A DNA stretch of 64,000 bases. Source: Roseibium alexandrii DFL-11 (GTDB taxonomy: Bacteria > Pseudomonadota > Alphaproteobacteria > Rhizobiales > Stappiaceae). Positions 1 to 64,000 of the stretch are shown here, piece after piece. Made by a program: the position numbers and the translations under genes. Each line of letters starts with the position of its first letter. The stretch's first letter is position 1. The stretch is taken from NCBI RefSeq assembly GCF_000158095.2, contig NZ_CM011002.1, positions 2,185,228-2,249,227 on the forward strand. Direction: 5' to 3'. The notes beneath the pieces were generated by a model. The model was given only the letters and a program-made list of their open reading frames with translations, did no database searches and was not told the origin of the DNA.

Positions 1-123
1 CTAAAAAGACCTTAACAACATCTACGTCATTTCTACTAAAAATTGTCATTTCTTTTTAGTCAACCACTTTTTCGGTTGGTGTGAGTCCGCATGCTTGATT
101 TTATCGCCCTCGCCTTCTGCTCA

Positions 124-696
124 TCACCCGAAAGCTTTGCCCGTTGCGCGCTTGATCTCGTGAACAACGCGGCGCGGCAACACCTTGCCGACCGTGGACT
201 GCCACGCCTTGGCGCTTTCGCCCTTGATCATCTCCGCCGGGATAACCACCCCGGACCTTTGTTTCTCGATCGGGAATTTGGAACTTCCGACCCGAGCAAA
301 AACTTGACCGCCAAGGCCCAGATCAACACGCGACGGGAAACGGCCGCCTTTCATGAACGTGCCGGTAAAGACTTGCCGCCGCCCGAACGGGGCAGCGCTC
401 ACGCCGCGCCGCGTTTCGCGGGCGGCAAAGTGTTTCAGGGCAACATCACCCCCAAACGCCTTGATCTGATATTCCAGATTGAACGCCGATGCCCGGATCG
501 GTTTCATGGCCTGGCGGATCGTGCGCGCCTTCAGCCCGGTTTGCTTGGCCAGCGCCCGGCCTGCCTTCGTGCGGCCCTGACTGCCAGCCCGGTTCAATGC
601 TCGTGATCCGATCTGCCGGATCATTTTGCCGGAGAGTTTCGACAAAGCGCGATCCAGATGATCTATTCCGGAGCTGTCTGACCAAGATATGTGCAT
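124..696 (-). CDS. Prophage minor tail protein Z-like
   Basis: Likely a tail morphogenesis protein of a siphovirus-like prophage. The 190-residue product has the layout of the minor tail protein Z family: a short N-terminal segment, a strongly basic Arg/Lys/Ala helical stretch (about residues 25-65), then beta-rich sequence with Gly loops and a basic C terminus. It is the only virion-type gene of the prophage visible here, so the remaining tail genes should lie left of the window. The ATG at 696 is the natural start. The family call rests on overall pattern, not on a catalytic motif. Confidence 0.6.
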   Translation of the reverse strand: MHISWSDSSGIDHLDRALSKLSGKMIRQIGSRALNRAGSQGRTKAGRALAKQTGLKARTIRQAMKPIRASAFNLEYQIKAFGGDVALKHFAARETRRGVSAAPFGRRQVFTGTFMKGGRFPSRVDLGLGGQVFARVGSSKFPIEKQRSGVVIPAEMIKGESAKAWQSTVGKVLPRRVVHEIKRATGKAFG

Positions 697-861
697 GTCT
701 CACCCCATTGACACCGCATCCGCGTATTGACTCCAAATGCAACCTTTGCTGATATGCCGCAGGGGCACCGGGGATCTCTTTTCTTTCAGATGGATATTCA
801 GGTGATTGATTGATGGCCGCTGCAAAGCGACCTTGGTCCTTTTGAATGTGACGATGCTAAT

Positions 862-1851
862 ATGGTTGAGTTTTTTAATACGAGACTGGCCAGGTTCATC
901 GGCTGGGTATTCGGATTTGCCGGCATTATCGCCACTTACATATCAGGGTGGTCATTGCTTGAGATCTTCGTCGGCGAACAAAACGCTGTCTCCGTCTGGC
1001 CGACCATTTATGTTCTGTTCTTGACGTTGATCATCATCCTGTTTGCGATTTTCCGGCAGCTCCAGACGATGCGAAAGGAAAAATACGCCAATATAACAGG
1101 CTACCTGCACAGCATCTCTCATCAACTCAGGGATCTTGAAACCTACATCGACGAATGGGGGCCCAAAGAACACGCCTCAATCGATCAGTACGAGATGTTT
1201 TTGGAACACGTACGGGAAAAGTTCTGCTCCATTCTGGACCAAATGTCCGTCACCTTCACATCATTGACCGGTACACGATGCCGGTCCTGTATCAAATTGA
1301 TCTACTCACTCGTATCAGACGATGGCGAACAAAAGCTGTATTTCTACACGTTTCAGCGGGACACCGCTTCTGCCAGGTCGCTGCACGATCACGATCAAAA
1401 GCGCATAACGGCCAACCACGATCCACATGAGAAGAACCCGCAATTCGCGGCTATCTGCGATGATGCCAGCCCAGATCGTTGGCATTTCTTTTCAAACGAC
1501 CTCCTGAAGGAGGACAACTTCAAGACCACGAGCATGACGGCTTATGACAGCCAGTATGGAAACCGCTGGAAGTACTCGATTTTCAACTTCTTGAACGGTC
1601 GAGGTTGGCCCCTGCCCTACAAAAGTTGTCTCACATGCGTCATTCGCCAGGGTCCAACAGTAAGCGGTCAGGTCCGCCCGGAAACCGTGATTGGCTTCTT
1701 GTCCGTAGACAGCGAATCCCGAAACGTTTTCAAAGAGACATGGGACAAGGAGATCGTTTTTTCAGTGGCAGACGCCCTGTACTGGCCACTGCGAAAGATA
1801 CTGACAGTTCAACAAGTTGCCGAAACGTTAAAAAGCAACCCTCCTGGTTAG
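862..1851 (+). CDS. Membrane-anchored GAF-like protein with two CxxC pairs
   Basis: Unrecognised 329-residue protein. Two hydrophobic helices (about residues 13-33 and 46-66) anchor it to the inner membrane with a large cytoplasmic part. That part has a helical linker, then an alpha/beta domain whose end (GFLSVDS near residue 273, followed by an amphipathic helix) resembles a GAF fold. Two cysteine pairs, CRSC (about 139-142) and CLTC (about 255-258), could bind metal. It is plus-strand, against the prophage operons, and is followed by a small gene. It may be a phage accessory (moron) gene for sensing or exclusion; no enzyme motif is visible, and the GAF call is by secondary-structure impression. 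Confidence 0.55.
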   Translation: MVEFFNTRLARFIGWVFGFAGIIATYISGWSLLEIFVGEQNAVSVWPTIYVLFLTLIIILFAIFRQLQTMRKEKYANITGYLHSISHQLRDLETYIDEWGPKEHASIDQYEMFLEHVREKFCSILDQMSVTFTSLTGTRCRSCIKLIYSLVSDDGEQKLYFYTFQRDTASARSLHDHDQKRITANHDPHEKNPQFAAICDDASPDRWHFFSNDLLKEDNFKTTSMTAYDSQYGNRWKYSIFNFLNGRGWPLPYKSCLTCVIRQGPTVSGQVRPETVIGFLSVDSESRNVFKETWDKEIVFSVADALYWPLRKILTVQQVAETLKSNPPG

Positions 1852-1909
1852 GATTTGAAAACTTATTGATGCCAAGATTAGAGTGTCTATATGAGACGGG
1901 GGTCAAACG

Positions 1910-2122
1910 ATGAGTGAAGTTGAAAGCCCGGTGGAAACAATGGCGAACAGAAAGACCAGCGACAGCAACGAGAAATTGCAGCTCTCTGTCAAAAAGGCAG
2001 ACTCTGCGTTCGGGATTGGTGCATTCGAAGTCAAGGTTGTTGGAGCTCCGGCCAATTCGTCAACGGTTGTTCTGACATCGCCAAGATCCTTCGCGTTTAA
2101 GAAAGCGGTTTCTGGCAACTGA
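1910..2122 (+). CDS. Small hypothetical protein
   Basis: Seventy-residue soluble protein, unrecognised. The ATG at 1910 follows a G-rich ribosome binding site (about 1898-1902) and lies 58 bases after the GAF-like gene on the same strand, so the two are probably co-transcribed. The N-terminal third is polar; the rest looks beta-prone with VKVVGAPANSSTVVL. No cysteines or membrane segment. A partner of the upstream membrane protein is possible but unsupported beyond adjacency. The next 160 bases to the terminator show no convincing gene. Confidence 0.4.
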   Translation: MSEVESPVETMANRKTSDSNEKLQLSVKKADSAFGIGAFEVKVVGAPANSSTVVLTSPRSFAFKKAVSGN

Positions 2123-2286
2123 CCGCCACAGACCCATCGCTCCAGAACACTACTGCTGTCATCAGCGCTGGCCACTGACAGTCTTCCGTGCCTTCCGTAA
2201 TCTTCTTGTGCCCGGTGTGGAATACTGCACGGTAAATCCTCGCCCATCCTGCCGCTGATATGATCCACCACACGTCACCCCACATG

Positions 2287-2310
2287 AAAAAACCCGCTCT
2301 GAAGCGGGCT
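2287..2310 (-). terminator. Intrinsic terminator after the tRNA
   Basis: Read on the minus strand, the hairpin CCCGCT-TCAG-AGCGGG is followed directly by six T residues. It lies six bases beyond the CCA end of the tRNA, so it should end the tRNA transcript and any leftward early transcript that reaches it. Confidence 0.8.
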
Positions 2311-2315
2311 TGATT

Positions 2316-2392
<77 letters not shown>

Positions 2393-2551
2393 AAAAACGA
2401 ATGTGATGTTTTCCCATAGATGCCCTTCGCGCCAACTCCGCCCGATCCGGCGTCTTCGTTGGCTGGGTCCGCTGCTTGGTCGCTCTGTTTGGTGTGACGT
2501 CCAGGGGGACAGTCCAGGCCCATAGGATCCAGCGGGTCATCCTGCGGCAGA

Positions 2552-3160
2552 CTATCCGTGAACCGCCTTCACCTTGTCAACCGCCACCTTCACCGCCATC
2601 TCGCGTCCGAACATGGGAACGAGCCCTTCGACAATCCCCTTCGCCTCATCGTATCCGGTCACCGTTCCCGTCACGCCGTCAAACTCATCGGCCAGCAATC
2701 CAAACACCGCGCCGATGTCGAAGTGTTTGACTTTGCTCAAATTTCCTTCCGTGATCGCATTCCAGCATTGCTCGACAATCACCCGCATTTGCGCCTTCGG
2801 CACGATGTGCGGCCGGTTTTCCTCATCGAACGACAGCACCTTTTCAACGCCGTCACAAACCACAACTTCACTTGTGGATTGTCCCTTGTACCGGTCAAGC
2901 GCAACGAACAGATAACGCGTACAGAGCGGCCGAGACTTGTCGAATTCATTGCGCGTGCGGCTGTTCTTACGCAGGACGGGAAGCATCGGCAGCCAGGCAA
3001 TCAGCCCGGCCGCAGACAGGCTTTCGGCCGCCCGGCTCTCGCAATTGGGATTGGAGCGCACGACAATCCAGTCTATGCCCTGAACACCGACCAATGAGCG
3101 CAACAAATCATAGTTCACCTTCAAGGCGTCCGTGACGGGGATCCTGTGCAGCTTGCTCAT
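2552..3160 (-). CDS. Phage NusG-like transcription (anti)termination factor
   Basis: A NusG/RfaH-superfamily protein of 202 residues. The N-terminal NGN-like domain (about residues 28-110) begins DWIVVRSNPNCESRA and continues through RYLFVALD; the C-terminal part (about 145-190, IGAVFGLLADEF...GTVTGYDEAKGIVEGLVPMFG) is KOW-like. NusG paralogues bind RNA polymerase and alter pausing or termination. The gene overlaps the replication gene upstream by 4 bp (ATGA) and is the last protein gene of the leftward early operon, where an antiterminator that turns on downstream genes would be expected. The terminator after the tRNA lies downstream. The target is inferred. Confidence 0.8.
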   Translation of the reverse strand: MSKLHRIPVTDALKVNYDLLRSLVGVQGIDWIVVRSNPNCESRAAESLSAAGLIAWLPMLPVLRKNSRTRNEFDKSRPLCTRYLFVALDRYKGQSTSEVVVCDGVEKVLSFDEENRPHIVPKAQMRVIVEQCWNAITEGNLSKVKHFDIGAVFGLLADEFDGVTGTVTGYDEAKGIVEGLVPMFGREMAVKVAVDKVKAVHG

Positions 3161-4467
3161 TCGGCGGCCTCGTTTTTCTGGAGTTCAGCATGGGCATTTT
3201 CAATGCGGGCAAGCGCGGCATTCACCGCCTCGTCCAGGCTTTCATAGTTCTCGAACGGATCTGATGGAGCGGGCATGTAGATCCAATCCGGCAGATCCCG
3301 GTCCGCGCCGAACCAAGGCCAGCCGCGCCGCTCATGGAGCGCCTTCCAGGCGAGATAAAGCGCAGATCCCTTGGCCACCTTGTCGAAGGCCTGCAAGAGT
3401 TCCGCCAATTCCGGATCCGCCGGCGCGCCCTTGTGGCGGTTGCGCGCATCAAGGTGCAGCGTGTTGACCTTTGGCCAGCCATATTCGGCCGTGCGCCGGC
3501 GCCGCTCGGCCTCGGCCATCTCGCCGCCCGCGGCCAGAAGCTGCTGCAAATACCGGGTCGGCGGCGGGAAATGGCCATAGGGCTCGCGCATCAGATCGGC
3601 GAACCGCAATGCGCCCCAGGCCTTGCCGTAAGGCCGCGCCAAGACGCTCGATGCGCCGCTTGACCGCAAAGCCTTTTCGGAGAGCTTTTCCCGCAGGTAG
3701 ACGGCAAAGGTGCAAAACATCTTGCGCCCGCTGGCCTTCACTTCGTGGACATAAACCGCCATCAGGCTGGCCGCCTTCTCCCGATCGGCCTCCGCAAGCG
3801 CAAACCATTCCTTTTCCGCCGCGTCTTCGCTGTCACTGACAAAGGTTGGCCAATCCTTGTGGGCTTTTTTCAAACGCCGTTTCCAGGTGTCCCGGGTCAC
3901 GGTTTCAGCCTCCGGCGCATCCATGGGCTCGTTTTCGGACCTGGCCGCGCACTCACCTGCGCCATCACCCGTCTGGGCACCCCCGCTCGCGCGCGCTCTC
4001 TCACTTACTGGTTCTCTTACTGGTTCCCTTACAGGGTTAGTGTCCAAATTCTGGACACGGGATTGGCCGTTTTTTGGACACGGGATTTCCGCGTTTTTGG
4101 ACACGGGCTCGGCTGAATTCCCGTGTCCAATTTCTGGACATGGCTTTGGCGGTTTTCCGCCGTTTTGGCAGACAGACCGTTTCACCGGAAACCCGTCTTC
4201 AAATGCCAAAAGATAGCGCGTGTTTTCCTGCTGATAGGTCTTTTCGTTGCGCGATTGAACCCGGTGAACAAGCCCTCGCTCCTCCAGTATCGTCAGGTGA
4301 TTGTTGATACTGGACCGGCTCATTTCACAATCTTCGGCAAGCTGCCGCTGACTTGGAAAACAGCCATGATCGGGATTGTGCCGATCCGCCAGATGCCAAA
4401 GCACTATCTTGGTCGCCGGTTTCAAACTGCGCTGCTCTACAGCCCAATTTGTCGCCCTATGGCTCAT
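3157..4467 (-). CDS. Phage replication initiator-like protein, N-terminal winged helix
   Basis: The 436-residue protein starts with a clear winged helix-turn-helix (about residues 15-80: KIVLWHLADRHNPDHGCFPS, QRQLAEDCEMSRSSINNHLT, then a turn and beta wing), as in replication proteins of the lambda O / DnaD-like type. A Pro/Asn-rich linker (about 100-180) follows, encoded by repeated DNA that looks like an origin. The C-terminal half is helical and Trp-rich without ATPase motifs. It overlaps both neighbours by 4 bp in the leftward early operon. Likely role: binding the phage origin and recruiting host helicase; inferred from the domain, position and iterons. Confidence 0.7.
   Translation of the reverse strand: MSHRATNWAVEQRSLKPATKIVLWHLADRHNPDHGCFPSQRQLAEDCEMSRSSINNHLTILEERGLVHRVQSRNEKTYQQENTRYLLAFEDGFPVKRSVCQNGGKPPKPCPEIGHGNSAEPVSKNAEIPCPKNGQSRVQNLDTNPVREPVREPVSERARASGGAQTGDGAGECAARSENEPMDAPEAETVTRDTWKRRLKKAHKDWPTFVSDSEDAAEKEWFALAEADREKAASLMAVYVHEVKASGRKMFCTFAVYLREKLSEKALRSSGASSVLARPYGKAWGALRFADLMREPYGHFPPPTRYLQQLLAAGGEMAEAERRRRTAEYGWPKVNTLHLDARNRHKGAPADPELAELLQAFDKVAKGSALYLAWKALHERRGWPWFGADRDLPDWIYMPAPSDPFENYESLDEAVNAALARIENAHAELQKNEAAE
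4004..4141. repeat. Iteron-like repeats inside the replication gene (candidate phage origin)
   Basis: Six copies of TGGACAC or its complement occur: 4040 (inverted), 4052, 4075, 4098, 4123 (inverted) and 4135 (last base changed). Direct copies at 4052, 4075 and 4098 are exactly 23 bp apart; the outer ones form two dyads, GTGTCCA-5-TGGACAC at 4040-4058 and a near copy at 4123-4141. A tandem TTACTGGTTC repeat lies beside them at about 4006-4027. Iterons inside the initiator gene are known from lambda ori in gene O. Origin function is inferred. Confidence 0.65.
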
Positions 4468-4796
4468 TCAGCGCCCTCCATGGACATGCGCGGCAACGCA
4501 GACACTTCTGCCGGCTGATTGAGTTCGTCAGTTGGAAAATCAATTGCCAGGGTGATGGTCATCACCGGGCCGAAGCGGGCATCGATCAGGCCCTTACGGC
4601 GCAGCTCCATCAGCGCCATCCAGAGCGATATTGCGTTCAGCTCCAGGTGATCGGCCAGCTCGGCAAACACCAGCTGAAACGCACCGCCCACATGGCGCGC
4701 GGCCAGCGCCAGCAGCACCTGCCGCCGCAAACACGGATCCGGCCACACCAGCGCATCCGCCGCGCGCACGGCCCATTCTTCCGCCGCGGCGCTCAT
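4464..4796 (-). CDS. Small winged-helix-like phage protein
   Basis: A 110-residue helical protein with a probable helix-turn-helix: residues about 45-75 read LVFAELADHLELNAISLWMALMELRRKGLI, a pattern of recognition helix plus the start of a wing. It overlaps the replication gene by 4 bp and is translationally coupled in the leftward early operon, so it may help replication or regulate the operon. The plus-strand pentapeptide gene begins just upstream, so the operon transcript must cross that gene in antisense. No exact family recognised. Confidence 0.6.
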   Translation of the reverse strand: MSAAAEEWAVRAADALVWPDPCLRRQVLLALAARHVGGAFQLVFAELADHLELNAISLWMALMELRRKGLIDARFGPVMTITLAIDFPTDELNQPAEVSALPRMSMEGAE

Positions 4797-4799
4797 GAG

Positions 4800-4873
4800 G
4801 CCTCACTTTGCCAGAACGGCTTGAAATTCAGAGATAAATCTGGTTGGTTGCAGCGATTTTGGAGAACAACTTT
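4800..4873 (+). repeat. Shared leader, copy A
   Basis: This 74-bp stretch directly before the pentapeptide gene resembles those at 6281-6355 and 7387-7463. Common blocks in order are GCCT, CCAGAA-GGCTTG, GGTTG followed by GCAG, and a purine-rich ribosome binding region with AACAACT. On the minus strand it encodes a KPFW..EA. tail whose TGA overlaps the ATG of the next minus-strand gene, which suggests a leftover gene end. Confidence 0.6.
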
Positions 4874-6229
4874 ATGAATTTTTTTAATTCGCTTTGGACA
4901 CACATCCTCTGGCTGTGCGTCGCTTCTTTGTTTTTTGGGACTGTTAGCGGGATTGCGGTTTCTGTAATCATCGGCATCGATAACCTCAAAGATGCCTCCG
5001 AGGTGATCAGAAATGCAGTGCTTATTGCAGCGGCTGTAGGTGGTGCCCCTATTCTCATTTGGCGGGCGATCATCGCTGACCAACAGGCAAAGGCTGCCAA
5101 AACGCAAACCGAGTTGACCGAGCGCGGCCAAGACGTCGACCGTCATCAGAAGGGCGCGGAGCTGCTTGTCAGCGATCACCCATATGTCCGAATAGCCGGG
5201 ATCCAAACGCTGCGCGGACTGGCCACTGCAAAGCCGGAGGAAAATTACCTGAATGTTCTGGAGCTTTTCTTTGCTTACATTCGTGAAAAGAACCGCCATT
5301 TGCGGCAAAAAACAGTCAAAAGCCCGAACCACCAGCCCCCATTTATGGATGAGGTCACCTACCAGGCGGTCACGACCATAACGTACCTCAGAAATACGGT
5401 TGATAGGATCGTCAGTTTGGAAGCGGGTTGGGCACCACATCTCAAAAACACTGATTTGCGAAAAGCGGACCTTGAAGGCGCCAATATGTCTGGCGTTGAT
5501 TTTAGCGGAGCCGACCTCAGCGAGGCGAAATTGGAGACCGCCTGCCTTTCCAAGGCACTTTTGTTTAACGGCAAGCTTTCTAAGGCCCACCTCCACAGAG
5601 CCGACATGACCGGGACCTACTTGCATAAGGCTGTGCTTAAGGAGGCAGTCCTTATAGAAGCAATCCTCGCGAACGCCGATTGCAATGAGGCCGATTTTTC
5701 CGATGCTAAGATGGCAAAGGCCGATTTGACCGAGGGCAGCTTTCAAGAAGCAATTTTCAAGAATGCAAAGATGGCGGGGACCGTCTGTACCGGCGCGAAA
5801 TTTGACGATGCAGATCTTAAAGCGGCAAATCTTGTCCGCGCAAATTTCTCGTTTGCGTTCATAACAAACGCAGATCTCTCTTACACAACAGCTCGGCACG
5901 CAAATTTCGGCGAAGCTGATTGTACCGGGTCCGTCCTTACCAGCGCAGACTTCACAGGAGCCAAACTGGCGGGCGTCAACCTCAGAGGCGTCGACCTCAC
6001 TGGTGCCCTTCTCGCCGAGGCCGACCTTACCGGCGCCGACCTCACAAACGCGGACTTGACTGCGGCGGACCTCACTAACGCCAATTTCACCGGTGCAAAT
6101 CTCTCCGGTTCGAACCTGAACCAAATAACCTTGAGTGCAGCCACCAATTTGACCGGTATATGGGCTAATCAAACGAACAAACCAACGAACGTCCGGCCAG
6201 AGGTGGCCGCCGCGATCACTTACGTCTAA
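4874..6229 (+). CDS. Membrane-anchored pentapeptide-repeat protein
   Basis: About 451 residues from the ATG at 4874, chosen over the upstream in-frame start because TTTTGGAGAAC lies just before it. Two hydrophobic segments (about residues 8-30 and 46-63) form a membrane anchor, followed by a short helical region. From about residue 190 to 425 come long runs of A(D/N)LxxA pentapeptides that fold as a right-handed quadrilateral beta helix. Such repeats mediate protein binding; a few mimic DNA. The gene stands against the leftward phage operon, so it is probably an accessory gene expressed in the lysogen. Its function is unknown. Confidence 0.8.
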   Translation: MNFFNSLWTHILWLCVASLFFGTVSGIAVSVIIGIDNLKDASEVIRNAVLIAAAVGGAPILIWRAIIADQQAKAAKTQTELTERGQDVDRHQKGAELLVSDHPYVRIAGIQTLRGLATAKPEENYLNVLELFFAYIREKNRHLRQKTVKSPNHQPPFMDEVTYQAVTTITYLRNTVDRIVSLEAGWAPHLKNTDLRKADLEGANMSGVDFSGADLSEAKLETACLSKALLFNGKLSKAHLHRADMTGTYLHKAVLKEAVLIEAILANADCNEADFSDAKMAKADLTEGSFQEAIFKNAKMAGTVCTGAKFDDADLKAANLVRANFSFAFITNADLSYTTARHANFGEADCTGSVLTSADFTGAKLAGVNLRGVDLTGALLAEADLTGADLTNADLTAADLTNANFTGANLSGSNLNQITLSAATNLTGIWANQTNKPTNVRPEVAAAITYV

Positions 6230-6280
6230 GTGAAAGCTGTCAACCTTAACTGCAGAACAGATGGGCCAATAAGTTCTGAC

Positions 6281-6355
6281 GCCTTTTTCCCACCGAAAGG
6301 CTTGAAATCCATGCCGGGCACCTGCCAGGTTGTGCAGAGACAAAGGAACAACTGA
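6281..6355 (+). repeat. Shared leader, copy B
   Basis: Second copy (75 bp) of the leader at 4800-4873, with GCCTTTTTC, GAAAGGCTTGAAAT, AGGTTGTGCAG and AAAGGAACAACTGA. It ends exactly at the GTG start of the next plus-strand membrane gene and supplies its ribosome binding site. Confidence 0.6.
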
Positions 6356-7087
6356 GTGATAGATCGCGACACCAAACCGGTAATTGTCATCGTCTGCTCG
6401 ACCGCTGCAATTGTTTGTATGCTGCTCCTGCAAGTGTCCGAGGGAAGTTTCTCCATTTCGCTCGACAAGAGCTGCGTTGCCGCCGACTTCAATTGCTTTC
6501 TCTACAGTTGGCAAACACTGATTGCCGGGCTGCTGGCACTTGCCGGTGCCAGCGTGACCGTCTGGCAGATCCGAAAACAGATTGCACTTCAGACGGCGCT
6601 GGAAAACAAGCGCGACGTCGTTCAAACGATATATGAATTGAAGTGGTGTGGGGCCGCTGATAGAGCCTTGAAAATACTGCTTGATCCGCTCAAAACTCAC
6701 CGATCCCATCTTAGCCGACAACCACCAAACTTCGAAGCTCTGAGGCCAGTATGGTTTCATCCGGTAGTGTTCCCAGAAACTATAGACCCGGACGTTCACA
6801 CTTGGATGGAGCTGGTGAACAACTCCATTTCTAGTTATAATGAGTGGTTGGAACTCGTTGAGGGACCGGGTCCAGACATAGGAGAAATGACGCAATCGCT
6901 CAAAACAACCGTCGAACAGATAGAAAAGCTCAGTTCCAGAATAGATGAGGAATTGATGGAGCCGCGCTTTGAGGTGCTCCTGAAAGCTGGCTGGACCCAA
7001 AAACGAATTGCCGATCTGCTGCGTTATGAACTTTCGGAAACCGATGAAGAAAGTCATAATTGCCCCTCCACGCCTTCGTCTGAATAA
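6356..7087 (+). CDS. Two-helix membrane protein, WQTLIAG family (paralogue 1)
   Basis: A 243-residue protein with a GTG start preceded by AAAGGAAC. TM1 spans about residues 8-27 and TM2 about 51-70, the latter containing WQTLIAGLLALAGASVTV. The loop between them holds a cysteine pair spaced C-X6-C. The cytoplasmic part is helical, with IDPDVH near residue 145 and EELMEPRF...LLKAGW near 205. The protein encoded at 7464 shares all of these landmarks, so they are full-length paralogues. The last 34 bp overlap the end of the convergent DUF4326 gene. No function is known; membrane sensing or superinfection exclusion is speculation. Confidence 0.7.
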   Translation: MIDRDTKPVIVIVCSTAAIVCMLLLQVSEGSFSISLDKSCVAADFNCFLYSWQTLIAGLLALAGASVTVWQIRKQIALQTALENKRDVVQTIYELKWCGAADRALKILLDPLKTHRSHLSRQPPNFEALRPVWFHPVVFPETIDPDVHTWMELVNNSISSYNEWLELVEGPGPDIGEMTQSLKTTVEQIEKLSSRIDEELMEPRFEVLLKAGWTQKRIADLLRYELSETDEESHNCPSTPSSE

Positions 7088-7383
7088 GGCTTTAGCTGCG
7101 CGGCATATTTCAGCAAAACATCGCCATGGCAGGGCGCATCCAATGCGCACCAGCAGGCAACGTCCTTGCCGATGAGCTCATGAACGGGAAGCGTTGGAAT
7201 CGTGAAAAACTCGAAACACTGGCACGCGTCTTCCGCGTCCATTTTCTGGCCCGGCATGCCGGGCAGATCCGCGCCGGCCTTGAACGGATTGCCCCATTTG
7301 GTGCTGCGGTCGATTTTCACCGCGCCTGGTGCGTCACACCGCCAAGGCCGGTCCCGCCGCATTTGAATTCGCTTCGGGCTCAT
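7054..7383 (-). CDS. DUF4326 family protein
   Basis: A 109-residue phage protein that matches DUF4326 by its signatures KIDRSTKWGNPF (about residues 23-34) and ACWCALDAPCHGDVLLK (about 77-93), with the cysteines and histidine those proteins share. DUF4326 proteins are common in phages and are of unknown function; the conserved Cys/His suggest metal or nucleotide binding. It belongs to the leftward early operon but is cut off from its operon neighbours on both sides by plus-strand inserts, and its tail overlaps the convergent membrane gene. Confidence 0.8.
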   Translation of the reverse strand: MSPKRIQMRRDRPWRCDAPGAVKIDRSTKWGNPFKAGADLPGMPGQKMDAEDACQCFEFFTIPTLPVHELIGKDVACWCALDAPCHGDVLLKYAAQLKPYSDEGVEGQL

Positions 7384-7386
7384 GCC

Positions 7387-7463
7387 GCCTCCTTCAGCCA
7401 GAAAGGCTTGCTCTGACGGCCGAAACCTGCTCGGTTGCAGGAAGCAAAGGGACCAACTGAGTT
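7387..7463 (+). repeat. Shared leader, copy C
   Basis: Third copy (77 bp), closest to copy A at its left end (GCCTCCTTCAGCCAGAAAGGCTTG) and to copy B at its right end (CAAAGGGACCAACTGAGT). It ends at the ATG of the second WQTLIAG paralogue. On the minus strand it encodes a KPFWLKEAA tail whose stop overlaps the DUF4326 start codon. Confidence 0.6.
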
Positions 7464-8156
7464 ATGAGCAACGGAAACAGGCGCGACTGGATACGCGCCG
7501 GAATTGTTGGCGGCGCCTTGCTTTTGATCACAATTGTGATCGACACCGGCGGCATCCCTTATGTCAGCGAAGCCGTTTGCAGGGAACCAGACGGTCGAAG
7601 CCTTTGGTGCTATGCCTACGCTTGGCAAACCTTGATCGCTGGCATAGTCGCATTTACTGGCGCGGCTATTACTGTCCGCCAAATGAGACATAGCCAGCGA
7701 AAAAAGGGAGTTTTGCGTGCAGTACAGGCAATAGGTCATGCCCAAGCGACTATTCGAAGCCTCCGCAGCAATCGAGCGAGCATAGAGGAAGTGTATCAAC
7801 AGATAGGGGCCAACAGAACGCCCATACCTCGAGGCCATCTGGAATTCTTGTCGTGGGAAGGTACAAGTGTCCCACAAGATGTTGATCCCTATTTCCATGA
7901 CATTGTTAGAGAAACTTGGGTGGTAATACAGACAGTCTTGAGACTTATAAAACAGGTTCAAACACCGCAAATACTCACATCTGAAGATGCAACTATGATT
8001 GAAGGCGCCCTTCGAAAAATCGACGAGACTATAGCGCAGCTTGAGAATGAGTTTATCGAGCCAATAGCAATGGACTTGCGGAGAGTCGGCTTTGTAATCT
8101 GGAAAGATACAAACGGTCTTTATCGATATGATAGGACCAGATTGCCCAGTCTTTAA
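7464..8156 (+). CDS. Two-helix membrane protein, WQTLIAG family (paralogue 2)
   Basis: A 230-residue paralogue of the protein at 6356-7087. TM1 is at about residues 10-30 and TM2 at about 54-72 with WQTLIAGIVAFTGAAITV; the extracytoplasmic loop has a C-X9-C pair. The cytoplasmic helical domain keeps VDPYFH near residue 134 and a terminal ENEFIEPIAMDLRRVGF motif. The ATG follows AAAGGGACC in leader copy C. The two copies have diverged considerably, so this is not a recent tandem duplication. Accessory phage gene of unknown role. Confidence 0.7.
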   Translation: MSNGNRRDWIRAGIVGGALLLITIVIDTGGIPYVSEAVCREPDGRSLWCYAYAWQTLIAGIVAFTGAAITVRQMRHSQRKKGVLRAVQAIGHAQATIRSLRSNRASIEEVYQQIGANRTPIPRGHLEFLSWEGTSVPQDVDPYFHDIVRETWVVIQTVLRLIKQVQTPQILTSEDATMIEGALRKIDETIAQLENEFIEPIAMDLRRVGFVIWKDTNGLYRYDRTRLPSL

Positions 8157-8219
8157 CTTGTTTCCGCCGTTATCTCTCCTGTGTTTTAAGTTATTCAGGT
8201 AGCCGCGCTCCCCCATCCC

Positions 8220-8423
8220 CTAAACCTCCCCCGCCAAAAACACCCAGGCGACCGGCAGGCTCGACACACAGCACCACCGACAGGCCCGCAGGCACCGCGC
8301 GATCTCCGCCCGGCGGCCAGCACCGGAAAGTCCTGGCAGCTGCATCAGGTAGACCAGCGCCCAAATGCCGGAAAAGGACGCGACAGCCGCCGACGCGGCC
8401 GGAAAAAGGAAAAACCAGGTCAT
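8220..8423 (-). CDS. Small membrane protein of the phage early operon
   Basis: A 67-residue protein with one or two hydrophobic helices (about residues 3-28 and 50-64) separated by a basic, Cys-containing stretch (RAEIARCLRACRWCC). It overlaps the XRE-type gene upstream by 4 bp (ATGA), which supports real translation in the operon. No family recognised. Confidence 0.5.
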   Translation of the reverse strand: MTWFFLFPAASAAVASFSGIWALVYLMQLPGLSGAGRRAEIARCLRACRWCCVSSLPVAWVFLAGEV

Positions 8424-8686
8424 CCGGCAGGCTCCATTAACGTTTGTCCCGAGGGGGTGTTCCCGTGAAACAGGCAGACGAAGTCGCGCGGATCGATCTG
8501 GTAGAACGCGCCCAGGATCACCACCGCATCGGCGGTCACATAGCCGTCCGCATGGCCGCGCTCGGCCCGGCCAATCGTGGACCTGGAAACGCCCGTCCGC
8601 TCTTCCACCTGGCGCAGCGACAAGGCCCGCTTTTCGCGCGCTGCCAGAAACGCCGCACCGAGTTTTTTCCGGTCAAGCGCGCTCAT
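8420..8686 (-). CDS. XRE-type helix-turn-helix regulator
   Basis: An 88-residue DNA-binding protein. Residues about 8-62 form a lambda repressor-like HTH: LGAAFLAAREKRALSLRQVE, ERTGVSRSTIGRAERG, then VILGAFYQIDP. There is no peptidase or dimerisation domain, so it probably acts as a small Cro-like regulator or antirepressor in the leftward operon. It overlaps the gene downstream by 4 bp and the gene upstream by 14 bp. It is separate from the Cro/repressor pair at 11.4-12.3 kb. Confidence 0.75.
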   Translation of the reverse strand: MSALDRKKLGAAFLAAREKRALSLRQVEERTGVSRSTIGRAERGHADGYVTADAVVILGAFYQIDPRDFVCLFHGNTPSGQTLMEPAG

Positions 8687-8900
8687 GACGAACCCCTTTC
8701 ACCGGGATCTGGCGCGCGCCCGGCTTCGGCAGGCCGTTGTTCATGTCGGAGCGCAGGCCCGGCACCAGCGCGCGGCTGTCAGCCCCGGCATGCTCATCCA
8801 CCCGGTGGCAAATGACCTCAAAGCCGCGCGCCTCCCAATAGGCCTCGATCTGCCGGGCAAGGCGGATGTCCCGCGCTGCGCTCTCTTCACTCTTCGACAT
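8673..8900 (-). CDS. Small hypothetical phage protein
   Basis: Seventy-five residues from the ATG at 8900, chosen over an upstream in-frame start because AAAGGAGACTGAC precedes it. The sequence begins with a helical segment (RDIRLARQIEAYWEARGFEV) followed by a Gly/Pro/Arg-rich tail including RSDMNNGLPKP, which also occurs in other small alphaproteobacterial proteins. It is coupled to the HTH gene by a 14-bp overlap. Function unknown. Confidence 0.55.
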   Translation of the reverse strand: MSKSEESAARDIRLARQIEAYWEARGFEVICHRVDEHAGADSRALVPGLRSDMNNGLPKPGARQIPVKGVRHERA

Positions 8901-8919
8901 GTCAGTCTCCTTTGAGCGG

Positions 8920-9330
8920 TCAGGCCGCGCGTATTTTTTTGGACACAACGGCCGTCAGGCGCCGCCGCAGCTCTTCCGGTTGGAAAGGCGCGATGCCCCC
9001 GCCAGCCGCCATGCCAGGGATCGAGCCAGCGACCGGGCCATAAACACGATCTGGACCGCGCTCGAAGGTTTCGGAAAGGTCGGCAACCAGAACCGGCGCG
9101 CCGTGTTTGGTGGCGCACCGCAGCCCGCACCACCGCGCCAGCTGGTCTTGTGTGGCCCGGCTGGAAAAACCGCCGCCGAGCGCGGCGCGCACCTTGTGCA
9201 GATCAACGCCTGTTGCGCCTGCAATCAGCTCTGCCGCCGCGCTGAATTTCACCGGACGGCCCGTTTGGCGCAGACGGTGCTGCGCGCGCGCCCACAAGAA
9301 GAGCCGCAGGTTTTGCCGGAAAGACATCAT
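8920..9330 (-). CDS. Hypothetical phage protein
   Basis: A 136-residue protein starting at ATG 9330, which overlaps the stop of the GcrA-like gene (TGATG). Features seen are a basic N-terminal helix, a segment with CGLRCATKHGAPVLVADLSETFERGPDRV, and a helical, positively charged C terminus (PEELRRRLTAVVSKKIRAA). The Cys pair and basic ends hint at nucleic-acid binding. The longer in-frame extension upstream is antisense-like and was not used. No family recognised. Confidence 0.5.
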   Translation of the reverse strand: MMSFRQNLRLFLWARAQHRLRQTGRPVKFSAAAELIAGATGVDLHKVRAALGGGFSSRATQDQLARWCGLRCATKHGAPVLVADLSETFERGPDRVYGPVAGSIPGMAAGGGIAPFQPEELRRRLTAVVSKKIRAA

Positions 9331-9899
9331 CACCGCGCCCGCTGCCGTCCGCCCGCGGCATTGGCCGCTGCCGGTGTGTGAAAGACGATCCGTTCGCGTG
9401 CGGGCGCATGCAGGCGCTCGCAGCACGCCGCGCAATAGCTCTGCCCGGTCCTGACCGGCGCACCGCAATAGAACTTGGTCTCAACGCCGGTGGCGCTGTC
9501 ATTCCAGAGCGGCGCCCGGCACATCCCATTTTTCAGGTCAAACAACGTCACGCCGCCGCCCTTCCGGCCGGAGATCGGCGCGAGCGGCATTTTGGGCAAG
9601 GCCGCTGGTTTCGGCAGGGCAACCGGCCTGCGCGCCCGCGCCCGCGCGAGTGAGGCCGCGCGCTCTTGGGTCCGCCGCCGCTGGCGCGCATCGATCACCA
9701 GGCGGTCATCATCCAGCTTGTGCCGGTCGATCACGCCGCGCACATGGTTCGCGCCAATCGTGCCATAGGTGATCGACAACGCCTCGGCGATTTCCGGCAC
9801 ATTGCGTCCGCAGATCAAGAGATCCAGCACCGCTTCGCGCTTTTGGCTAACGGTCAGCGCATCCCAGGTGATCGGCTCGAAGGTTTCAGCCAGACTCAT
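9330..9899 (-). CDS. GcrA-like cell cycle regulator, phage-borne
   Basis: A 189-residue protein with the two ends of GcrA. The N-terminal helix-turn-helix (about residues 9-50: ITWDALTVSQKREAVLDLL, then NVPEIAEALSITYGTIGANH) and the C-terminal polymerase-binding-like segment (about 118-168: LFDLKNGMCRAPLW, FYCGAPVRTGQSYCAAC) both follow the family pattern. GcrA binds sigma70 holoenzyme and activates promoters carrying CcrM methylation sites. The start at 9899 has an AGGAG site. An Arg/Ala-rich linker joins the domains. Inside a phage early operon it could redirect host cell-cycle transcription; this is inferred. Confidence 0.75.
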   Translation of the reverse strand: MSLAETFEPITWDALTVSQKREAVLDLLICGRNVPEIAEALSITYGTIGANHVRGVIDRHKLDDDRLVIDARQRRRTQERAASLARARARRPVALPKPAALPKMPLAPISGRKGGGVTLFDLKNGMCRAPLWNDSATGVETKFYCGAPVRTGQSYCAACCERLHAPARERIVFHTPAAANAAGGRQRAR

Positions 9900-10251
9900 G
9901 AGCGGGCTCCTGTGGTTCAGAGGTTTGGGAAAGGCCGGGACCATCGCGCCGGTTGACTTCCGCGCGGAAGAACCGGCCAGCGGTTTCAAACAAGGCCGCT
10001 TCGGCAAGAAACTGAGCGCGCAAGGCGTCCAGCGTTTTTCTGTCGCCACCGGAGGCACTCCGCACGGAGGACGCGGTCAGGGAGATAGACGACAGGACTT
10101 TCTTGCGCGCCGCGTCGAACAGGAAGTCGGACAGACACCGCAGCGTCCCCTCGCCCATCTCAAGGACCTCCAGCGTGTCGAGCCCGGCGAGATAGCGGTC
10201 AATGCAGGCGGGATCGCGCTGCCAGTCTGCAAGCGTTGGAGGGGTTTTCAT
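9886..10251 (-). CDS. Hypothetical phage protein
   Basis: A 121-residue, mostly helical protein beginning MKTPPTLADWQRDPACIDRY; the start at 10251 was chosen because the upstream extension is not protein-like. It overlaps the GcrA-like gene by 14 bp. The helical region (RYLAGLDTLEVLEMGEGTLR...) and a polar, Pro-containing C terminus give no family. The plus-strand coiled-coil gene starts 69 bp upstream, so this gene too is separated from its operon by an insert. Confidence 0.5.
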   Translation of the reverse strand: MKTPPTLADWQRDPACIDRYLAGLDTLEVLEMGEGTLRCLSDFLFDAARKKVLSSISLTASSVRSASGGDRKTLDALRAQFLAEAALFETAGRFFRAEVNRRDGPGLSQTSEPQEPAHESG

Positions 10252-10319
10252 GACACCGCCCCCTCGACTTTTGCGCGAAGGTGTTTTTTGATGCAGGTGC
10301 AATTTTTTGGAGAATTGGC

Positions 10320-10937
10320 GTGGAATGGATCTTGTTGGCGGCTTGCCTCTATTTCGGCTGGCGATTTTTTTTCCGCAAAAAGAGCAACCAAACACAGGGT
10401 GCTGAACAGCACATCGCAAACACCGCGCACGACACCAGGATTCAAGGCTTTGCCGTGGAGACCCAAGCTCGGTCGGCCGAACTCACCCACTGCGTGACCA
10501 AAGAGGACTACGAAAGCCTGGTCGCCCCTTTCAAAGACTTGAAAAAGAACATCCGGAAAACGCATCAAAAGGCGAAGAGATTCCTTGCCGCAAATGATGA
10601 AAACACGAAAATCACCAAAGCGAAGGCAGAGAAGCTGCTGACCCTTCTCGCAGAAATAGAAGGGGCAAGCGAACAGGCGGCCAAAGCCCATACTGATATA
10701 GAGAATCTGGACATCAACAACGGCGTCTACTTTTCCGACGCCCTTGATCGTCAACGTGACAAGTTTGCAGAGTCTTTTGATACCCTTTACGGCGATATTG
10801 AAGAAACCAGCTCCGAAATCTTCACTAATGCGTTCATCCACTTTGACGAAACAGGCCAGCTTTCGCTCTACACACAGGGAAAGAGCGACGAGGAACGTGT
10901 CATACATGCGTTGGAAGCTATCTTGCGCGACAGGTAA
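10320..10937 (+). CDS. Membrane-anchored coiled-coil protein
   Basis: A 205-residue protein from GTG 10320, chosen because TTTTGGAGAA lies just before it. A single N-terminal helix (about residues 3-20, WILLAACLYFGWRFFF) is followed by basic residues, so the body is cytoplasmic. Residues about 55-125 are heptad-like (KDLKKNIRKTHQKAKRF..., EKLLTLLAEIEGASEQAAKAH), pointing to a coiled coil. It ends 3 bp from the end of the convergent CII-like gene and fits exactly between two minus-strand operon genes. Probably another accessory gene; its leader resembles copy A only near the ribosome binding site. Confidence 0.6.
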   Translation: MEWILLAACLYFGWRFFFRKKSNQTQGAEQHIANTAHDTRIQGFAVETQARSAELTHCVTKEDYESLVAPFKDLKKNIRKTHQKAKRFLAANDENTKITKAKAEKLLTLLAEIEGASEQAAKAHTDIENLDINNGVYFSDALDRQRDKFAESFDTLYGDIEETSSEIFTNAFIHFDETGQLSLYTQGKSDEERVIHALEAILRDR

Positions 10938-10939
10938 GC

Positions 10940-11437
10940 TCATTCCGCCGCCTCCTGATCGAGCACCGAGCGCGCATGGGTCTGCAGGACGATCAGTGCC
11001 TCAATGGCCCGGCTGAGCTTGTCGGCGATTTCAAGATCTTCGATTTCCTGGCGGGTGATCTGGCCGTCATCGCTGAGCGCGCTGCAGATCGCCTCGGCCG
11101 CATCCGCACCGCGCTTGACCGCTACACCAACGGCCGATGGCCAATTGGTGATCGCCTCGCGCGAGCGCGGCAGCGGAACAAAAACCCCATTTGCCAACCG
11201 ACAAAGCGTGCGCACGACCGCCGGGTCATCCCCGTCGATTGTCAGGTCCATCAAGACATCGACTGGAATGTGATCCCGGTCATGCGCGCTGGATGGTGAT
11301 GCGTATTTGGACAACGTCTGCTGCCCGACACGCGTAGCACCTGCCGCTTCGTCTTGCCCCCCAATACCCCGCAGAAGGCGGCGGACAGCCGATTTCAGGC
11401 TTGCGCGATCATGCTCGGTGGTTGGCCGGAAGCTCAT
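10940..11437 (-). CDS. CII-like phage regulatory protein
   Basis: A 165-residue protein of the general type annotated as phage regulatory protein CII in alphaproteobacterial prophages. Residues about 12-50 (LKSAVRRLLRGIGGQDEAAGATRVGQQTLSKYASP) look like a DNA-binding helix-turn-helix, followed by HDRDHIPVDVLMDLTIDGDDP, typical of the group. The C-terminal helices may multimerise. It overlaps the Cro-like gene by 4 bp and is the second gene of the leftward operon, the usual place for such a regulator. The exact family was not verified. Confidence 0.6.
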   Translation of the reverse strand: MSFRPTTEHDRASLKSAVRRLLRGIGGQDEAAGATRVGQQTLSKYASPSSAHDRDHIPVDVLMDLTIDGDDPAVVRTLCRLANGVFVPLPRSREAITNWPSAVGVAVKRGADAAEAICSALSDDGQITRQEIEDLEIADKLSRAIEALIVLQTHARSVLDQEAAE

Positions 11438-11736
11438 GGCGTAAACCCCTCGGATTTACGCGATGACGCGGTCCACGTTTTGGGAAATGATTGCGCCAGG
11501 TGTTCACGCTGCTCCGGCGTCAGCACAAAGCGCTCCAACGGTAACGGCCGCCCGAGTTCATGAGAAAATAGGAGAAGCTGAAAGATGTACCGAGCCGGAA
11601 AAAAACCGCCAGTTCCCGAATTGCTTGCCGCATACCGGAACCGGCGCACCGTTGTCGGGTCCACTTTTAGCCGCTCGGCAACGACTGCAACACCGCCCAA
11701 TTCATTGATGACAGATGCTGCCGGTTCTAAATGCAT
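11434..11736 (-). CDS. Cro-like DNA-binding protein, first gene of the early operon
   Basis: A 100-residue protein with a YdaS/Cro-type helix-turn-helix at residues about 8-45 (VINELGGVAVVAERLKVDPT, TVRRFRYAASNSG). It is transcribed leftward from the region shared with the repressor gene and is coupled to the CII-like gene by an ATGA overlap. By analogy with lambdoid phages it would repress the repressor gene and tune the early operon. The analogy is inferred from its position and fold. Confidence 0.65.
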   Translation of the reverse strand: MHLEPAASVINELGGVAVVAERLKVDPTTVRRFRYAASNSGTGGFFPARYIFQLLLFSHELGRPLPLERFVLTPEQREHLAQSFPKTWTASSRKSEGFTP

Positions 11737-11877
11737 GGGAGTTATCCGCTCATGACAATTCCAAATCGTCAGGCAGATATTGCATCAGATTTCGATTTTA
11801 GCAATATCCATAATGGAAATTATTGTGCGGAAATAGCAACAGACAGGTTGCTAGAAAGCGTGCATTATTCGCATGCT
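11737..11877. promoter_or_regulatory. Divergent switch region between Cro-like and repressor genes
   Basis: Three dyads are visible: GATATTGC-17-GCAATATC (11776-11808), TCCAT-A-ATGGA (11807-11817), and TAGCAAC-6-GTTGCTA (11834-11853). The middle dyad in minus orientation gives ATTTCCATTATGGA (11820 to 11807), identical over 14 bases to the operator at 13836-13849. This is where the repressor and Cro-like protein should compete. Confidence 0.65.
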
Positions 11878-12291
11878 ATGGCTACAGATAAACAAGACAT
11901 CATTAAACAATGGCTGGCAAAAGTCATTGAAGAAAAAGAAGAAACGCAAGCCGGGCTTGCGAAGCTTCTCGGCCTTTCGACTTCACAAATAAACAAGACT
12001 GTTTCCGGTAGTCGAAACTTGAAAGCGGACGAGCTTTTGATTGTTGCCGCCTATTTTGACGCAGACCTCCCGATCATACCTGGCTATGGTCATGCACGCA
12101 TTGCCAAACGGTCCAACGATAATTTGGAAGGGCAAATAGCCTTTTCCGACAGTGACGAAGACGAACTTTGGAACCTCGCTGAGCAGAAAGTTAAGGACGA
12201 AGAGAATAAACGCGGGATTAAATTTACGAACGAAGAATTCATTGACCGCATCATAAAGTTGTATAACACTCTATCACGTCGACACGAGTGA
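11878..12291 (+). CDS. Prophage repressor, XRE-type
   Basis: A 137-residue protein from ATG 11878. Residues about 5-60 form a helix-turn-helix (IIKQWLAKVIEEKEETQAGL, AKLLGLSTSQINKTVSGSRN, then LKADELLIVAAYFDA). The C-terminal part is acidic and helical, with no Ser/Lys LexA-type peptidase, so RecA-driven self-cleavage is not expected. An earlier ATG at 11752 has a better ribosome site but would place the operator dyads inside the coding region. It is divergent from the Cro-like gene. Probable maintenance repressor. Confidence 0.7.
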   Translation: MATDKQDIIKQWLAKVIEEKEETQAGLAKLLGLSTSQINKTVSGSRNLKADELLIVAAYFDADLPIIPGYGHARIAKRSNDNLEGQIAFSDSDEDELWNLAEQKVKDEENKRGIKFTNEEFIDRIIKLYNTLSRRHE

Positions 12292-12315
12292 TAGTTCTCT
12301 GAGTTATTAGCAGCC

Positions 12316-12579
12316 ATGCAAAACACCGATTTTCCGGCACTTTCAACTGTAGCAACCGACAATGATGAAGACAGTTTGGTCGACTTAATTTTTCAAGCCT
12401 GTAAATTCGATTGCATAGACATCCTCGAATGGGAGTCCATCAAGAAGTTTGGGCACGATGAACTGCTGAAACTCGACCCGTTCCAAGAACGTTACATCGT
12501 CGAAACCTGCCGTGGCAAAGTTGCAAGGCGTGCCTTTCGCGCAGGTTATCGCCCGCCAGACACGGACCGCGTACAATGA
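12316..12579 (+). CDS. Hypothetical protein downstream of the repressor
   Basis: An 87-residue acidic protein, 24 bp after the repressor gene and overlapping the next gene by 4 bp (ATGA), so it is probably expressed with the repressor in the lysogen. The middle part (FDCIDILEWESIKKFGHDEL) is helical and the C terminus basic (CRGKVARRAFRAGYRPP). No family recognised. Confidence 0.5.
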   Translation: MQNTDFPALSTVATDNDEDSLVDLIFQACKFDCIDILEWESIKKFGHDELLKLDPFQERYIVETCRGKVARRAFRAGYRPPDTDRVQ

Positions 12580-13181
12580 GAAACGGTCTCGGCAAAGACT
12601 TTGTGGTGCGCGAAAACGTGGATATTATCGAACGCGGCGGCGCTGACGAAACAGCACAATACCTGCTTCGTTTATGGCAAACAGAGCTCGGCAAAATGCC
12701 AAACAACCGCGCCCTGAACGCACTGTCGCCGTTCTTGGTCGTGTTTGAAGACTTTTGCTATGATGGCGATACTCCAGACATTCTTTTCCACGGCGGCCAA
12801 ACGCTGTTTGCAAAGCATTTCCCAGAGGCTGAAGAAGAGGTTGATTTAACACCGAAATCACTTCTCGGCACTCTATACCGGCAAAAGGTAAGTCAAGGCT
12901 ATCAGGACGCGCTTCAAGGCGAGCCGGTTTTCGAGACAGTTGGAACTGGGAACCTGCTCGGCGCGCACAAACCTGAAATCATTTACGATCGGCTGATCCT
13001 CCGATTTGATAAAAAAATCGGCAGCTACCTTGTCAGCTACAGCATCAAGCGCGACGTGAGGTGGTTATCTGCAAAAGAAGATCCAGAAGATTTTCAAAAG
13101 AATTCCCCACACACGTCAGATTTCCACCTATCGTCGAAGGTGGATTCTTCCAGATTATTCCGTTCGGATGCGACTGCCTGA
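12576..13181 (+). CDS. PAS-like protein, lysogen-expressed, altered C terminus
   Basis: A 201-residue reading frame coupled by ATGA to the gene upstream. Residues about 22-160 resemble the divergent single-PAS proteins of alphaproteobacteria: helix YLLRLWQTELGKMPNNRALN, central strands around ILFHGGQTLF, then YDRLILRFDKKIGSYLVSY. The last 40 residues are polar and lie over the convergent acetyltransferase gene, so they are probably run-on sequence after a recombination junction. Together with the repressor it may be a lysogenic conversion gene. The PAS call is tentative. Confidence 0.45.
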   Translation: MRNGLGKDFVVRENVDIIERGGADETAQYLLRLWQTELGKMPNNRALNALSPFLVVFEDFCYDGDTPDILFHGGQTLFAKHFPEAEEEVDLTPKSLLGTLYRQKVSQGYQDALQGEPVFETVGTGNLLGAHKPEIIYDRLILRFDKKIGSYLVSYSIKRDVRWLSAKEDPEDFQKNSPHTSDFHLSSKVDSSRLFRSDATA

Positions 13182-13737
13182 AACCATAGTCAGGGAACAA
13201 TTGGCTGGCCACATGCTCTGGCGTCATCCACCCATAAAGGTAATCCGGCCGCCACTCGTCGAGCGCATCAATCTGTAAAATCCTAACCAAAGCACCTGCT
13301 AGCCCCGCGTTGCGATAAGGCTTTTCAACGAACAGATCACCGACATAGGCGACATTTCCGCGAATTCTCGACGCGAAGCAAGGCTGTTCGTCCGCCATTT
13401 CCGCCTCACCTTCATGGACGCCCGGGTAGCAACGGCGCCAATATCGCCGCCAATACTCCTCCAAAGACATGCCGGCCAAGCGATCGAGCCGCGCCGCTGC
13501 GCGCGCCACCAGTTCTCCACCAGGCGTCTCCACAAGGATCCAGAAGGCTTGTGACGGTGTATAGGTATTCTTTTCGGTACTGAAGTGCTCGGTAAGTGAC
13601 GATTTTTCGGAAACGGAAATCCTCTTTTCAAGAAATTCGAAATCCACACCACGCCGCAGCAAAAAACCATTTTCATCCAACAAACGCTTCGAAATGCCCC
13701 ACGCCTCGCGGAGCCGGTATGTGTCTAATGTCGCCAT
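13045..13737 (-). CDS. GNAT-family acetyltransferase-like protein
   Basis: A 230-residue protein from ATG 13737 (GAGAGGG upstream). The acetyl-CoA motif A is visible: VAYVGDLFVEKPYRNAGLAG (about residues 137-156) followed by ALVRILQIDALDEW, and the tail of the fold is QLFPDYGFRQSHPNGIIW. The N-terminal half has no familiar substrate domain. The last 30 residues overlap the PAS-like frame from the other strand by 137 bp in total. It faces against the rightward arm, which marks it as another antisense insert. The acceptor is unknown. Confidence 0.65.
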   Translation of the reverse strand: MATLDTYRLREAWGISKRLLDENGFLLRRGVDFEFLEKRISVSEKSSLTEHFSTEKNTYTPSQAFWILVETPGGELVARAAARLDRLAGMSLEEYWRRYWRRCYPGVHEGEAEMADEQPCFASRIRGNVAYVGDLFVEKPYRNAGLAGALVRILQIDALDEWRPDYLYGWMTPEHVASQLFPDYGFRQSHPNGIIWKNPPSTIGGNLTCVGNSFENLLDLLLQITTSRRA

Positions 13738-13808
13738 AAATCGCGACTGCCCTCTCAATAAATTGGTCGCCTAACCACTATCATCGCATTTTCTTGTTGT
13801 CATTGCCG

Positions 13809-13864
13809 TTGACAAACGGTGCGAATTTCGAACATATTTCCATTATGGAAGTTTCCATATTGGA
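13809..13864 (+). promoter_or_regulatory. Promoter with overlapping repressor operators (integrase operon)
   Basis: A TTGACA box at 13809-13814 is followed 17-18 bp later by ACATAT/CATATT (13832-13838). Overlapping and just downstream are a perfect dyad TTCCAT-T-ATGGAA (13838-13850) and a near copy TCCAT-A-TTGGA (13854-13864). The first shares 14 identical bases with the switch region at 11807-11820. It likely drives the rightward genes from 13962 to the integrase under repressor control. Confidence 0.7.
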
Positions 13865-13961
13865 TAGATTGGAAAGTTCCCCAAGCCCGCCACCGGGGAA
13901 AAAAGCGGGCGACCGGCCCCAGAGCCGGCGCCCGCAGCCACCAGGAGAAGGGAGACAGACC

Positions 13962-14105
13962 ATGCAAAACAAATTGCACCACCCAGTCTCCCCGATTGCC
14001 GAAAAAGACGTGCGCAGCTGCGTATTTCAATTTTTGATTGCGGGCTATTCTGATTTCTGCGCGGTAGCATTCCCGGTGAAAAACAACCGGGGGATGACAC
14101 CATGA
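13962..14105 (+). CDS. Small hypothetical phage protein
   Basis: A 47-residue peptide starting MQNKLHHPVSPIAEKDVRSC. The start is set by a strong purine-rich ribosome binding site (GGAGAAGGGAGA) 5-10 bases upstream. It is the first gene after the operator-bearing promoter and overlaps the next gene by 4 bp. The sequence includes VFQFLIAGYSDFCAVAF, a short hydrophobic stretch. No family recognised. Confidence 0.5.
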   Translation: MQNKLHHPVSPIAEKDVRSCVFQFLIAGYSDFCAVAFPVKNNRGMTP

Positions 14106-14563
14106 CCGCCAGCATTCAAAACACCAACAGCGCCATAGCGATCCTGGAACGGACCATAGACGAATTCCAGAAATACCCGGATGCGCCCACGGTTTTGACC
14201 AAGGGCTTCCATCTGGCGACCTTGATGGACTCGGTGAAGAAATGCTTAGCGAGCCTCTCAGCCCAGGTGCGCTTTTATAACAGCGCCAAGGCGACCACAC
14301 GCGCGATTGCCGTGCGCCGAGAAGACGGCGGCGACGACTATGTTTCCGGCCTCGACCTTGAGGCCCTGCGCCTGCCGCTACCGAACCTGGAACAGGATTT
14401 TGTCATCTATGGCAAGCCGGACGCGCTGCGCGCCGTCGCAACGGCCCTAGCAGGCCGCGGCTGGCCGTCAAACGGCCCGGCGCCCTTGCACGATCTCGCA
14501 ACACAGCTCGCTAGAGAGGCGGTCAACGACCCAAAGGAGCCGGACCGATGCCAAGCACGGTAA
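14102..14563 (+). CDS. Hypothetical phage protein
   Basis: A 153-residue, mainly helical protein coupled by ATGA to the gene upstream. Visible features are helix SAIAILERTIDEFQKYPDAP, a central basic part and a C terminus LATQLAREAVNDPKEPDRCQAR. The last seven codons lie in the 58-bp repeat that recurs at 15645, and the gene at 15411 ends in almost the same peptide (EPDRCQAP). That shared end suggests both carry the original 3' end of a gene once joined to the gene at 15656. Confidence 0.55.
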   Translation: MTASIQNTNSAIAILERTIDEFQKYPDAPTVLTKGFHLATLMDSVKKCLASLSAQVRFYNSAKATTRAIAVRREDGGDDYVSGLDLEALRLPLPNLEQDFVIYGKPDALRAVATALAGRGWPSNGPAPLHDLATQLAREAVNDPKEPDRCQAR

Positions 14564-14593
14564 TCACGCCTCTCCACGCTGCTGCCCCCTTTC
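14536..14593 (+). repeat. 58-bp direct repeat, left copy
   Basis: Begins GGAGCCGGACCGATGCCAAG and ends GCCCCCTTTC; it differs from 15645-15702 at three positions. It covers the end of the 14102 gene and a 5' fragment (MPSTVITPLHAAAPF) of the gene that is intact at 15656. Between the copies lie the DUF4145 gene and a small plus-strand gene. Confidence 0.9.
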
Positions 14594-14655
14594 ACCGGCT
14601 CCTGAGGGTCGGTTATCCTTCTGCGGCTCTTTGGACGCTGCTTGCAATTGGGAAT

Positions 14656-15387
14656 TCAGCTCACGCGGCGTGCGGCAATGCGTTCAGGAAGCGCAAAGAC
14701 GATATCCAAAAAGAGCCGCAGGAACCCGATGTATTCCCGGACCGCTTCTTGATCGCCAACACCTTCGTGGGCAGCAAGGTTTCCGTCGATCCGGATATGA
14801 TGCGCCCAGTCGGCCAAACCTTGCGTAATGACGCCTTGATCCCGCAAATCGTTGATCCGGCTGATCAATTTTCGATTTTCGCCAGACTCGTCGAGTTTTT
14901 TCAAAGCAAGCTCCAGAACCGCCCGGCAGGTCGGCAAAACCATCTGCGGCGCCATGCGTTGATCGAACGCGGATTGCACACTTTGAAACAACTCTGTGAC
15001 CTTCTCCGGCCATGCGGGATCAGAGTGCGGGGTTTTGACTGGCGGATGCACCTCGAGCACGGTCAGCAAACCAGAGCCCCCAAAAAGTTGCGGCTTCTTC
15101 GGGTCAGCGCTCGCAATGATATTTTCAATGTGAGCGGCCTCAGCCTCAAAAACAAACAAGCTCGGCCCACTACAGCGCGGGCAATGGGCCATGGCACCCC
15201 CGCGCGCCTTACCTTTCGGGGTGTCATGCATGTAGTGTCCCGGCATCCCGTGCCCCGCCATGCGCCGGGTTGCATCCGATTTTGCTTTCACCTCCTCAGG
15301 CGATTTTTGCGTGTGTTCAAATGCCGCAATGAAAGAGAAATCAACCAGTTGACCGCATCGGCCACACTGCTGCGTAACAACCATCAT
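14656..15387 (-). CDS. DUF4145 protein with N-terminal zinc ribbon-like cysteines
   Basis: A 243-residue protein from ATG 15387 (CCGAGGTG upstream). Two CxxC pairs near the N terminus (CGRCG, about residues 8-12, and CPRCS, about 68-72) suggest a zinc ribbon. The C-terminal half is DUF4145-like: VLPTCRAVLELALKKL, LISRINDLRDQGVITQGLAD and WAHHIRIDGNLAAHEGV, the HEPN-related helical pair with the conserved GN.AAH end. DUF4145 proteins often accompany restriction or abortive-infection systems. It is antisense within the integrase operon and lies between 58-bp direct repeats, so it looks like a mobile cargo gene. Confidence 0.75.
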   Translation of the reverse strand: MMVVTQQCGRCGQLVDFSFIAAFEHTQKSPEEVKAKSDATRRMAGHGMPGHYMHDTPKGKARGGAMAHCPRCSGPSLFVFEAEAAHIENIIASADPKKPQLFGGSGLLTVLEVHPPVKTPHSDPAWPEKVTELFQSVQSAFDQRMAPQMVLPTCRAVLELALKKLDESGENRKLISRINDLRDQGVITQGLADWAHHIRIDGNLAAHEGVGDQEAVREYIGFLRLFLDIVFALPERIAARRVS

Positions 15388-15410
15388 TTGAAACACCTCG
15401 GAGTTGTGCA

Positions 15411-15671
15411 GTGACGTACCTTCAACTCCATACCGAGATTCTTGCAAGTTTGCGAACAAACGCTGCAAATCCGATTGCACTTGATGCCGAGATCAGGGCG
15501 CTGCGCGGGAAAGCTGGAGATGGTCTGGTCATTCAGGCACTGATGCACAGTGCTGCTGAATACTACAGCGCCTGGGCTTTGCTGCACTTCCACACACAGT
15601 CTGCACTGGCTTTGGACAACAAGCCGCCGAAGGTCACAAATGGGGAGCCGGACCGATGCCAAGCACCGTAA
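15411..15671 (+). CDS. Small hypothetical phage protein
   Basis: An 86-residue protein from GTG 15411 (CGGAG upstream), divergent from the DUF4145 gene by 23 bp. It is helical (LQLHTEILASLRTNAANPIA, then GLVIQALMHSAAEYYSAWALLHFH) and ends EPDRCQAP, encoded by the 58-bp repeat. It overlaps the next gene by 16 bp. It may belong either to the inserted cargo or to the resident operon; the sequence alone does not decide. Confidence 0.5.
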   Translation: MTYLQLHTEILASLRTNAANPIALDAEIRALRGKAGDGLVIQALMHSAAEYYSAWALLHFHTQSALALDNKPPKVTNGEPDRCQAP

Positions 15672-15702
15672 TCACGCCTCTCCAGGCTGCAGCCCCCTTT
15701 CT
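15645..15702 (+). repeat. 58-bp direct repeat, right copy
   Basis: Same orientation as 14536-14593, with three substitutions. Here the repeat runs into the complete gene starting at 15656, so this is probably the parental junction and the left copy a partial duplicate. Confidence 0.9.
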
Positions 15703-15958
15703 CTTGCTGCTCATCGCTGGTCTTTGCCTCGCCGCAACCTATTTAGCAGTCTCCCGCCACCAGAAATCTGGTGATCAAAGATCTTCCCGCATCCCGTCTT
15801 TCGGCAACTGGCCGGACGAGGACAACACCGACACAAGGCTCACCGGCGCCGGCTCGTTCCTCCCAGCCGCAAAAGATGCGCAGGTGACACTCGGCCCTGA
15901 CTGCCCCTCGAGGGCGGCAGGGCCGCTTTTCTTTGACGGGAAGGACCGCCGGGCATGA
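15656..15958 (+). CDS. Small membrane protein of the integrase operon
   Basis: A 100-residue protein with one N-terminal hydrophobic helix (about residues 12-31, AAAPFLLLLIAGLCLAATYL) and a polar Gly/Ser-rich remainder. It overlaps the upstream gene by 16 bp and the downstream gene by 4 bp. Its first 15 codons are duplicated at 14548 in front of the DUF4145 insert, where the frame then diverges. No family recognised. Confidence 0.5.
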   Translation: MPSTVITPLQAAAPFLLLLIAGLCLAATYLAVSRHQKSGDQRSSRIPSFGNWPDEDNTDTRLTGAGSFLPAAKDAQVTLGPDCPSRAAGPLFFDGKDRRA

Positions 15959-16227
15959 GCAAATCTGCACAGCCCCCGGCGCACGTGGCGCGCATTCGCC
16001 TGACGATCAGGAAGGCCCTGATCGAACTGGAAAACGCGGCACACGATGCAAAAAGGCGTGGCGATACGCTTTTGGCGCGCGATGTTTGCGCGATCGCCAA
16101 TGCCCTGAAAAACGCTGCCGAGCTGCGCCTCAATCCGCACGGCCCCATCGGTTCAGTCGGCGGACCGGGCCCGGCGAAGGTGAAGACACCCGCCGGGCAT
16201 CCCACACATGAGGGCACAGCACCATGA
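15955..16227 (+). CDS. Hypothetical phage protein
   Basis: A 90-residue basic, helical protein (ARIRLTIRKALIELENAAHD, AKRRGDTLLARDVCAIANAL) with a Gly/Pro-rich tail. It is joined to both neighbours by 4-bp ATGA overlaps, which supports translation as part of the integrase operon. It could be a small DNA-binding or architectural protein, but no family is recognised. Confidence 0.5.
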   Translation: MSKSAQPPAHVARIRLTIRKALIELENAAHDAKRRGDTLLARDVCAIANALKNAAELRLNPHGPIGSVGGPGPAKVKTPAGHPTHEGTAP

Positions 16228-16391
16228 ACACGCGCGCCAAGTTCAAGCAGGTGGACGTTAAACGCGCGATCAAGGCCGTGGTCGATGCCGGGCAACCCGT
16301 GCAAGAGATCGAGATCACGTCCGAAGGCACGATCCGCATCATCGTCAACAACGACAACAGCCTTGCAAAGGGACCGGAGCCTGACCTCTAA
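16224..16391 (+). CDS. 55-residue protein just before the integrase
   Basis: Short gene reading MNTRAKFKQVDVKRAIKAVV, then DAGQPVQEIEITSEGTIRII and a polar end. It overlaps the upstream stop by 4 bp, and its own TAA shares a base with the integrase ATG (TAATG). The helix plus beta-hairpin pattern, size and place directly before an integrase suit an excisionase-like or small accessory protein. Such small proteins are common before integrases in rhizobial prophages, but the role is inferred. Confidence 0.6.
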   Translation: MNTRAKFKQVDVKRAIKAVVDAGQPVQEIEITSEGTIRIIVNNDNSLAKGPEPDL

Positions 16392-17443
16392 TGGCAGCCA
16401 TGCCCAAACGCCGCCTTCCACACCTCCGCCGTGAGAAATCAAGACACGGCCGCGTCAAGTGGTTCTTCCGCCTTGGCGACGGCCCGCGCATTCGCTTGCC
16501 GGATGACTACGATCTCGATCCGGCCTCAGGCTTCATGCAGGCTTACCAGGCCGCACTGACCGGATCAGACGTTCCGAAAAAACCGCGATCACGATACCCG
16601 CAAAACACCCTCGGTTGGCTACTGGACCAGTATGAACAGAGCGCCAAATTCGCTGCACTGGCAAAAGCCACGCGGCAAAGTTACGGCTACCAAATAAAAG
16701 CGATCCGGGAAAAAAGCGGCAGCGTGCGATTGATCGATATCACGGAGCGCTCGATCCGCCGCGCGCGAGAGGCCAGAGCGGCTACGCCCAACGCGGCGAA
16801 TGCGTTCTTGAAAGTCATGAAAGTCGCCTTTGCCTGGGGGATGGAATCCGGCCTTCTTGACGATGTCATCGACCGCGACCCGGCAAAAGAAGTCAAACGC
16901 ATCGACATCAAGACCGAGGGTCACCACACCTGGACCGTCGAAGAAATCGAACGGTATGAAGCGCGTTGGCCTCTTGGCACGATGGAACGGTTGGCCCTGG
17001 ATCTTTTGGCCTGCACGGGCTTGCGCCGGGAAGATGTCTACCAGATCGGCCGGCAGCACATCAAAGGCGGCGAAATCCATGTCCGCGCCAGTAAGACGGG
17101 CGGCTGGATCTATCTGCCTGTTCTGCCGGCGCTGCAGGAATCAATCGACGCCACCAAGACAGGCGAATTGACGCTGTTGCTCAACACAAAAGGGCAACCG
17201 CACTTGAACGCCAAGGCTTTCGGCAAGTGGTTTGGCAAGGCCTGCGAACGCGCGGAGGTGCCTGGCCGCGCGCACGGTATGCGCAAAGCCGCGGCAACAC
17301 TGGTGGCCGAGCGCGGCGCAACGGTTCACCAGATGATGGCCATCTTCGGATGGGACAGCGAGCGCATGGCAATCCACTACACCCGCAAGGCAAACCGGAA
17401 GAAAATCAGCTTGGAACACGGCGAGCTTCTGGACAGAAAATGA
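16391..17443 (+). CDS. Tyrosine recombinase (phage integrase)
   Basis: A 350-residue site-specific recombinase. The N-terminal arm-binding and core-binding parts (about residues 1-165) contain LGWLLDQYEQSAKFAALAKA, the SAM-like core domain. The catalytic part shows Arg in CTGLRREDVYQIG (about 212), Lys in the RASKTGGW hairpin (about 236), His-x-x-Arg in RAHGMRKAAATL (about 296-299), Trp in IFGWDSE and the nucleophile Tyr in IHYTRKANR (about 335). It ends the rightward operon and lies 182 bp from the end of the GTA capsid gene, so the attachment site should be in between. Confidence 0.93.
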   Translation: MAAMPKRRLPHLRREKSRHGRVKWFFRLGDGPRIRLPDDYDLDPASGFMQAYQAALTGSDVPKKPRSRYPQNTLGWLLDQYEQSAKFAALAKATRQSYGYQIKAIREKSGSVRLIDITERSIRRAREARAATPNAANAFLKVMKVAFAWGMESGLLDDVIDRDPAKEVKRIDIKTEGHHTWTVEEIERYEARWPLGTMERLALDLLACTGLRREDVYQIGRQHIKGGEIHVRASKTGGWIYLPVLPALQESIDATKTGELTLLLNTKGQPHLNAKAFGKWFGKACERAEVPGRAHGMRKAAATLVAERGATVHQMMAIFGWDSERMAIHYTRKANRKKISLEHGELLDRK

Positions 17444-17492
17444 ACAGATTCCGCCGCACCCTGCGTCAAAATCCGCCGCACCTAAAGAAAAA

Positions 17493-17526
17493 CCCCAAGG
17501 AAACTGCGGCGTCGCAGCCCTTGGGG
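17493..17526 (+). terminator. Strong hairpin after the integrase
   Basis: Arms CCCCAAGG (17493-17500) and CCTTGGGG (17519-17526) enclose an inner stem CTGCG/CGCAG. There is no T-run, so it may be a Rho-independent-like structure with a weak tail or part of an integrase binding site near the expected attachment site. Confidence 0.5.
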
Positions 17527-17625
17527 ACAGTCTGGGGAGGAACGACCCTCATCGTTCATGAACAGATGTGGGTCTGCTTGTTAAGACTTGCAAGGCAAGA
17601 TAACGTGAGGCTTGCGTGAAAAGAT

Positions 17626-18948
17626 TTATGCAGCGAACGTCAAAAGCTTAATTGCATCATAGTCCTGCACACCGCCGCCAACCCGTTTTGTGGTGTAGAA
17701 CAGCACATAGGGCTTTGCGGAATATGGATCGCGCAGCAGGCGTACGCCCATCCGGTCGACCACCAAATAGCCGCGCCGGAAGTCGCCGAAGGCAACCGCG
17801 GGGGCGTCATTGGCAATGTCCGGCATGTCCTCAGCTTCCGTAATCGGGAAATTCAGCAAGGTCGCCGCCCCGTCCACACCGGCAGGCGGCTGCCACAGAT
17901 AGGTCCCGTCGCCGTCCTTCAGCTTGCGGATTTCGCTCTGGGTCTTCCGGTTCATGACGAACCGGCCGTTTTGCCGGTAGCCGCTCTTCAAGGAATAGAT
18001 GAGGTCGATCAACGTATCGCCAGCATCCGATGCCGGAAACGCTCCGGCCGCGCCGGTGGCCATCGTGCCAAGCGAGCCCCAGGCCCAGCTGTTCTCAGCA
18101 ACACGCGGTGCCTGAAGGAAACCGAGCGGCTTGTTGACGCCATCACCATTGACAAAGGCCGCTCCCTCCTGCTCGGCAAAGGCGGCCTCCACCTCTTCTG
18201 CGATCCACTGATCCATGTCGACCGCCGCATCATCCAGCAGCGTCGATGTAGCTGCGGGCATCGCATAAAGCTCCATCGCCGGAAATGTCAGCTCCGCCAG
18301 TTGCGGGCTGTTCGTCTGCGGCCGGGCGGCGGTTTCACCAACCCATCCGGATTGCGGGCCGGTCACCGCGAAGGGCTTCTTGTAGGTCGAGGATGAGACC
18401 TGCCGGATGCCGGAAATGGCCCGGATGGGAGAAACTTGCGACAAGCGCCGCATGATCCCGGCTTCCGTTTCCTCCGGCACCAGATAGCCACCATCCGGAT
18501 CAGATCCGGCCGACAGGGCTTTGACTTCCAGCGGACGCAAGGGCTGTTCCCGGCCGGACCGCACATAGGTCTCAAAGGCCGCTTTGTGTTCCAAGGCTGC
18601 CGATGTCATCTGCCGCTGGCCCTGCCTGCCGATCTGAGGACGGCGGCTTTTCAGGGTCAGATCGTCCAGACGTCTTTGTGTTGCATCGAGAGCCGCATCC
18701 AGCCGGTCGAGTTTTTCCAGCGACACAATATCCGCGCTGCCCCGGCTTTCAATTTCCGCTAGGCGCGCGTCGTTGACGGCCCGGTAGCTTTCAAAGGTCC
18801 GGAAGAACGCGTCGAAGGTCCGGGCAACGTCATCTCCGCCTGTTGCATCGGTGGTTGGAGCAGCCGGAACCGGCGGCAATCCACCAGGCATGTCCGCCTT
18901 GGTTTCCAGCGGCAGGTCATCGGGCGTCCAGTCTGAAAGTCTTGTCAT
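17626..18948 (-). CDS. GTA major capsid protein (HK97 fold, g5-like)
   Basis: A 440-residue HK97-type capsid protein from ATG 18948. The N-terminal part (to about residue 130) is a helical scaffold-like delta domain (FDAFFRTFESYRAVNDARLA, EIESRGSADIVSLEKLDRLD), removed by the protease in related particles. The shell domain includes GSDPDGGYLVPEE and VNGDGVNKPLGFL, and ends YDAIKLLTFAA, which looks complete. Its start shares a base with the protease stop (TAATG). In a normal RcGTA-like cluster the adaptor g6 should follow; here the prophage integrase does. Confidence 0.92.
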   Translation of the reverse strand: MTRLSDWTPDDLPLETKADMPGGLPPVPAAPTTDATGGDDVARTFDAFFRTFESYRAVNDARLAEIESRGSADIVSLEKLDRLDAALDATQRRLDDLTLKSRRPQIGRQGQRQMTSAALEHKAAFETYVRSGREQPLRPLEVKALSAGSDPDGGYLVPEETEAGIMRRLSQVSPIRAISGIRQVSSSTYKKPFAVTGPQSGWVGETAARPQTNSPQLAELTFPAMELYAMPAATSTLLDDAAVDMDQWIAEEVEAAFAEQEGAAFVNGDGVNKPLGFLQAPRVAENSWAWGSLGTMATGAAGAFPASDAGDTLIDLIYSLKSGYRQNGRFVMNRKTQSEIRKLKDGDGTYLWQPPAGVDGAATLLNFPITEAEDMPDIANDAPAVAFGDFRRGYLVVDRMGVRLLRDPYSAKPYVLFYTTKRVGGGVQDYDAIKLLTFAA

Positions 18949-19436
18949 TATGCATACTCCCTTGATCCAATGTGCGGTGTACGTGGGGTTGGCGTGTTCG
19001 AAGGCGATGTCAAAAGCCGGACCCGTGCCTCGTCGACTTGCGGGAAGGTGACGAGGGAAATCTCCCAAAGATCGATGTCTTGCAGGATTCGGCCCGATCC
19101 GCGGTGCGGTCTACGGGCGGTGCGCGCCTTGAAGCCGATGGAAAGCCCGGAAAGAGCCCCTGCCCGAATAAGGCTCGACGCCTCGAAGGCTGCAACAACG
19201 CCCGGGGCGAGTTCCCCTTCGGCCCATAGACCGTGTTTTGTTTCCATCAGCCGCGTCCAGCGTCCGAGTGGGCGTGCCGGATCGTGTTGCCACAACAGCG
19301 CAACACGTGCCGGCGGACGCTGGCGGAGGCTGCGCCTGAAGGCTCCGGGCAAAACCGTATCGCCAGCCCCGTCAGCCTTTCCGAAAACGCTGGCATAACC
19401 GGCAATCCGAACTGCGGCACCTGCCGTTCCGGCCAT
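18948..19436 (-). CDS. GTA prohead protease (g4-like)
   Basis: A 162-residue HK97-family serine protease. Signatures are IAGYASVFGKADGAGDTVLP near the N terminus, LLWQHDPARPLGRW with the catalytic-type His (about residue 50), and RAGALSGLSIGF with the nucleophile Ser (about 97). It cleaves the capsid delta domain during head maturation. Start and stop overlap both neighbours, so the genes are translationally coupled. Confidence 0.9.
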   Translation of the reverse strand: MAGTAGAAVRIAGYASVFGKADGAGDTVLPGAFRRSLRQRPPARVALLWQHDPARPLGRWTRLMETKHGLWAEGELAPGVVAAFEASSLIRAGALSGLSIGFKARTARRPHRGSGRILQDIDLWEISLVTFPQVDEARVRLLTSPSNTPTPRTPHIGSREYA

Positions 19437-19648
19437 CAGGTCCGGTCCCCGTGAGAAGGTTTGACGTCTTCTCTCACCTGAATCGCCAAGTGATATAGAC
19501 GGCCCGAAAAATCCCGAAAAACCGGCAAATGCTCGGTCCGGTGACCGGATGCCTTGACGCCAAACCGCTGAAGCAGCGTTGTTTTCGTGCCGCGGCGCGC
19601 ACGGCTATGCGTTCTCCCGCTGTCCAGGGAGTTGCTTTGAAGGCTCAT
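19436..19648 (-). CDS. Small protein between g3.5-like and protease genes of the GTA
   Basis: A 70-residue, very basic protein. The start is supported by AGGAGGGCGGA directly upstream, and its TGA overlaps the protease start (TGATG). No fold is obvious; the sequence includes RRGTKTTLLQRFGVKASGHR. RcGTA itself has no named gene here, though small frames between g3.5 and g4 occur in other alphaproteobacteria. Possible assembly factor. Confidence 0.5.
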   Translation of the reverse strand: MSLQSNSLDSGRTHSRARRGTKTTLLQRFGVKASGHRTEHLPVFRDFSGRLYHLAIQVREDVKPSHGDRT

Positions 19649-19676
19649 TCCGCCCTCCTTTCAAGATAAATTGGCC

Positions 19677-19874
19677 TTAAAGCGTTCCGAGCTCAGCGAG
19701 ATAACGGTTCAGCCGGGCAACCTCGCTGACGAAGTCGGAAAACCGCTGATTGGAAATGGCAAGCTCGCGGATCAGCACAAGCCCGATCAGTGTGGCCGTT
19801 GCGGCCCACAGAAACAGCGCGAGATGGGCCAGATCCCCGCGCGCCATGACATGGGCTGTTAAGTCTTCAATCAT
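19677..19874 (-). CDS. GTA g3.5-like small membrane protein
   Basis: Sixty-five residues with one central hydrophobic helix (about residues 18-38, LALFLWAATATLIGLVLIRE) and a helical C terminus. It overlaps the portal gene end by 8 bp and has the size, position and single helix of the small ORF known between portal and protease genes in RcGTA-like clusters. Role not established. Confidence 0.7.
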   Translation of the reverse strand: MIEDLTAHVMARGDLAHLALFLWAATATLIGLVLIRELAISNQRFSDFVSEVARLNRYLAELGTL

Positions 19875-21081
19875 CCTGCGCCTCCCCTAACGTGCCGCCC
19901 CGCGCGCCGTAGCCGACAGCCTGACGCTTTTCGTCGTCCGACAGGAACGAAGCCACACCGACGCGCCGCCACAGGGCCTCCCGCTCCGACGACAAGGCCT
20001 CGATCGCATCAAGATCCGGCTCCAGATGTAAACCTTGGCCGAAGGCTGGTCCCAGCCAGCTGGCAAGATGGCCCGCCGTCCGCCGCACCAGCGGCAGGAC
20101 AGCCCCGCGCCAAAGCGCCCGGCCGGCCTCCTGATAATTGGCGTAGGTGTTGTCTCCCGGTATGCCGAGCAGCATGGGCGGCACCCCAAAAGCGAGTGCG
20201 ATCTCCCGGGCGGCCTGGTTCTTGGCCTCTATGAAATCCATATCCTTCGGGGTCAGCCCCATCGGCTTCCAGTCGAGCCCGCCTTCCAGCAACAGGGGCC
20301 GGCCGGCGTTACGCGCGCCTTGATAGCCGTCTTCCAACTCGGCCTTTAGCCGGTCGAACTGATCGCTTGTCAGATTAAGCGCATCGCCGGCACCATAGAT
20401 CAGCGCTCCGGAGGGCCGGGCGGCATTGTCGAGCAGCGCCTTGTTCCAGCTTGCCGCCGCATTGTGAATGTCGAGGGCCATCTGTGCAGCTTCAACCGGC
20501 GCGAATCCATAATGATCATTCAGTGGATGAAACAGCTTCAGATGCCGGAGGGGAGCTGCCTCTTCTCCGTCTTCCGCTTCTGCAGCCAGGCGCACGGTGC
20601 GGCCCGCGGCGGTGTAGTCGAAGGCCTCCGGCCAGCCATGCGGTCCCGGCACGACCTTCACCCTGTCCGGCCGGAGTGCATAAAGCTCCCGCGGGACACC
20701 ATCCACCGGCACCTGCTCAAGATAGGCATTGCCGGAGACCAACAGGTAACCGTAAAGCGCCTCCAGAAAATCAGCGCCGGTTTCATGGGTATTCGGCCGG
20801 GCGAGCAGTGCCAGCAATGGATGTTCCGACAGCTCCCGATCGCCTTTAAAGAGCAGCAGAGGCACAGCGGCGGCCGTCTCCGACAGCAACCGGACCGCCC
20901 GGTGCACGACCGGGTTCTTTGCAAAACCTTCCTGGGCCAGAGCCGCATAGTCGCGCGGGCTCCAGACCGGCTGCGCCGTCCCCTGGATCGCGAGAAGAGG
21001 TCCGGTGCGGGAGGCTTTTTCCTCAAGTTCCGCTGCGGGATCTGCGCCCCAGAGTGATTCAAGTGCCTTTTTTAAGCGCAT
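19867..21081 (-). CDS. GTA portal protein (g3-like)
   Basis: A 404-residue HK97-type portal. Family features are VWSPRDYAALAQEGFAKNPV with VHRAVRLLSETAAAVPLLLF (about residues 39-80), AYLEQVPVDGVPRELYALRP, and AFGVPPMLLGIPGDNTYANY (about 294-313). It forms the dodecameric ring at the head vertex through which DNA is packed. The closeness of the N-terminal block to alphaproteobacterial GTA portals is the reason for the GTA call. The SRPBCC gene separates it from the terminase. Confidence 0.92.
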   Translation of the reverse strand: MRLKKALESLWGADPAAELEEKASRTGPLLAIQGTAQPVWSPRDYAALAQEGFAKNPVVHRAVRLLSETAAAVPLLLFKGDRELSEHPLLALLARPNTHETGADFLEALYGYLLVSGNAYLEQVPVDGVPRELYALRPDRVKVVPGPHGWPEAFDYTAAGRTVRLAAEAEDGEEAAPLRHLKLFHPLNDHYGFAPVEAAQMALDIHNAAASWNKALLDNAARPSGALIYGAGDALNLTSDQFDRLKAELEDGYQGARNAGRPLLLEGGLDWKPMGLTPKDMDFIEAKNQAAREIALAFGVPPMLLGIPGDNTYANYQEAGRALWRGAVLPLVRRTAGHLASWLGPAFGQGLHLEPDLDAIEALSSEREALWRRVGVASFLSDDEKRQAVGYGARGGTLGEAQDD

Positions 21082-21229
21082 GAAATATCAATCCTTTCCG
21101 CGCCCGTTAAAGCGCCGAGTCAAGGCTTTGAGAAACCGATTCAGTGTCTTGGCAAACTGATTCAAACGCGCCGCTTCGCACGCCCAGCAAAGCTGTTATT
21201 CTTTACGCCTCCAGGAGGCAGGACGTGAG

Positions 21230-21667
21230 ATGACCAATCAGAACGTGATTCAGATCGAACGCGGTTTTCCGGTCGCCCCCGCTGTTCTCTGGTCACTCTG
21301 GACCGAGGACCAACATCTGTCAGCCTGGTTCGGACCTCACGTCTCTTTAGAGCCAAGTGCGGGCGGTGCGTTCCGCGAAGTCTGGACCAACGATGGCCGC
21401 CAGACTGTCACCTCCGGCACCATCGTTACCTTCGATCCGCCCACGACCCTCGCCTGGACGTGGGCCGATGATGACTGGTCTGGGGCAACGCTCCTCACGC
21501 TGTCGATCGTTGCTGAACGCAACGGCGCGCGTCTCACCCTCATCCACAGCGGCTGGCACGATCTTGCAGAAAACGCGTCCGGTTCTCTGCGCGATGCCCA
21601 CGCGTCCGGATGGACCATGCATCTGACCAACCTGGAACGCTATTGCCTGACGCTGCTCGGCAAGTGA
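21230..21667 (+). CDS. SRPBCC/AHSA1-domain protein inside the GTA cluster
   Basis: A 145-residue START-like (SRPBCC, AHSA1 subgroup) protein: IERGFPVAPAVLWSLWTEDQ, LSAWFGPH, GGAFREVWTNDG, then a C-terminal helix SGWTMHLTNLERYC. These proteins bind hydrophobic ligands or partner proteins; none is specified here. It is on the opposite strand to the GTA genes and lies exactly between portal and terminase, ending 8 bp from the terminase stop. Known RcGTA clusters are contiguous here, so this is either an insertion or a conserved accessory of this lineage. Confidence 0.8.
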   Translation: MTNQNVIQIERGFPVAPAVLWSLWTEDQHLSAWFGPHVSLEPSAGGAFREVWTNDGRQTVTSGTIVTFDPPTTLAWTWADDDWSGATLLTLSIVAERNGARLTLIHSGWHDLAENASGSLRDAHASGWTMHLTNLERYCLTLLGK

Positions 21668-21674
21668 GGCTTCT

Positions 21675-22979
21675 CTAAAGCCCACGCACCTTTGGTTCCG
21701 CCTTAGGGCCCAGCATCAGGTCCGAGACCGCCCAGACGAGGGCGTCCAACCGATCGGGGGAGCGCCTGCCGGAGAGACCGCCGGGGCCGAAATCGGCCAT
21801 CTCGTCTTCGAGCTCGGGAAATGTGCCTGCATGGTGTACCTTGCCCTGGTCGTAGAGCATGGCGACGGGCTCGGCCCGGGAGAATTTTCCCCGGGTGGCC
21901 CGCACCTGTTTCACCGGCACGGACGGATCCGCGCTCGCAATCACTTGCGCGACCATGTCGCCGCCCTGGTTGACCTCGGCGATCAGGCAATCGGCCTTCA
22001 ATCCGTGCCAGAGGCCGATGGCAGCCTCGGCCCAGTCGGCGGGTTTGGCCGGGCGGCGGCTGCGGTCGGCCAGAACATAAGCCTTGCCGTCGCTGCCGAG
22101 CCCGGCGGCAACAATGCCGCAAGCGTCGGACTTGGCCGTTGCCGTCACCGGCGGGTCGATGGCAATGACAATGCGCGTCAGATCCTCCGGCGCGGCCGCA
22201 ACCCTTGCAGCCTCCAATCCATCCCGCGACCAGAGCGCGTCCGGCCGGTCCTCGATCAGTTCACCGTCCAGTTCCTGCCGGCCAAGGCGCGTGCCGCCAT
22301 ATCGGCCGACCACGGCCTCCAGAAAACCCGGCGCCAGAAACAGCGCATTGGCCTTGGTCGGAGCATGGGTGATGGCGGTCCCCGCCTGTTTCATCAGGCG
22401 TTTTAGGAGCGGCACCGGCCGCGGCGTCGTCGTGATCAGCTGGCGGGGTTTGCTGCCCAGCCTCAGCCCGAACTGCAACATGTCGAAGGTCTCCTCGGCA
22501 TAGGTCCATTTAGCAAGTTCATCGCACCAGGCGATGTCGAATTGCGGCCCCCTCAAGGCCTCCGGGTCTTCGGCGGAAAAGGTCTGCGCCACCGCGCCGT
22601 TCGGCCATTCCAGCCGGCGGCGGCTCGGGGTCCATTGCGGCCGCTCCCCGCCGGGATGTACGGCCAGAAGTCCGGAGACCCCTTCCACCATCACCTCGCG
22701 GACATCCGCATAGGTTTCGCCGACAAGCGCGATCCGCCCGGCAAAGCCCGGTTCACACCAGCCGTGCCCGAGCGCCCGCGCCCGGATCCATTCCGCCCCG
22801 GCCCGTGTCTTTCCGGCGCCGCGCCCGCCCATCAACAACCAGACCGCCCAGTTTGTTTCCGGCGGTAACTGGTGCGCATGGGCAAAGACCGGCCAGTCGA
22901 AGGTCAGGAATTTCAGATCCTCCGGGCTCAAGGCGGCAAGGACCGCCTCAATCCGCCCCAGCTTCGCACAATCGCTCAA
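21675..22979 (-). CDS. GTA large terminase (g2-like)
   Basis: About 434 residues. The ATPase shows Walker A in LLMGGRGAGKTRAGAEW, Walker B with catalytic acid in FDIAWCDELAKW, and the motif LITTTPRPVPLLKRL. The nuclease half starts with RIVIAIDPPVTATAKSDACG and includes AEVNQGGDMV. It pumps DNA into the head; GTA terminases package host DNA at random by headful. The start is uncertain: TTG 22979 keeps a small overlap with g1, while ATG 23051 would overlap it by 104 bp. Confidence 0.9.
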   Translation of the reverse strand: MSDCAKLGRIEAVLAALSPEDLKFLTFDWPVFAHAHQLPPETNWAVWLLMGGRGAGKTRAGAEWIRARALGHGWCEPGFAGRIALVGETYADVREVMVEGVSGLLAVHPGGERPQWTPSRRRLEWPNGAVAQTFSAEDPEALRGPQFDIAWCDELAKWTYAEETFDMLQFGLRLGSKPRQLITTTPRPVPLLKRLMKQAGTAITHAPTKANALFLAPGFLEAVVGRYGGTRLGRQELDGELIEDRPDALWSRDGLEAARVAAAPEDLTRIVIAIDPPVTATAKSDACGIVAAGLGSDGKAYVLADRSRRPAKPADWAEAAIGLWHGLKADCLIAEVNQGGDMVAQVIASADPSVPVKQVRATRGKFSRAEPVAMLYDQGKVHHAGTFPELEDEMADFGPGGLSGRRSPDRLDALVWAVSDLMLGPKAEPKVRGL

Positions 22980-23532
22980 GACGGCGCGCAAGTGCCGCGC
23001 GCAACTCCTCCCGGTCGTCAAGGTTTTCGTCCTCCCCGTCCGGCTCCGCATCCGTTTTCAAGTCCATCAGGGCGGTCAAGGTCTTGGCAAGGCTTGCCAG
23101 CGTCTTGACCGTCTTGTCGATTTCCTGAAGCCCGCCAGAGGGTGTCCCCGCGCCAGCCTCCTCAAACAGGTCCGCGAGCCGCGCTTCCAGCTGATCCATC
23201 TGTCCGGCGAAAGCCCGGTAGAGCCGCGCGGCCATATCCTTCGGGCTTTCCGGCGTTTTCTGCTGACCCACATCTCCGTCCGGCACTGCCCCGTCCATTG
23301 CGCCCTCCCGGACGGAACAGCATGAAGATCCTTGATCGGGGGGCCCGGACTTCTCCGCCTCTTCTCGACCTGAGTGTCCGACCTCTTCTCCGGAGACCGC
23401 CGAGACGTTGCACACCTGCTGTTTCGACTGCCTCTTGCGTTTCTGCTTCAGAGCCTTTTCGCGCTTCAGCGTGTCGGCAAGGCCCTGACCTGAAAACTGC
23501 GCCTTCACGTTCGATCCCCCGCACTCGCTCAC
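22948..23532 (-). CDS. GTA g1-like small terminase/packaging protein
   Basis: A 194-residue protein from GTG 23532 with GGAGGAAGCTGA just before it. The last 100 residues carry the part known from g1-like proteins: MAARLYRAFAGQMDQLEARL, a Gly-rich break, then LQEIDKTVKTLASLAKTLTA and a helical end. The N-terminal half is Ser/Lys-rich and looks disordered. In RcGTA, g1 is the small terminase that delivers DNA to g2. First gene of the head operon. Confidence 0.75.
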   Translation of the reverse strand: MSECGGSNVKAQFSGQGLADTLKREKALKQKRKRQSKQQVCNVSAVSGEEVGHSGREEAEKSGPPDQGSSCCSVREGAMDGAVPDGDVGQQKTPESPKDMAARLYRAFAGQMDQLEARLADLFEEAGAGTPSGGLQEIDKTVKTLASLAKTLTALMDLKTDAEPDGEDENLDDREELRAALARRLERLCEAGAD

Positions 23533-23550
23533 TCAGCTTCCTCCAGGCAC

Positions 23551-23573
23551 AAAAAAACCGGCGAATGCCGGTT
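23551..23573 (-). terminator. Terminator-like hairpin in the GTA leader
   Basis: On the minus strand AACCGGC-ATTC-GCCGGTT is followed by a T-run (to 23551). It lies only about 20 bp before the g1 start and 8 bp before its ribosome site, with no minus-strand gene ending nearby. It could act as an attenuator for transcripts starting further upstream. Confidence 0.7.
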
Positions 23574-23654
23574 GAGTTTGATGATAGGGCCCATCCCTCT
23601 CAGGTATCACCCTCGGCCTTGTGCTGAGGATCCATATTTTTCAATATGTTATGG

Positions 23655-23677
23655 ATGTTCGGAACAAGTCCGAACAT
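23655..23677. promoter_or_regulatory. Perfect 9-bp dyad upstream of the GTA operon
   Basis: ATGTTCGGA-ACAAG-TCCGAACAT, a perfect inverted repeat about 125 bp upstream of g1. It is a good candidate operator for GTA control. The gene-free stretch 23533-24245 otherwise holds the hairpin above, a REP-like palindrome and low-complexity sequence, with no gene I can support. Confidence 0.45.
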
Positions 23678-23789
23678 GACGCAGGAGGAAAAATCGGACT
23701 TCGTCAGCCGATTGAACTGTCAGATTCTAACTCATTGAATCAGGCCCAATTTCCTCCCAGGAACATCACCCGCTGCGATCACTGTGCCG

Positions 23790-23808
23790 CCCCGGACTTG
23801 ATCCGGGG
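23790..23808. repeat. REP-like palindrome, copy 1
   Basis: CCCCGGA-CTTGA-TCCGGGG. The same core, in the opposite orientation, recurs at 57443-57473. Such short GC-rich palindromes are typical intergenic repeats of alphaproteobacterial genomes. Confidence 0.7.
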
Positions 23809-24245
23809 CCCTCGTCGCTTTCCCGGCCCATCCTCTGGTCCCGGCACAGGTCCCGGCTCGGGGGCCGGAACGGCAGCCAGCAGGGCTACTCTCAAATACT
23901 TATCCACGCCCAGCGCGCTTGTGAGATACTGCGGCCCATACGACTGAAACCGGCCTTGCGGCAGCGGGACTTAGAAAATCACCCATCCTCTAACCCTCTC
24001 CGCTTGCTTCGCTCCCTCAGCCCATTCGGCTGATGCGGCCAACAAAAAAGGCCTCCACGCAATCGCCGGAAGCCTTATCTGATCCGCAACTTTGGGATCA
24101 TGACAAAACAATGCCACATCACCGTTACGGTGTCAAGGAATATTTTCCTATTTATAAACGTGCCGTACTAGAAACATGGCAAACGAAGAAAAACAGGCAC
24201 AATAGCCAGATCGAAAATACTCGAAGGACGAAATCGCAGAAGCTT

Positions 24246-24812
24246 TTATAGAAGCGTACGAAGACTGGTATCTCGGTCTTTCGGGACCGGAGGGGCTTCC
24301 CGAAGCAGACGCTCTACATCATAACCTTCTGGAAGCAGTTCTTTCTTCCCAGAGACGAAGGGGTAAAAGAAGCTGAGAGACTGCCAGATCCATTCAGCGA
24401 TTAAAACTAGATCATCTGGATTAACAGATATCCGATGTGCGGTAAGGGTTTTTTGAGCGTTTCTTGTTGGGTCCGTAATGTCAAAACTCTGCCCTTCTTG
24501 CTCAAAAATGTGAGACCAATGAACAATCTTATTTCGGAACTCATTGTATTCTGAGAACTTATTATAGATCGGGGCATATTCTCTGAAAACAGGATCAGCG
24601 AGCTTTGCGGCCTGTTTTAACTTTTGCAGCTTTACGGACATGCGCATACCCTGGAGAAGGACATTCGCACTTTGCTCGCCTAAATTTGTCATTAGACTGA
24701 GGTGAATAGTGAGTTGAAAGTCCATGTTTGCAAATACGGAGATAAAGCGGCCCAAGGCAATATAAGCTCTGTTGTCGCCATCATATGAGATTTCATTATT
24801 CATGTCAGACAC
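24246..24812 (-). CDS. HEPN-like helical protein
   Basis: A 188-residue, all-helical protein with lower-GC codons than its surroundings. Residues about 88-98 read NEFRNKIVHWS, giving the R-X4-H pattern of HEPN RNases; upstream helices (ALGRFISVFANMDFQLTIHL) suit the fold. HEPN proteins act as RNA-cleaving toxins or defence effectors, but many family members are inactive. It is divergent from the tiny gene at 24802, with which it shares a CATG start region (alternative ATG at 24803). The role is inferred from one motif. Confidence 0.55.
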   Translation of the reverse strand: MSDMNNEISYDGDNRAYIALGRFISVFANMDFQLTIHLSLMTNLGEQSANVLLQGMRMSVKLQKLKQAAKLADPVFREYAPIYNKFSEYNEFRNKIVHWSHIFEQEGQSFDITDPTRNAQKTLTAHRISVNPDDLVLIAEWIWQSLSFFYPFVSGKKELLPEGYDVERLLREAPPVPKDRDTSLRTLL

Positions 24813-24972
24813 CGATAAAAAGCCAGATCAAGAAAAGGGCGATGAGATCCTAAAGCGAATGCTCAAGACGCCGCCCGAACCGAAAGTTAAGAATTCATTA
24901 ACTAGTTCGATTGCAAAGAAGAAACCGGGTGGTTCCTCGGCAAAGATTCGCCACCCGGAAGAAGACCGCTAA
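24802..24972 (+). CDS. Small polar protein divergent from the HEPN-like gene
   Basis: A 56-residue, lysine-rich protein. The piece DEILKRMLKTPPEP is a pattern seen in small alphaproteobacterial proteins of unknown function. Its ATG overlaps the possible ATG of the divergent HEPN-like gene within one CATG, so the two cannot have separate leaders at that start. It could be an antitoxin-like partner; that is speculation based on arrangement. Confidence 0.5.
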   Translation: MSDTDKKPDQEKGDEILKRMLKTPPEPKVKNSLTSSIAKKKPGGSSAKIRHPEEDR

Positions 24973-24975
24973 GCC

Positions 24976-25086
24976 CTACTTTTTCTTGATGGTCTCAACG
25001 ATGTGAGTACGGGGATTGCCTTTGGCGGTTTTCACCGTTGTGAAGCGCCCCGTAATCGCGCTGCGACCGATTTTGGTCGTGCTCAT
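24976..25086 (-). CDS. 36-residue basic protein (GRSAITGRF type)
   Basis: Starts MSTTKIGRSAITGRFTTVKT and ends in IVETIKKK. An AAAGGAGGTGACGC ribosome site lies immediately before ATG 25086, which strongly supports translation. I recognise the pattern (IGRSA.TGRF..., then a P/T-rich turn and VETIK) as a recurrent tiny alphaproteobacterial protein of unknown function. It converges on the small gene at 24802, three bases away. Confidence 0.6.
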   Translation of the reverse strand: MSTTKIGRSAITGRFTTVKTAKGNPRTHIVETIKKK

Positions 25087-25385
25087 TTGCGTCACCTCCT
25101 TTCACGGGCAGTGGCCCGCGCTTAAAGGCGTGCACGTTAGGTGTGGTGACGAATCGCCGTACCAGAGAAAATTGTGCCGCTGGCGCTATTCATTGTCGAG
25201 TTTCTTTGATTTGGGCCTGTTTATAAACCTGCGAGGCTTCTGCTTAGGCGTTTGCGGCTTCGTCAATCCGTCTGCAGGCCGGCCGTTTGATGCGCGCCTA
25301 TGATTAGCGGTTTGACCACTTCGTTCTTCATCGCTAGCGTTCGTCCACCACCCTACCCGCAGCCCAAAAACCAAGTCCCAGAAAA

Positions 25386-26138
25386 ATGACCTCAAAAATT
25401 GCCCTTGTGACCGGCGCGGCGCGCGGGATTGGTTTGGCGACCACGAAGCTCCTGATCGAGAAGGGCTGGAAGGTGGCGATGGTCGACCGGGACGGGGTGG
25501 AGCTGAAGTCCGCGTCCGCCGGGATCAACGCGGGGTCGGCCTTTATCTATGATGTTTCTATCCCCGATGACGTCGATGAAATGATGACCAAGATCATCGA
25601 ACACTTCGGGCGGCTGGATGCGGTGGTCAACAACGCGGGCGTTGCCAACTTCGGGCGGATCGAAGAGGCGGATTTGAGCCTGTGGCGCGCGGTGATGGCG
25701 ACCAATCTGGACGGGGTGTTCATGGTCTCGCAGGCCGCCGTTCCGCACCTGAAAAAAACACGCGGGGCGATCGTCAATATCGGCTCGATTTCCGGCCTCC
25801 GGGCCTCCACCTTGCGGGTTGCCTACGGCACGTCGAAGGCGGCGGTCATTCACCTGACCAAGCAGCAGGCAGCCGAACTCGGCGAATACGGCATCCGCGC
25901 CAATTGCGTCTGTCCCGGCCCGGTCCGCACCAAGCTCGCGATGGCCGTGCACACCCAGGAGATCATCGACGCCTATCACGATGCGATCCCGCTGAACCGC
26001 TACGGATCGGAGGCTGAAATTGCCTCTGTCATCGCCTTCTTGTGTTCCGAAGAGGCGAGCTATGTCACCGGTCAGGTGATTGCATCCGACGGCGGGTTTG
26101 ACAGCACCGGTGTCGGTCTGCCCGCGCTTCGGACATAG
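25386..26138 (+). CDS. Short-chain dehydrogenase/reductase
   Basis: A 250-residue classical SDR. It has the NAD(P) motif TGAARGIG (about residues 9-16), NNAG (about 85-88), catalytic Ser in IGSISG (about 138), YGTSK (Tyr about 152, Lys 156), and the terminal SYVTGQVIASDGGF. Asp in VDRDG after the second strand suggests NAD rather than NADP. The substrate cannot be read from sequence. The 299 bp upstream hold no gene I can support; a reading frame at 25186-25395 on the other strand is weak. Confidence 0.9.
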   Translation: MTSKIALVTGAARGIGLATTKLLIEKGWKVAMVDRDGVELKSASAGINAGSAFIYDVSIPDDVDEMMTKIIEHFGRLDAVVNNAGVANFGRIEEADLSLWRAVMATNLDGVFMVSQAAVPHLKKTRGAIVNIGSISGLRASTLRVAYGTSKAAVIHLTKQQAAELGEYGIRANCVCPGPVRTKLAMAVHTQEIIDAYHDAIPLNRYGSEAEIASVIAFLCSEEASYVTGQVIASDGGFDSTGVGLPALRT

Positions 26139-26147
26139 GACATCCGG

Positions 26148-26573
26148 TTATCGGTCGCTCAGGAAATGCGCCGCCACTTGTCTTTGGTGCGGCCGGTCGC
26201 GGTGTTCAAACAGATAAATCCCCTGCCAGGTGCCAAGCCGCATTTCGCCGCCTGCGACCGGGATCGACAGGCTGACAGGCAAAACCGCGGCCTTGATATG
26301 CGCCGGCATGTCGTCCGGGCCTTCCAGCGTGTGCGTGAGATAGCGCATTGAGGGATCGCTCGCCGGTGGCACAAGGCGGCTGAAATAGGCGTTTAAGTCC
26401 ACCTGCACATCCGGATCGGCGTTCTCCTGGATCAAAAGCGAGCAGGACGTGTGCCGGACAAAAAGGGTCAGCAATCCGTCGGCCGCGCCTTCCTCGACAA
26501 GCCAGCTGCTGACGGACCGGGTGAACTCATACAGCCCCTGGCCGGAGGTATTCAGGGAAAACAGCGTTTGCAT
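26148..26573 (-). CDS. YjbQ/UPF0047 family protein
   Basis: A 141-residue protein starting at ATG 26573, as family members do (MQTLFSLNTSGQGLYEFT). Signatures are FVRHTSCSLLIQENADPDVQ (about residues 38-57), THTLEGPDDMPAHIKAAVL, and LGTWQGIYLFEHRDRPHQRQ near the end. YjbQ-type proteins have weak thiamine phosphate synthase activity and bind metal through the conserved His residues. It lies 10 bp from the end of the convergent SDR gene. Confidence 0.93.
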   Translation of the reverse strand: MQTLFSLNTSGQGLYEFTRSVSSWLVEEGAADGLLTLFVRHTSCSLLIQENADPDVQVDLNAYFSRLVPPASDPSMRYLTHTLEGPDDMPAHIKAAVLPVSLSIPVAGGEMRLGTWQGIYLFEHRDRPHQRQVAAHFLSDR

Positions 26574-26624
26574 GGAAGCCTTCAAAGTCTTCAAATGAGG
26601 TGTGGCCGGAACCGTTGACCGACC

Positions 26625-27401
26625 CTACCGGTATTTGTCGTGGATGGCGTCATAGGTGCCATCAGCGCGCATTTCTGCCAAGGCTTCATTGAACGGACTG
26701 ATCAATTCCTCGACGCCCGGGTATTTTTTGGAAAAACAGAAGTGAAAGTCCCGGGTGGTCAGAGTGATGAATTCGAACTCGTCGGTCATCCCCTCGCGGC
26801 GGATGATGTACTCCGTCGGCTCCAGGGCGCCCATCAGATAGTCGAACCGGCCGGCCGCCAGCATCTTGAGGCCAAGCTCGGTCGTCTGCGCTTCTATTGG
26901 CGTGGCACCCAGGTTCTGCAGAACCGCCAAGCTTTCATACCCCGCCATGGAGGCCACCGGCTGGCCGACCACATCTTCAACCCTCTGGATGTCCGGCCCC
27001 TCATGCGCTTGTCTTACGAAAAAACCGTTGGTGAAGACACTGATCGGGTCTGAGAAGAGAATGAACCGCTCCCGGTCGGGATGATGGGCACAGGTCAGAA
27101 TACCGGCGGCCCGGCCCGTCTCCGCTTCGTTCAGCGCCCGCTTCCAGGGCAGGAACAGGATGTTGGCTTCATAGCCCATGCGGCGGAAGGCTTCGGTGGC
27201 GACCTCATAATCGAAACCGCGCAGACCGTCCTGCTCTGCAGCCATTTCATAGGGCGGATAATCTTCGGTGACAATGTCGATGCGCGGCGTTGCCAGTGCC
27301 GGACCGGACACAGCAAAAGCAAGACCGCTCACGACCGCAACGGCAGCCACTGCGCGCCGGACCAAGTGCAGCGCTGTCATCGAACTCAGTTCCAGGGCCA
27401 T
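26625..27401 (-). CDS. Periplasmic solute-binding protein (SBP_bac_3 type), orphan
   Basis: A 258-residue exported protein; the signal peptide ends near ALATPRIDI, and an alternative ATG at 27380 gives a tidier one. The two-lobed binding fold is shown by TEDYPPYE, GLRGFDYEVATEAFRRMGYE, LPWKRALNEAETGRA and the closing ADGTYDAIHDKY. These proteins usually feed amino-acid ABC importers, but no permease or ATPase gene is nearby. First of six stand-alone relatives in the window. Confidence 0.85.
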   Translation of the reverse strand: MALELSSMTALHLVRRAVAAVAVVSGLAFAVSGPALATPRIDIVTEDYPPYEMAAEQDGLRGFDYEVATEAFRRMGYEANILFLPWKRALNEAETGRAAGILTCAHHPDRERFILFSDPISVFTNGFFVRQAHEGPDIQRVEDVVGQPVASMAGYESLAVLQNLGATPIEAQTTELGLKMLAAGRFDYLMGALEPTEYIIRREGMTDEFEFITLTTRDFHFCFSKKYPGVEELISPFNEALAEMRADGTYDAIHDKYR

Positions 27402-27612
27402 GCATTGCCTTTTCTGCTTGTCCTTCAGAGAACCCCTAAATCCCCTGCCCTTAACAAAACCGGAAATTCATTCCTCAACATGTCATTGATTTGATATTGC
27501 CCCAACGGTAGCTGACACTTTCCAGATATTTTGAAGATTTTACACCTCTTCCTGATTGCAGAATGGCCAAAAAACATCCAAAAGAGGCACCTTCCTATTG
27601 GGAATTTCACCA

Positions 27613-28920
27613 ATGAGCGCTTCAAAGCCGAAGATCCTGATTGCCACGCTCGGAACCCGCGGCGACGTCCAGCCCTATGTGGCGCTTGCCGGTGAACTGG
27701 TGCGTCTTGGTGCCGACGTCGTTGTGGCGACGGGCCGCGGCTTTGACACGATGATCGGCAAGGTGGGCGCACAGCCGCGCGCGGTTCCAATTGATTTTGA
27801 AGCCCTTTTGGGTGACCCGGTGACGCGCGAGGCGATGTTCACCTTCCGCGGCAAGATCAAGGTCGCCCGCACCACCATGGAAGATCAGAAGAAGGTCGTC
27901 CGGTGTTTGTGGAGGATCGGTCTGGAAGAAAAACCGGATCTGATCCTCTTCAATCTCAAGGCCACGGTGATGACACTGGTGGCCCGGCGGCTGAATGTCC
28001 CGGCCTTGCCGACCGCGCTTCAACCGGTCGTGACGTCCACAGGGGATTTTCCGGTCTCCCTGTTTGGATTGCCCGCACTCGGTAAACTGGGAAACCGTCT
28101 CAGTTATCTGGCTGCCCGCAAACTTATGGCGCTGGGTCTGTCTCCCATGTTGAAACCGCTGCGCGCCGAAGCAACCGCGGAATTCGAACACCCCGGCGAA
28201 ATGATCGACGGGCATATGCCGGATGGCTCCAAAGCGCTGTGCCTGCAAGGGTTTTCATCTGCGCTGGTGCCGAGACCGAAAGACTGGCCTGAAACGTCCT
28301 GGCTGAGCGGCTACTGGTTCATGCGGCCCGCAAACACCTACATGCCCGACCGCGAGCTGATGCAGTTTCTGGAGGACGGCCCGGCGCCGGTCTATATCGG
28401 CTTTGGCTCCATGCCGAGCCGGAACCCGGAAGATCTGACCGGGCTGATCATGCGCTCACTCACCCAGACCGGACTGAGGGCCATTTTGGCGCGCGGCTGG
28501 GGCGGCCTCACCGGGCACACCTTGCCGGAGGTCTTGAAGGACAAGGTGTTTTTGATCGACAAGGCCCCGCACAGCTGGCTGTTTCCAAAATGCAGCAGCA
28601 TCATTCACCATGGCGGTGCCGGAACAACCCATGAAGCCTTGCGCTGGGGCAAACCCTCCCTTGTCTGCCCGGTTTTTGCCGATCAGCCTTTCTGGGGGCA
28701 ACGCGTTCATGCCGCTGGCGCTGGTCCGGCGCCGATTAGCCAAAAGAAACTCACGACAGATTTGCTGGTGAAGGCGCTCTATGCGCTGGATGCTCCGGCC
28801 TACGCAATGGGTGCCAAGGCCGCCGCCGGCATCATGGCGCTCGAGCCTGGAGCGGAGGGCGCGGCAAAGGAAATCATGTCCCGTATTCCTGCCGTTCGTG
28901 CATCGGCAAAAAGCGCCTGA
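27613..28920 (+). CDS. UGT-type glycosyltransferase (GT1/GT28-like)
   Basis: A 435-residue GT-B enzyme. The N-terminal acceptor domain begins ILIATLGTRGDVQPYVALAG; the donor domain has IHHGGAGTTHEALRWGKPSL and PVFADQPFWGQRVHAAGAGP, the signature for UDP-sugar binding seen in sterol and macrolide glycosyltransferases. Likely substrates are lipids or small hydrophobic molecules. Start taken at MSASKPKILIA because the upstream extension lacks a family match. Single gene. Confidence 0.88.
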   Translation: MSASKPKILIATLGTRGDVQPYVALAGELVRLGADVVVATGRGFDTMIGKVGAQPRAVPIDFEALLGDPVTREAMFTFRGKIKVARTTMEDQKKVVRCLWRIGLEEKPDLILFNLKATVMTLVARRLNVPALPTALQPVVTSTGDFPVSLFGLPALGKLGNRLSYLAARKLMALGLSPMLKPLRAEATAEFEHPGEMIDGHMPDGSKALCLQGFSSALVPRPKDWPETSWLSGYWFMRPANTYMPDRELMQFLEDGPAPVYIGFGSMPSRNPEDLTGLIMRSLTQTGLRAILARGWGGLTGHTLPEVLKDKVFLIDKAPHSWLFPKCSSIIHHGGAGTTHEALRWGKPSLVCPVFADQPFWGQRVHAAGAGPAPISQKKLTTDLLVKALYALDAPAYAMGAKAAAGIMALEPGAEGAAKEIMSRIPAVRASAKSA

Positions 28921-28937
28921 CTTCCGTGTTTCCCGGC

Positions 28938-29750
28938 CTAAAGCCCACCGGGAGGGTCGTAATTCAAAGTGTGCGGCTCAATATGCGTGCGCCGGATATG
29001 CTCATAGTTTTCCCGATATTCAGGGGATTTCCGAACCCGGTTGATCTCATCATAAAGGGCTGAAACGACCTCCGGGTTGTTCTTGGCAAAGCTATGTGAA
29101 AACAACAGGTAGAAATGCTTTTCTTCCAAAGGCGGCCCAACCTTTTGAACCCTTCCACTCAGCTCCGGTGTTTGTTCGATCAGGTGATCGGCATGTGCGG
29201 TCAGCGCCGCCACTCCATCCAGGCGGTCGCGCAGAAGCAGCTGGAACAGTTGACCGAGCCGGTCGGCCTTGAAAACCCCAACGCCCTGATTTTGAAGCGT
29301 TGTCACAATCGAATAGCCGTAGATGGCTCCAATATCTCCGGACAGATTATCGAACTCTGACCCAGTCCAGCGGACATCCGATCCTGTTGGAACGTAGAGC
29401 GAATAACTGTCAGTGTGCAGAGCTTTTGAGGTATCCGGACGGTTGTCCGCCATCGGATAGACCCCGAGGTCCATGCGGCTCACTTCGAAGCTGGCCGAAA
29501 AACAACCGTCGATGGCATTTGAACCGGCCTCGTTGAGGCACCGCCTCCAAGGCACGGGCCGGAAATCAACCGCATAACCCAAGTTTCGTGCAGCCGTCTC
29601 TATCAGGAAAATGTCGGCCCCGGTCCCATCTGGCAGTTGCCAGGGAAAGTACTCTACGTTTTCGAGGCCCAAAACAAGTGTTTGCGCCGAGGCTTGCCAC
29701 GCACTGACGGCCAACATGGCTGCGGTTATCGCGCCCAACACTCGTTTCAT
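28938..29750 (-). CDS. Periplasmic solute-binding protein (SBP_bac_3 type), orphan
   Basis: A 270-residue exported protein with a signal peptide ending near WQASAQTLVL. Binding-fold markers: YFPWQLPDGTGADIFLIETA, VPWRRCLNEAGSNAIDGCFS (a Cys pair not seen in every paralogue), and a C-terminal helix NPEVVSALYDEINRVRKSPE. No transporter genes adjoin it; it ends near the convergent glycosyltransferase gene. Ligand unknown. Confidence 0.82.
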   Translation of the reverse strand: MKRVLGAITAAMLAVSAWQASAQTLVLGLENVEYFPWQLPDGTGADIFLIETAARNLGYAVDFRPVPWRRCLNEAGSNAIDGCFSASFEVSRMDLGVYPMADNRPDTSKALHTDSYSLYVPTGSDVRWTGSEFDNLSGDIGAIYGYSIVTTLQNQGVGVFKADRLGQLFQLLLRDRLDGVAALTAHADHLIEQTPELSGRVQKVGPPLEEKHFYLLFSHSFAKNNPEVVSALYDEINRVRKSPEYRENYEHIRRTHIEPHTLNYDPPGGL

Positions 29751-30032
29751 GTCACCTCATCGCAGACGTTGCCCGAAACCGGCATTCAGAGTGCCGGACT
29801 GCCAATGAAAGGGTCACCGCTTCCGGGCTCAAATTTGTTCTGTGATTATTTGGGACGTGGCCAAGGGCCTGCAATCGGCATATATATCAATGACATTAAA
29901 TACATACGTCCTGCAGCGCGATGCATGTCCTGAATCGTGCGGCAAAGCTCATCAAAGATCAGATGCCCCCTTTTCTTTTTACAAGGAGACTGACTAGACT
30001 GCCCCTCAGGATTGCCAGAGGGAGAATGTCTC

Positions 30033-31685
30033 TTGTTTCCAGCCCGCTATTCGGTGTTTGCGCTTTGTAGTGCAGCCGCAGTTGTGACCTTCATCCTCAG
30101 CTTCGCAGTCAACCCTCATATCCTTTGGGTTTTTGGGGTTTTTGCCGCGCTGACCATTGTCGGCATACTGGACGTTACCCAGACCAAACATGCGATTTTG
30201 AGGAATTATCCGGTCGCCGGCCATTTCCGCTTCATGTTCGAAGCCATCCGTCCGGAACTCCGGCAATATTTCTTTGAAAGCAATCAGGATGGCCGGCCGT
30301 TCTCCCGGGAGCGCCGGACCATGGTCTATGACCGGGCCAAGGACATTGAAGGCGTGCTTCCCTTCGGCACCGAGCTTGACGTCTATGACATCAACTACGG
30401 CTGGGTGAACCATTCGGTCTGTCCTCAGTCCCACGGGAAGGTCGAGGAACTGCGCGTCGAAATCGGCGGTCCGGACTGCCAACAGCCTTACTCCGCGTCG
30501 ATTTTCAACATCTCCGCCATGAGTTTTGGTTCACTTTCCGGCAACGCGATCCTTGCACTGAACAAGGGGGCCAAGGCGGGCGGCTTCTACCACGATACCG
30601 GTGAAGGCAGCGTTTCCCGCTACCACCGCGAAGGCGGCGGAGATCTGGTTTGGGAGCTGGGCAGCGGCTATTTTGGCTGCCGCGCCGACGATGGCGGCTT
30701 TGATCCGGAAAAGTTCAAGAAACAGGCGGCCGACCCGCAGATCAAGATGATCGAAATCAAGATGAGCCAGGGTGCAAAACCCGGCCACGGCGGGGTTCTG
30801 CCCGGCGCCAAGGTGACTGAGGAAATCGCGGAAGCGCGCGGTATTCCCATCGGCAAGGAATGCATTTCGCCAGCGAGCCATTCTGCGTTTTCGACACCCA
30901 TGGAATTGCTGGGCTTCATCAAGACCTTGCGCGAGCTTTCCGGAGGCAAACCGGTCGGCTTCAAACTGTGCATCGGACACCGGTGGGAATTCATGGCGAT
31001 CGTCAAGGCAATGCTCAAATCCGGGATCAAACCGGATTTCATCGTTGTGGACGGTGCCGAAGGTGGTACGGGCGCGGCCCCCGTCGAGTTTGCCAACCGC
31101 CTTGGCACGCCACTGCGCCAGGGGTTGGCGTTCGTTCATAACAGCCTTATCGGGGCCGGATTGCGGGACGACATACGCATTGGCGCGAGCGGCAAACTGA
31201 TCAGCGCATTTGACATCGCCGGAACCATGGCACTTGGCGCGGACTGGGTGAACTCGGCCCGCGGGTTCATGTTCGCGGTCGGCTGCATTCAATCGCAGAG
31301 CTGCCACACCAACAAATGCCCGACAGGTGTCGCGACCCAGGACCCGAAACGCCAGCAGGCTTTGGATGTTCCGGACAAGGCCACCCGGGTTGCGAACTTT
31401 CATCGCAATACCATCAAGTCGCTCGTTGAGTTCACTGCTGCAGCTGGGCTCTCTCATCCAAGGGATTTCAAGCCGGAGCATTTCTATCTTCGAGCAGGTT
31501 TGCGGGAAATCCTGCCGGCCAGCGCTGCGCTGACCTGGGTGAAACCGGGCGCATTGCTCGACCCGGCCCACGATATTGCAGGATATTCCACCTATTGGGC
31601 GATGGCAGATGCCGGCAGTTTTGAGCCCGCGAAATCCCTGGAAGTTGCCAAGGCGCAGTATCACCATCACCTCGGTCACCACTAA
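30033..31685 (+). CDS. FMN-binding glutamate synthase-family protein (GltB domain 2-like)
   Basis: About 550 residues from TTG 30033, placed 7 bases after AGGGAGA. One or two N-terminal helices (about residues 8-45) anchor it to the membrane, unlike soluble GltB. The rest is the FMN-binding alpha/beta barrel of glutamate synthase: SAMSFGSLSGNAILALNKGA, KMSQGAKPGHGGVLPGAKVT, VDGAEGGTGAAP, and the Cys cluster CIQSQSCHTNKCPTG for a 3Fe-4S centre. It lacks amidotransferase and GltD parts, so it likely works alone on an unknown substrate, as other stand-alone relatives do. Confidence 0.88.
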   Translation: MFPARYSVFALCSAAAVVTFILSFAVNPHILWVFGVFAALTIVGILDVTQTKHAILRNYPVAGHFRFMFEAIRPELRQYFFESNQDGRPFSRERRTMVYDRAKDIEGVLPFGTELDVYDINYGWVNHSVCPQSHGKVEELRVEIGGPDCQQPYSASIFNISAMSFGSLSGNAILALNKGAKAGGFYHDTGEGSVSRYHREGGGDLVWELGSGYFGCRADDGGFDPEKFKKQAADPQIKMIEIKMSQGAKPGHGGVLPGAKVTEEIAEARGIPIGKECISPASHSAFSTPMELLGFIKTLRELSGGKPVGFKLCIGHRWEFMAIVKAMLKSGIKPDFIVVDGAEGGTGAAPVEFANRLGTPLRQGLAFVHNSLIGAGLRDDIRIGASGKLISAFDIAGTMALGADWVNSARGFMFAVGCIQSQSCHTNKCPTGVATQDPKRQQALDVPDKATRVANFHRNTIKSLVEFTAAAGLSHPRDFKPEHFYLRAGLREILPASAALTWVKPGALLDPAHDIAGYSTYWAMADAGSFEPAKSLEVAKAQYHHHLGHH

Positions 31686-31722
31686 AGAGACAGTGGGACC
31701 GACACATGGCTAGCCGGATATT

Positions 31723-32535
31723 TTAGTCGATATCGACGACTTTCTTTCGCAACTCGTAATTCCGGCTTTGGAGAATCCATCGGCCGATGTTTTCAGAGAT
31801 GATCCGATCCGCTGTCCCGTCGGCCAGCAGTTCGCCATACCGCTTGCTCACCCTGCCCTTCAGATGCCGGCATGGAGAATTGAGCGAAAAGCCACTGTGC
31901 ACAAACCCGTTCATTACGTTCCAGTCCACCGGCACTATGTCTTCACCGCCTTGGATCGCGCCAAATTGCGCCTGCCCGACGTAGCGGCCATGGATAATGT
32001 AGTCGATCCGGCCGACCAGCAACTGGTTCACATTGTCCTGGAAAGAGAAATTGTCCGACAATTTCAAGACATTGGCGACATAGGCATCAAAAGGCTCCCC
32101 ATACCGGTCACCGGCATTCTTGGCGCCATACCTGCCCTTCAGATCGTTCCACCCCCCCAAGGGGAAACGGCGGTTTTCCAACGTGAACACCGTAAACGGG
32201 TTCTCGAACGCGGGTGTGTCGGTAAAGTCCAGAAACGCTGATCGCTCATCCGTTTTTTTCAGCGACATCAAGAAATCGATATCGCCGTTTTCAGCGGTCT
32301 TCAGTACGCGTTTCCAAGGCCCGGTGAAGACCGCATCAAACGAGACACCGATTTCCTGAAAGATCATTTTGTTGAGATCAACGCTTGCCCCAACGATCCG
32401 TCCGCCTTCGCGCCAATGGTAGGGTGGATAATCGGGATGTGCGGACGCGGTAACGCGTGTGCAGTTTGGATCGGATGCCAATGCACCGGATATGCTTGCA
32501 AATACAAGAACCAGCCCGAGCCGGACCGAAACCAT
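31723..32535 (-). CDS. Periplasmic solute-binding protein (SBP_bac_3 type), orphan
   Basis: A 270-residue exported protein, signal peptide ending near SGALASDPN. Fold markers are ASAHPDYPPYHWREGGRIVG, ASVDLNKMIFQEIGVSFD, GPWKRVLKTAENGDIDFLMS, and a closing DGTADRIISENIGRWI. It ends near the convergent GltB-like gene and has no transport partner beside it. Ligand not predictable. Confidence 0.82.
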   Translation of the reverse strand: MVSVRLGLVLVFASISGALASDPNCTRVTASAHPDYPPYHWREGGRIVGASVDLNKMIFQEIGVSFDAVFTGPWKRVLKTAENGDIDFLMSLKKTDERSAFLDFTDTPAFENPFTVFTLENRRFPLGGWNDLKGRYGAKNAGDRYGEPFDAYVANVLKLSDNFSFQDNVNQLLVGRIDYIIHGRYVGQAQFGAIQGGEDIVPVDWNVMNGFVHSGFSLNSPCRHLKGRVSKRYGELLADGTADRIISENIGRWILQSRNYELRKKVVDID

Positions 32536-32658
32536 GACAGTCTCCGCAGTAAGGATCGCATGTACTAAAGCAAAAGTGACGACCGCAAGAAACTTACGTT
32601 ACGGCAAAACACTTAACACGGCGCAAATTTACGAAAGAGTTTTCGTCTGGCTGATGCC

Positions 32659-33300
32659 CTACCCATCAACAGGCGGATTGACCCAGTTCGATGGTGCAAA
32701 GGGTTTTTCAAGGGCACGTTCCACCAGCGGAAGATGGTCCTGACCGTAAAACGGATCACCATCGACGATGTAGGTCGGGGATCCGAAAACCTGCTTCTCT
32801 TTGGCCCACCCGGAGTTTTCCACGAGCTTGTTCTGAACGCTCGGGCTTGCAGCTTCTTCCAGCAATTCCTTGGCGGCAAACCCCAGTTTTACAGCCATAG
32901 CCTCAAGGGCCGTACGGTCTGAAAGGTCCAAATCCTCATTCCAATGCGCCTCCAGAAGTCCGTGAGCCATCCGATCGGTGTCTTCGCCGGTCTCGCCCAG
33001 CGCGATGATCATGCCCGAGGCCAGGCTGTAGTCCGCATCATGAAAGGTCGGGCGCTTGCGGATGATCGGCACGGACCGGTACTCCGCCCAGCGCTCAATT
33101 TCGCGCCCGAAGAAATAGTCGACATGCGCCTGTGTGCGCTGGCGGAAGGCCGGACTTCTTTGAGCCACGACAACAGGCGACAAAAGCACCGGCCGATGGA
33201 CCAAAACCGCGTTGTGATGAGCGCAAATCCGCATGATCTCCAAGGAACCGAGATACGCAAATGCGGAATGCGCGGAATAGACATATTCGATAGTTGCCAT
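32659..33300 (-). CDS. 2-hydroxychromene-2-carboxylate isomerase-like (DsbA fold)
   Basis: A 213-residue kappa-GST/HCCA-isomerase relative: IEYVYSAHSAFAYLGSLEIM at the start (catalytic Ser replaces the DsbA CxxC), HRPVLLSPVV, and FGSPTYIVDGDPFYGQDHLP near the end. The family isomerises aromatic-degradation intermediates with glutathione, or acts as GSTs. No aromatic catabolic genes flank it, so the true substrate is open. Confidence 0.88.
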   Translation of the reverse strand: MATIEYVYSAHSAFAYLGSLEIMRICAHHNAVLVHRPVLLSPVVVAQRSPAFRQRTQAHVDYFFGREIERWAEYRSVPIIRKRPTFHDADYSLASGMIIALGETGEDTDRMAHGLLEAHWNEDLDLSDRTALEAMAVKLGFAAKELLEEAASPSVQNKLVENSGWAKEKQVFGSPTYIVDGDPFYGQDHLPLVERALEKPFAPSNWVNPPVDG

Positions 33301-33357
33301 GCCGTAGGTTCTTTCTTTCGCAATAGGCGGTTCGAAAATCTGGAGTGACTTTGGGGA

Positions 33358-34203
33358 TCAGATCCCGCGCGACAGTTTCGTAGCAAAGTCGCTGGCCTCG
33401 TGGGACCGCACGAGAGCATGGCGGACCAGATCATCGAAATGCCGGGAAAACAGCTGCACGTGACGAGTGTTGGAAAAGGTCAGATAGCGCTGTCCCAAAT
33501 ACAGCGCGGCCCATTTTTGACCAAACACCGTAAACGGGGCGGAGAACCGGTCGTTCGCACCAAACAAATGAAGTCTGAGAGACGGGTAAAATCTATCCAG
33601 GGTTTCGCCCATGACCATAAGCTGCTCCTGGCGTGCGGCGTCCGGCAAATCCGACCACATGCCTTCGCCCCGGGCAAACGCTTCCAAAGCCTCTTTCGAA
33701 ACACAGATTTCCATGTCGGATTCTGCACGGTTCAACAACGCCTGCTGATCGCGTGTGCCGGTGATGGCCTGCCCGGGTGTCCGAAAGGTTTCGCCCGCAT
33801 ATTCGTGAGCCAGAACCGCCTCTGTCTTCAAGACATCAGGCAGGTTCGCAGGAACATGGCGGATCTTGGCGCCAACCGCGTCCCGGTACCAGGCGAGCAA
33901 ATGCACATCGACCGGATGACGTTCGGTTTCGGCCATTTGAACTGCTTGATCGAGGATGTCCGCCGCCGCCCCCTTGTGGGTCGACAAGCCCAGAAGCCAA
34001 TCGGCGGACACGCCCAGTGCGGATGCGATGGCTGCGAGCGCCTGGCCGTTGGGCAGGCGTGGGCTCTCTTCTGACAACAGCTGGGAAACCGTTGACCGGT
34101 CGAGCTCAGCTGCGCGGGCGAGGTCTGAGCGGTTCAGCTCCCGCTCCCTGAGCGCTGCGCTCAAACGCTCGCGAAACAGTTCGGCCCGGTCTCGTTTGTC
34201 CAT
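33358..34203 (-). CDS. XRE-family transcriptional regulator with ligand-like C-terminal domain
   Basis: A 281-residue protein. The HTH (about residues 8-72) reads FRERLSAALRERELNRSDLA, RAAELDRSTVSQLLSEE and ALAAIASALGVSADWLLG. The long C-terminal domain (DLPDAARQEQLMVMGETLDR, FYPSLRLHLFGANDRFSAPF) is of a type found in alphaproteobacterial regulators and may sense a metabolite. The isomerase-like gene lies 57 bp downstream on the same strand and could be its target. Confidence 0.85.
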   Translation of the reverse strand: MDKRDRAELFRERLSAALRERELNRSDLARAAELDRSTVSQLLSEESPRLPNGQALAAIASALGVSADWLLGLSTHKGAAADILDQAVQMAETERHPVDVHLLAWYRDAVGAKIRHVPANLPDVLKTEAVLAHEYAGETFRTPGQAITGTRDQQALLNRAESDMEICVSKEALEAFARGEGMWSDLPDAARQEQLMVMGETLDRFYPSLRLHLFGANDRFSAPFTVFGQKWAALYLGQRYLTFSNTRHVQLFSRHFDDLVRHALVRSHEASDFATKLSRGI

Positions 34204-34301
34204 GCAGCGGGAATATCACAGCTGTTGAGGCAAAACCACACCTGCTGCGAAAACCAACAAGCACTCAGGCGCGGCAAGTTTGCAAAAAGGGGCTTGGTTT
34301 T

Positions 34302-34616
34302 TCACATCATCCGGTGATGCAGGTCGAACATGATCCAGAGACTGCCGCCGACCATGATGCAAATCAGAACGGCTGCGAAGGCCAAAAAGAAGAGGTTCTC
34401 GCCCGGCGTCGACTTGAAATTCAGGTGCAGGAAAAACACCAAGTGGACCAGCACCTGGATGACAGCGGCCGCTGCAATCACACCGTAAACGGCTGGCCCG
34501 GTGAGCGCGCCCGTCCAGACCAGGCCGAAAGGGATAGCGGTCAGCACAATCGCGAGTGCAAAGCCTGTCAGATAGGTGCCAAGGCTGCGATGTTCTGTGT
34601 GGTCCGTGTGGTCCAT
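34302..34616 (-). CDS. cyoD: Cytochrome bo3 quinol oxidase subunit IV
   Basis: A 104-residue membrane protein with three helices and the CyoD end AAVLICIMVGGSLWIMFDLH. It starts with a His/Asp-rich cytoplasmic segment (MDHTDHTEHRSLGTYLTGFA). It stabilises subunit I copper site assembly. Last gene of the leftward cyoABCD operon, 9 bp after cyoC. Confidence 0.95.
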   Translation of the reverse strand: MDHTDHTEHRSLGTYLTGFALAIVLTAIPFGLVWTGALTGPAVYGVIAAAAVIQVLVHLVFFLHLNFKSTPGENLFFLAFAAVLICIMVGGSLWIMFDLHHRMM

Positions 34617-34625
34617 GTCAGCCTC

Positions 34626-35240
34626 CTACATCACACCGGGCAAATAGACGACCGAGAAGATCCCGATCCAGACGATATCAAGAAAATGCCAGAACAACCC
34701 CAAGCGGTTGAGCCGGGAGCGGACCGGCAAGGTCAGGCCCTTGGTCATGACCTGCCCGATCATCACAAGGATGCCGATCGATCCCATGGCAACATGTGCG
34801 CCATGCATCCCGACGAGCGTGAAGAATGCCGAGAAGAACCCGCTGACGTCCGGCCCTGCCCCTTGCAGGATCATGCCGCGGAATTCCAGAACCTCCATGG
34901 CAAGAAACCCAAGACCAAGTCCAAGTGTAATCAGTAGCCAAAGTATGACAGCGCGACCATGCCCCTTGTCCATGGCCAGGCTGGCAACGCCGAAGGTCAG
35001 GCTGGAGACCAACAGCAACGCGGTCTCGATGGCTGTGTGGCTGAGGTCGAAAACCTGTTGCGAGGTCGGGCCGGCCGCCGAATTTCCGGACAACACCACG
35101 TAGGTCGCAAACAGCAGCGCAAAAATGACGGCATCGCCCATCAGGAACAGCCAGAAGCCGAATTCCCGTCCGCGAAGCGAATGATGCTCTTCCTCCTCCA
35201 GGAGGTCGGCGTGGTTTCGTATGGTCAGCATCTCACTCAT
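34626..35240 (-). CDS. cyoC: Cytochrome bo3 quinol oxidase subunit III
   Basis: A 204-residue, five-helix Cyo[61 protein letters not shown], and [20 protein letters not shown] at the end. The length is normal. It overlaps cyoB by 4 bp (ATGA). Confidence 0.96.
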
Positions 35241-37279
35241 AGCGCTCTCCCCGAAAGCGCCATTCCGGACGCGGCGCCGCGCGGATCAAAATCACGCATG
35301 TCGTGCAGGTCGGCCGGGGTGATCCCGCCAAGCCACTTGTTTTCGATCGCTTCCACGTCAGCAGCGGACAGAACATATTCGCTGTTGTCGTCACAGGCCC
35401 GGATGCCGATGCACACCAGACACAAAACCAGCATCAGCACCGCCAGCCACCAGATGTACCAGACAGCAGCAAAGCCCATCACGAAGGAGAGCCCGCCCAA
35501 AATGACACCGAGGCCCGTGCTTTTCGGCATGACAATAGGCTCGTAGCGCTCCGGCCTCTGATAGGCGGTGCCGCGCATCTTCATCTCATGGAATGCATCG
35601 ATGTCGGTGACCGTTGGAACAACCGCAAAGTTATAAGGCGCGGCCGGCGACGACGTTGCCCATTCCAAGGTCCGGCCGTTCCACGGGTCCCCGGTGATAT
35701 CTCGGGACGATCCCCACTGGCGCACGGAAACATAGAGCTGGATGCCGATGCAGATAATGCCGCAGAGCACGAAGACCGCGCCCAGCGCGGCAACCACCAG
35801 AAAGGGTTGCCAAGAGGGATCCGCGTAATGCTCCATCCGACGGGACATGCCCATGAACCCAAGGGCATAAAGCGGCATGAAGGCGAGATAAAACCCGATA
35901 AACCAGAACCAGAAAGACCGGATGCCCCATTTGGCGTCCAGTTTGAATCCGAAGGCCTTCGGGAACCAGTAGTTCAGCCCTGCGAAATAACCGAACAGAG
36001 CGCCGGGAATGAGCATGTTATGGAAGTGCGCCACCAGGAACGTGGAATTGTGCATCAGGTAATCGGCGGGCGGCAAAGCCAGCAACACGCCTGTCACCCC
36101 GCCGATGACAAACGTCACCATGAAACCGATGGTGAACACCATCGCGGGATGGAACTCGATCCGCCCCCGGTACATCGTGAACATCCAGTCGAAGATCTTC
36201 ACGCCGGTGGGCACGGCAATGATCATCGTGGCTATGCCGAAGATGGCATTCACATTGGCCGACGCCCCCATCGTGAAGAAGTGGTGCAGCCAGACCGTGA
36301 AGGAGAGCAAGGCGATACAAGCGGTCGCATAGACCAGCGAGGTGTAACCGAAGAGCCGTTTTCTGGAGAAGGTCGCCACCACCTCGGAAAAAATGCCAAA
36401 GGCCGGCAGGATCAGGATGTAGACCTCCGGGTGTCCCCAGATCCAAAGCAGGTTGGCGAACATCATCATGTTGCCGCCGTCCCCATTTGTGAAGAAATGA
36501 AAGCCGAGGGTCCGGTCCAGCCAGAGCTGCAAGGCAACCACGGTCAGTGCCGGGAAGGCAAAGACAATCAGGATCGAGATGCACAATGCCGTCCATGTGA
36601 ACATGGGCATGCGCATATAGGTCATGCCCGGGCAGCGGTTCTTCACAATGGTGACGATGAAGTTGATCCCGGACATGGTTGTTCCGACGCCACTCAGGGT
36701 CAGCGCCCAGATCCAATAGTCGACGCCAACACCCGGACTGTATTCGATGCCGGAATACGGCGGATATCCCGTCCAGCCGGCCTGGGAGAACTTGCCCACC
36801 ACAAGCGAGATAAGGACCAGCGCGGCCCCTGCTGCCGTTAGCCAGAGACTGACGGAATTCAGAAAGGGAAAGGAAACGTCCCGAGCACCAATCTGCTGCG
36901 GAACGATCAGGTTGATCAGACCGGTCAGAAACGGCATCGCCACGAAGAAGATCATGATGGTGCCGTGAGAGGAGAAGATCTGCTCAAAATGCTCGGGCGG
37001 CAGATAGCCTTCGCTGTTGAGCGAAATCGCCTGCTGGGCGCGCATCATCAGCGCATCAACAAAGCCCCGCACCAGCATGATGAGCGCGAGCACGACGTAC
37101 ATGATGCCGATCTTCTTGTGATCGACACTTGTCAGCCAGTCGGTCCACAGAACCTTCCAAGCGCGCAGGTATGTGATCAGCAGGAAAGCCGCGATCCCGC
37201 CGCCAACAGTCACGGCCGCACCGCCCATGGCCACCCAGCTGTAAAGGGGCAGCGCGTCAATCGTCAAACGTCCCAGCAT
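35237..37279 (-). CDS. cyoB: Cytochrome bo3 quinol oxidase subunit I
   Basis: A 680-residue haem-copper oxidase subunit. It carries the low-spin haem ligand in [16 protein letters not shown], the CuB/Tyr region [15 protein letters not shown], the two CuB histidines in [11 protein letters not shown], and haem ligands in [17 protein letters not shown]. It reduces O2 to water and pumps protons in the inner membrane. The start at ATG 37279 overlaps the cyoA stop (TGATG). Confidence 0.97.
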
Positions 37280-38259
37280 CAGGCAGCCCCCCGGCAAATC
37301 AGTTCCGCAGCTTTGCTTTCCAGCGGGCCGACAATCGGCGCGTATTTGCGCAAGATCAGGCCAAACAAATTCGGCTCGACACTCGAGTAGTAGGCAACCG
37401 GGTTTGCAACACTCTGTTTGGTGACTTCGAGATAGGTCTTGGCATCAAGGGCATCCGGCGAACCGGTCACCTTCTCTTTCCAGGCCGTGAAGTCCGCCTC
37501 TGTCAAAGCATGCGCCAGAAAGTTCTGGTCCGAGAAACCGTCGCCGGAATACATGGTGTTGCGGCCCTTGAAGGTGCCCGGACCATCGGCAAGCAAGTTC
37601 ATTTCCGTCCGCATGCCGGCCATTGCATAAATCTGACCACCCAGCGCCGGGATCATCAGCGAGTTCATCACGGTGTCGGAGGTGATTTTGATGGACAGGG
37701 GCCGATCGGCCGGAAAGGCCAGTTCATTGACACTGGCAACGCCCAACTCGGGATAGACAAAGAGCCATTTCCAATCGAGTGCGATTGCCTGAACTTCAAA
37801 AGGCGGCTTGTCCGAGGCAAGCTCCTTGTAAGGATCAAGCTTGTGCGTGTCGCGCCAGACCAGCGTACCCAGAACTATGATGATCGCGGCCGGAACGAGC
37901 CAGACAACGGTCTCGATTTTCCAAGACCCCTCCCACTCTGGCGTATAGGCCGCAGTGCTGTGATGCCGCGACCGATATCGGTAAACAAACAAGAGCGTGA
38001 GCAAAATGGCCGGAATCGCCACAATCATCATCAGCCAGAAGGCCGTGAACAAAAGATCGCGCTGAGCGAGAGCGATCGGCCCTTGCGGGTAAAGGATGGG
38101 GGCTTCGGAAAGCGCGCAACCGGAAACAAGGAACGCGATAGCGGCCGCGGCACCCAATTGCCGGACCCAATGCAGAGGCGTTCCAGATCCAATCACACCA
38201 ACATCCCCCGCAGGTATTGCCAGGTCCGTGGGCGGGCAGATGAATGAATGCCGCACCAA
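37279..38259 (-). CDS. cyoA: Cytochrome bo3 quinol oxidase subunit II
   Basis: A 326-residue lipoprotein-type subunit II. A lipobox LVSGC lies at about residues 44-48, and the N terminus may be annotated long. Two helices follow ([20 protein letters not shown] and the [18 protein letters not shown] segment), then the cupredoxin-like domain ([20 protein letters not shown]). The CuA cysteines are absent, as expected for a quinol rather than cytochrome c oxidase. First gene of the operon. Confidence 0.96.
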
Positions 38260-38542
38260 CGACTTGAGGCAAAACGATTTGATTTGAAAACACTATGCCG
38301 CAGATTTTTCCAGCGCAAGGCGTTGACGCGAGCGAAGGGACCTTTTCGATTTCCGGGCGAACGTCATGGCAACCGGATCAACAAAATCTTAAGCACCTGA
38401 GAAAATCAAACCCAAGTACATATAAGTAATTTTTACAGTTTTTCTTGCCAAACGAGCCTTTGACGTTGAACTTCCAATTTCATCAAGCATAATCGAATCA
38501 GTACCGTTACGTTATATCAATCATTTCTGAATAACGGTTGGT

Positions 38543-40612
38543 ATGTGTGTTTTTACTAAGAGACCGTTTGAGCTGTTTTTCAGAAACAAGGATTTCGATG
38601 CATTGCGGGCGATAACGAAAAAACTTCAGGATTTTGCCCGATGGATGATCATTGATCCGCGGGACACCGAACTTGCGCAGGCGCAGTGCCGGGAGCTGAA
38701 CTCCCAAATTCCGCTGCTATATCTACTGTTGATGGTCAACGCGATTGCCGTCGCCTACACCCATCGCGACGTTGCGCCAGGCTACCTGACCATCGGCGTC
38801 CTTGTGCCGATGCTCCTTTTGACAACATTCAGGCTGATCTCCTGGCTCCGGTCCCGTGGTGTCGATCTTGGACCGAAACAGGCCGTTCGCAAGTTACGTC
38901 AAACCGTTCTTCTGGGAAGTATGGTCTCCGTTGTCTACATCACCTGGTCCTTGAGCCTGGAAGGATATGGTACGCCAGTTGAACAGGGCCATGTTGCGCT
39001 GTTCATCGCAATTACCGTGATTGGCTGCATCTTCTGCCTGATGCATTTGCCGCAAGCGGCCATCATGGTGATGCTCATCGTGACGGCGCCTTATCTGGTC
39101 TATTACCTGAGCAAAGGCCAGGACGTTTATACGGCGATTGCCATGAACATCTTTCTGGTGTGCCTGGTTATTTTGAAAGTGCTGCTCAACGGTTACGAGG
39201 CCTTCTCGAACCTGATCAAATCCCGCTCCGAACTGGCAGCAAAACATCAGGAAACGGAACGCCTGAATGCTGAGAACGAGCGCCTTTCGCAGACCGATTT
39301 CCTCACAAACCTGCCCAACCGCCGGTACTTCTTCAACAGGCTCGACCGCCAGATCGAGACCGTTGCCGGTACGGACGCCGTCTTTGCCGTCGGTGTAATC
39401 GACCTGGATCAGTTCAAGCCGGTCAACGACACCTATGGACACCAGGTCGGCGACCAGCTGCTGATGGCTGTTGGCGACCGCATGGAAGCGTTGGGGGTAC
39501 AGGATCTGGAGATCAGCCGGCTCGGCGGAGATGAATTCGGTCTTTTGTTTCTCGGGCCTCCGGAAACAGCTGCCGATGTTGCAAAGGCCCTGTGCGAGAG
39601 CCTGCAACAGCCGTTCAAGATTGGCGAGATTTCCGTTGCGATCGGAGCTTCCTGCGGCATCGCATTTTATCCGGATGCCGGCACGACGACCCATATGCTA
39701 TTCGACCGCTCCGACTACGCACTCTACAACTCCAAAACGACGGCCCGCGGCTCGGTCACTGTCTACTCAGCCGATCATGAAGCCCGTATCCGGTCTGAAC
39801 GTGCCATCGAAAGTGCCCTGCAATGCGCCGACATCGCAGCCGAGTTCGAGGTCCACTTCCAGCCGTTTGTTGCTCTTTCGAAACAGACGATCATTGGCTT
39901 TGAGGCCCTGGCGCGTTGGAACAGTCCGGAACTTGGCCGCATCCCGCCGGACGTCTTCATACAGGTGGCCGAGCGAACCGGTCAGATCCAGAGACTGACC
40001 ATCCAGCTGTTTTGTAAGGCGATCAGACAGATCGAAACACTCCCGGACACGTTGCGCATGTCCTTCAATTTGTCTGCGCATGACATCACATCGCATGAAA
40101 CGGTCTCCAGGATCCTAGACATCATTTCAGAGCGCAAATTCGACCCAAAACGGATAACGTTCGAAATCACCGAAACATCTGTCATCGGCAGCTACGAAGC
40201 TGCAGAAGCCTGCCTGAAACGCTTGCAGGATGCCGGGTGCCGCTTGGCTCTGGATGATTTCGGAACCGGGTACTCAAGCCTGGGGTATCTGCACCGTTTG
40301 CCGATTGATTGCGTCAAGATCGACCGGAGCTTCATCTCCTGTCTCGATGATCCGATGACGGGCGGCGTTGTCGCCTCGATCCTGAACCTGTGCCGGTCTA
40401 TGCAGATCACCTGTGTTGCCGAGGGCGTTGAAGAGGCGGCTCAGGTTGATGCTCTTCAGCAACTGCAATGCCGGTTCGCGCAAGGCTATCACTTCTGCCC
40501 ACCGAAGCCCTTTGCCGACATCAAGCAAAGCATTGACGAGACTGGCACGATCGCCGGCCTTCCGATAATCAGCGCCGATCACAACGACCTGCTGCGTTCC
40601 AGCGCAAATTAG
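38543..40612 (+). CDS. Membrane GGDEF-EAL cyclic-di-GMP protein
   Basis: A 689-residue protein. Five to six helices (about residues 55-230) form the membrane part, with no recognised sensor. The GGDEF domain (about 255-410) has an intact RLGGDEFG site. The EAL domain (about 425-665) has GFEALARW, FNLSAHDI, EITETS, LDDFGTGYSS, VKIDRSF and AEGVEE, so the phosphodiesterase residues look complete. Both activities may be present. It converges on the ABC exporter gene with a 4-bp overlap. Confidence 0.93.
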   Translation: MCVFTKRPFELFFRNKDFDALRAITKKLQDFARWMIIDPRDTELAQAQCRELNSQIPLLYLLLMVNAIAVAYTHRDVAPGYLTIGVLVPMLLLTTFRLISWLRSRGVDLGPKQAVRKLRQTVLLGSMVSVVYITWSLSLEGYGTPVEQGHVALFIAITVIGCIFCLMHLPQAAIMVMLIVTAPYLVYYLSKGQDVYTAIAMNIFLVCLVILKVLLNGYEAFSNLIKSRSELAAKHQETERLNAENERLSQTDFLTNLPNRRYFFNRLDRQIETVAGTDAVFAVGVIDLDQFKPVNDTYGHQVGDQLLMAVGDRMEALGVQDLEISRLGGDEFGLLFLGPPETAADVAKALCESLQQPFKIGEISVAIGASCGIAFYPDAGTTTHMLFDRSDYALYNSKTTARGSVTVYSADHEARIRSERAIESALQCADIAAEFEVHFQPFVALSKQTIIGFEALARWNSPELGRIPPDVFIQVAERTGQIQRLTIQLFCKAIRQIETLPDTLRMSFNLSAHDITSHETVSRILDIISERKFDPKRITFEITETSVIGSYEAAEACLKRLQDAGCRLALDDFGTGYSSLGYLHRLPIDCVKIDRSFISCLDDPMTGGVVASILNLCRSMQITCVAEGVEEAAQVDALQQLQCRFAQGYHFCPPKPFADIKQSIDETGTIAGLPIISADHNDLLRSSAN

Positions 40613-42462
40613 CCATCAAGCTTTCCGGATTGCCGCTGCCACAACGCAGTGTATAGCCCGCTTTTTCCGAGCAGTTCGGTATGGGTGCCCTGCTCAATGA
40701 CATGCCCTTCATCAATCACGAGAATCCGATCCATGGCTGTCAATGTAGAGAGCCTATGCGCGACCGCGATCACCGTTTTGTTTTCCATGAAATCCAGAAG
40801 TGCGCTCTGTATTTCTTCCTCCACTTCAGAATCCAGAGCACTGGTCGCTTCATCGAGAATGAAGATCGGTGCGTCCTTGAGAATGGCCCGCGCAAGCGCC
40901 ACGCGCTGGCGTTGTCCACCGGACAGTTTCACGCCGTTTTCGCCCAGGTGAGCATCATACCCGGTTCTCCCGCTGCCGTCCTTCATGGCCTCAATGAAAT
41001 CATGCGCACGGGCTAGACGCGCCGCTGAAACGACCTCCTCAAGGGACGCATCAGGTTTACCATACTGAATGTTCGACATGGCGCTGCGATTGAACAGTTC
41101 CGGCTCTTGCGACACCATCGCAATGCTGCGGCGCATATCATCGACCGCAAATGCTCGCGTATCAATTCCATCAATCGCAATCCGGCCGGACTGTGGATCA
41201 TAAAGGCGAAGTAGCAGCGAGAGCGCGGTCGATTTCCCTGCGCCAGAGCGGCCGACGAGGCCCACCTTTTCTCCCGGCCAAATGCGAAAAGACAAGTCCC
41301 GGACGGCCCCAACGTGGCCATCATATCCGAACGTCACCTTTTCGAACGATATTGAACCTTCAGCCGCATGCGTCTCGACCGATGCTCCGGTCTTTTCATC
41401 AATATTTGCGTCCGAAAGCGTTGAGGCGCCATCCTGGATCGTGCCGAGCGCATTGAAAATTGCCATCGCAGTCTGAGAGATCCAGCGTGACATTTGGGTC
41501 AGGCGAAGCGTCAGGATCGTCGCGAGCGCTATGACCCCGACCGAAGCCGAACCTTGAGAGAAGAGCAACAGCGAGGATCCAATCATGACCACAATGACGA
41601 GTGCATTCAAAATGGTGATGGCAACGCGCATGTTCAGCATATCGCGACCAAAGGCCAAAGCCGCTTCGCGGTAATTCGAAAGAACGTCTTTCGCTGCAGT
41701 CTCTTCACACGCACCATGAGCGAAGAGTTTGACCGTCTTCATGTGCGACAGGGAATCCACAAATTGACCAGTCAACTGCCCGCGCGCTTCTGCCTGATCC
41801 TTTGCGCGCCTTTGAATATGCGGAACGCACCAGTGCAATATGGCCACAAAACCGGTAACCCACACCAAAACAATGATGGCAAGCCAGGGATTTGCGCTGC
41901 CAAGAAGGGCAATCATGGCGATGATGTAGGCAAGGAGCAGCCCGGCTGCCGTCAAGGTATCTGACGTAAGATCGGTGACTGCTTGAGCAGTCTGCATCTG
42001 CTTCTGGACAATCCGGCCCGCGAAATCCCCTTCAAAGTACCGCATGGAGTGTCCAAGCGTATGGCGATGAAGGCGCCAGGCTATACGCGGATAAATTCCC
42101 GGACTGACTGCCAGAAGCTGTATTGCGCTGCCGCCCAGCTGAGCGATCGGCATTGCCAGAACCACGAAAATTACCAAAAAGAGAAGGAACAGCCATTCAT
42201 GTACGAACAGGCCAGCAGGGCCGACCGATGTGGCCCGATCTACAAGTTCGCCAATGAAATAGGCAAAGGCCGCATCCACCGCACCAAAGCAGAAGGAAAA
42301 CGCAACGAGCAGTATCAGCGGTAGACGGGCATCCGCCAAAGCCCAGCGGAGAAAAGGCCACAGCTCATTGGGCGGTGTTTTGTCGGGGTAGTCCTCAAAC
42401 GGATCAACAAGCCCAGGGATGCTCCGCGTTTCTTTATCGAATTGCTGCCGTTTGGAAGACAT
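40609..42462 (-). CDS. ABC exporter, fused permease and ATPase
   Basis: A 617-residue type IV half-transporter. Six helices (about residues 30-330) are followed by the ATPase with Walker A GRSGAGKST, Q-loop VSQEPELFN, signature LSGGQRQR, Walker B IFILDEATSALD and H-loop VIAVAHRLSTL. It would work as a homodimer exporting lipids or drugs. No paired half-transporter is adjacent. The 270 bp upstream contain no gene I can support. Confidence 0.93.
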   Translation of the reverse strand: MSSKRQQFDKETRSIPGLVDPFEDYPDKTPPNELWPFLRWALADARLPLILLVAFSFCFGAVDAAFAYFIGELVDRATSVGPAGLFVHEWLFLLFLVIFVVLAMPIAQLGGSAIQLLAVSPGIYPRIAWRLHRHTLGHSMRYFEGDFAGRIVQKQMQTAQAVTDLTSDTLTAAGLLLAYIIAMIALLGSANPWLAIIVLVWVTGFVAILHWCVPHIQRRAKDQAEARGQLTGQFVDSLSHMKTVKLFAHGACEETAAKDVLSNYREAALAFGRDMLNMRVAITILNALVIVVMIGSSLLLFSQGSASVGVIALATILTLRLTQMSRWISQTAMAIFNALGTIQDGASTLSDANIDEKTGASVETHAAEGSISFEKVTFGYDGHVGAVRDLSFRIWPGEKVGLVGRSGAGKSTALSLLLRLYDPQSGRIAIDGIDTRAFAVDDMRRSIAMVSQEPELFNRSAMSNIQYGKPDASLEEVVSAARLARAHDFIEAMKDGSGRTGYDAHLGENGVKLSGGQRQRVALARAILKDAPIFILDEATSALDSEVEEEIQSALLDFMENKTVIAVAHRLSTLTAMDRILVIDEGHVIEQGTHTELLGKSGLYTALWQRQSGKLDG

Positions 42463-42732
42463 TAAATAAACTCAGTAGCAGGTATGACCTTTGGTATCTC
42501 GCAGTCAAACGAGGTCAAATTGTCAATGGAATCAGCAGTTTGAAACAGCATCTCTGTCTTGTTGAACTCCTACCCCAACCCGAGCCAATGGCCGACAAAT
42601 CAGAGCGGTCCGGTTTAACCGAACCACTTTCAGAGCAGACCGGCAGATGCGGGGTTTGCCGCACCTGCCGGTTACACTCAAAAACTACTTGGTAATTTTC
42701 TCATTCAGGCGGCGATGAGTACGGAGTCGCGC

Positions 42733-43143
42733 CTAAACGGCCTCTGGTGCCCGCTCGGCATCAGATTCTGATAAACGAAACCGCTTGGTCGCGCGCTCAA
42801 AAGACCGCTCAACAGGGCCGAAAGCAGCTTGGAGTTCAGCCTTGACCGTGGCTTTATCCACGATTTTGTCCGCCTCAAAGTCGGCCTTTGCCTTGGTGTA
42901 GACCGCCATGACGCCGTCGTACTGTTTGGACAGTTCGGCGGCAGCTTCTCGAGCCGCAGTGTTTGAAAGTGAGGACAGTTCATCCAGCTTGCGGCGCCAT
43001 TCCTTGAACTGTTTTTCCCGTTTGCTCCAGTTGAAGGCGAAGTCCTCCTATTCAGGGGTTTCGATGGACGACTGTACTATCGACGAATCGTACCAGTTTG
43101 TGTCTGAAGCGACAACTGATGCAATTCTCTTCAAGTTGAACAC
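42733..43143 (-). pseudogene. Coiled-coil gene interrupted by an amber codon
   Basis: One frame from GTG 43143 to TAG 42733 codes 136 positions with a TAG at codon 32 (43048-43050). Upstream it reads MFNLKRIASVVASDTNWYDS; downstream it is charged and helical (FNWSKREKQFKEWRRKLDEL) and ends RLSESDAERAPEAV. No start codon follows the TAG in a useful place, though AGGAGG does. It is most simply a nonsense mutant of a helical protein; a sequencing error or readthrough is possible. No family recognised. Confidence 0.5.
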
Positions 43144-43191
43144 TGCAACCCGGACGGGGGCGCTGCCCATATTTTTTTGACTTGCCTTGGG

Positions 43192-43821
43192 TCAGGACCC
43201 CTCAGCCGCAATCCGGTAGACGCAGCGGCGGCCGCCGGAGAGGAGATGCTCCTGGCGCTCGACGTGAACGCCGTCTCCAAGGATCGACTGAAACAGATTG
43301 AGCTCTGAGCGGCAGAATACCTGACAGGCTGTTGCCGCTGCACAGATCGAACAGTGGTTCTCGATCAATAGAAACGCATCGCCATCCCGCTGCACCTCGG
43401 CCATGTAGCCTTCCTTGCTCCGCAAATCGGCAAGTGCAGCAACTTTTCCCCGAAGCTCCTGTTCCTGGCCGAGAACCTCGGAATAGAGTTTGCGGCTTTG
43501 GTCTTCGCGGTGGGCGATGAGCTTTTCAAGACCATCCGGGCCATAGATGTCGGTCACCCCGGACAAAAGACCCGAAACAAGCCCCGCATGATTGTCGGGG
43601 AACTGGCCGTGGCCCTTTGCGCTCAAGGACCAGACCCGTTTCGGGCGGCCGACCGAGCCTTTCAGGTCCTCAAATTCAACAAGCTCCGCCTCCAGCAAGC
43701 CGTCCAGATGCTGGCGGACTGCAACGGATGTGACGTTGAGTTCCTCGGCAAGCTCCGCTGCCGTTTGGGGTCCGGCAGCTTTTAATGCATTCAGCAGTCT
43801 TATGCGGGTGCGGTCTGACAT
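43192..43821 (-). CDS. HTH regulator with Fe-S-type cysteines (SufR-like group)
   Basis: A 209-residue ArsR/DeoR-type regulator. The winged helix lies at about residues 5-70 (RIRLLNALKAAGPQTAAELA, EELNVTSVAVRQHLDGLLEA, VGRPKRVWSLSAKG). The C-terminal part has ENHCSICAAATACQVFCRSE, four cysteines in the arrangement seen in SufR-like Fe-S regulators. It probably senses iron-sulphur status or redox. It is divergent from the DUF2293 gene; no suf genes lie in the window. Confidence 0.82.
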   Translation of the reverse strand: MSDRTRIRLLNALKAAGPQTAAELAEELNVTSVAVRQHLDGLLEAELVEFEDLKGSVGRPKRVWSLSAKGHGQFPDNHAGLVSGLLSGVTDIYGPDGLEKLIAHREDQSRKLYSEVLGQEQELRGKVAALADLRSKEGYMAEVQRDGDAFLLIENHCSICAAATACQVFCRSELNLFQSILGDGVHVERQEHLLSGGRRCVYRIAAEGS

Positions 43822-43928
43822 GATGGCATGAATATAGTCAGCGCTCAGATAAAGAAAAGGATCTCTTATCTAACTTTCAAACCGGATCGCACGTTTTCGT
43901 ATTTGGCCAAACGTGCTACCGGACATGC

Positions 43929-44246
43929 ATGGTGGCTGGGACAAAACGACAGAAAGACATGCGCAAGGCGCTGCGCCTACTGCTGCCACGTGTGCCGATG
44001 GCAGATGCGGAGGCGATCCTTGAAGGCGCCCTCGCCGGTCATCTGCGGCACCTGCCGCCATCCATTGCCGTTTGGCAAGCGGCCACCAGCCGTATCCGGC
44101 ATGAGCATACGGACTATGACGACTTGCTCGACGACGGGTATGACCGGGATGCCGCCCGGTTTTTCGTACTGGATGCCATGAACGACATGCTGGAGACCTG
44201 GGGAAGTCAGAAGCGTGTCTCTGCGGAAGCGGACGACCAGGTTTAG
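43929..44246 (+). CDS. DUF2293 family protein
   Basis: A 105-residue protein matching DUF2293 closely: LLLPRVPMADAEAILEGALA, AGHLRHLPPSIAVWQAATSR, IRHEHTDYDDLLDDGYDRDA, then ARFFVLDAMNDMLETWG. The family is helical and of unknown function, common in Rhizobiales. It is divergent from the Fe-S-type regulator and may be its target, though this is only by position. Confidence 0.9.
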   Translation: MVAGTKRQKDMRKALRLLLPRVPMADAEAILEGALAGHLRHLPPSIAVWQAATSRIRHEHTDYDDLLDDGYDRDAARFFVLDAMNDMLETWGSQKRVSAEADDQV

Positions 44247-44249
44247 CTC

Positions 44250-44492
44250 CTACCGGCAGACGTCGAGGATCCAGAGGAACGCCATTGGAACCATCGCCAG
44301 TGCCGGGAGAATGATGGCCGGATAACCAAACAGAAAGATGCAGACGGCCCAGACCATCGCCAGGTTTCCGACGAACCAGTATTTGGCATCGTCCTCACCA
44401 TAGATCGCGTCCTTCACAAACCAGTTCAGCACTGGAATGATCAGCAACAGGCGGATGATAAGCAGCTCTTGCTCGGCAGTTTTTGCAGACAC
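44250..44492 (-). CDS. Small inner-membrane protein
   Basis: Eighty residues with two to three hydrophobic helices (LLIIRLLLIIPVLNWFVKDA, WFVGNLAMVWAVCIFLFG, AIILPALAMVPMAFLWILD). It ends 4 bp from the convergent DUF2293 gene. No family recognised; function unknown. Confidence 0.7.
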   Translation of the reverse strand: MSAKTAEQELLIIRLLLIIPVLNWFVKDAIYGEDDAKYWFVGNLAMVWAVCIFLFGYPAIILPALAMVPMAFLWILDVCR

Positions 44493-44658
44493 GCGATCAG
44501 GCCTTTATTTGATTTTATGTACGTGGTTTCACGTAAGCTCGGAGAATGGATCCCGCACTGTGACAAAACGCCCGTTGGCTGCGGCATTCTGGCATTTGCG
44601 ACGTTTCTCTTCGCCATGAACTTTTATCGCCTGCGAACTATCCGCACGCTGATGACCC

Positions 44659-46047
44659 TTGCCATTCATCGCGGAGACTTTAAGTTGCAAATTGTCAGTT
44701 ATTACGATGCTCCGGAGACCCCGCGCCGTGCCCCGATTTTCCCCAAAATTCCTTTTGGTTGCCGCCACTCTCACAAATCTTGTTTCGGCTGAAGCCATGT
44801 CTGAAAACAGAATCGATCTCGTCCGCCCAGATGCACCAGAGCTTGCAGCTCATGGCGAGCATGGGGTCGGTCGGATGACGATGCAGCTCACCAATCCCAA
44901 CCAATACGACATCGTCCGGATTGCGGCTGATGAAACGCCGGAGCGGTATGACCGCCCATTGACGGTGGAAATCTTTTATCCGGCTGAAGCGCATGTTGCG
45001 CCAGAACCGATGCGGGTCATCCTGCGGGACGGACAGCGTGAGGTCGACATTCACGGACTCTCCAAACCGGATGCCACGCCTGCCAAGGCCTCTGCCCCCT
45101 ACCCGCTCGTACTGATCTCACACGGCTATCCGGGCAACCGTTTCCTGATGAGCCATCTGGCGGAAAATCTGGCCACCAAGGGGTATGTCGCGGTCTCCAT
45201 CGACCACACTGACAGCATGTATCATGACAAGGCGGCCTTCGGATCCACGCTGGTGAACCGTCCGCTTGATCAGATGTTCGTGTTGAATGAAATGGACCGG
45301 CTCAGCAAGGACGATAACTCGCCACTTGCCGGCCTGATCGACACCAGCCGCACCGGTCTCATCGGTTACTCCATGGGCGGCTATGGCGCGATCATCTCTG
45401 CCGGCGGCGGTGTAACCGACAAATCCATCGGATATGAGTGGGGGGCGCCGGACGGGCTTTTGGGTATGCACAAGGCTGGCAGCACAGATCATGAAACTTT
45501 GATTGATCCCCGTCTCAAGGCGATTGTCGCCATTGGCCCCTGGGGTAGAAACCGGGATTTTTGGGACGCTGAGGGCCTGTCCGGTGTGCGCGTCCCTGCG
45601 CTTTATATGGCCGGCAGCGTTGACGATGTTTCCCAGTATGAAACCGGCATCCGCAAGATCTGGGAAGAAAGCAGTGGAACCGACCGGCATCTTTTGACCT
45701 TCATCAGCGCCAATCATAACGCTGCAGCTCCCATGCCTGCGCCGATGGAATCCTATCCCTTCAGCGACGAACTCGGCTGGGCACCGTTTGAACACTATGC
45801 AGATGCGGTGTGGGACACGGTGCGGATGAACAACATCACGCAGCACTTTGCAACCGCCTTTATGGATCTCCACCTGAAGAACGACACGGACAAGGCCGCC
45901 TATCTAGACCTGATCGAGACGGCAGAAGATGGTGTTTTCGCCCGCAATGACGATGGCATGGACAAGCCAGAGCATACCTACTGGCGCGGCTTCCCTGACA
46001 GGTCCGCAAAGGGCTTGATGTTCGAAACCCGCTCAAAAGGCGAATAA
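44659..46047 (+). CDS. Exported alpha/beta hydrolase (dienelactone/PAF-acetylhydrolase-like)
   Basis: A 462-residue hydrolase. The true start may be ATG 44707, giving a signal-peptide-like SPKFLLVAATLTNLVSA. The alpha/beta fold has PYPLVLISHGYPGNRF (oxyanion region), the nucleophile elbow GLIGYSMGGYGA (Ser about residue 240), an acid in AGSVDDVSQYE and a His in ISANHNAA. The class cleaves esters in the periplasm or outside the cell; the substrate is unknown. A hairpin at 46060-46091 follows. Confidence 0.85.
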   Translation: MPFIAETLSCKLSVITMLRRPRAVPRFSPKFLLVAATLTNLVSAEAMSENRIDLVRPDAPELAAHGEHGVGRMTMQLTNPNQYDIVRIAADETPERYDRPLTVEIFYPAEAHVAPEPMRVILRDGQREVDIHGLSKPDATPAKASAPYPLVLISHGYPGNRFLMSHLAENLATKGYVAVSIDHTDSMYHDKAAFGSTLVNRPLDQMFVLNEMDRLSKDDNSPLAGLIDTSRTGLIGYSMGGYGAIISAGGGVTDKSIGYEWGAPDGLLGMHKAGSTDHETLIDPRLKAIVAIGPWGRNRDFWDAEGLSGVRVPALYMAGSVDDVSQYETGIRKIWEESSGTDRHLLTFISANHNAAAPMPAPMESYPFSDELGWAPFEHYADAVWDTVRMNNITQHFATAFMDLHLKNDTDKAAYLDLIETAEDGVFARNDDGMDKPEHTYWRGFPDRSAKGLMFETRSKGE

Positions 46048-46059
46048 CATCTTAATTTC

Positions 46060-46091
46060 ACAAGCGGCGCGCGGAACAGGCCGCCGCTTGT
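46060..46091. terminator. Hairpin after the hydrolase gene
   Basis: Perfect 10-bp arms ACAAGCGGCG and CGCCGCTTGT. There is no clear T-run, so termination is possible but not certain. Confidence 0.4.
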
Positions 46092-46154
46092 TAACCTGAC
46101 ATGCAAGCGCCCCTTTTACTCTGACGTTCAATCAGGATAAAAATCCTTTGGTTT

Positions 46155-46964
46155 TTGAAGATTCGAACGTTGGGGAACTTTGTGTTCCGATCTTACCGGA
46201 CTTGGGCCAAAATCTACTGGGCTTGCTTTTCGGCCTTGGTGCTTTCGCTCACCAGCGCGGTTGCTTTCTGTGTCATGCCGCGGCCATTGGCAGCCGAAAC
46301 CGGACCGGTCATTTTAACGACGCACGACCTTCCGCCTTACGGATCAGTTCAGCCCGATGGAAGCTTTGATGGGATCGCGGTTCGTGTCGTTTCCTGCGCT
46401 CTCGATGCAATTGATCGTGCGTTTGAAATCCACGTGCTGCCTTGGAAACGCGCACAGCTGGAGGTTCAAAACGGGTATGCGGACGGCTTTTTCGCGGCGT
46501 CCCAAAATGCTCGGCGCGATGCCTATGCAACGGCCAGCGCGATCATCGCCCGGCAGACATGGACGTGGTATCTCCTCGAGAATCAAATCCTAAGTCCGAA
46601 AGACCCCGCCAATCGCTTGTCCATGCTGACGTCGAGCTTTCTCGGCGCGAACATGCAAACGTGGCTCCGCCGGAACGGGTATCGCACAACGGATTTTCCG
46701 CCCAGAGACACGAATGCCCTTCTGGAAATGTTGCTGGCCGGCCGTGTGGACGCTGTGCTCGCCAACAACCTGGTTATTGAGAGCATTTTGGACACCCGCG
46801 GAGTATTGAGCGAAATCCGCTCAGAGGTTCAGCAGGACAAACCGCTTTCGGTCTATTTTTCGAATGATTTCCTTCAACTCAACCCGGGTTTCCTGGCCGA
46901 GTTCGATGCGGCGGTGCCGGACTGCCGCGATGCTGAGGCGGCCTCCGGCGACATCAACTCATAA
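46155..46964 (+). CDS. Periplasmic solute-binding protein (SBP_bac_3 type), orphan
   Basis: About 269 residues; the TTG start is uncertain, but a signal peptide is evident (WACFSALVLSLTSAVAFCVM, ending near PLAAETG). The fold shows TTHDLPPYGSVQPDGSFDGI, LPWKRAQLEVQNGYADGFFA, and a lobe-two LLEMLLAGRVDAVLANN. It ends 7 bp from the convergent ridA-like gene. No transporter genes adjoin it. Confidence 0.8.
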   Translation: MKIRTLGNFVFRSYRTWAKIYWACFSALVLSLTSAVAFCVMPRPLAAETGPVILTTHDLPPYGSVQPDGSFDGIAVRVVSCALDAIDRAFEIHVLPWKRAQLEVQNGYADGFFAASQNARRDAYATASAIIARQTWTWYLLENQILSPKDPANRLSMLTSSFLGANMQTWLRRNGYRTTDFPPRDTNALLEMLLAGRVDAVLANNLVIESILDTRGVLSEIRSEVQQDKPLSVYFSNDFLQLNPGFLAEFDAAVPDCRDAEAASGDINS

Positions 46965-46970
46965 AGACAA

Positions 46971-47363
46971 CTAAGGACGGCGCGCGACCAGGTCGATCTC
47001 CACCAGGGCACTGACAGCAAGCGCGGTCACACCGATGCAGGTCCGTCCCGGCAACTTCCCCTCCTCGAAGTAGGAACGGTAGGTTTCGTTCATCTGTGCA
47101 TAATCGCGTTCGAATTCGGTTAGATAGACCCGGGCGAAGGTCACATTCCCCAGCCCCAGTCCGAGCCCTTCCAACACGATTTTCAGATTGTCCATCACCC
47201 GGGCGGTCTGTGCCCCAATGCCGGCTGGCAGTGGCGCATCCGGGGCATCTGGATCGGTTGGCATCTGACCCGTGACAAAGACCCATCCGTCGGCTTCCAC
47301 GGCATGCGAGAACGGCGCAACAGGCCGCGGGCCTTGGTCGATCATGTGATGAATTGGCAGCAC
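46971..47363 (-). CDS. RidA-family protein
   Basis: A 130-residue YjgF/RidA protein: PFSHAVEADGWVFVTGQMPT at the start, QTARVMDNLKIVLEGLG in the middle, and LPGRTCIGVTALAVSALVEI at the end, with the Arg that binds the substrate carboxylate. Such proteins deaminate reactive enamines or imines from PLP enzymes. The MOSC gene lies 59 bp away on the same strand. Confidence 0.93.
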   Translation of the reverse strand: MLPIHHMIDQGPRPVAPFSHAVEADGWVFVTGQMPTDPDAPDAPLPAGIGAQTARVMDNLKIVLEGLGLGLGNVTFARVYLTEFERDYAQMNETYRSYFEEGKLPGRTCIGVTALAVSALVEIDLVARRP

Positions 47364-47422
47364 GGCTTATCTTCCCTGATTGTTGGCTGGAATGAGAAGA
47401 CAAGCGGATTGCCAACCGAGAC

Positions 47423-48040
47423 TCAAGTCTTTGGATAAATCCATTGCTCGGGAATGTGCGCGGTTACTGCCTCGCCCGCAGCAACCGTACCCGGCTTTTC
47501 GACAAAACCTACCAAGCCACGCAGCCTTCGGGCCTTTTGCGGGAACAGCAGATCAAGCCCGCTGCGGTCAGGGAACTGGCGATCGATTGCGGATCCGGCA
47601 AAGCGGCACGGGGCATTGTCGCCATCGACCCGGATCACCACACCGCCCTCAAATTCAAGACGTGTGCGCGGAGGGATCAGCGAGAGATTGGGAATGCCGG
47701 AGAGCGTGATGTTGCCGCCAATCCATTCGGACTTGAGTTCGGGGAGTTCCATGCGCTCAGCAATGATTGCCAATTCTTCTACCGACAGGATGGAGATCTG
47801 CCGCTCGTTGCACATTTCGGTTCCGCGCGGGTACCACGGCTCGCGCCCCCCGGACTTGCGGGTGAACCCGGCATGCCGATCCCCCGGAACCCCCTCAAAT
47901 GTCAGGTCCAGACGCTCGACCGGTTCGGTCTGAAAGTCCTCCGTCACCGGGGTACCGAAAACGCCCTCCACGTGCCCTGCGATCTTGAATTTGCGGGTAA
48001 CGTCCAGTGTATCGGCAAGGCAGGTGTCTTGGTCGGCCAT
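47423..48040 (-). CDS. MOSC-domain protein
   Basis: A 205-residue MOSC (molybdenum cofactor sulfurase C-terminal) domain protein. Motifs: EGVPGDRHAGFTRKSGGRE, QISILSVEELAIIAERMELP, and the family Cys in RVDGDNAPCRFAG (about residue 148). MOSC proteins handle sulphur for Moco or bind Moco in detoxifying reductases. No other Moco gene is near. It lies upstream of the RidA gene, and the two may be co-transcribed. Confidence 0.9.
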   Translation of the reverse strand: MADQDTCLADTLDVTRKFKIAGHVEGVFGTPVTEDFQTEPVERLDLTFEGVPGDRHAGFTRKSGGREPWYPRGTEMCNERQISILSVEELAIIAERMELPELKSEWIGGNITLSGIPNLSLIPPRTRLEFEGGVVIRVDGDNAPCRFAGSAIDRQFPDRSGLDLLFPQKARRLRGLVGFVEKPGTVAAGEAVTAHIPEQWIYPKT

Positions 48041-48245
48041 GGTGTCAGTCCTCAGATCATGTGTTGCCAGCTACGTACTGGAATGGGACGTTGACCGCCA
48101 GCAAAAGCCTGTGATGAGTTCATGCAAATGATTGATGGAAGCCGACGGTCAGCCTTGCACAGGTAGAAATTTTTGACCTACTTGCGAAAGTAACGAACAA
48201 ATAAGACCGCCGTGGTTTTCTGGAACGAACTGAAAGGAACTGCTG

Positions 48246-49046
48246 TTGTTGCTCGTCTTGCATTGCCGCCGATCCGGCAGAAATCTCTTCCGCGCTCTCA
48301 TTTGTGGGTTGGGCTTCTTGTTGGCCACTTTGCCGCCGGCGCTCGCCGCGGATCAGGTGCTTTTTTTGCAGGACAATGCCTACGCCCCCTACATGACCGT
48401 CGAAAACGGCATGCCGGCGGGGCTCTATGCCGAGATCCTTTTCGAAGCGCAACGCCGGATGGACGCAAGCAACCTTTCGGTTCAGGCGGTTCCCTGGACG
48501 CGCGCAACGGTTCTGGTGGAAAACGGGTATGCACAAGGTCTGGTTGGCAGCTACTACAAGCCGACAGACAGACCGTGGATCCGTCATTGGTCCGTGCCCA
48601 TCTTTTTTGAAGAAGTCAGCATCTTTTGCCGGTCCGGGATCGCGCAGCCCGGGTGGATATACCCGGACGACTATAAAGGCCTCCTGTTCGGCAATGTTGC
48701 TGGCTACAAAGCGCCCGGAGACCGGTTCTTTGAGCTCGTCGAGCAGGGAGTGATTAAGCTGGAAGAAGCTCAGACAACCGAACAGAACCTGGACAAACTC
48801 GCGCTCGGGCGGATTGATTGTTATGTCGTGGAGCGCATCGCCACGGAAGTCCTCATCCGCGAAAAGAACATCAAGAATGTTCGGATTGCCGGGACTGCCT
48901 CCTTGGAAGCTGCCTATATCGGGTATTCCGACAAGTGGACCGGGCCGAATGCTGATGCCTTTATCAAGGCCATGGATGAAACGCTAACGGACATGAAGGC
49001 TGACGGTACGATTGACCGTATCATCGCAAAGTTCATTGGAAGTTGA
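48246..49046 (+). CDS. Periplasmic solute-binding protein (SBP_bac_3 type), orphan
   Basis: A 266-residue exported protein starting at TTG 48246, 6 bases after AAAGGA; signal peptide ends near PPALAADQV. It is close to the next gene at 49271: shared blocks are DNAYAPYMTVENGMPAGLYA, VPWTRATVLVENGYAQGLVG, SYYKPTDRPWIRHW and a terminal MKADGTIDRIIAKF. The pair looks like an old tandem duplication. No permease or ATPase. Confidence 0.82.
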   Translation: MLLVLHCRRSGRNLFRALICGLGFLLATLPPALAADQVLFLQDNAYAPYMTVENGMPAGLYAEILFEAQRRMDASNLSVQAVPWTRATVLVENGYAQGLVGSYYKPTDRPWIRHWSVPIFFEEVSIFCRSGIAQPGWIYPDDYKGLLFGNVAGYKAPGDRFFELVEQGVIKLEEAQTTEQNLDKLALGRIDCYVVERIATEVLIREKNIKNVRIAGTASLEAAYIGYSDKWTGPNADAFIKAMDETLTDMKADGTIDRIIAKFIGS

Positions 49047-49270
49047 CACTACTGGCATCGTCGGAATGTCACGATAAGCAACCGCTTGTGTTTATGGATA
49101 ATTGACACTTTCGATGTTTCGTAATTTCTTGAAATCAAAACTATCGTTACGTAATCACACTGATCGACATCCGGGACAGGCTCGGCAATTTTGGAACGTC
49201 AAAACAACAAAAAGCCAGTGAGAACCTCCAGAATGACACCAGCGTGCGCTCCACAGATCACAAAAGACCT

Positions 49271-50065
49271 ATGAAAACCGTACGGAAATGCCTTCTGACG
49301 ATTTGTGCCGCTGTCACGGCGGTGTGCGCAGGCGCCGCGCTGGCTGATGCCGATGAACACGTGCGTCTCGTCACGCTCGTTCAAGACGCGGACTATGCGC
49401 CCTTCATGACGGCCGAAGAGTCCGGGCCTGCCGGGATCTATGCGGAAATCATCAAAGAGGCCGACAAACGGCTGCCGGGTTATACGATCGAGCTGACGTC
49501 TGCGCCCTGGACACGGGCCAAGTTCCTCGTGCAAAGCGGCAAGGTGAATGGCCTGATCGGCACCTATCACAAGCCAATCCGCAGGCCGTGGATCCGCCAT
49601 TTTTCAACGCCCATGGCGACAGAAACGATTTATGTTTATTGCCGGGAAGGCGTAGCCCAGGACCACTGGGAATACCCGAAGGATTATGCGGGGCTGCTCT
49701 TCAGCAACAATGCCGGTTTCTCAACTCCGGGCGCGGAGTTTTTTAAGATGGTATTGAATGGCAAAATCCAGCTTATTGAAGAACAGACGACCGATGCCAA
49801 TTTGCGTCTTTTGCAAATAGGCCGCGCCGATTGTTATGTGCAACAACAAGAGGCAGTCGAACTCTCCATCCAGTCCAACAACTTCGACAAGATCAAACCG
49901 ATCCGGGAAGTCCACACGGAAACCGCCCATATCGGCTACAGCCAGCATTGGAGCGCGGAAGACGGCGATACCTTCATTGCCGACATGGACAGTGTCCTGA
50001 AACAAATGACTGCCGATGGCACGATCCGGAAGATCATCATGAACTGGACTGACGGTACAATATAG
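49271..50065 (+). CDS. Periplasmic solute-binding protein (SBP_bac_3 type), orphan
   Basis: A 264-residue exported protein from ATG 49271, signal peptide ending near GAALADADE. Same plan as its neighbour: DADYAPFMTAEESGPAGIYA, APWTRAKFLVQSGKVNGLIG, TYHKPIRRPWIRHF, and MTADGTIRKIIMNW at the end. The conserved (Y/S)HKP-RPWIRH stretch sets the two apart from the other orphan binders here. Ligand unknown. Confidence 0.82.
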   Translation: MKTVRKCLLTICAAVTAVCAGAALADADEHVRLVTLVQDADYAPFMTAEESGPAGIYAEIIKEADKRLPGYTIELTSAPWTRAKFLVQSGKVNGLIGTYHKPIRRPWIRHFSTPMATETIYVYCREGVAQDHWEYPKDYAGLLFSNNAGFSTPGAEFFKMVLNGKIQLIEEQTTDANLRLLQIGRADCYVQQQEAVELSIQSNNFDKIKPIREVHTETAHIGYSQHWSAEDGDTFIADMDSVLKQMTADGTIRKIIMNWTDGTI

Positions 50066-50106
50066 CACTGTCCCGGCCTGACCAAAGCCCCACTGTTCCG
50101 CAAACC

Positions 50107-51303
50107 TCAATTCAACGGCGAGCTTTTTGCAATCGGCGCGCCAAGCGCCTCCGCCATGTTGGCGATCGCGGCCATTTGGGGAGCGTCCTTGGTCAAGAAA
50201 TCGGAACTGCTGTAGCCCCACCAATCCCAACACCCTTTTGGGTTGCCGCCCGCAAGACCGAACCCGTTGAAAAAATCACCCGGAATGACCTCCGCCTGCG
50301 GATAAAGCACAACAATTCGGTTGCTCTCGGCCCAGCGGTTGAACTGGGTGAGCCGCGCGTATTTCTCGCCAATCTGGCCGCTGGTCTGCTCGCAGCCATG
50401 CAGCGCGATGTGCAAGCGGCAGGGATCGCCTTCAGCGCAGGCTGTTGGAACATAGGCAAATCCGGTGTCCCCCATTCCCACTGCGCCGTTGGTATACAGC
50501 CTCTGATCGAATGTCTTGAAGTTGGCGTTGACGGGTGCCGTTGCCGGGGCGAGCGGACCGTATAGCCAGTTGAGAATATCCCTCGCCTGCTCGATCTTCT
50601 CTGTTGCTCCCTGGGGCGCTTCACAGCTGTTTAGGTAGTCGGGCGCGGTCGTGGAACAGGCCACCACACCGCAGGTCATGTCCGCCTTTGCGGCGTCAGG
50701 GTCGGCCGGACAGGCGTTTTCAGCGTCGGCGGCTGTCAGAAATCCATGCCCCGCATTGATATCATCGACATAGCGAATGCTTTCTGCCGGCACATTGAGA
50801 TCCGCGTAGACTTGCCGCAAGGCGTCCATCGTCGGGCCATGCACCGTCTCATCGGCATCACCGTGAAACAGATAAATACGGTCATCGGCAATGCCGGCAA
50901 TCGGATCGATGTTTCCGGAATTCTCCCGCATGACGTCCAGGGACTCGGCCGGGTCGGGTGCTGACGGGGCATTGTCCATGCAGACCCCGACCGCCTTCAG
51001 CGCGCGATAATAGACAAACGCATTCCACCAGGACTGGACTACGGCGCAACCATAAGGCCCGCCTGCGACAATGCCTGCACCGGAGATGTTGCTGGAGAAA
51101 GCGGTTTGCAGCTGCACACTCATGAATGCGCCGCTGGACAGCCCCGAAACTGTCGTCTCTTGCACAGCCAGGGTCAGTTTGGGAAGCGGTTCTGCAATTG
51201 CCGTAGAACTCATGAACGGCGTTACAAACGCCGCCGAACCGAGAGCGAGAAAGATCGGCAAAGACAGTGCAGGGAATTTGGACCGGCAGACGGACTTCAA
51301 CAT
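50107..51303 (-). CDS. Exported PHB-depolymerase-like esterase
   Basis: A 398-residue exported protein (AGGAGGATACA before ATG 51303; signal peptide ending near STAIAEPLP). The nucleophile elbow is TVSGLSSGAFMSVQLQTAFS (Ser about residue 58), unusually near the N terminus as in intracellular/LpqC-like PHB depolymerases. Other markers: LFHGDADETVHGPTMDAL and RLHIALHGCEQTSGQIG. No separate substrate-binding domain is present, so soluble oligomers or other esters are likely substrates. Confidence 0.82.
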   Translation of the reverse strand: MLKSVCRSKFPALSLPIFLALGSAAFVTPFMSSTAIAEPLPKLTLAVQETTVSGLSSGAFMSVQLQTAFSSNISGAGIVAGGPYGCAVVQSWWNAFVYYRALKAVGVCMDNAPSAPDPAESLDVMRENSGNIDPIAGIADDRIYLFHGDADETVHGPTMDALRQVYADLNVPAESIRYVDDINAGHGFLTAADAENACPADPDAAKADMTCGVVACSTTAPDYLNSCEAPQGATEKIEQARDILNWLYGPLAPATAPVNANFKTFDQRLYTNGAVGMGDTGFAYVPTACAEGDPCRLHIALHGCEQTSGQIGEKYARLTQFNRWAESNRIVVLYPQAEVIPGDFFNGFGLAGGNPKGCWDWWGYSSSDFLTKDAPQMAAIANMAEALGAPIAKSSPLN

Positions 51304-51455
51304 TGTATCCTCCTGACGCGCTCAATCAGTAATTGAACGCTAACAGGACGAAGACCCTTACGCAACGGCAGTGCACAATATATTTGTGCAGCGCATAAAT
51401 TGAACGCCCCACGGAATCTACCGCGGGGCGATCTGGTCAGGTCACAAAGTCCGAG

Positions 51456-52259
51456 TTACTGGATCGGAACGGTGCAAACCATTTGTGTGTGCTGCGAGTT
51501 GATCCAGCAATTGGGCGGCAAGGCGCCTGTCGGGATCGGGTAATAGTAGTAGGCCGGCTGCTTGTTGGCATTCGCAATCGCAGCCCCTGTTGCAACACCG
51601 GCCGCATAGGCTGCGCCCGGATGATAATAGGGACCGTAGGGCGGATAATACGGATGGTAGGGGTGAACCGGGTGATGCCAGCCGCGGCAGCGTGGATCTT
51701 GAGGTGCGTGATAGCAATAAGGGCCATAGGGCTCAAAACCAACGCTGCCAGGCGCAGCGCCGGGGGCCGCTGCGGTTGCGCCATGGTGATGCGGCCGCGG
51801 TCCGTGATCGATAAAGAGCGCCACGCCGGTTGCACTTTCCGGCAAGTCTCCGCGCAGCACTTTCACGTCATAGACAACGCTTGAGCCTTCGGTCTTCGCC
51901 GATGTCAGTTCAACAAGCGCCGGTGCCGTGCCGGTTTGGCTCAAGACACTGACCACCGCATTCGGTGGCACGTCAGCAAACGTGTTGCCAGCGTTCCAGT
52001 ATTCAGAAAAATCAGCGTTGCTGACCTGGCCACCGAGGCGGTACGGGCGCTCGGAAAAGAACAGGACGCCCGTGCTCGCATCGTTCAGGGTCAGGGTTGA
52101 CCCGTCAAAGGTCATGGTGCCGGCTTGCTGGACATAATCGTAAGCTGGTGGCGGTGCCGGATCGCCTTGAACAGGCGCTGCGGTCTGGGGCTGGGCAAAC
52201 GCAAAACCGCAAAAGAGACTTCCCGCCAGCATGGCAGATATGGGCAAAGCAAATTTCAT
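51456..52259 (-). CDS. Exported protein with His/Pro/Tyr-rich C terminus
   Basis: A 267-residue secreted protein (AGGAGGGTTAC before ATG; signal ends near FAFAQPQTA). The middle (residues about 45-155) is a beta-rich domain (GTMTFDGSTLTLNDASTGVL, VLFFSERPYRLGGQVSNADF). From about 160 on, it is rich in His, Pro, Tyr and Gly (HHPVHPYHPYYPPYGPYYHP). Metal binding by the His-rich part is possible. No family recognised. Confidence 0.65.
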   Translation of the reverse strand: MKFALPISAMLAGSLFCGFAFAQPQTAAPVQGDPAPPPAYDYVQQAGTMTFDGSTLTLNDASTGVLFFSERPYRLGGQVSNADFSEYWNAGNTFADVPPNAVVSVLSQTGTAPALVELTSAKTEGSSVVYDVKVLRGDLPESATGVALFIDHGPRPHHHGATAAAPGAAPGSVGFEPYGPYCYHAPQDPRCRGWHHPVHPYHPYYPPYGPYYHPGAAYAAGVATGAAIANANKQPAYYYYPIPTGALPPNCWINSQHTQMVCTVPIQ

Positions 52260-52483
52260 GTAACCCTCCTATCGAAACACCCTTGGTTCCTGCCAGCAGA
52301 ATGGCAAATGCCTTTTGGCGTACATGTGATGGAGAACACTCTTTGCGCCAATTGCACCGAAAAGACGGCGCTGCGATGAAGATTTCGTAAGGTCGGCCAA
52401 AGGCTCCCCACAGCAGGAGACACAGGAGAGCGTGCTCCTTACTTACGTCTTGGCCGGTCCTCAGCAGAGAGAATTCTCACGCC

Positions 52484-52699
52484 TTATTCGGTCGATGGTC
52501 CGGATGGCGGCGTATAGGGCGTCCCGCCGCCGGGCACTTTTCTGGGTCCCTTCGGTGCATCTCCCTGACTCACACTCAAGGGCGCCACATCGTCATGCGA
52601 CGGCCCATGCCCGCCACCGAGCCCAGGTAAAACACCACCCGGAAATGGCGCGTTCACGCCCCTCTTTTGATCATCCTTCGGCTTCTTGCGATCCACCAT
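52484..52699 (-). CDS. Small disordered-looking protein
   Basis: Seventy-one residues rich in Gly, Pro, Lys and Asp (KKPKDDQKRGVNAPFPGGVL), with no hydrophobic core. It follows the DUF6338-like gene by 3 bp on the same strand, suggesting co-transcription. Function unknown; real translation is uncertain. Confidence 0.45.
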   Translation of the reverse strand: MVDRKKPKDDQKRGVNAPFPGGVLPGLGGGHGPSHDDVAPLSVSQGDAPKGPRKVPGGGTPYTPPSGPSTE

Positions 52700-52702
52700 G
52701 GC

Positions 52703-53353
52703 CTAGTCCTCCTCCAACTCGATCGCGACGACATTCGACATGTCCGGCAACAGAACTTCACCAGCCGGAACTTGCTGAACTTGCGTGCCGGCTGAGGGGA
52801 CGAATGTCTTGCTCTCGCCCACCGGCACAAACCAGACGGCTTGCTTCAAATAGAGTTGCTGTGTCTCCCCGCCTTGGTCGTCGGCGTAATAATGCGGCCA
52901 GCCGGAGAGCGCCGTGCCGTCCTTGAAGCGCACCACAACCCAAATACCCCGCCTTTCGTGAAACACCTCATTCCAAGGCTGCCGGCTGCTGATCCGCTTT
53001 GAAAATTTCAAGGTTTTGAGGATGCGGTGGCTGACGGAATAGTTTTTCAAGAACCCGAACAGGATGCCGTAAGCAGCGGCAACGATCAGCGGCGTTGCCG
53101 AGATGTCGCCGAGATAAGCTGTAATCTTCTGATGTGCGCCGGATTGTGTTTCCGCGCCAAGATCGGGAAAGAAACTCTGGCCGAACAATCCGATGGATGT
53201 GATCTGCGTTGCCAGCAGAAAGAAGATCACCCAGGACACCGACGGCAACGTGTCCTTCACCTTGAAATCAGACACCTGATTGTAGACGAAAAACCCCAGA
53301 ATGCCCGGAAGGATCAGGAGCAGAACGGAAAACGCCTCGAAACTGTCAATCAT
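52703..53353 (-). CDS. DUF6338-like membrane protein
   Basis: A 216-residue protein with three helices (about residues 7-25, 42-60 and 88-105; first LLLILPGILGFFVYNQVSDF) and a cytoplasmic beta-rich domain (WVVVRFKDGTALSGWPHYYA, EELLPDMSNVV-like end). The pattern matches DUF6338 proteins, which have a similar membrane part followed by an SH3-like barrel. Often found with defence or stress loci elsewhere; here it has no such neighbours. Confidence 0.7.
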   Translation of the reverse strand: MIDSFEAFSVLLLILPGILGFFVYNQVSDFKVKDTLPSVSWVIFFLLATQITSIGLFGQSFFPDLGAETQSGAHQKITAYLGDISATPLIVAAAYGILFGFLKNYSVSHRILKTLKFSKRISSRQPWNEVFHERRGIWVVVRFKDGTALSGWPHYYADDQGGETQQLYLKQAVWFVPVGESKTFVPSAGTQVQQVPAGEVLLPDMSNVVAIELEED

Positions 53354-53483
53354 GCCGACCCCGCAACCCAGGGAAGATTTGAAATGACGATAACAATTTT
53401 AAGGATTTATGGACACTGAAAAACGACGCTTCGTTTTTGGGTTTTGCAGATTAGACTGCTGCAGCCTCAATCGGAGAAACACC

Positions 53484-54050
53484 ATGGCCAAGCTATCAGC
53501 GGCTATCCTTTTAACGTTACTCCTCGTCATCAGGGCTTCTGCAGACGCGCCAAGCGTGAGCGTTGCGAGTATCCTTTCCGCGGTCAGCGGGTATCAAGAC
53601 GGCAACTACTACAAGGCTGTGCTGGTGAAGGGCGAAGAAGATGCAGATCTGTATCTCTTCAGCCGGGACGGCTGGGATCTCAATCTGGAAGCATATGCCC
53701 GCGGAATTGTGGTGACCGGGATCGGCGGCACGGACGCGTCCTTGTCAACGGCAGAGAATGGCGCCCTGAGGGTCCATTCCGAAAATATTGCCATTGGGCG
53801 GAACCGGTGGCAGCAGACGCTCACCGTTGTTCACCGCGATGGCCAGTACGTGGTCGCCGGATACACTTATTCCTTTTACGACACGCTGGCTGTTGATGCG
53901 AATGGCGATGTCTTGACCGGCGAGTGCGACGTCAATCTTTTGACTGGCAAGGGCTTCAAGGACAGCCATCCGTTCCGCACCAATTTCAGATCAGTGCCCG
54001 TAACAAAATGGCGCGCGGACATGGCGCCACCGGAATGCGAATGGGAGTAA
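53484..54050 (+). CDS. Hypothetical exported protein
   Basis: A 188-residue protein starting at MAKLSAAILLTLLLVIRASA, a signal peptide; the 25 residues before it are not signal-like. The mature part is beta-rich (AVLVKGEEDADLYLFSRDGW, LTVVHRDGQYVVAGYTYSFY) with a Cys near the end (GECDVNL and PPECEWE), perhaps a disulphide. No family recognised; divergent from the DUF6338-like gene. Confidence 0.6.
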   Translation: MAKLSAAILLTLLLVIRASADAPSVSVASILSAVSGYQDGNYYKAVLVKGEEDADLYLFSRDGWDLNLEAYARGIVVTGIGGTDASLSTAENGALRVHSENIAIGRNRWQQTLTVVHRDGQYVVAGYTYSFYDTLAVDANGDVLTGECDVNLLTGKGFKDSHPFRTNFRSVPVTKWRADMAPPECEWE

Positions 54051-54147
54051 ACTATCAGCGCGCGATCACCTGAAACTGTTTGACCTTATATCAAAGAAAA
54101 GCCGACGCACAGCCAGCGCGCCGACCTCTTGCAGTCTGAATTCAGCG

Positions 54148-55290
54148 TCAGGCCGCGGCAATCATCTTGCGCGGATCGTAGAAAGGCTTTTCGACAATGA
54201 CCGCGACTTCCTGGCCCTCGGGTATGTCGACCTGGAGCTCTGTGCCTAGACCGTCACAGTCGGCGGAAACCATCGCGAGCGCAATGTTCTGCTGTAGACG
54301 GGGAGAATAAACCGCTGACGTAACTTTACCGATCGCAGCCCCGTCCTTGCGGACTGTCCAGAAGGTGGTGTTCGGTCCGCGCAGGGGTGCACCGCCGATA
54401 AGAAGGCCTACCTGTTTGCGTGACACACCGGCCTCACGGATCCGTTGCAAGGCGGCTTTGCCAATGAAATCAGCGTCCATCGAAAGGTCCACCAAGCGAT
54501 CCATGCACAATTCAAATGGATTTGTCTGCATATCCGCATCGGCATGATACGACAGCATGCCGCCCTCAATTCGGCGGATCGAGGATGTGTGGCCCGGTTG
54601 AAGGCCAAGTGGCACGCCGGCAGCCATGATTTTTTCCCACAGCTCGTCGCCACGGCTGCCATCACGCAGGTAAAGTTCGTAGCCCAGCTCACTGGACCAG
54701 CCTGTGCGGGACACAATCAGCGGAATCCCATCCAACTCGACTTCGCGATGCCAATAATACCGCAGGTCCATGATCTCTTGACCGAAGAGCACCTGCATAA
54801 TCATTCCGGATTTCGGGCCCTGCAACTGCAATGGCGAAACGTCAGGCTCTCCAATCGTGACGTCCATCCCTGAGTTAATTGCGACCCCTTGCGCCCACAA
54901 AAGGACATCGCTGTCGGAGATGGAGATCCAGAAATGGTTCTCGCCGAGGCGCAGCAGGATCGGATCATTGATGAGCCCGCCAGCAGCATTTGTAATCAGG
55001 ATGTATTTGCACTGACCAACGGCCATTTTGGACAAGTTGCGCGGCGTTAGCATCTGGACAAAGGCTGCGGCATCCGGACCGGTGATCTCGACCTGCCGCT
55101 CCACGGCCACGTCGCACAAAATAGCGTCATGGACCAGATTCCAGAAGTTCTGTTCCGGGTCGCCAAAATCGCGCGGAATATACATGTGATTGTAGACGGA
55201 GAAAGCCTTGGCGCCCCAACGAACCGTTGCCTCAAAATAGGGCGACTTCCTGATCTGTGTTCCAAAACCGAATTCAGCGGCTGCGGTCAT
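54148..55290 (-). CDS. DmdA-like/GcvT-family aminomethyltransferase
   Basis: A 380-residue tetrahydrofolate-dependent enzyme of the GcvT fold. Its N-terminal block follows DMSP demethylase DmdA: FSVYNHMYIPRDFGDPEQNF, CDVAVERQVEITGPDAAAFV, LINDPILLRLGENHFWISIS, DSDVLLWAQGVAI. The C-terminal half has SRTGWSSELGYELYLRDGS and RRIEGGMLSYHADADMQTNP. DmdA moves a methyl from dimethylsulphoniopropionate to THF. Other relatives act on glycine-betaine-type compounds, so the substrate is not certain. GGGAGGCG lies before the ATG. Single gene. Confidence 0.75.
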   Translation of the reverse strand: MTAAAEFGFGTQIRKSPYFEATVRWGAKAFSVYNHMYIPRDFGDPEQNFWNLVHDAILCDVAVERQVEITGPDAAAFVQMLTPRNLSKMAVGQCKYILITNAAGGLINDPILLRLGENHFWISISDSDVLLWAQGVAINSGMDVTIGEPDVSPLQLQGPKSGMIMQVLFGQEIMDLRYYWHREVELDGIPLIVSRTGWSSELGYELYLRDGSRGDELWEKIMAAGVPLGLQPGHTSSIRRIEGGMLSYHADADMQTNPFELCMDRLVDLSMDADFIGKAALQRIREAGVSRKQVGLLIGGAPLRGPNTTFWTVRKDGAAIGKVTSAVYSPRLQQNIALAMVSADCDGLGTELQVDIPEGQEVAVIVEKPFYDPRKMIAAA

Positions 55291-55511
55291 ATGCGCCTCC
55301 CAGGCATTATAGGATATTTTTTTGAACTTCGGCAGATCGTTGTCGACGGCTTGCTCCCGGAACTCTCGGGCGTCAGACTTCGGACTTGCATAACCTTAAG
55401 TAAGCCCCAGACTACTGGTCTGAAATTCCACAGAGGTCACACTCTGTCTCAAGTGCGACATCGTAAAAACCCTTACGCATTTTTCGATACCGGGGATCAA
55501 CCGCAGACATG

Positions 55512-55541
55512 AAAAAAGGCGGCCCGAAGGACCGCCTTTTT
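55512..55541. terminator. Bidirectional terminator
   Basis: Arms AAAAAGGCGG and CCGCCTTTTT around a 9-nt loop; A- and T-tracts on the two sides suit termination in both directions. It ends the ettA transcript on the minus strand. Confidence 0.85.
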
Positions 55542-55562
55542 CTAACGTCTCAAAGATAGAAC

Positions 55563-57215
55563 CTACCGCGTCAGCGGCTTGTACTTGATGCGGCGCGGGT
55601 CGGCGGCGTGGGCACCGAGGCGGCGGACCTTGTCCTTCTCGTAGTCCTCGAAGTTGCCTTCGAACCACTCCACATGGCTGTCGCCTTCAAAGGCGAGCAT
55701 GTGCGTTGCCAGACGGTCGAGGAACATACGATCGTGCGAGATCACCACGGCGCAGCCGGCGTAGTTTTCCAGCGCGTCTTCGAGGGCCGCCAATGTCTCG
55801 GTGTCGAGATCGTTGGTCGGCTCATCGAGCAGCAGAACGTTGGCGCCCTGTTTCAGGACCTTCGCCAGATGCACACGGTTGCGCTGACCACCTGAGAGAT
55901 CGCCAACCTTGGCCTGCTGAGCCGGGCCCTTGAAGTTGAAGGACGAGCAGTAGGCGCGGGAGTTGATCTCCTTGTCATCCAGATAGATGACTTCCGCACC
56001 GCCGGAGATCTCTTCCCAAACGTTGTTGTCCGGGTTGAGCGCGTCCCGCGACTGGTCGACATAGCCAAGCCGGACGCTGTCACCCGTGATCACTTCGCCG
56101 CTGTCCGGCTTTTCCTGCCCTGTCAGCATCTTGAAGAGCGTTGATTTACCCGCACCGTTCGGACCGATGACACCAACAATGCCGCCGCGCGGCAGTTTGA
56201 AGGACAAATCATCGATCAACAAGCGGTCTTCAAAACCCTTGGAGACGCCTTTGACCTCGATGACATTCGCGCCGAGGCGCTCGCCAACCGGGATCAGGAT
56301 CTGTTCAATGGACGGCTGGCGCTCTTCCTGGGCGGACAGAAGATCATCAAACGCCTTGATACGCGCTTTCGACTTGGTCTGGCGGCCTTTCGGGCTCATG
56401 CCCATCCATTCGCGTTCGCGGGCGATGGCACGGTTACGCGCCATGTCTTCGCGGCCTTCCTGCTCCATCCGCTTGGATTTCTTTTCCAGATAGACCGAGT
56501 AGTTGCCCTCATACGGGATGCCCTGACCGCGGTCGAGCTCCAGAATCCAGCCGGTGACGTTGTCCAGGAAGTAGCGATCGTGGGTGATGATCAGCACGGA
56601 GCCCTTGAACTCGCGCAGGTGGCGTTCCAGCCAATGCACTGTTTCAGCGTCCAGGTGGTTGGTCGGCTCATCAAGCAGCAGAAGATCCGGCTCGGAAAGC
56701 AGCAATTTGCAAAGCGCCACACGGCGGCGTTCACCGCCGGACAGGTTGTCGACCGGGCTGTCGCCGGGCGGGCACCGCAGCGCTTCCATGGCCATTTCCA
56801 CTTGGCTTTCCAGGTTCCACAGATCAGCTGCGTCGATCTCGTCCTGAAGCTGCGCACCTTCCTCGGCCGTCTCGTCCGAGTAGTTCATCATCAGCTCGTT
56901 GTAGCGGTCGAGCTTGGCCTGCTTGTGGGCAACGCCTTCCATGACGTTTTCCATGACCGTCTTAGTCTCGTCGAGCTGCGGTTCCTGCGGCAGATACCCG
57001 ACCTTGGCGCCCTCGGCCGCCCAGGCTTCGCCCTGGAACTCCTTGTCCAGACCGGCCATGATCTTCAAGAGCGTCGATTTACCAGCGCCGTTGGGTCCCA
57101 GAATACCGATCTTGGCGTCCGGGTAGAAAGACAGGTGAACGTTGTCGAGGACCTTCTTGCCCCCGGTGTAGGACTTGGACAGTCCGTGCATGTGATAGAT
57201 GAACTGGCGCGCCAT
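55563..57215 (-). CDS. ettA: Energy-dependent translational throttle protein EttA (ABC-F)
   Basis: A 550-residue ABC-F ATPase from ATG 57215. Two ATPase domains: Walker [21 protein letters not shown] and [19 protein letters not shown]; signatures [13 protein letters not shown] and [13 protein letters not shown]. The linker holds the EttA-type [20 protein letters not shown] and [10 protein letters not shown]. It binds the ribosomal E site and gates the first elongation step according to ADP/ATP. No membrane part. The N-terminal start is the conserved [16 protein letters not shown]. Confidence 0.95.
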
Positions 57216-57442
57216 GGGGCTCGTCGTCTCCGCAGGTTGGAATGTCGGGATTCTTTTTGTAAAAACTGGCGCCGTTTTACGGGAATTTGGCCGATGGGGC
57301 AATGGGGGAATGCATCCCGGCCTAACAAGCCCGTTGATCCTCAAAAGCCGCACCCGCTTCTCTGTCACTGCCGGGCCTGACCCAGCTATCCATGCCGCGA
57401 CCTGAGCGTAAGGCACGCCTGACCGGGTGGAAACGGAACGGC

Positions 57443-57473
57443 GTGTATCCCCGGATCAAGTCCGGGGATACAC
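57443..57473. repeat. REP-like palindrome, copy 2
   Basis: Perfect 13-bp arms GTGTATCCCCGGA and TCCGGGGATACAC around TCAAG, sharing the core of the palindrome at 23790-23808. It lies in the 283-bp gap between ettA and the CbiX gene, which otherwise contains no gene. Confidence 0.75.
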
Positions 57474-57498
57474 CTGGAAATTAAGAAACGCCCCGTGC

Positions 57499-58677
57499 TT
57501 ATGCGGTTTTACGTTTTGGAGCGCAGGCAGGAAGCTTTTCGGGGACGATCGGGTCGATCCCGAGGCCTTTGCGCAGCTCGCGTTCCTCGTCGATCACCTC
57601 TTGCGGGAATTGGCCCATGAAGCAGCAGCAGACGCCCTGATCGATCATGGTGCGCGGGCCGTTCGGGTGGGCAATGTGCTTGTAGACGCCGTGGCTGTGG
57701 CCATGGCTGTGATCATGCCCGTGTCCGTGATGGTGGTGATGGCCATGCCCGTGGCTATGGTCGTGGTCGTGGGCATGCACGTGATCGTGATCGCTGCCGC
57801 CAGCCTCATCATCCTGCGGATCGCGGTATTCAGCATGGTGGTGATGCACATCGACCTCGCCGCGGGCAAGCCGTTCCTTGAAGGAGGCCATCAGGTCGGT
57901 GGTCTCAACGAGGGAGCCGTCGGCGGCTTCCGTGATCCGTTCCACGAAGGTGTCGATCACATGCGCCTGATCAGCAAGGTAATGCGCCTTGTAGAAGGTC
58001 ACGTCCGGCTGGTCTTCCGCGACCCGGTCGACGTAGTTGTAGATCCGGTCGATCAGACGGCCGGAGAACAGGAAATACGGGGCGACAACAATCTTTTTGT
58101 AGCCCAGCTTCAGGGCCATCTCGAGCCCGCGTCCGACCGACGGGAAAGTCACGCCGGAATAGACAGTTTCCGACCAGCCGAAGCCGAGGTTTTCAGTGAC
58201 GATCCGGGTCAGACGCGCCGCTTCCGCATTGGCCAGCGTGTCAGATGTGCCGCGGCCGACAACCACCAGCATGGTGTCGTAGAGATCGCCGTCATGAACA
58301 TGGGTAAGGCCCAACGCCTCAAGGATCCTTGCCTCGAAGGCGGCGATCATCTGCGTGTGCAAACCCAACTCGCGGCCATAGCTGACAGTGAGGCCCGGGT
58401 TCTTTTCCTGATAGGTGGTGAGAACGGACGGGATGTCGTTCTTGGCGTGGGTGGCGGCAAACAGCATGCCGGGCACCGCCAGAATATGTTTCACGCCCTG
58501 ATCGCGCAGGGAATCGAGCCCCATGTGAATGTTCGGCGCAGAATATTCCAGAAAGCCGTATTCCACCGGCGTCTCCGGATAGCGGTCCCGCAAACCCTTG
58601 GCGAGGAGTGCGAATTCTTCTTCGGCAATTTTGGCGCGGCTGCCGTGCCCGCAAATCATGATGCCCGTCTTTGACAT
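57499..58677 (-). CDS. cbiX: CbiX-type sirohydrochlorin chelatase with His-rich segment
   Basis: A 392-residue double-domain CbiX. The chelatase parts read GIMICGHGSRAKIAEEEFAL (active-site His about residue 10), HILAVPGMLFAATHAKNDIP and KIVVAPYFLFSGRLIDRIYN. A His/Asp-rich stretch (about 275-340, e.g. HDHDHSHGHGHHHHHGHGHD) probably stores Co or Ni. A C-terminal QGVCCCFMGQ cysteine run could hold an Fe-S cluster. It inserts cobalt in B12 synthesis. No cob genes or cobalamin riboswitch are visible nearby. Confidence 0.9.
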   Translation of the reverse strand: MSKTGIMICGHGSRAKIAEEEFALLAKGLRDRYPETPVEYGFLEYSAPNIHMGLDSLRDQGVKHILAVPGMLFAATHAKNDIPSVLTTYQEKNPGLTVSYGRELGLHTQMIAAFEARILEALGLTHVHDGDLYDTMLVVVGRGTSDTLANAEAARLTRIVTENLGFGWSETVYSGVTFPSVGRGLEMALKLGYKKIVVAPYFLFSGRLIDRIYNYVDRVAEDQPDVTFYKAHYLADQAHVIDTFVERITEAADGSLVETTDLMASFKERLARGEVDVHHHHAEYRDPQDDEAGGSDHDHVHAHDHDHSHGHGHHHHHGHGHDHSHGHSHGVYKHIAHPNGPRTMIDQGVCCCFMGQFPQEVIDEERELRKGLGIDPIVPEKLPACAPKRKTA

Positions 58678-58902
58678 GTGCGGCCTCTCCTTGTTGCGCT
58701 GTAGATAGCGCCTAAACCCGGCCGGGTGAATGCAGAAAATGGTTTGGCGGCAATTTGCCCAAAGCTGTGTCCTGATGCCGAAGTTTCCCGGCCAAAAAAC
58801 GAAGGCCGCAGTGCGGCAACCGGCCTCAACCGGGCTCGACGGCGGAGAAGAATTCTTCTAACAAGTTTGCTCAATGCTCCCTTCCCTATTCCGGATTCCA
58901 TC

Positions 58903-59859
58903 ATGACCAAGCCCGACATCCTGATGCCTTACCGCCTGTTGCCGATCGCGGAAGAGGAGCTCGCAAAGCGCTTTACCGTGCACAAGCTGCACGAGGCGGA
59001 GGACCGGCAGGCGTTGCTCGCCGAGGTTGGTCCAAAAGTGCGCGGGGTTGCACTCGGGTTCGGGCCTTTCAATCAGGCACTTTTGGATCAGCTGCCGAAC
59101 CTTGAAATTGTTGCCGGGTTTGGCGTTGGCTATGACCACATCAATGTGCCAGCGTGCCTTGCTGCCAAGGTCATGGTCACGCACACGCCCGATGTCTTGA
59201 ATGAAGAGGTCGCGGATACGGCGATCGGCCTGATGATCATGGCGATCCGCGAACTCGGCCAGGCCGAACAGTGGGTCCGCGATGGGCATTGGGCGGCGAA
59301 AAAGCCTTATCCGACCACCGCAGCGACGCTGCGCGGCCGCACGCTCGGCATCTTCGGGCTCGGACGGATCGGCAAGGCAATCGCAAAACGCGCGGAAGCC
59401 TTCGGACTGGACGTCCACTATCACGGGCGCACAAAACAGAACGGCGTCACTTATCCGTACCACGCAACTCTGACCGGTCTTGCAGAGGCCTGCGACACGT
59501 TGATGGTGGTCGCGCCGGGTGGCCCGTCGACCCATCACGCGGTCAATGCCGGGGTCCTTGAAGCCCTTGGTCCGGACGGGGTCGTGATCAATGTCGGCCG
59601 CGGGTCGGTGATTGACGAGGCGGCCCTGATAAAAGCGCTGGAAGACGGTACGATTTACGGCGCCGGGCTCGATGTCTTTGAAGACGAACCGAACGTGCCG
59701 GAAGCCTTGCTGGCACTGCCGAAAGTCACCGTGCTTCCGCATGTCGGTTCGGCCAGTCAGGCCACCCGCAATGCAATGGCGATGCTGGTGGCCAACAACA
59801 TCAGGAGCTGGTTCGAAACCGGGGCGGCAATCACCCCGGTTCCGGAAATGGGTGCGTAA
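58903..59859 (+). CDS. D-2-hydroxyacid dehydrogenase
   Basis: A 318-residue enzyme from ATG 58903. NAD(P) fingerprint GIFGLGRIGKAIAKRAEAFG (about residues 147-166), catalytic Arg in NVGRGSVID (about 230), Glu in VFEDEPNVPEA (about 259) and His in LPHVGSAS (about 278). HGRTK after the second strand suggests NADPH preference, as in glyoxylate/hydroxypyruvate reductases. The substrate is not decided by sequence. Divergent from cbiX. Confidence 0.92.
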   Translation: MTKPDILMPYRLLPIAEEELAKRFTVHKLHEAEDRQALLAEVGPKVRGVALGFGPFNQALLDQLPNLEIVAGFGVGYDHINVPACLAAKVMVTHTPDVLNEEVADTAIGLMIMAIRELGQAEQWVRDGHWAAKKPYPTTAATLRGRTLGIFGLGRIGKAIAKRAEAFGLDVHYHGRTKQNGVTYPYHATLTGLAEACDTLMVVAPGGPSTHHAVNAGVLEALGPDGVVINVGRGSVIDEAALIKALEDGTIYGAGLDVFEDEPNVPEALLALPKVTVLPHVGSASQATRNAMAMLVANNIRSWFETGAAITPVPEMGA

Positions 59860-59865
59860 CCCGGC

Positions 59866-60174
59866 CTATCCGATCACTTCACCGATCAGCAATTGCGGCC
59901 GGGTGTTCGTGTAATTCGGGATGTCTGCCGTCACCGGCCCTGCCGCTGCGAGTGCGGCCTCCAGTTGGCCTTTGGTCTCAAACACCATGGTCGCGACCGC
60001 ATAAAATTCCGGCGGTGCATCCGGTCCGCCTGCCATGCCTTTTGTGGCCTGAACCTGGCTGGCATGCGGCCCCATGTGCTCGGCCACAAGCGCCATATGC
60101 TTTTCCGCATAATACCCATAATCGAATGTCGTATCCGGGCGGACCGGATAAAGAACCTGCAGTGAAAATGCCAT
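59866..60174 (-). CDS. EthD-family protein
   Basis: A 102-residue ferredoxin-like dimeric protein from ATG 60174, with GGGAGGATTTT just before it. It reads LQVLYPVRPDTTFDYGYYAE, KHMALVAEHMGP, and AVATMVFETKGQLEAALAAA, the EthD pattern with conserved Asp/His. Family members assist P450 ether degradation or bind small aromatics. It converges on the dehydrogenase gene, 7 bp apart. Confidence 0.88.
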   Translation of the reverse strand: MAFSLQVLYPVRPDTTFDYGYYAEKHMALVAEHMGPHASQVQATKGMAGGPDAPPEFYAVATMVFETKGQLEAALAAAGPVTADIPNYTNTRPQLLIGEVIG

Positions 60175-60544
60175 AAAATCCTCCCTGGCCGCCGTGCCGT
60201 TCAGAACTGTCATCGGCAGTGACACCTGCCAAACTTTGGAGTGTTCAGAACGGCAAAGGACAATCCGTGAGCAAGCTTACCGGCCGCACCGGCAGCGGAC
60301 AATCCTAGATACTGACAAAAATACGGATTTATCAAAGCAATTCAACAAAGTGTTTTGATCGTATTTCTACATATATGTGAGTATTTTATCCGAATATTCA
60401 CTTGTTCAAATATAGCCTTTGCAGAAGTCGGGACATGGATCATTTGTTTGCTTCAAACATGTTGTCCCATGTGACAGAACGCCAGCCAAATCTTTCTGGC
60501 GGCGGCCTTCGGGCGACGTGTGTAACGGTGGGGCAATCGAACGT
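60175..60544. promoter_or_regulatory. Gene-free 370-bp region with AT-rich promoter zone
   Basis: No gene is seen. The stretch about 60300-60415 is AT-rich compared with its surroundings (ATACGGATTTATCAAAG..., TTCACTTGTTCAAATATAGC) and probably carries the promoter of the following sensor gene. No clear operator dyad was found. Confidence 0.4.
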
Positions 60545-63500
60545 ATGAGAGTGCTGTTCCTTCTTTTGGCTTTTGCCGGCGCTCTGGTGTTTTCAACCGT
60601 TACGGATGCCGCGCCTCCGGGCAAAGGCCATCTCGGCGCGCAAACGGCAGGCACCGAAATTATTGCAGTCGTCCCGGCCAATTGGCCGCCGCAATACAGC
60701 CTGGACGAGGATGGCAATCCAACCGGATTTGCAATCGACGTTTTGAACCATCTCGCCAAAGAACTGAACTTGACGGTCAGATACAAGGTTGCTCCAAACT
60801 TCGTCGAAGCCATCCAACTGCTCGAAGCGGGCGAAGCTGATCTCATCCCGAACAGTGGCATTGTGTCCGAGCGCAAGTCCAACAACCTGTTCACCCCTCC
60901 CGTCGAAACCTTCCGGATCGTGGCCTTTATCCGGGAGGGGGATGTTGTTCCAACCCTGATCAGTGCATTGCACCAGAAGAAGGTTGGCGTGGTGGAGCGG
61001 AATGTTGGATTGTTTCTTCTGCGCGACCGCAGAGACGTAGAGCTTGAGATCTACCCGACCGGTGAGAAAGCTCTCCTGGGCCTTCTCTCCGGCGCTGTGG
61101 ATGCCGTTGTCTACCCCGACACAGTGTTTCAAGCCCTTGCGCGGAACATCGGCGTCGAAGACCAAATCCGCATCACCGGGACGGCGTTGAAAGAGATACC
61201 ACGCGGGCTGCGCTTTCGAAACGACCGCTCTGATCTGCATGTCTTGTTCAGTGCTGCAGTCGCATCCTTTGTGAATTCGCCTGACTACAAAAATATCTAC
61301 AAACGGTGGTACGGCGCGCCTGATCCCTTTTGGACAACGAAGCGGGTATTCGGCGGAATGCTGGCCATTCTGGCGACACTGACCGTTGTTTTCCTTGTGT
61401 GGCGCTATTTCACCTTAAGCAGTTTCAACAATCGGCTTCGCCTTTCAAAACTCCAGCTCATCAATCTGAACGAAACTCTTGAAACCAGGGTCCGCAACCG
61501 GACGCGCGAACTGTCAGAAGAGGTCGAAGAGCGCAAACGCAGCCAACGGGACTTAGAGACGTTCTTCAACCAGTCACAGTCCCTCAATCTGATCGTGGAT
61601 TTCAAAGGCCGAATACTGCGCCTCAATGATTCCTGGGAAGACTTTCTGGGTTACGAGCTAAAGGAAGTCGCTGAACGCCCCTTTATCGAATTTGTGCATC
61701 CCGAGGACCGGGCGATGACCGAAGCCGCGTTTACAGCACTTCTGGTGGGAGACGGCATTGACGGGTTTGAAAACAGATATGTCTGTGCGTGCGGTGCCGC
61801 CAAATACCTGCGTTGGTCCGCGCGGTCAGATGTCGACCGGCAGCTGATCTATGCCGTTGCGCAAAACATCACCGAGCAAAAGAAGGCCGAGAATGCCCTG
61901 AAGCTGGCGGCGAACGTCTTCACGCACTCAGATGAAGGCATCATCATCACCGACATTAATGGCGCGATTGTCGACATCAACGAGGCCTTTACTGACATTA
62001 CCGGCTATGAACGGGACGAAATCCTGGGCAACAACCCGAGCATTCTCAGTTCTGGCAAGCATGACGCGGACTTCTATCAGACGATGTGGTCCAAGCTCCG
62101 GAAAGACGGCGTTTGGCAGGGCGAGATCTGGAACAAACGGAAAGACGGCGACGTCTTCGCAGAACGCCTGACCATCAGCGCAATTGAAGATGAAAGCGGC
62201 AACACCACCAATTACATCGGCCTGTTCGTCGACATTACGAAAATGAAGGCCCACGAACGCCAGTTGGAACACCTAGCGCGCTATGATCGCTTGACCGGCC
62301 TCCCAAACCGCGTCCTTCTGGCAGACAATATGCAACAGGCTATGGCGCGTGCGCGCCGGCATGGGCATACCCTTGCCATCGCCTTCATTGATCTCGACGG
62401 CTTCAAGGCCGTCAACGACACCTATGGCCACGCTGCCGGCGACGAGTTGCTGGTCTCGGTCGCACACCGTCTCACCAAAGTGCTGCGGACGGAGGATACG
62501 CTGGCGCGCATCGGGGGCGATGAATTTGTTGCCATCATCACCGATCTGCCGGATGAGAAGAGCTGCGTCAGCACGCTGAACCGGATCCTTGATGCTGCGT
62601 CCAAGGAGTTCAAGCTCGGCGCGGCAACAGCATCCGTTTCCGCCAGCATCGGCGTCACCTTCTACCCGCAAACGGAAGAGATTGATGGCGACCAACTGGA
62701 GCGGCAAGCCGATCAGGCAATGTATGAGGCGAAAATCTCCGGCAGGAACCAGTATAAGTTCTTCGACCCGGAACAGGACCGCAGGCTCACCGAGTATTAT
62801 GCTCAGGTAGCGGATGCCAAAAAGGCCCTAAAAACAGATGCTTTCCGCCTGCACTATCAACCAAAAATCCGGCTCGCCACGAAAGAAGTCATTGGCTACG
62901 AAGCGCTGATACGCTGGCAACATCCCGAGAAGGGTCTTTTGATGCCAGGCGCGTTCCTGCCGCCAATCGAACGGCACCCTGATGTGGCCATCGAGCTTGG
63001 CAACTGGGTGTTGGACAATGCCCTTGAACAGATTGAGCGGTGGAATGAAGTCGGCCTCGACACGACCGTCAGTGTCAATGTGAGCGCCCTCCAGCTCACC
63101 TCGAGCGATTTCGAAGAAACACTGAACAAACATCTTCAGAAGCATCCGGCTGCCGAACCGTGTCAGCTCGAAATCGAAATTTTGGAAACTGATGCCCTCA
63201 GTGACATTGAGCGTGTTTCGAAGATCATCCGGAATTGCCGCCTCTCGTCAGTCCGCTTTGCACTGGACGATTTTGGGACCGGCTACTCGTCGCTCGCCTA
63301 CCTGAAACAGTTGCCAATTGATACCTTGAAGATCGATCAGGGCTTTGTGCATGACAGCCTGAACAATGCCCAGGACCAGGAATTGCTCAAACTCATTATT
63401 TCCCTGGGCCGGGTGTACAACATCGACGTTTTGGCAGAGGGCGTCGAGACGCCTGCACATGCAGAATTGTTGCACACCTACGGCTGCCGGTATGCACAAG

Positions 63501-63613
63501 GGTATGCTTTTGCGCGTCCAATGCCCGCAGACGACGTTTTGGATTGGCACAGCAATTGGATCGAGCACCGGTTGACCCAGTCAGCCATGCCGCGGGCGCT
63601 CACCGGCAGTTAA
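60545..63613 (+). CDS. Solute-binding sensor fused to PAS-PAS-GGDEF-EAL
   Basis: A 1022-residue protein from ATG 60545; a signal peptide follows (LFLLLAFAGALVFSTVTDAA). Order: periplasmic SBP_bac_3 domain (about residues 35-255), a membrane helix (about 267-287, GGMLAILATLTVVFLVWRYF), a short coiled coil, two PAS domains (about 335-440 and 450-570), GGDEF (about 580-735, RIGGDEFV) and EAL (about 755-1000, with GYEALIRW, LDDFGTGYSS, LKIDQGF, AEGVET). Both output motifs look intact. It should translate an extracellular solute into c-di-GMP change. Confidence 0.94.
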   Translation: MRVLFLLLAFAGALVFSTVTDAAPPGKGHLGAQTAGTEIIAVVPANWPPQYSLDEDGNPTGFAIDVLNHLAKELNLTVRYKVAPNFVEAIQLLEAGEADLIPNSGIVSERKSNNLFTPPVETFRIVAFIREGDVVPTLISALHQKKVGVVERNVGLFLLRDRRDVELEIYPTGEKALLGLLSGAVDAVVYPDTVFQALARNIGVEDQIRITGTALKEIPRGLRFRNDRSDLHVLFSAAVASFVNSPDYKNIYKRWYGAPDPFWTTKRVFGGMLAILATLTVVFLVWRYFTLSSFNNRLRLSKLQLINLNETLETRVRNRTRELSEEVEERKRSQRDLETFFNQSQSLNLIVDFKGRILRLNDSWEDFLGYELKEVAERPFIEFVHPEDRAMTEAAFTALLVGDGIDGFENRYVCACGAAKYLRWSARSDVDRQLIYAVAQNITEQKKAENALKLAANVFTHSDEGIIITDINGAIVDINEAFTDITGYERDEILGNNPSILSSGKHDADFYQTMWSKLRKDGVWQGEIWNKRKDGDVFAERLTISAIEDESGNTTNYIGLFVDITKMKAHERQLEHLARYDRLTGLPNRVLLADNMQQAMARARRHGHTLAIAFIDLDGFKAVNDTYGHAAGDELLVSVAHRLTKVLRTEDTLARIGGDEFVAIITDLPDEKSCVSTLNRILDAASKEFKLGAATASVSASIGVTFYPQTEEIDGDQLERQADQAMYEAKISGRNQYKFFDPEQDRRLTEYYAQVADAKKALKTDAFRLHYQPKIRLATKEVIGYEALIRWQHPEKGLLMPGAFLPPIERHPDVAIELGNWVLDNALEQIERWNEVGLDTTVSVNVSALQLTSSDFEETLNKHLQKHPAAEPCQLEIEILETDALSDIERVSKIIRNCRLSSVRFALDDFGTGYSSLAYLKQLPIDTLKIDQGFVHDSLNNAQDQELLKLIISLGRVYNIDVLAEGVETPAHAELLHTYGCRYAQGYAFARPMPADDVLDWHSNWIEHRLTQSAMPRALTGS

Positions 63614-63619
63614 TCGGAT

Positions 63620-64000
63620 TCAGGTGCGCAATGCCGCCTTCTGGCCGATCACCATTTCGCGCTTACCGGCGTAACCTTTGACCTTTCCAATGTCGAACCC
63701 CGCTGCTTGCAGGTTCCGGCGCACCCATCCTGCAGATGTGTAGGTCGCGAGGGTCCCATCTGAGGCGGTGAGGTTTGCCGCAGCCCCAAGAAGCGTTCCG
63801 TCCCAAAGCTCCGGGTTTTTTGCCGGACTGAACCCATCCAAAAACCAAGCATCTACTTGCAAGGCATCGAAGCCCGCTTGTTCTAACACTTGGGGCACGT
63901 TTTGAAGCTCCGCGATCAACACGCGGGCATCCCCCACGCCGAGCACCAACCTCACCCGCCCGAGTTGCAGGATGTTCCAGCCTGGCTGCGGAGACCAAAT
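63620..64000 (-). CDS. mnmD: MnmD-type tRNA methyltransferase, partial at the window edge
   Basis: C-terminal 126 residues, running off the right end. Seen in frame up to the edge: PGWNILQLGRVRLVLGVGDA (with the upstream part beyond the GTG used by gene finders), DAWFLDGFSPAKNPELWDGT, YTSAGWVRRNLQAAGF and KVKGYAGKREM. MnmD methylates 5-aminomethyl-2-thiouridine at tRNA position 34. The rest, and whether an MnmC2 oxidoreductase domain is fused, lies outside the window. Confidence 0.9.
   Translation of the reverse strand: MWSPQPGWNILQLGRVRLVLGVGDARVLIAELQNVPQVLEQAGFDALQVDAWFLDGFSPAKNPELWDGTLLGAAANLTASDGTLATYTSAGWVRRNLQAAGFDIGKVKGYAGKREMVIGQKAALRT

Follow-up and report, generated by a model that had tools for sequence, protein, structure and literature searches.

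The leader that precedes three antisense genes of this prophage is probably the 5' end of exchangeable phage accessory genes (morons) lying antisense in the early replication operon of one group of temperate phages, whose hosts are Roseibium/Labrenzia-type bacteria. The leader recurs in 10 phages, different proteins are found behind it, exchange boundaries fall at the leader or the start codon, and one family (leader plus gene) occupies different slots of sister prophages. A first-pass annotation had described a modular slot in the early operon in which cassettes are exchanged, and this description is largely supported.

The leader in the window and in other phages

The window, i.e., the whole stretch of 64,000 nucleotides that was analysed, contains three copies of the leader on the plus strand, each of which is indeed flush with the start codon of an antisense gene. 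Copy A (4797..4873, core 4820-4873) abuts the ATG at 4874 of the pentapeptide gene (4874..6229, plus strand), copy B (6277..6355, core 6301-6355 with one extra base) abuts the GTG at 6356 of WQT_B (6356..7087, plus strand), and copy C (7384..7463, core 7407-7463) abuts the ATG at 7464 of WQT_C (7464..8156, plus strand). The early operon is encoded on the minus strand. The start codon of its DUF4326 gene (7054..7383) adjoins leader C, and that of a small gene with a sub-threshold winged-helix match (4464..4796) adjoins leader A; the next gene encodes the phage replication initiation protein (3157..4467), and a distal one a NusG-like transcription antiterminator (2552..3160). The last 34 nt of WQT_B lie within the DUF4326 gene, and the 11 cassette 3' ends that were measured lie between 34 nt inside and 63 nt short of the next operon gene.

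The leader is composed of a promoter-like CTTGnnn-N17-CAAGTT, a fixed stretch of about 12 nt, and GGGGGACAACTG-N-ATG, which forms the Shine-Dalgarno (SD) and start-proximal motif. In copy A, the -35-like CTTGAAA (4820-4826) is followed after 17 nt by the -10-like TTGGTT (4844-4849) and then by the SD-like GGAG (4861-4864). The corresponding -10-like and SD-like sequences are CAGGTT (6326-6331) and AGGA (6344-6347) in copy B, and TCGGTT (7431-7436) and AAGGGA (7447-7452) in copy C. The 5' end of copy B resembles a degraded reverse-strand start codon and SD. A 17-nt spacer separates CTTGnnn from the hexamer in all of 17 copies except copy B, and CTTG lies 54 nt from the start codon, without gaps in most copies; when 13 copies from 8 loci are aligned, the only gaps are of one base in copy B and of three bases before the start codon in copy C and in copy b of prophage L177. 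The repeat noticed earlier is confirmed, but its core is shorter than the 74-77 bp given for it, measuring 54-57 nt from CTTG to the start codon. The conserved CTTG-N17-hexamer pattern agrees with the earlier proposal that the leader resembles a promoter. The -10 hexamers of the window leaders are poor and went undetected in an E. coli-type sigma-70 scan.

Smith-Waterman scores between the window leaders are 26 (A/B), 26 (A/C) and 31 (B/C). These scores were equalled by 3, 0 and 1 of 2000 dinucleotide shuffles, respectively, and were attained by at most 2 of 5038 other 75-mers of the window in each comparison. Each pair is significant on its own, though not overwhelmingly so, and the stronger evidence comes from outside the window. 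When matrices were built leaving out one phage group at a time, 13 of 14 leader copies could be ranked, each at rank 1-5 within its own locus. With matrices trained on other phage groups only, C ranked third and A fifth in the 64 kb (both strands); the non-leader sites 1699+ and 52700- outranked leader C, and 56948+ equalled leader A. In loci L031 and L206, it is the two partial leaders mentioned below that outrank the full ones. Copy B was not ranked because of its extra base; it entered these matrices and that of the 40-locus scan minus one base, keeping the register. Within the set, the window leaders count among the most divergent.

The earlier annotation had named two observations that would speak against its view, restriction of the leader to this phage and a similarity not significant against shuffled controls. 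Neither was made, and the check that it had proposed, a search for the leader with a list of the ORFs behind each hit, had a positive outcome. A matrix scan of 40 loci (1,105,876 positions) returned 18 sites above 13 bits, which correspond to 16 full leaders, 13 of them training copies, and 2 partial ones. The full leaders are distributed over 10 phages, precede different proteins, and in all 16 cases stand before genes antisense to the early operon of their locus; 30 of the 40 loci lack a full leader. These loci are not an unbiased sample, as they were gathered through searches with DUF4326, a small HTH gene, cassette proteins and the leader, and many have only DUF4326 in common with the window. 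L207 was included solely for a cassette-protein match, it was the leader pattern itself that led to L041, leader or protein searches first gave L046 and L177, which DUF4326 later retrieved again, L271 and L272 are one phage, and L261 and L262 come from a single genome project. Three copies lie outside both model R1 and the 40-locus matrix, namely those of L268, L247 and position 10732 of L046 (the last being a training copy for other groups in the group-out test). Each has its start codon at +54, and both complete genes among them encode proteins with two membrane segments (2TM). Model R1 scores the L046 copy at 24.5 bits and the L268 copy at 26.8 bits; the L247 leader, with ATTG in place of CTTG, reaches 18.4 bits with the matrix but only 12.4 bits with R1 (E 0.067).

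Because the genome-wide searches scored only the top 64 or 14 first-look candidates of each genome, weak copies may have been missed. Among 87 genomes of the family, nine sites were found at E<1e-3, every one in these prophages; as all nine are training copies, the informative part is the absence of other matches. In 397 genomes sampled from the order, nothing but the window's own sequence matched, besides a partial match at E 0.0045. Matches with an E value of 0.0045 or more (among them G037 and G030, and G407 in the 397-genome set) were taken as noise, the match in G067 (E 0.0027) is the partial leader of L031, and some match at E<=1 was given by 66 of the 87 genomes, as expected at such a limit. 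A direct search of a phage collection with the 3.7-kb region gave no match, and the L046 leader matched only short pieces in 9 of its records (best E 0.6). A loose pattern, which gave at least 120 stretches in viral contigs, with 80 listed as loci, was left out of the counts. A stricter scan gave 10 stretches, of which those in L041, L043 and L046 are leaders and the other seven have no ORF of the cassette kind downstream. Three of the four stretches from a genome contig scan belong to prophages already found (L054, L055 and L056), and the fourth, from Pseudomonas (L053), codes for no counterpart of the operon proteins in the window. L047 and L051, from six pattern matches in the 87 family genomes, are not leaders. 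The MIK-type gene of G058 (L185; L033 region) occupies the same slot, but the leader's 3' half is missing upstream of it, and it was not counted. The same phages also contain antisense genes without a leader (862-1851, 10281-10937 and the pentapeptide genes of L027 and L031).

Cassette proteins and exchange between sister prophages

A membrane segment is predicted for all 15 complete leader genes (13 + 2), versus 1 of 12 operon genes. The N-terminal two-helix anchor is similar in 40 of 99 protein pairs, and similarity extends beyond it in 4 of the 99. These data suggest a conserved 5' module formed by the promoter, the leader and the anchor (about 90 codons), followed by a variable C-terminal domain (pentapeptide repeats, coiled coil or others). 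In the window, the pentapeptide gene encodes 451 residues with such an anchor and pentapeptide repeats (Pfam PF00805), WQT_B is a two-helix membrane protein of 243 residues, and WQT_C is a membrane protein of 230 residues. The model of WQT_C (mean pLDDT 70.9) has a helix at 4-27, a long helix at 47-117 and helices at 142-163 and 173-207, and its fold search gave no match at E<=0.001.

The pentapeptide protein had been called unrelated to the WQT pair. This holds insofar as BLASTP relates it to neither WQT_C nor WQT_B, but over its first 30 residues it shares 43% identity with the 2TM cassette protein of L247 (E 2e-4), and its anchor is probably related to the other cassette anchors. The argument that gene duplication alone cannot explain the leader needs revision: because the shared unit extends past the leader into the membrane anchor, part of the explanation is that the cassettes are related.

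A rival account is ordinary paralogy, in which an ancestral 2TM gene and its promoter were duplicated and inherited vertically, with arms-race divergence of the C-terminal parts and no exchange. It draws on the related anchors and on the approximately 20 nt 5' of the leader core, which are common only to the three window copies and copies a and b of L177. We nevertheless consider it unlikely in view of the sister prophages. In 50-nt bins, identity between the window and L177 is 0.80-1.00 upstream of the first gene's start codon and falls sharply to background (0.27-0.58) downstream. One family is also found in different slots: WQT_C adjoins the start of DUF4326 in the window, and its L177 homologue lies on the other side of DUF4326 with its own leader, accompanied by a start-codon relic. 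Moreover, synonymous divergence between the two genes jumps past codon 80 (dS 0.86, then saturated), which selection at the protein level alone does not produce. At the level of sequence, the L177 comparison shows cassette exchange. Between L027 and L031, a 410-bp block (86%) stops 2 nt beyond the -10-like hexamer, after which the genes differ, and L031 and L206 have related leaders (0.78 over the last 50 nt) before different genes. In L027, the gene before DUF4326 (6496-7527) overlaps the start of DUF4326 (6176-6499) by 4 nt, and the position between the two is occupied by WQT_C in the window. The boundaries in the L177 and L027/L031 comparisons fit the earlier proposal of the leader as a recombination point.

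Other readings of the leader sequence

The leader might instead be a regulatory site of an accessory regulon, bound by a phage repressor or host factor, with recombination there being incidental. The lack of matches outside these prophages in the 87 genomes would fit such a site, as would an imperfect CTTG...CAAG dyad that, among 17 copies, is complete (8/8) in copy L031m and reaches 7/8 in L206 and L031w. However, the dyad is missing from A, C, L177a and L177b (1-2 of 8 matches), conservation runs on to the start codon, and the leader is, by eye, unlike the palindromic sequence at 11790-11815 beside the presumed repressor gene. We therefore do not favour the repressor-operator reading and regard the regulatory site as improbable.

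Convergence, i.e., the leader having the look of any good alphaproteobacterial promoter and ribosome site, would agree with the fit of CTTG-N17 to the S. meliloti sigma-70 consensus CTTGAC-N17-CTATAT as described in PMC2873474, but it is very unlikely, given that the fixed register of the aligned copies takes in the non-SD sequence ACAACTG and that the genome searches above, among the candidates that they scored, yielded no match at E<1e-3 beyond these prophages.

A lost gene ending in KPFW..EA. had also been read into copies A and C. The minus-strand reading is open in both, with a stop overlapping the next start, and copy a of L177 reads KPFWQSEAV (copy b, KPFGGAGAA). This reading hardly survives: no relative was found with a gene ending in this way, as 17 sequences, L177 not among them, contained it only at A, C and an unrelated plus-strand match at 27800, the L027 gene overlapping DUF4326 ends in FPEVRS, and the segment (about 12 nt) is missing from the leaders of other phages and from copy c of L177. 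It looks like the reverse-strand SD and start codon of the adjoining operon gene.

Relation to known systems and proposed role

Searches of the open-licence PMC literature brought up no account of either this leader or these prophage genes. Among the closest known systems are the morons described in PMC7067206, where an independently transcribed gene antisense to lytic genes is said to lie in a region typical of moron loci. As there, extra genes with their own promoter-like element lie between phage genes and vary among close relatives; WQT_C is located between genes that are adjacent in the relative L027, and the full leaders oppose operon genes throughout. Unlike those morons, many cassettes in several slots here share one 54-nt promoter-leader and a recurrent anchor, and no terminator was found, terminator-like sites being about as numerous as chance predicts (12 against 12.7). 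The SAS/ESAS elements of Cluster K mycobacteriophages, as presented in PMC3203893, also lie directly upstream of the starts of non-structural genes of different families and are not common outside their phage group. SAS is the 13-bp GGGATAGGAGCCC, and about half of the sites have 17-bp inverted repeats (ESAS). In contrast, the leader is longer, promoter-like and placed before antisense membrane-protein genes, and it lacks the GGGATAGGAGCCC consensus, which matched the window twice at two mismatches (1.3 expected by chance), neither time at a leader. For arms of up to 8 nt, its inverted repeat amounts to no more than an 8+8 dyad, which is perfect in 1 of 17 copies and matches at 7/8 in 2 more.

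The gene layout, with antisense genes nested in the early operon, fits that of a noncontiguous operon such as Tha/Ith of S. aureus phage 80alpha, in which, according to PMC11087260, a nested gene with its own promoter opposes an operon. That system is a model for a lysogeny/lysis switch avoiding self-immunity, as proposed here. In it, the defence gene belongs to the cI operon and is inhibited by the nested antisense gene, whereas here the nested genes are the candidate effectors. The P2/P4 defence hotspots described in PMC9122126 likewise have variable cassettes at fixed places of the phage genome, but hold diverse defence systems beside cos, in contrast to a single architecture with a shared leader in a replication operon. 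Finally, the polymorphic toxins described in PMC3482391 have a conserved N-terminal part and exchangeable C-terminal domains; here, the conserved part is a phage-borne membrane anchor, and no recognised toxin domain (none above cut-off in the cassette proteins scanned), immunity gene or secretion part was seen.

Returning to exchangeable accessory genes, we propose that new cassettes would enter by homologous recombination, both in the 5' module and in the flanking operon genes. The leader promoter would be active in lysogeny, while the early operon is repressed; firing of the early operon, with its NusG-like antiterminator, would transcribe antisense through the cassettes and turn them off. 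The products may be lysogenic-conversion proteins of the inner membrane, with superinfection-exclusion or abortive-type anti-phage factors as the likeliest kinds, and the cassettes would be morons expressed in lysogeny, perhaps for superinfection exclusion. Searches of the membrane proteins against defence families gave only sub-threshold or weak matches: SLATT_1 for L041 (E 0.0016, under the Pfam cut-off), RTasSLATT for WQT_C (0.019), KwaA for L177a (0.0052) and ZorA for the DUF6161 protein of L031 (0.0063), all too weak to use. Tentatively, the cassettes could even constitute a phage-borne polymorphic system, in which C-terminal sensor/effector domains are recombined behind the 5' module, in antisense slots auto-silenced by early transcription. 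If so, the prophage would arm the lysogen and yet spare its own lytic cycle, and the 54-nt leader would serve as an address tag for finding exclusion proteins.

These small antisense membrane-protein genes, found in some viruses of marine bacteria and having a shared leader, an often similar anchor and different working ends, look like exchangeable accessory parts. They define a phage group with a shared start-proximal module at the joints, with exchange visible between sister prophages. The antisense nesting is proposed as a testable lysogeny switch, and the leader provides a sequence tag for uncharacterised accessory proteins of the membrane, which as a class are candidates for superinfection exclusion.

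The leader and its setting in the window

A 62.6-kb viral contig in IMG/VR contains this region of the window at 100% identity. The minus strand carries the early operon of the prophage, which includes genes for a DUF4326 protein (7054-7383), a replication initiator (3157-4467), a NusG-like antiterminator (2552-3160) and a small protein (4464-4796) that weakly matches a winged helix. Interspersed among these genes are three plus-strand genes, a pentapeptide-repeat gene (4874-6229), WQT_B (6356-7087) and WQT_C (7464-8156). The leader copies at 4800-4873, 6281-6355 (winB) and 7387-7463 (winC) are located as the first-pass annotation had placed them, and all three abut the start codons of these genes. 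Their pairwise scores were equalled by 0 to 3 of 2000 shuffles. Comparison with genuine 75-mers from the window separated them less clearly (up to 2 of 5038 reached the scores), so independent copies were sought elsewhere.

Directly past the NusG-like gene, the prophage contains a tRNA-Met (cat) gene (2316-2393, minus strand). Also downstream of the NusG-like gene, some 70 bp (2414-2483) are conserved in the phage loci L027 and L031 and, within longer matches, in L030 and L033; they might belong to an antitermination or processing site.

Leader copies in other phages

Related operons were traced via homologues of DUF4326, present in 12 of the 87 family genomes and at 27 viral loci, and inspection of their plus-strand genes revealed the same leader. 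From CTTG to the start codon, the alignment of 13 copies is internally gapless apart from a single base in winB and, in winC and in L177b (a copy in the sister prophage L177), three bases ahead of the start codon. From 5' to 3', the leader consists of CTTGnnn, 17 nt (18 in winB), the hexamer CAAGTT or a relative (CAGGTT, CAAGAT, TTGGTT, TCGGTT), ~12 nt and a purine-rich Shine-Dalgarno sequence running into ACAACTG-N-start. The -35/N17 geometry agrees with the S. meliloti sigma-70 consensus CTTGAC-N17-CTATAT (PMC2873474).

Many copies have, 5' of CTTG, an apparent reverse-strand start codon and Shine-Dalgarno sequence of the adjoining operon gene, which remains in winB in degraded form only. 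The copies L177b, L031m and L206 retain the reverse start codon though their neighbour is another plus-strand gene and not an operon gene. The minus-strand reading KPFW..EA., previously taken for the end of a lost gene, looks like this start codon/Shine-Dalgarno-like segment; no gene with such an end was found among the 17 sequences searched, and the lost-gene reading is not supported.

A sequence-only model of the 13 copies detected nine sites at E<1e-3 in the 87 family genomes, every one in these prophages and all of them training copies, and in 397 genomes drawn from the order it detected only the window's own three leaders at this threshold. Since only the best 64 and best 14 first-look candidates per genome, respectively, were scored under strict filters, these searches limit, but leave possible, further weak copies. 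In held-out tests, with each phage group scored by a matrix trained on the others, 13 of 14 copies were rankable, at rank 1 to 5 within their own locus. Three copies outside both the model and the 40-locus scan matrix scored 24.5 bits (L046 10732), 26.8 bits (L268) and, weakly, 12.4 bits (L247; E 0.067; 18.4 bits by the matrix), each with a start codon at +54. In total, 16 full leaders were found in 10 phages (40 loci scanned). Partial leaders (L031 8452 and L206 6960) consist of the promoter half alone, followed by DUF6161 genes.

By eye, two other shared start-proximal stretches were seen: GCACGCTCTGGTTTTAT before pentapeptide genes (L027:3730-3830; L031, oriented, 2810-2890) and CTCGACTTTTGCG before other antisense genes (window 10250-10320; L028, oriented, 10800-10880). 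These suggest that the phage group has additional types of leader.

Probable cassette exchange and shared membrane anchor

The proposal that the leader marks a modular slot for exchanged cassettes holds largely: related leaders precede different genes, boundaries fall at the leader or start codon, and slots change. The flanking operon proteins of the window and L177 are 90% (small HTH-like) and 92% (DUF4326) identical, and around the start codon of the first cassette, identity in 50-nt bins is 0.80-1.00 upstream versus 0.27-0.58 downstream, where the window has the pentapeptide gene and L177 a gene for a WQDL-type anchor with a short pentapeptide tail. This chimeric protein (L177:5054-5878), with its WQ-type two-helix anchor, bridges both gene kinds of the window. 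WQT_C lies on opposite sides of DUF4326 in the two prophages, with similarity from the reverse start codon on, spanning leader and gene.

A 410-bp block, 86% identical between L027 and L031, ends 2 nt past the -10-like hexamer; no relation was found between the proteins behind it. The roughly 400 bp at 86% identity that separate a small operon gene from the leader (L027:5059-5467 and L031, oriented, 4130-4530) contain, by eye, several hairpin-like inverted repeats and are kept despite the different genes that follow. The L031 and L206 leaders are likewise related, and the 2TM genes behind them differ. Another family changes slot too: L031 has a DUF6161 protein encoded between DUF4326 and the small HTH gene, and in L046 a relative of the N-terminal part of this protein (30% over 81 residues, E 1e-7), truncated by the end of the contig, is encoded on the far side of DUF4326.

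Judged by sequence comparison, the conserved module extends past the leader. BLASTP linked 15 of 16 cassette proteins, the exception being the truncated L046 protein. By hand count from the match list, 24 of 34 matching pairs fall wholly inside residues 1-91 of both partners; the remainder include a few full-length relatives and pentapeptide tails. Against shuffles preserving local composition, 40 of 99 N-terminal and 4 of 99 C-terminal pairs reached p<=0.01 (the 15 complete proteins give 105 pairs, from which 6 with long matches were taken out; 45/105 and 9/105 before their removal). The cassette proteins of L247, L268 and L206 have anchors matched by that of the pentapeptide protein. The genes that the first-pass annotation considered unrelated are probably related in their membrane anchor, and their C-terminal domains are unrelated. 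WQT_C and its homologues are 74-80% identical over residues 1-80 and 44-48% over the rest, and synonymous divergence is likewise higher past residue 80, as expected if the 5' part was exchanged or homogenised. At least one hydrophobic segment above threshold was present in 15 of 15 complete leader genes versus 1 of 12 operon genes. Morons, start-associated sequences and boundary recombination are known; the combination here would be a new variation on them.

Expression and possible function

The 3' ends of 11 cassettes range from 34 nt inside the next operon gene to 63 nt short of it, and terminator-like sites showed no excess over chance. Because of this orientation, packing and chance-level termination, early transcription, if it covers the full operon length, would cross the cassettes antisense. 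According to PMC11087260, antisense genes nested within a phage operon can yield mutually exclusive lysogeny and lysis expression. From this precedent and the antisense packing, we infer that the cassettes would be expressed from the leader during lysogeny and that, upon induction, early operon transcription running antisense through them would silence them.

The prophage has two more antisense genes (window 10281-10937 and 862-1851, both plus strand) that are predicted to encode membrane segments but lack the leader, the second with a sub-threshold SLATT_6 match.

None of the curated families identifies a role for the membrane proteins, and the predicted model of WQT_C matched no known fold at E<=0.001. 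Small prophage membrane proteins that vary fast among close relatives are often exclusion factors, and for this reason our leading guess is that the cassette products are candidate exclusion factors.
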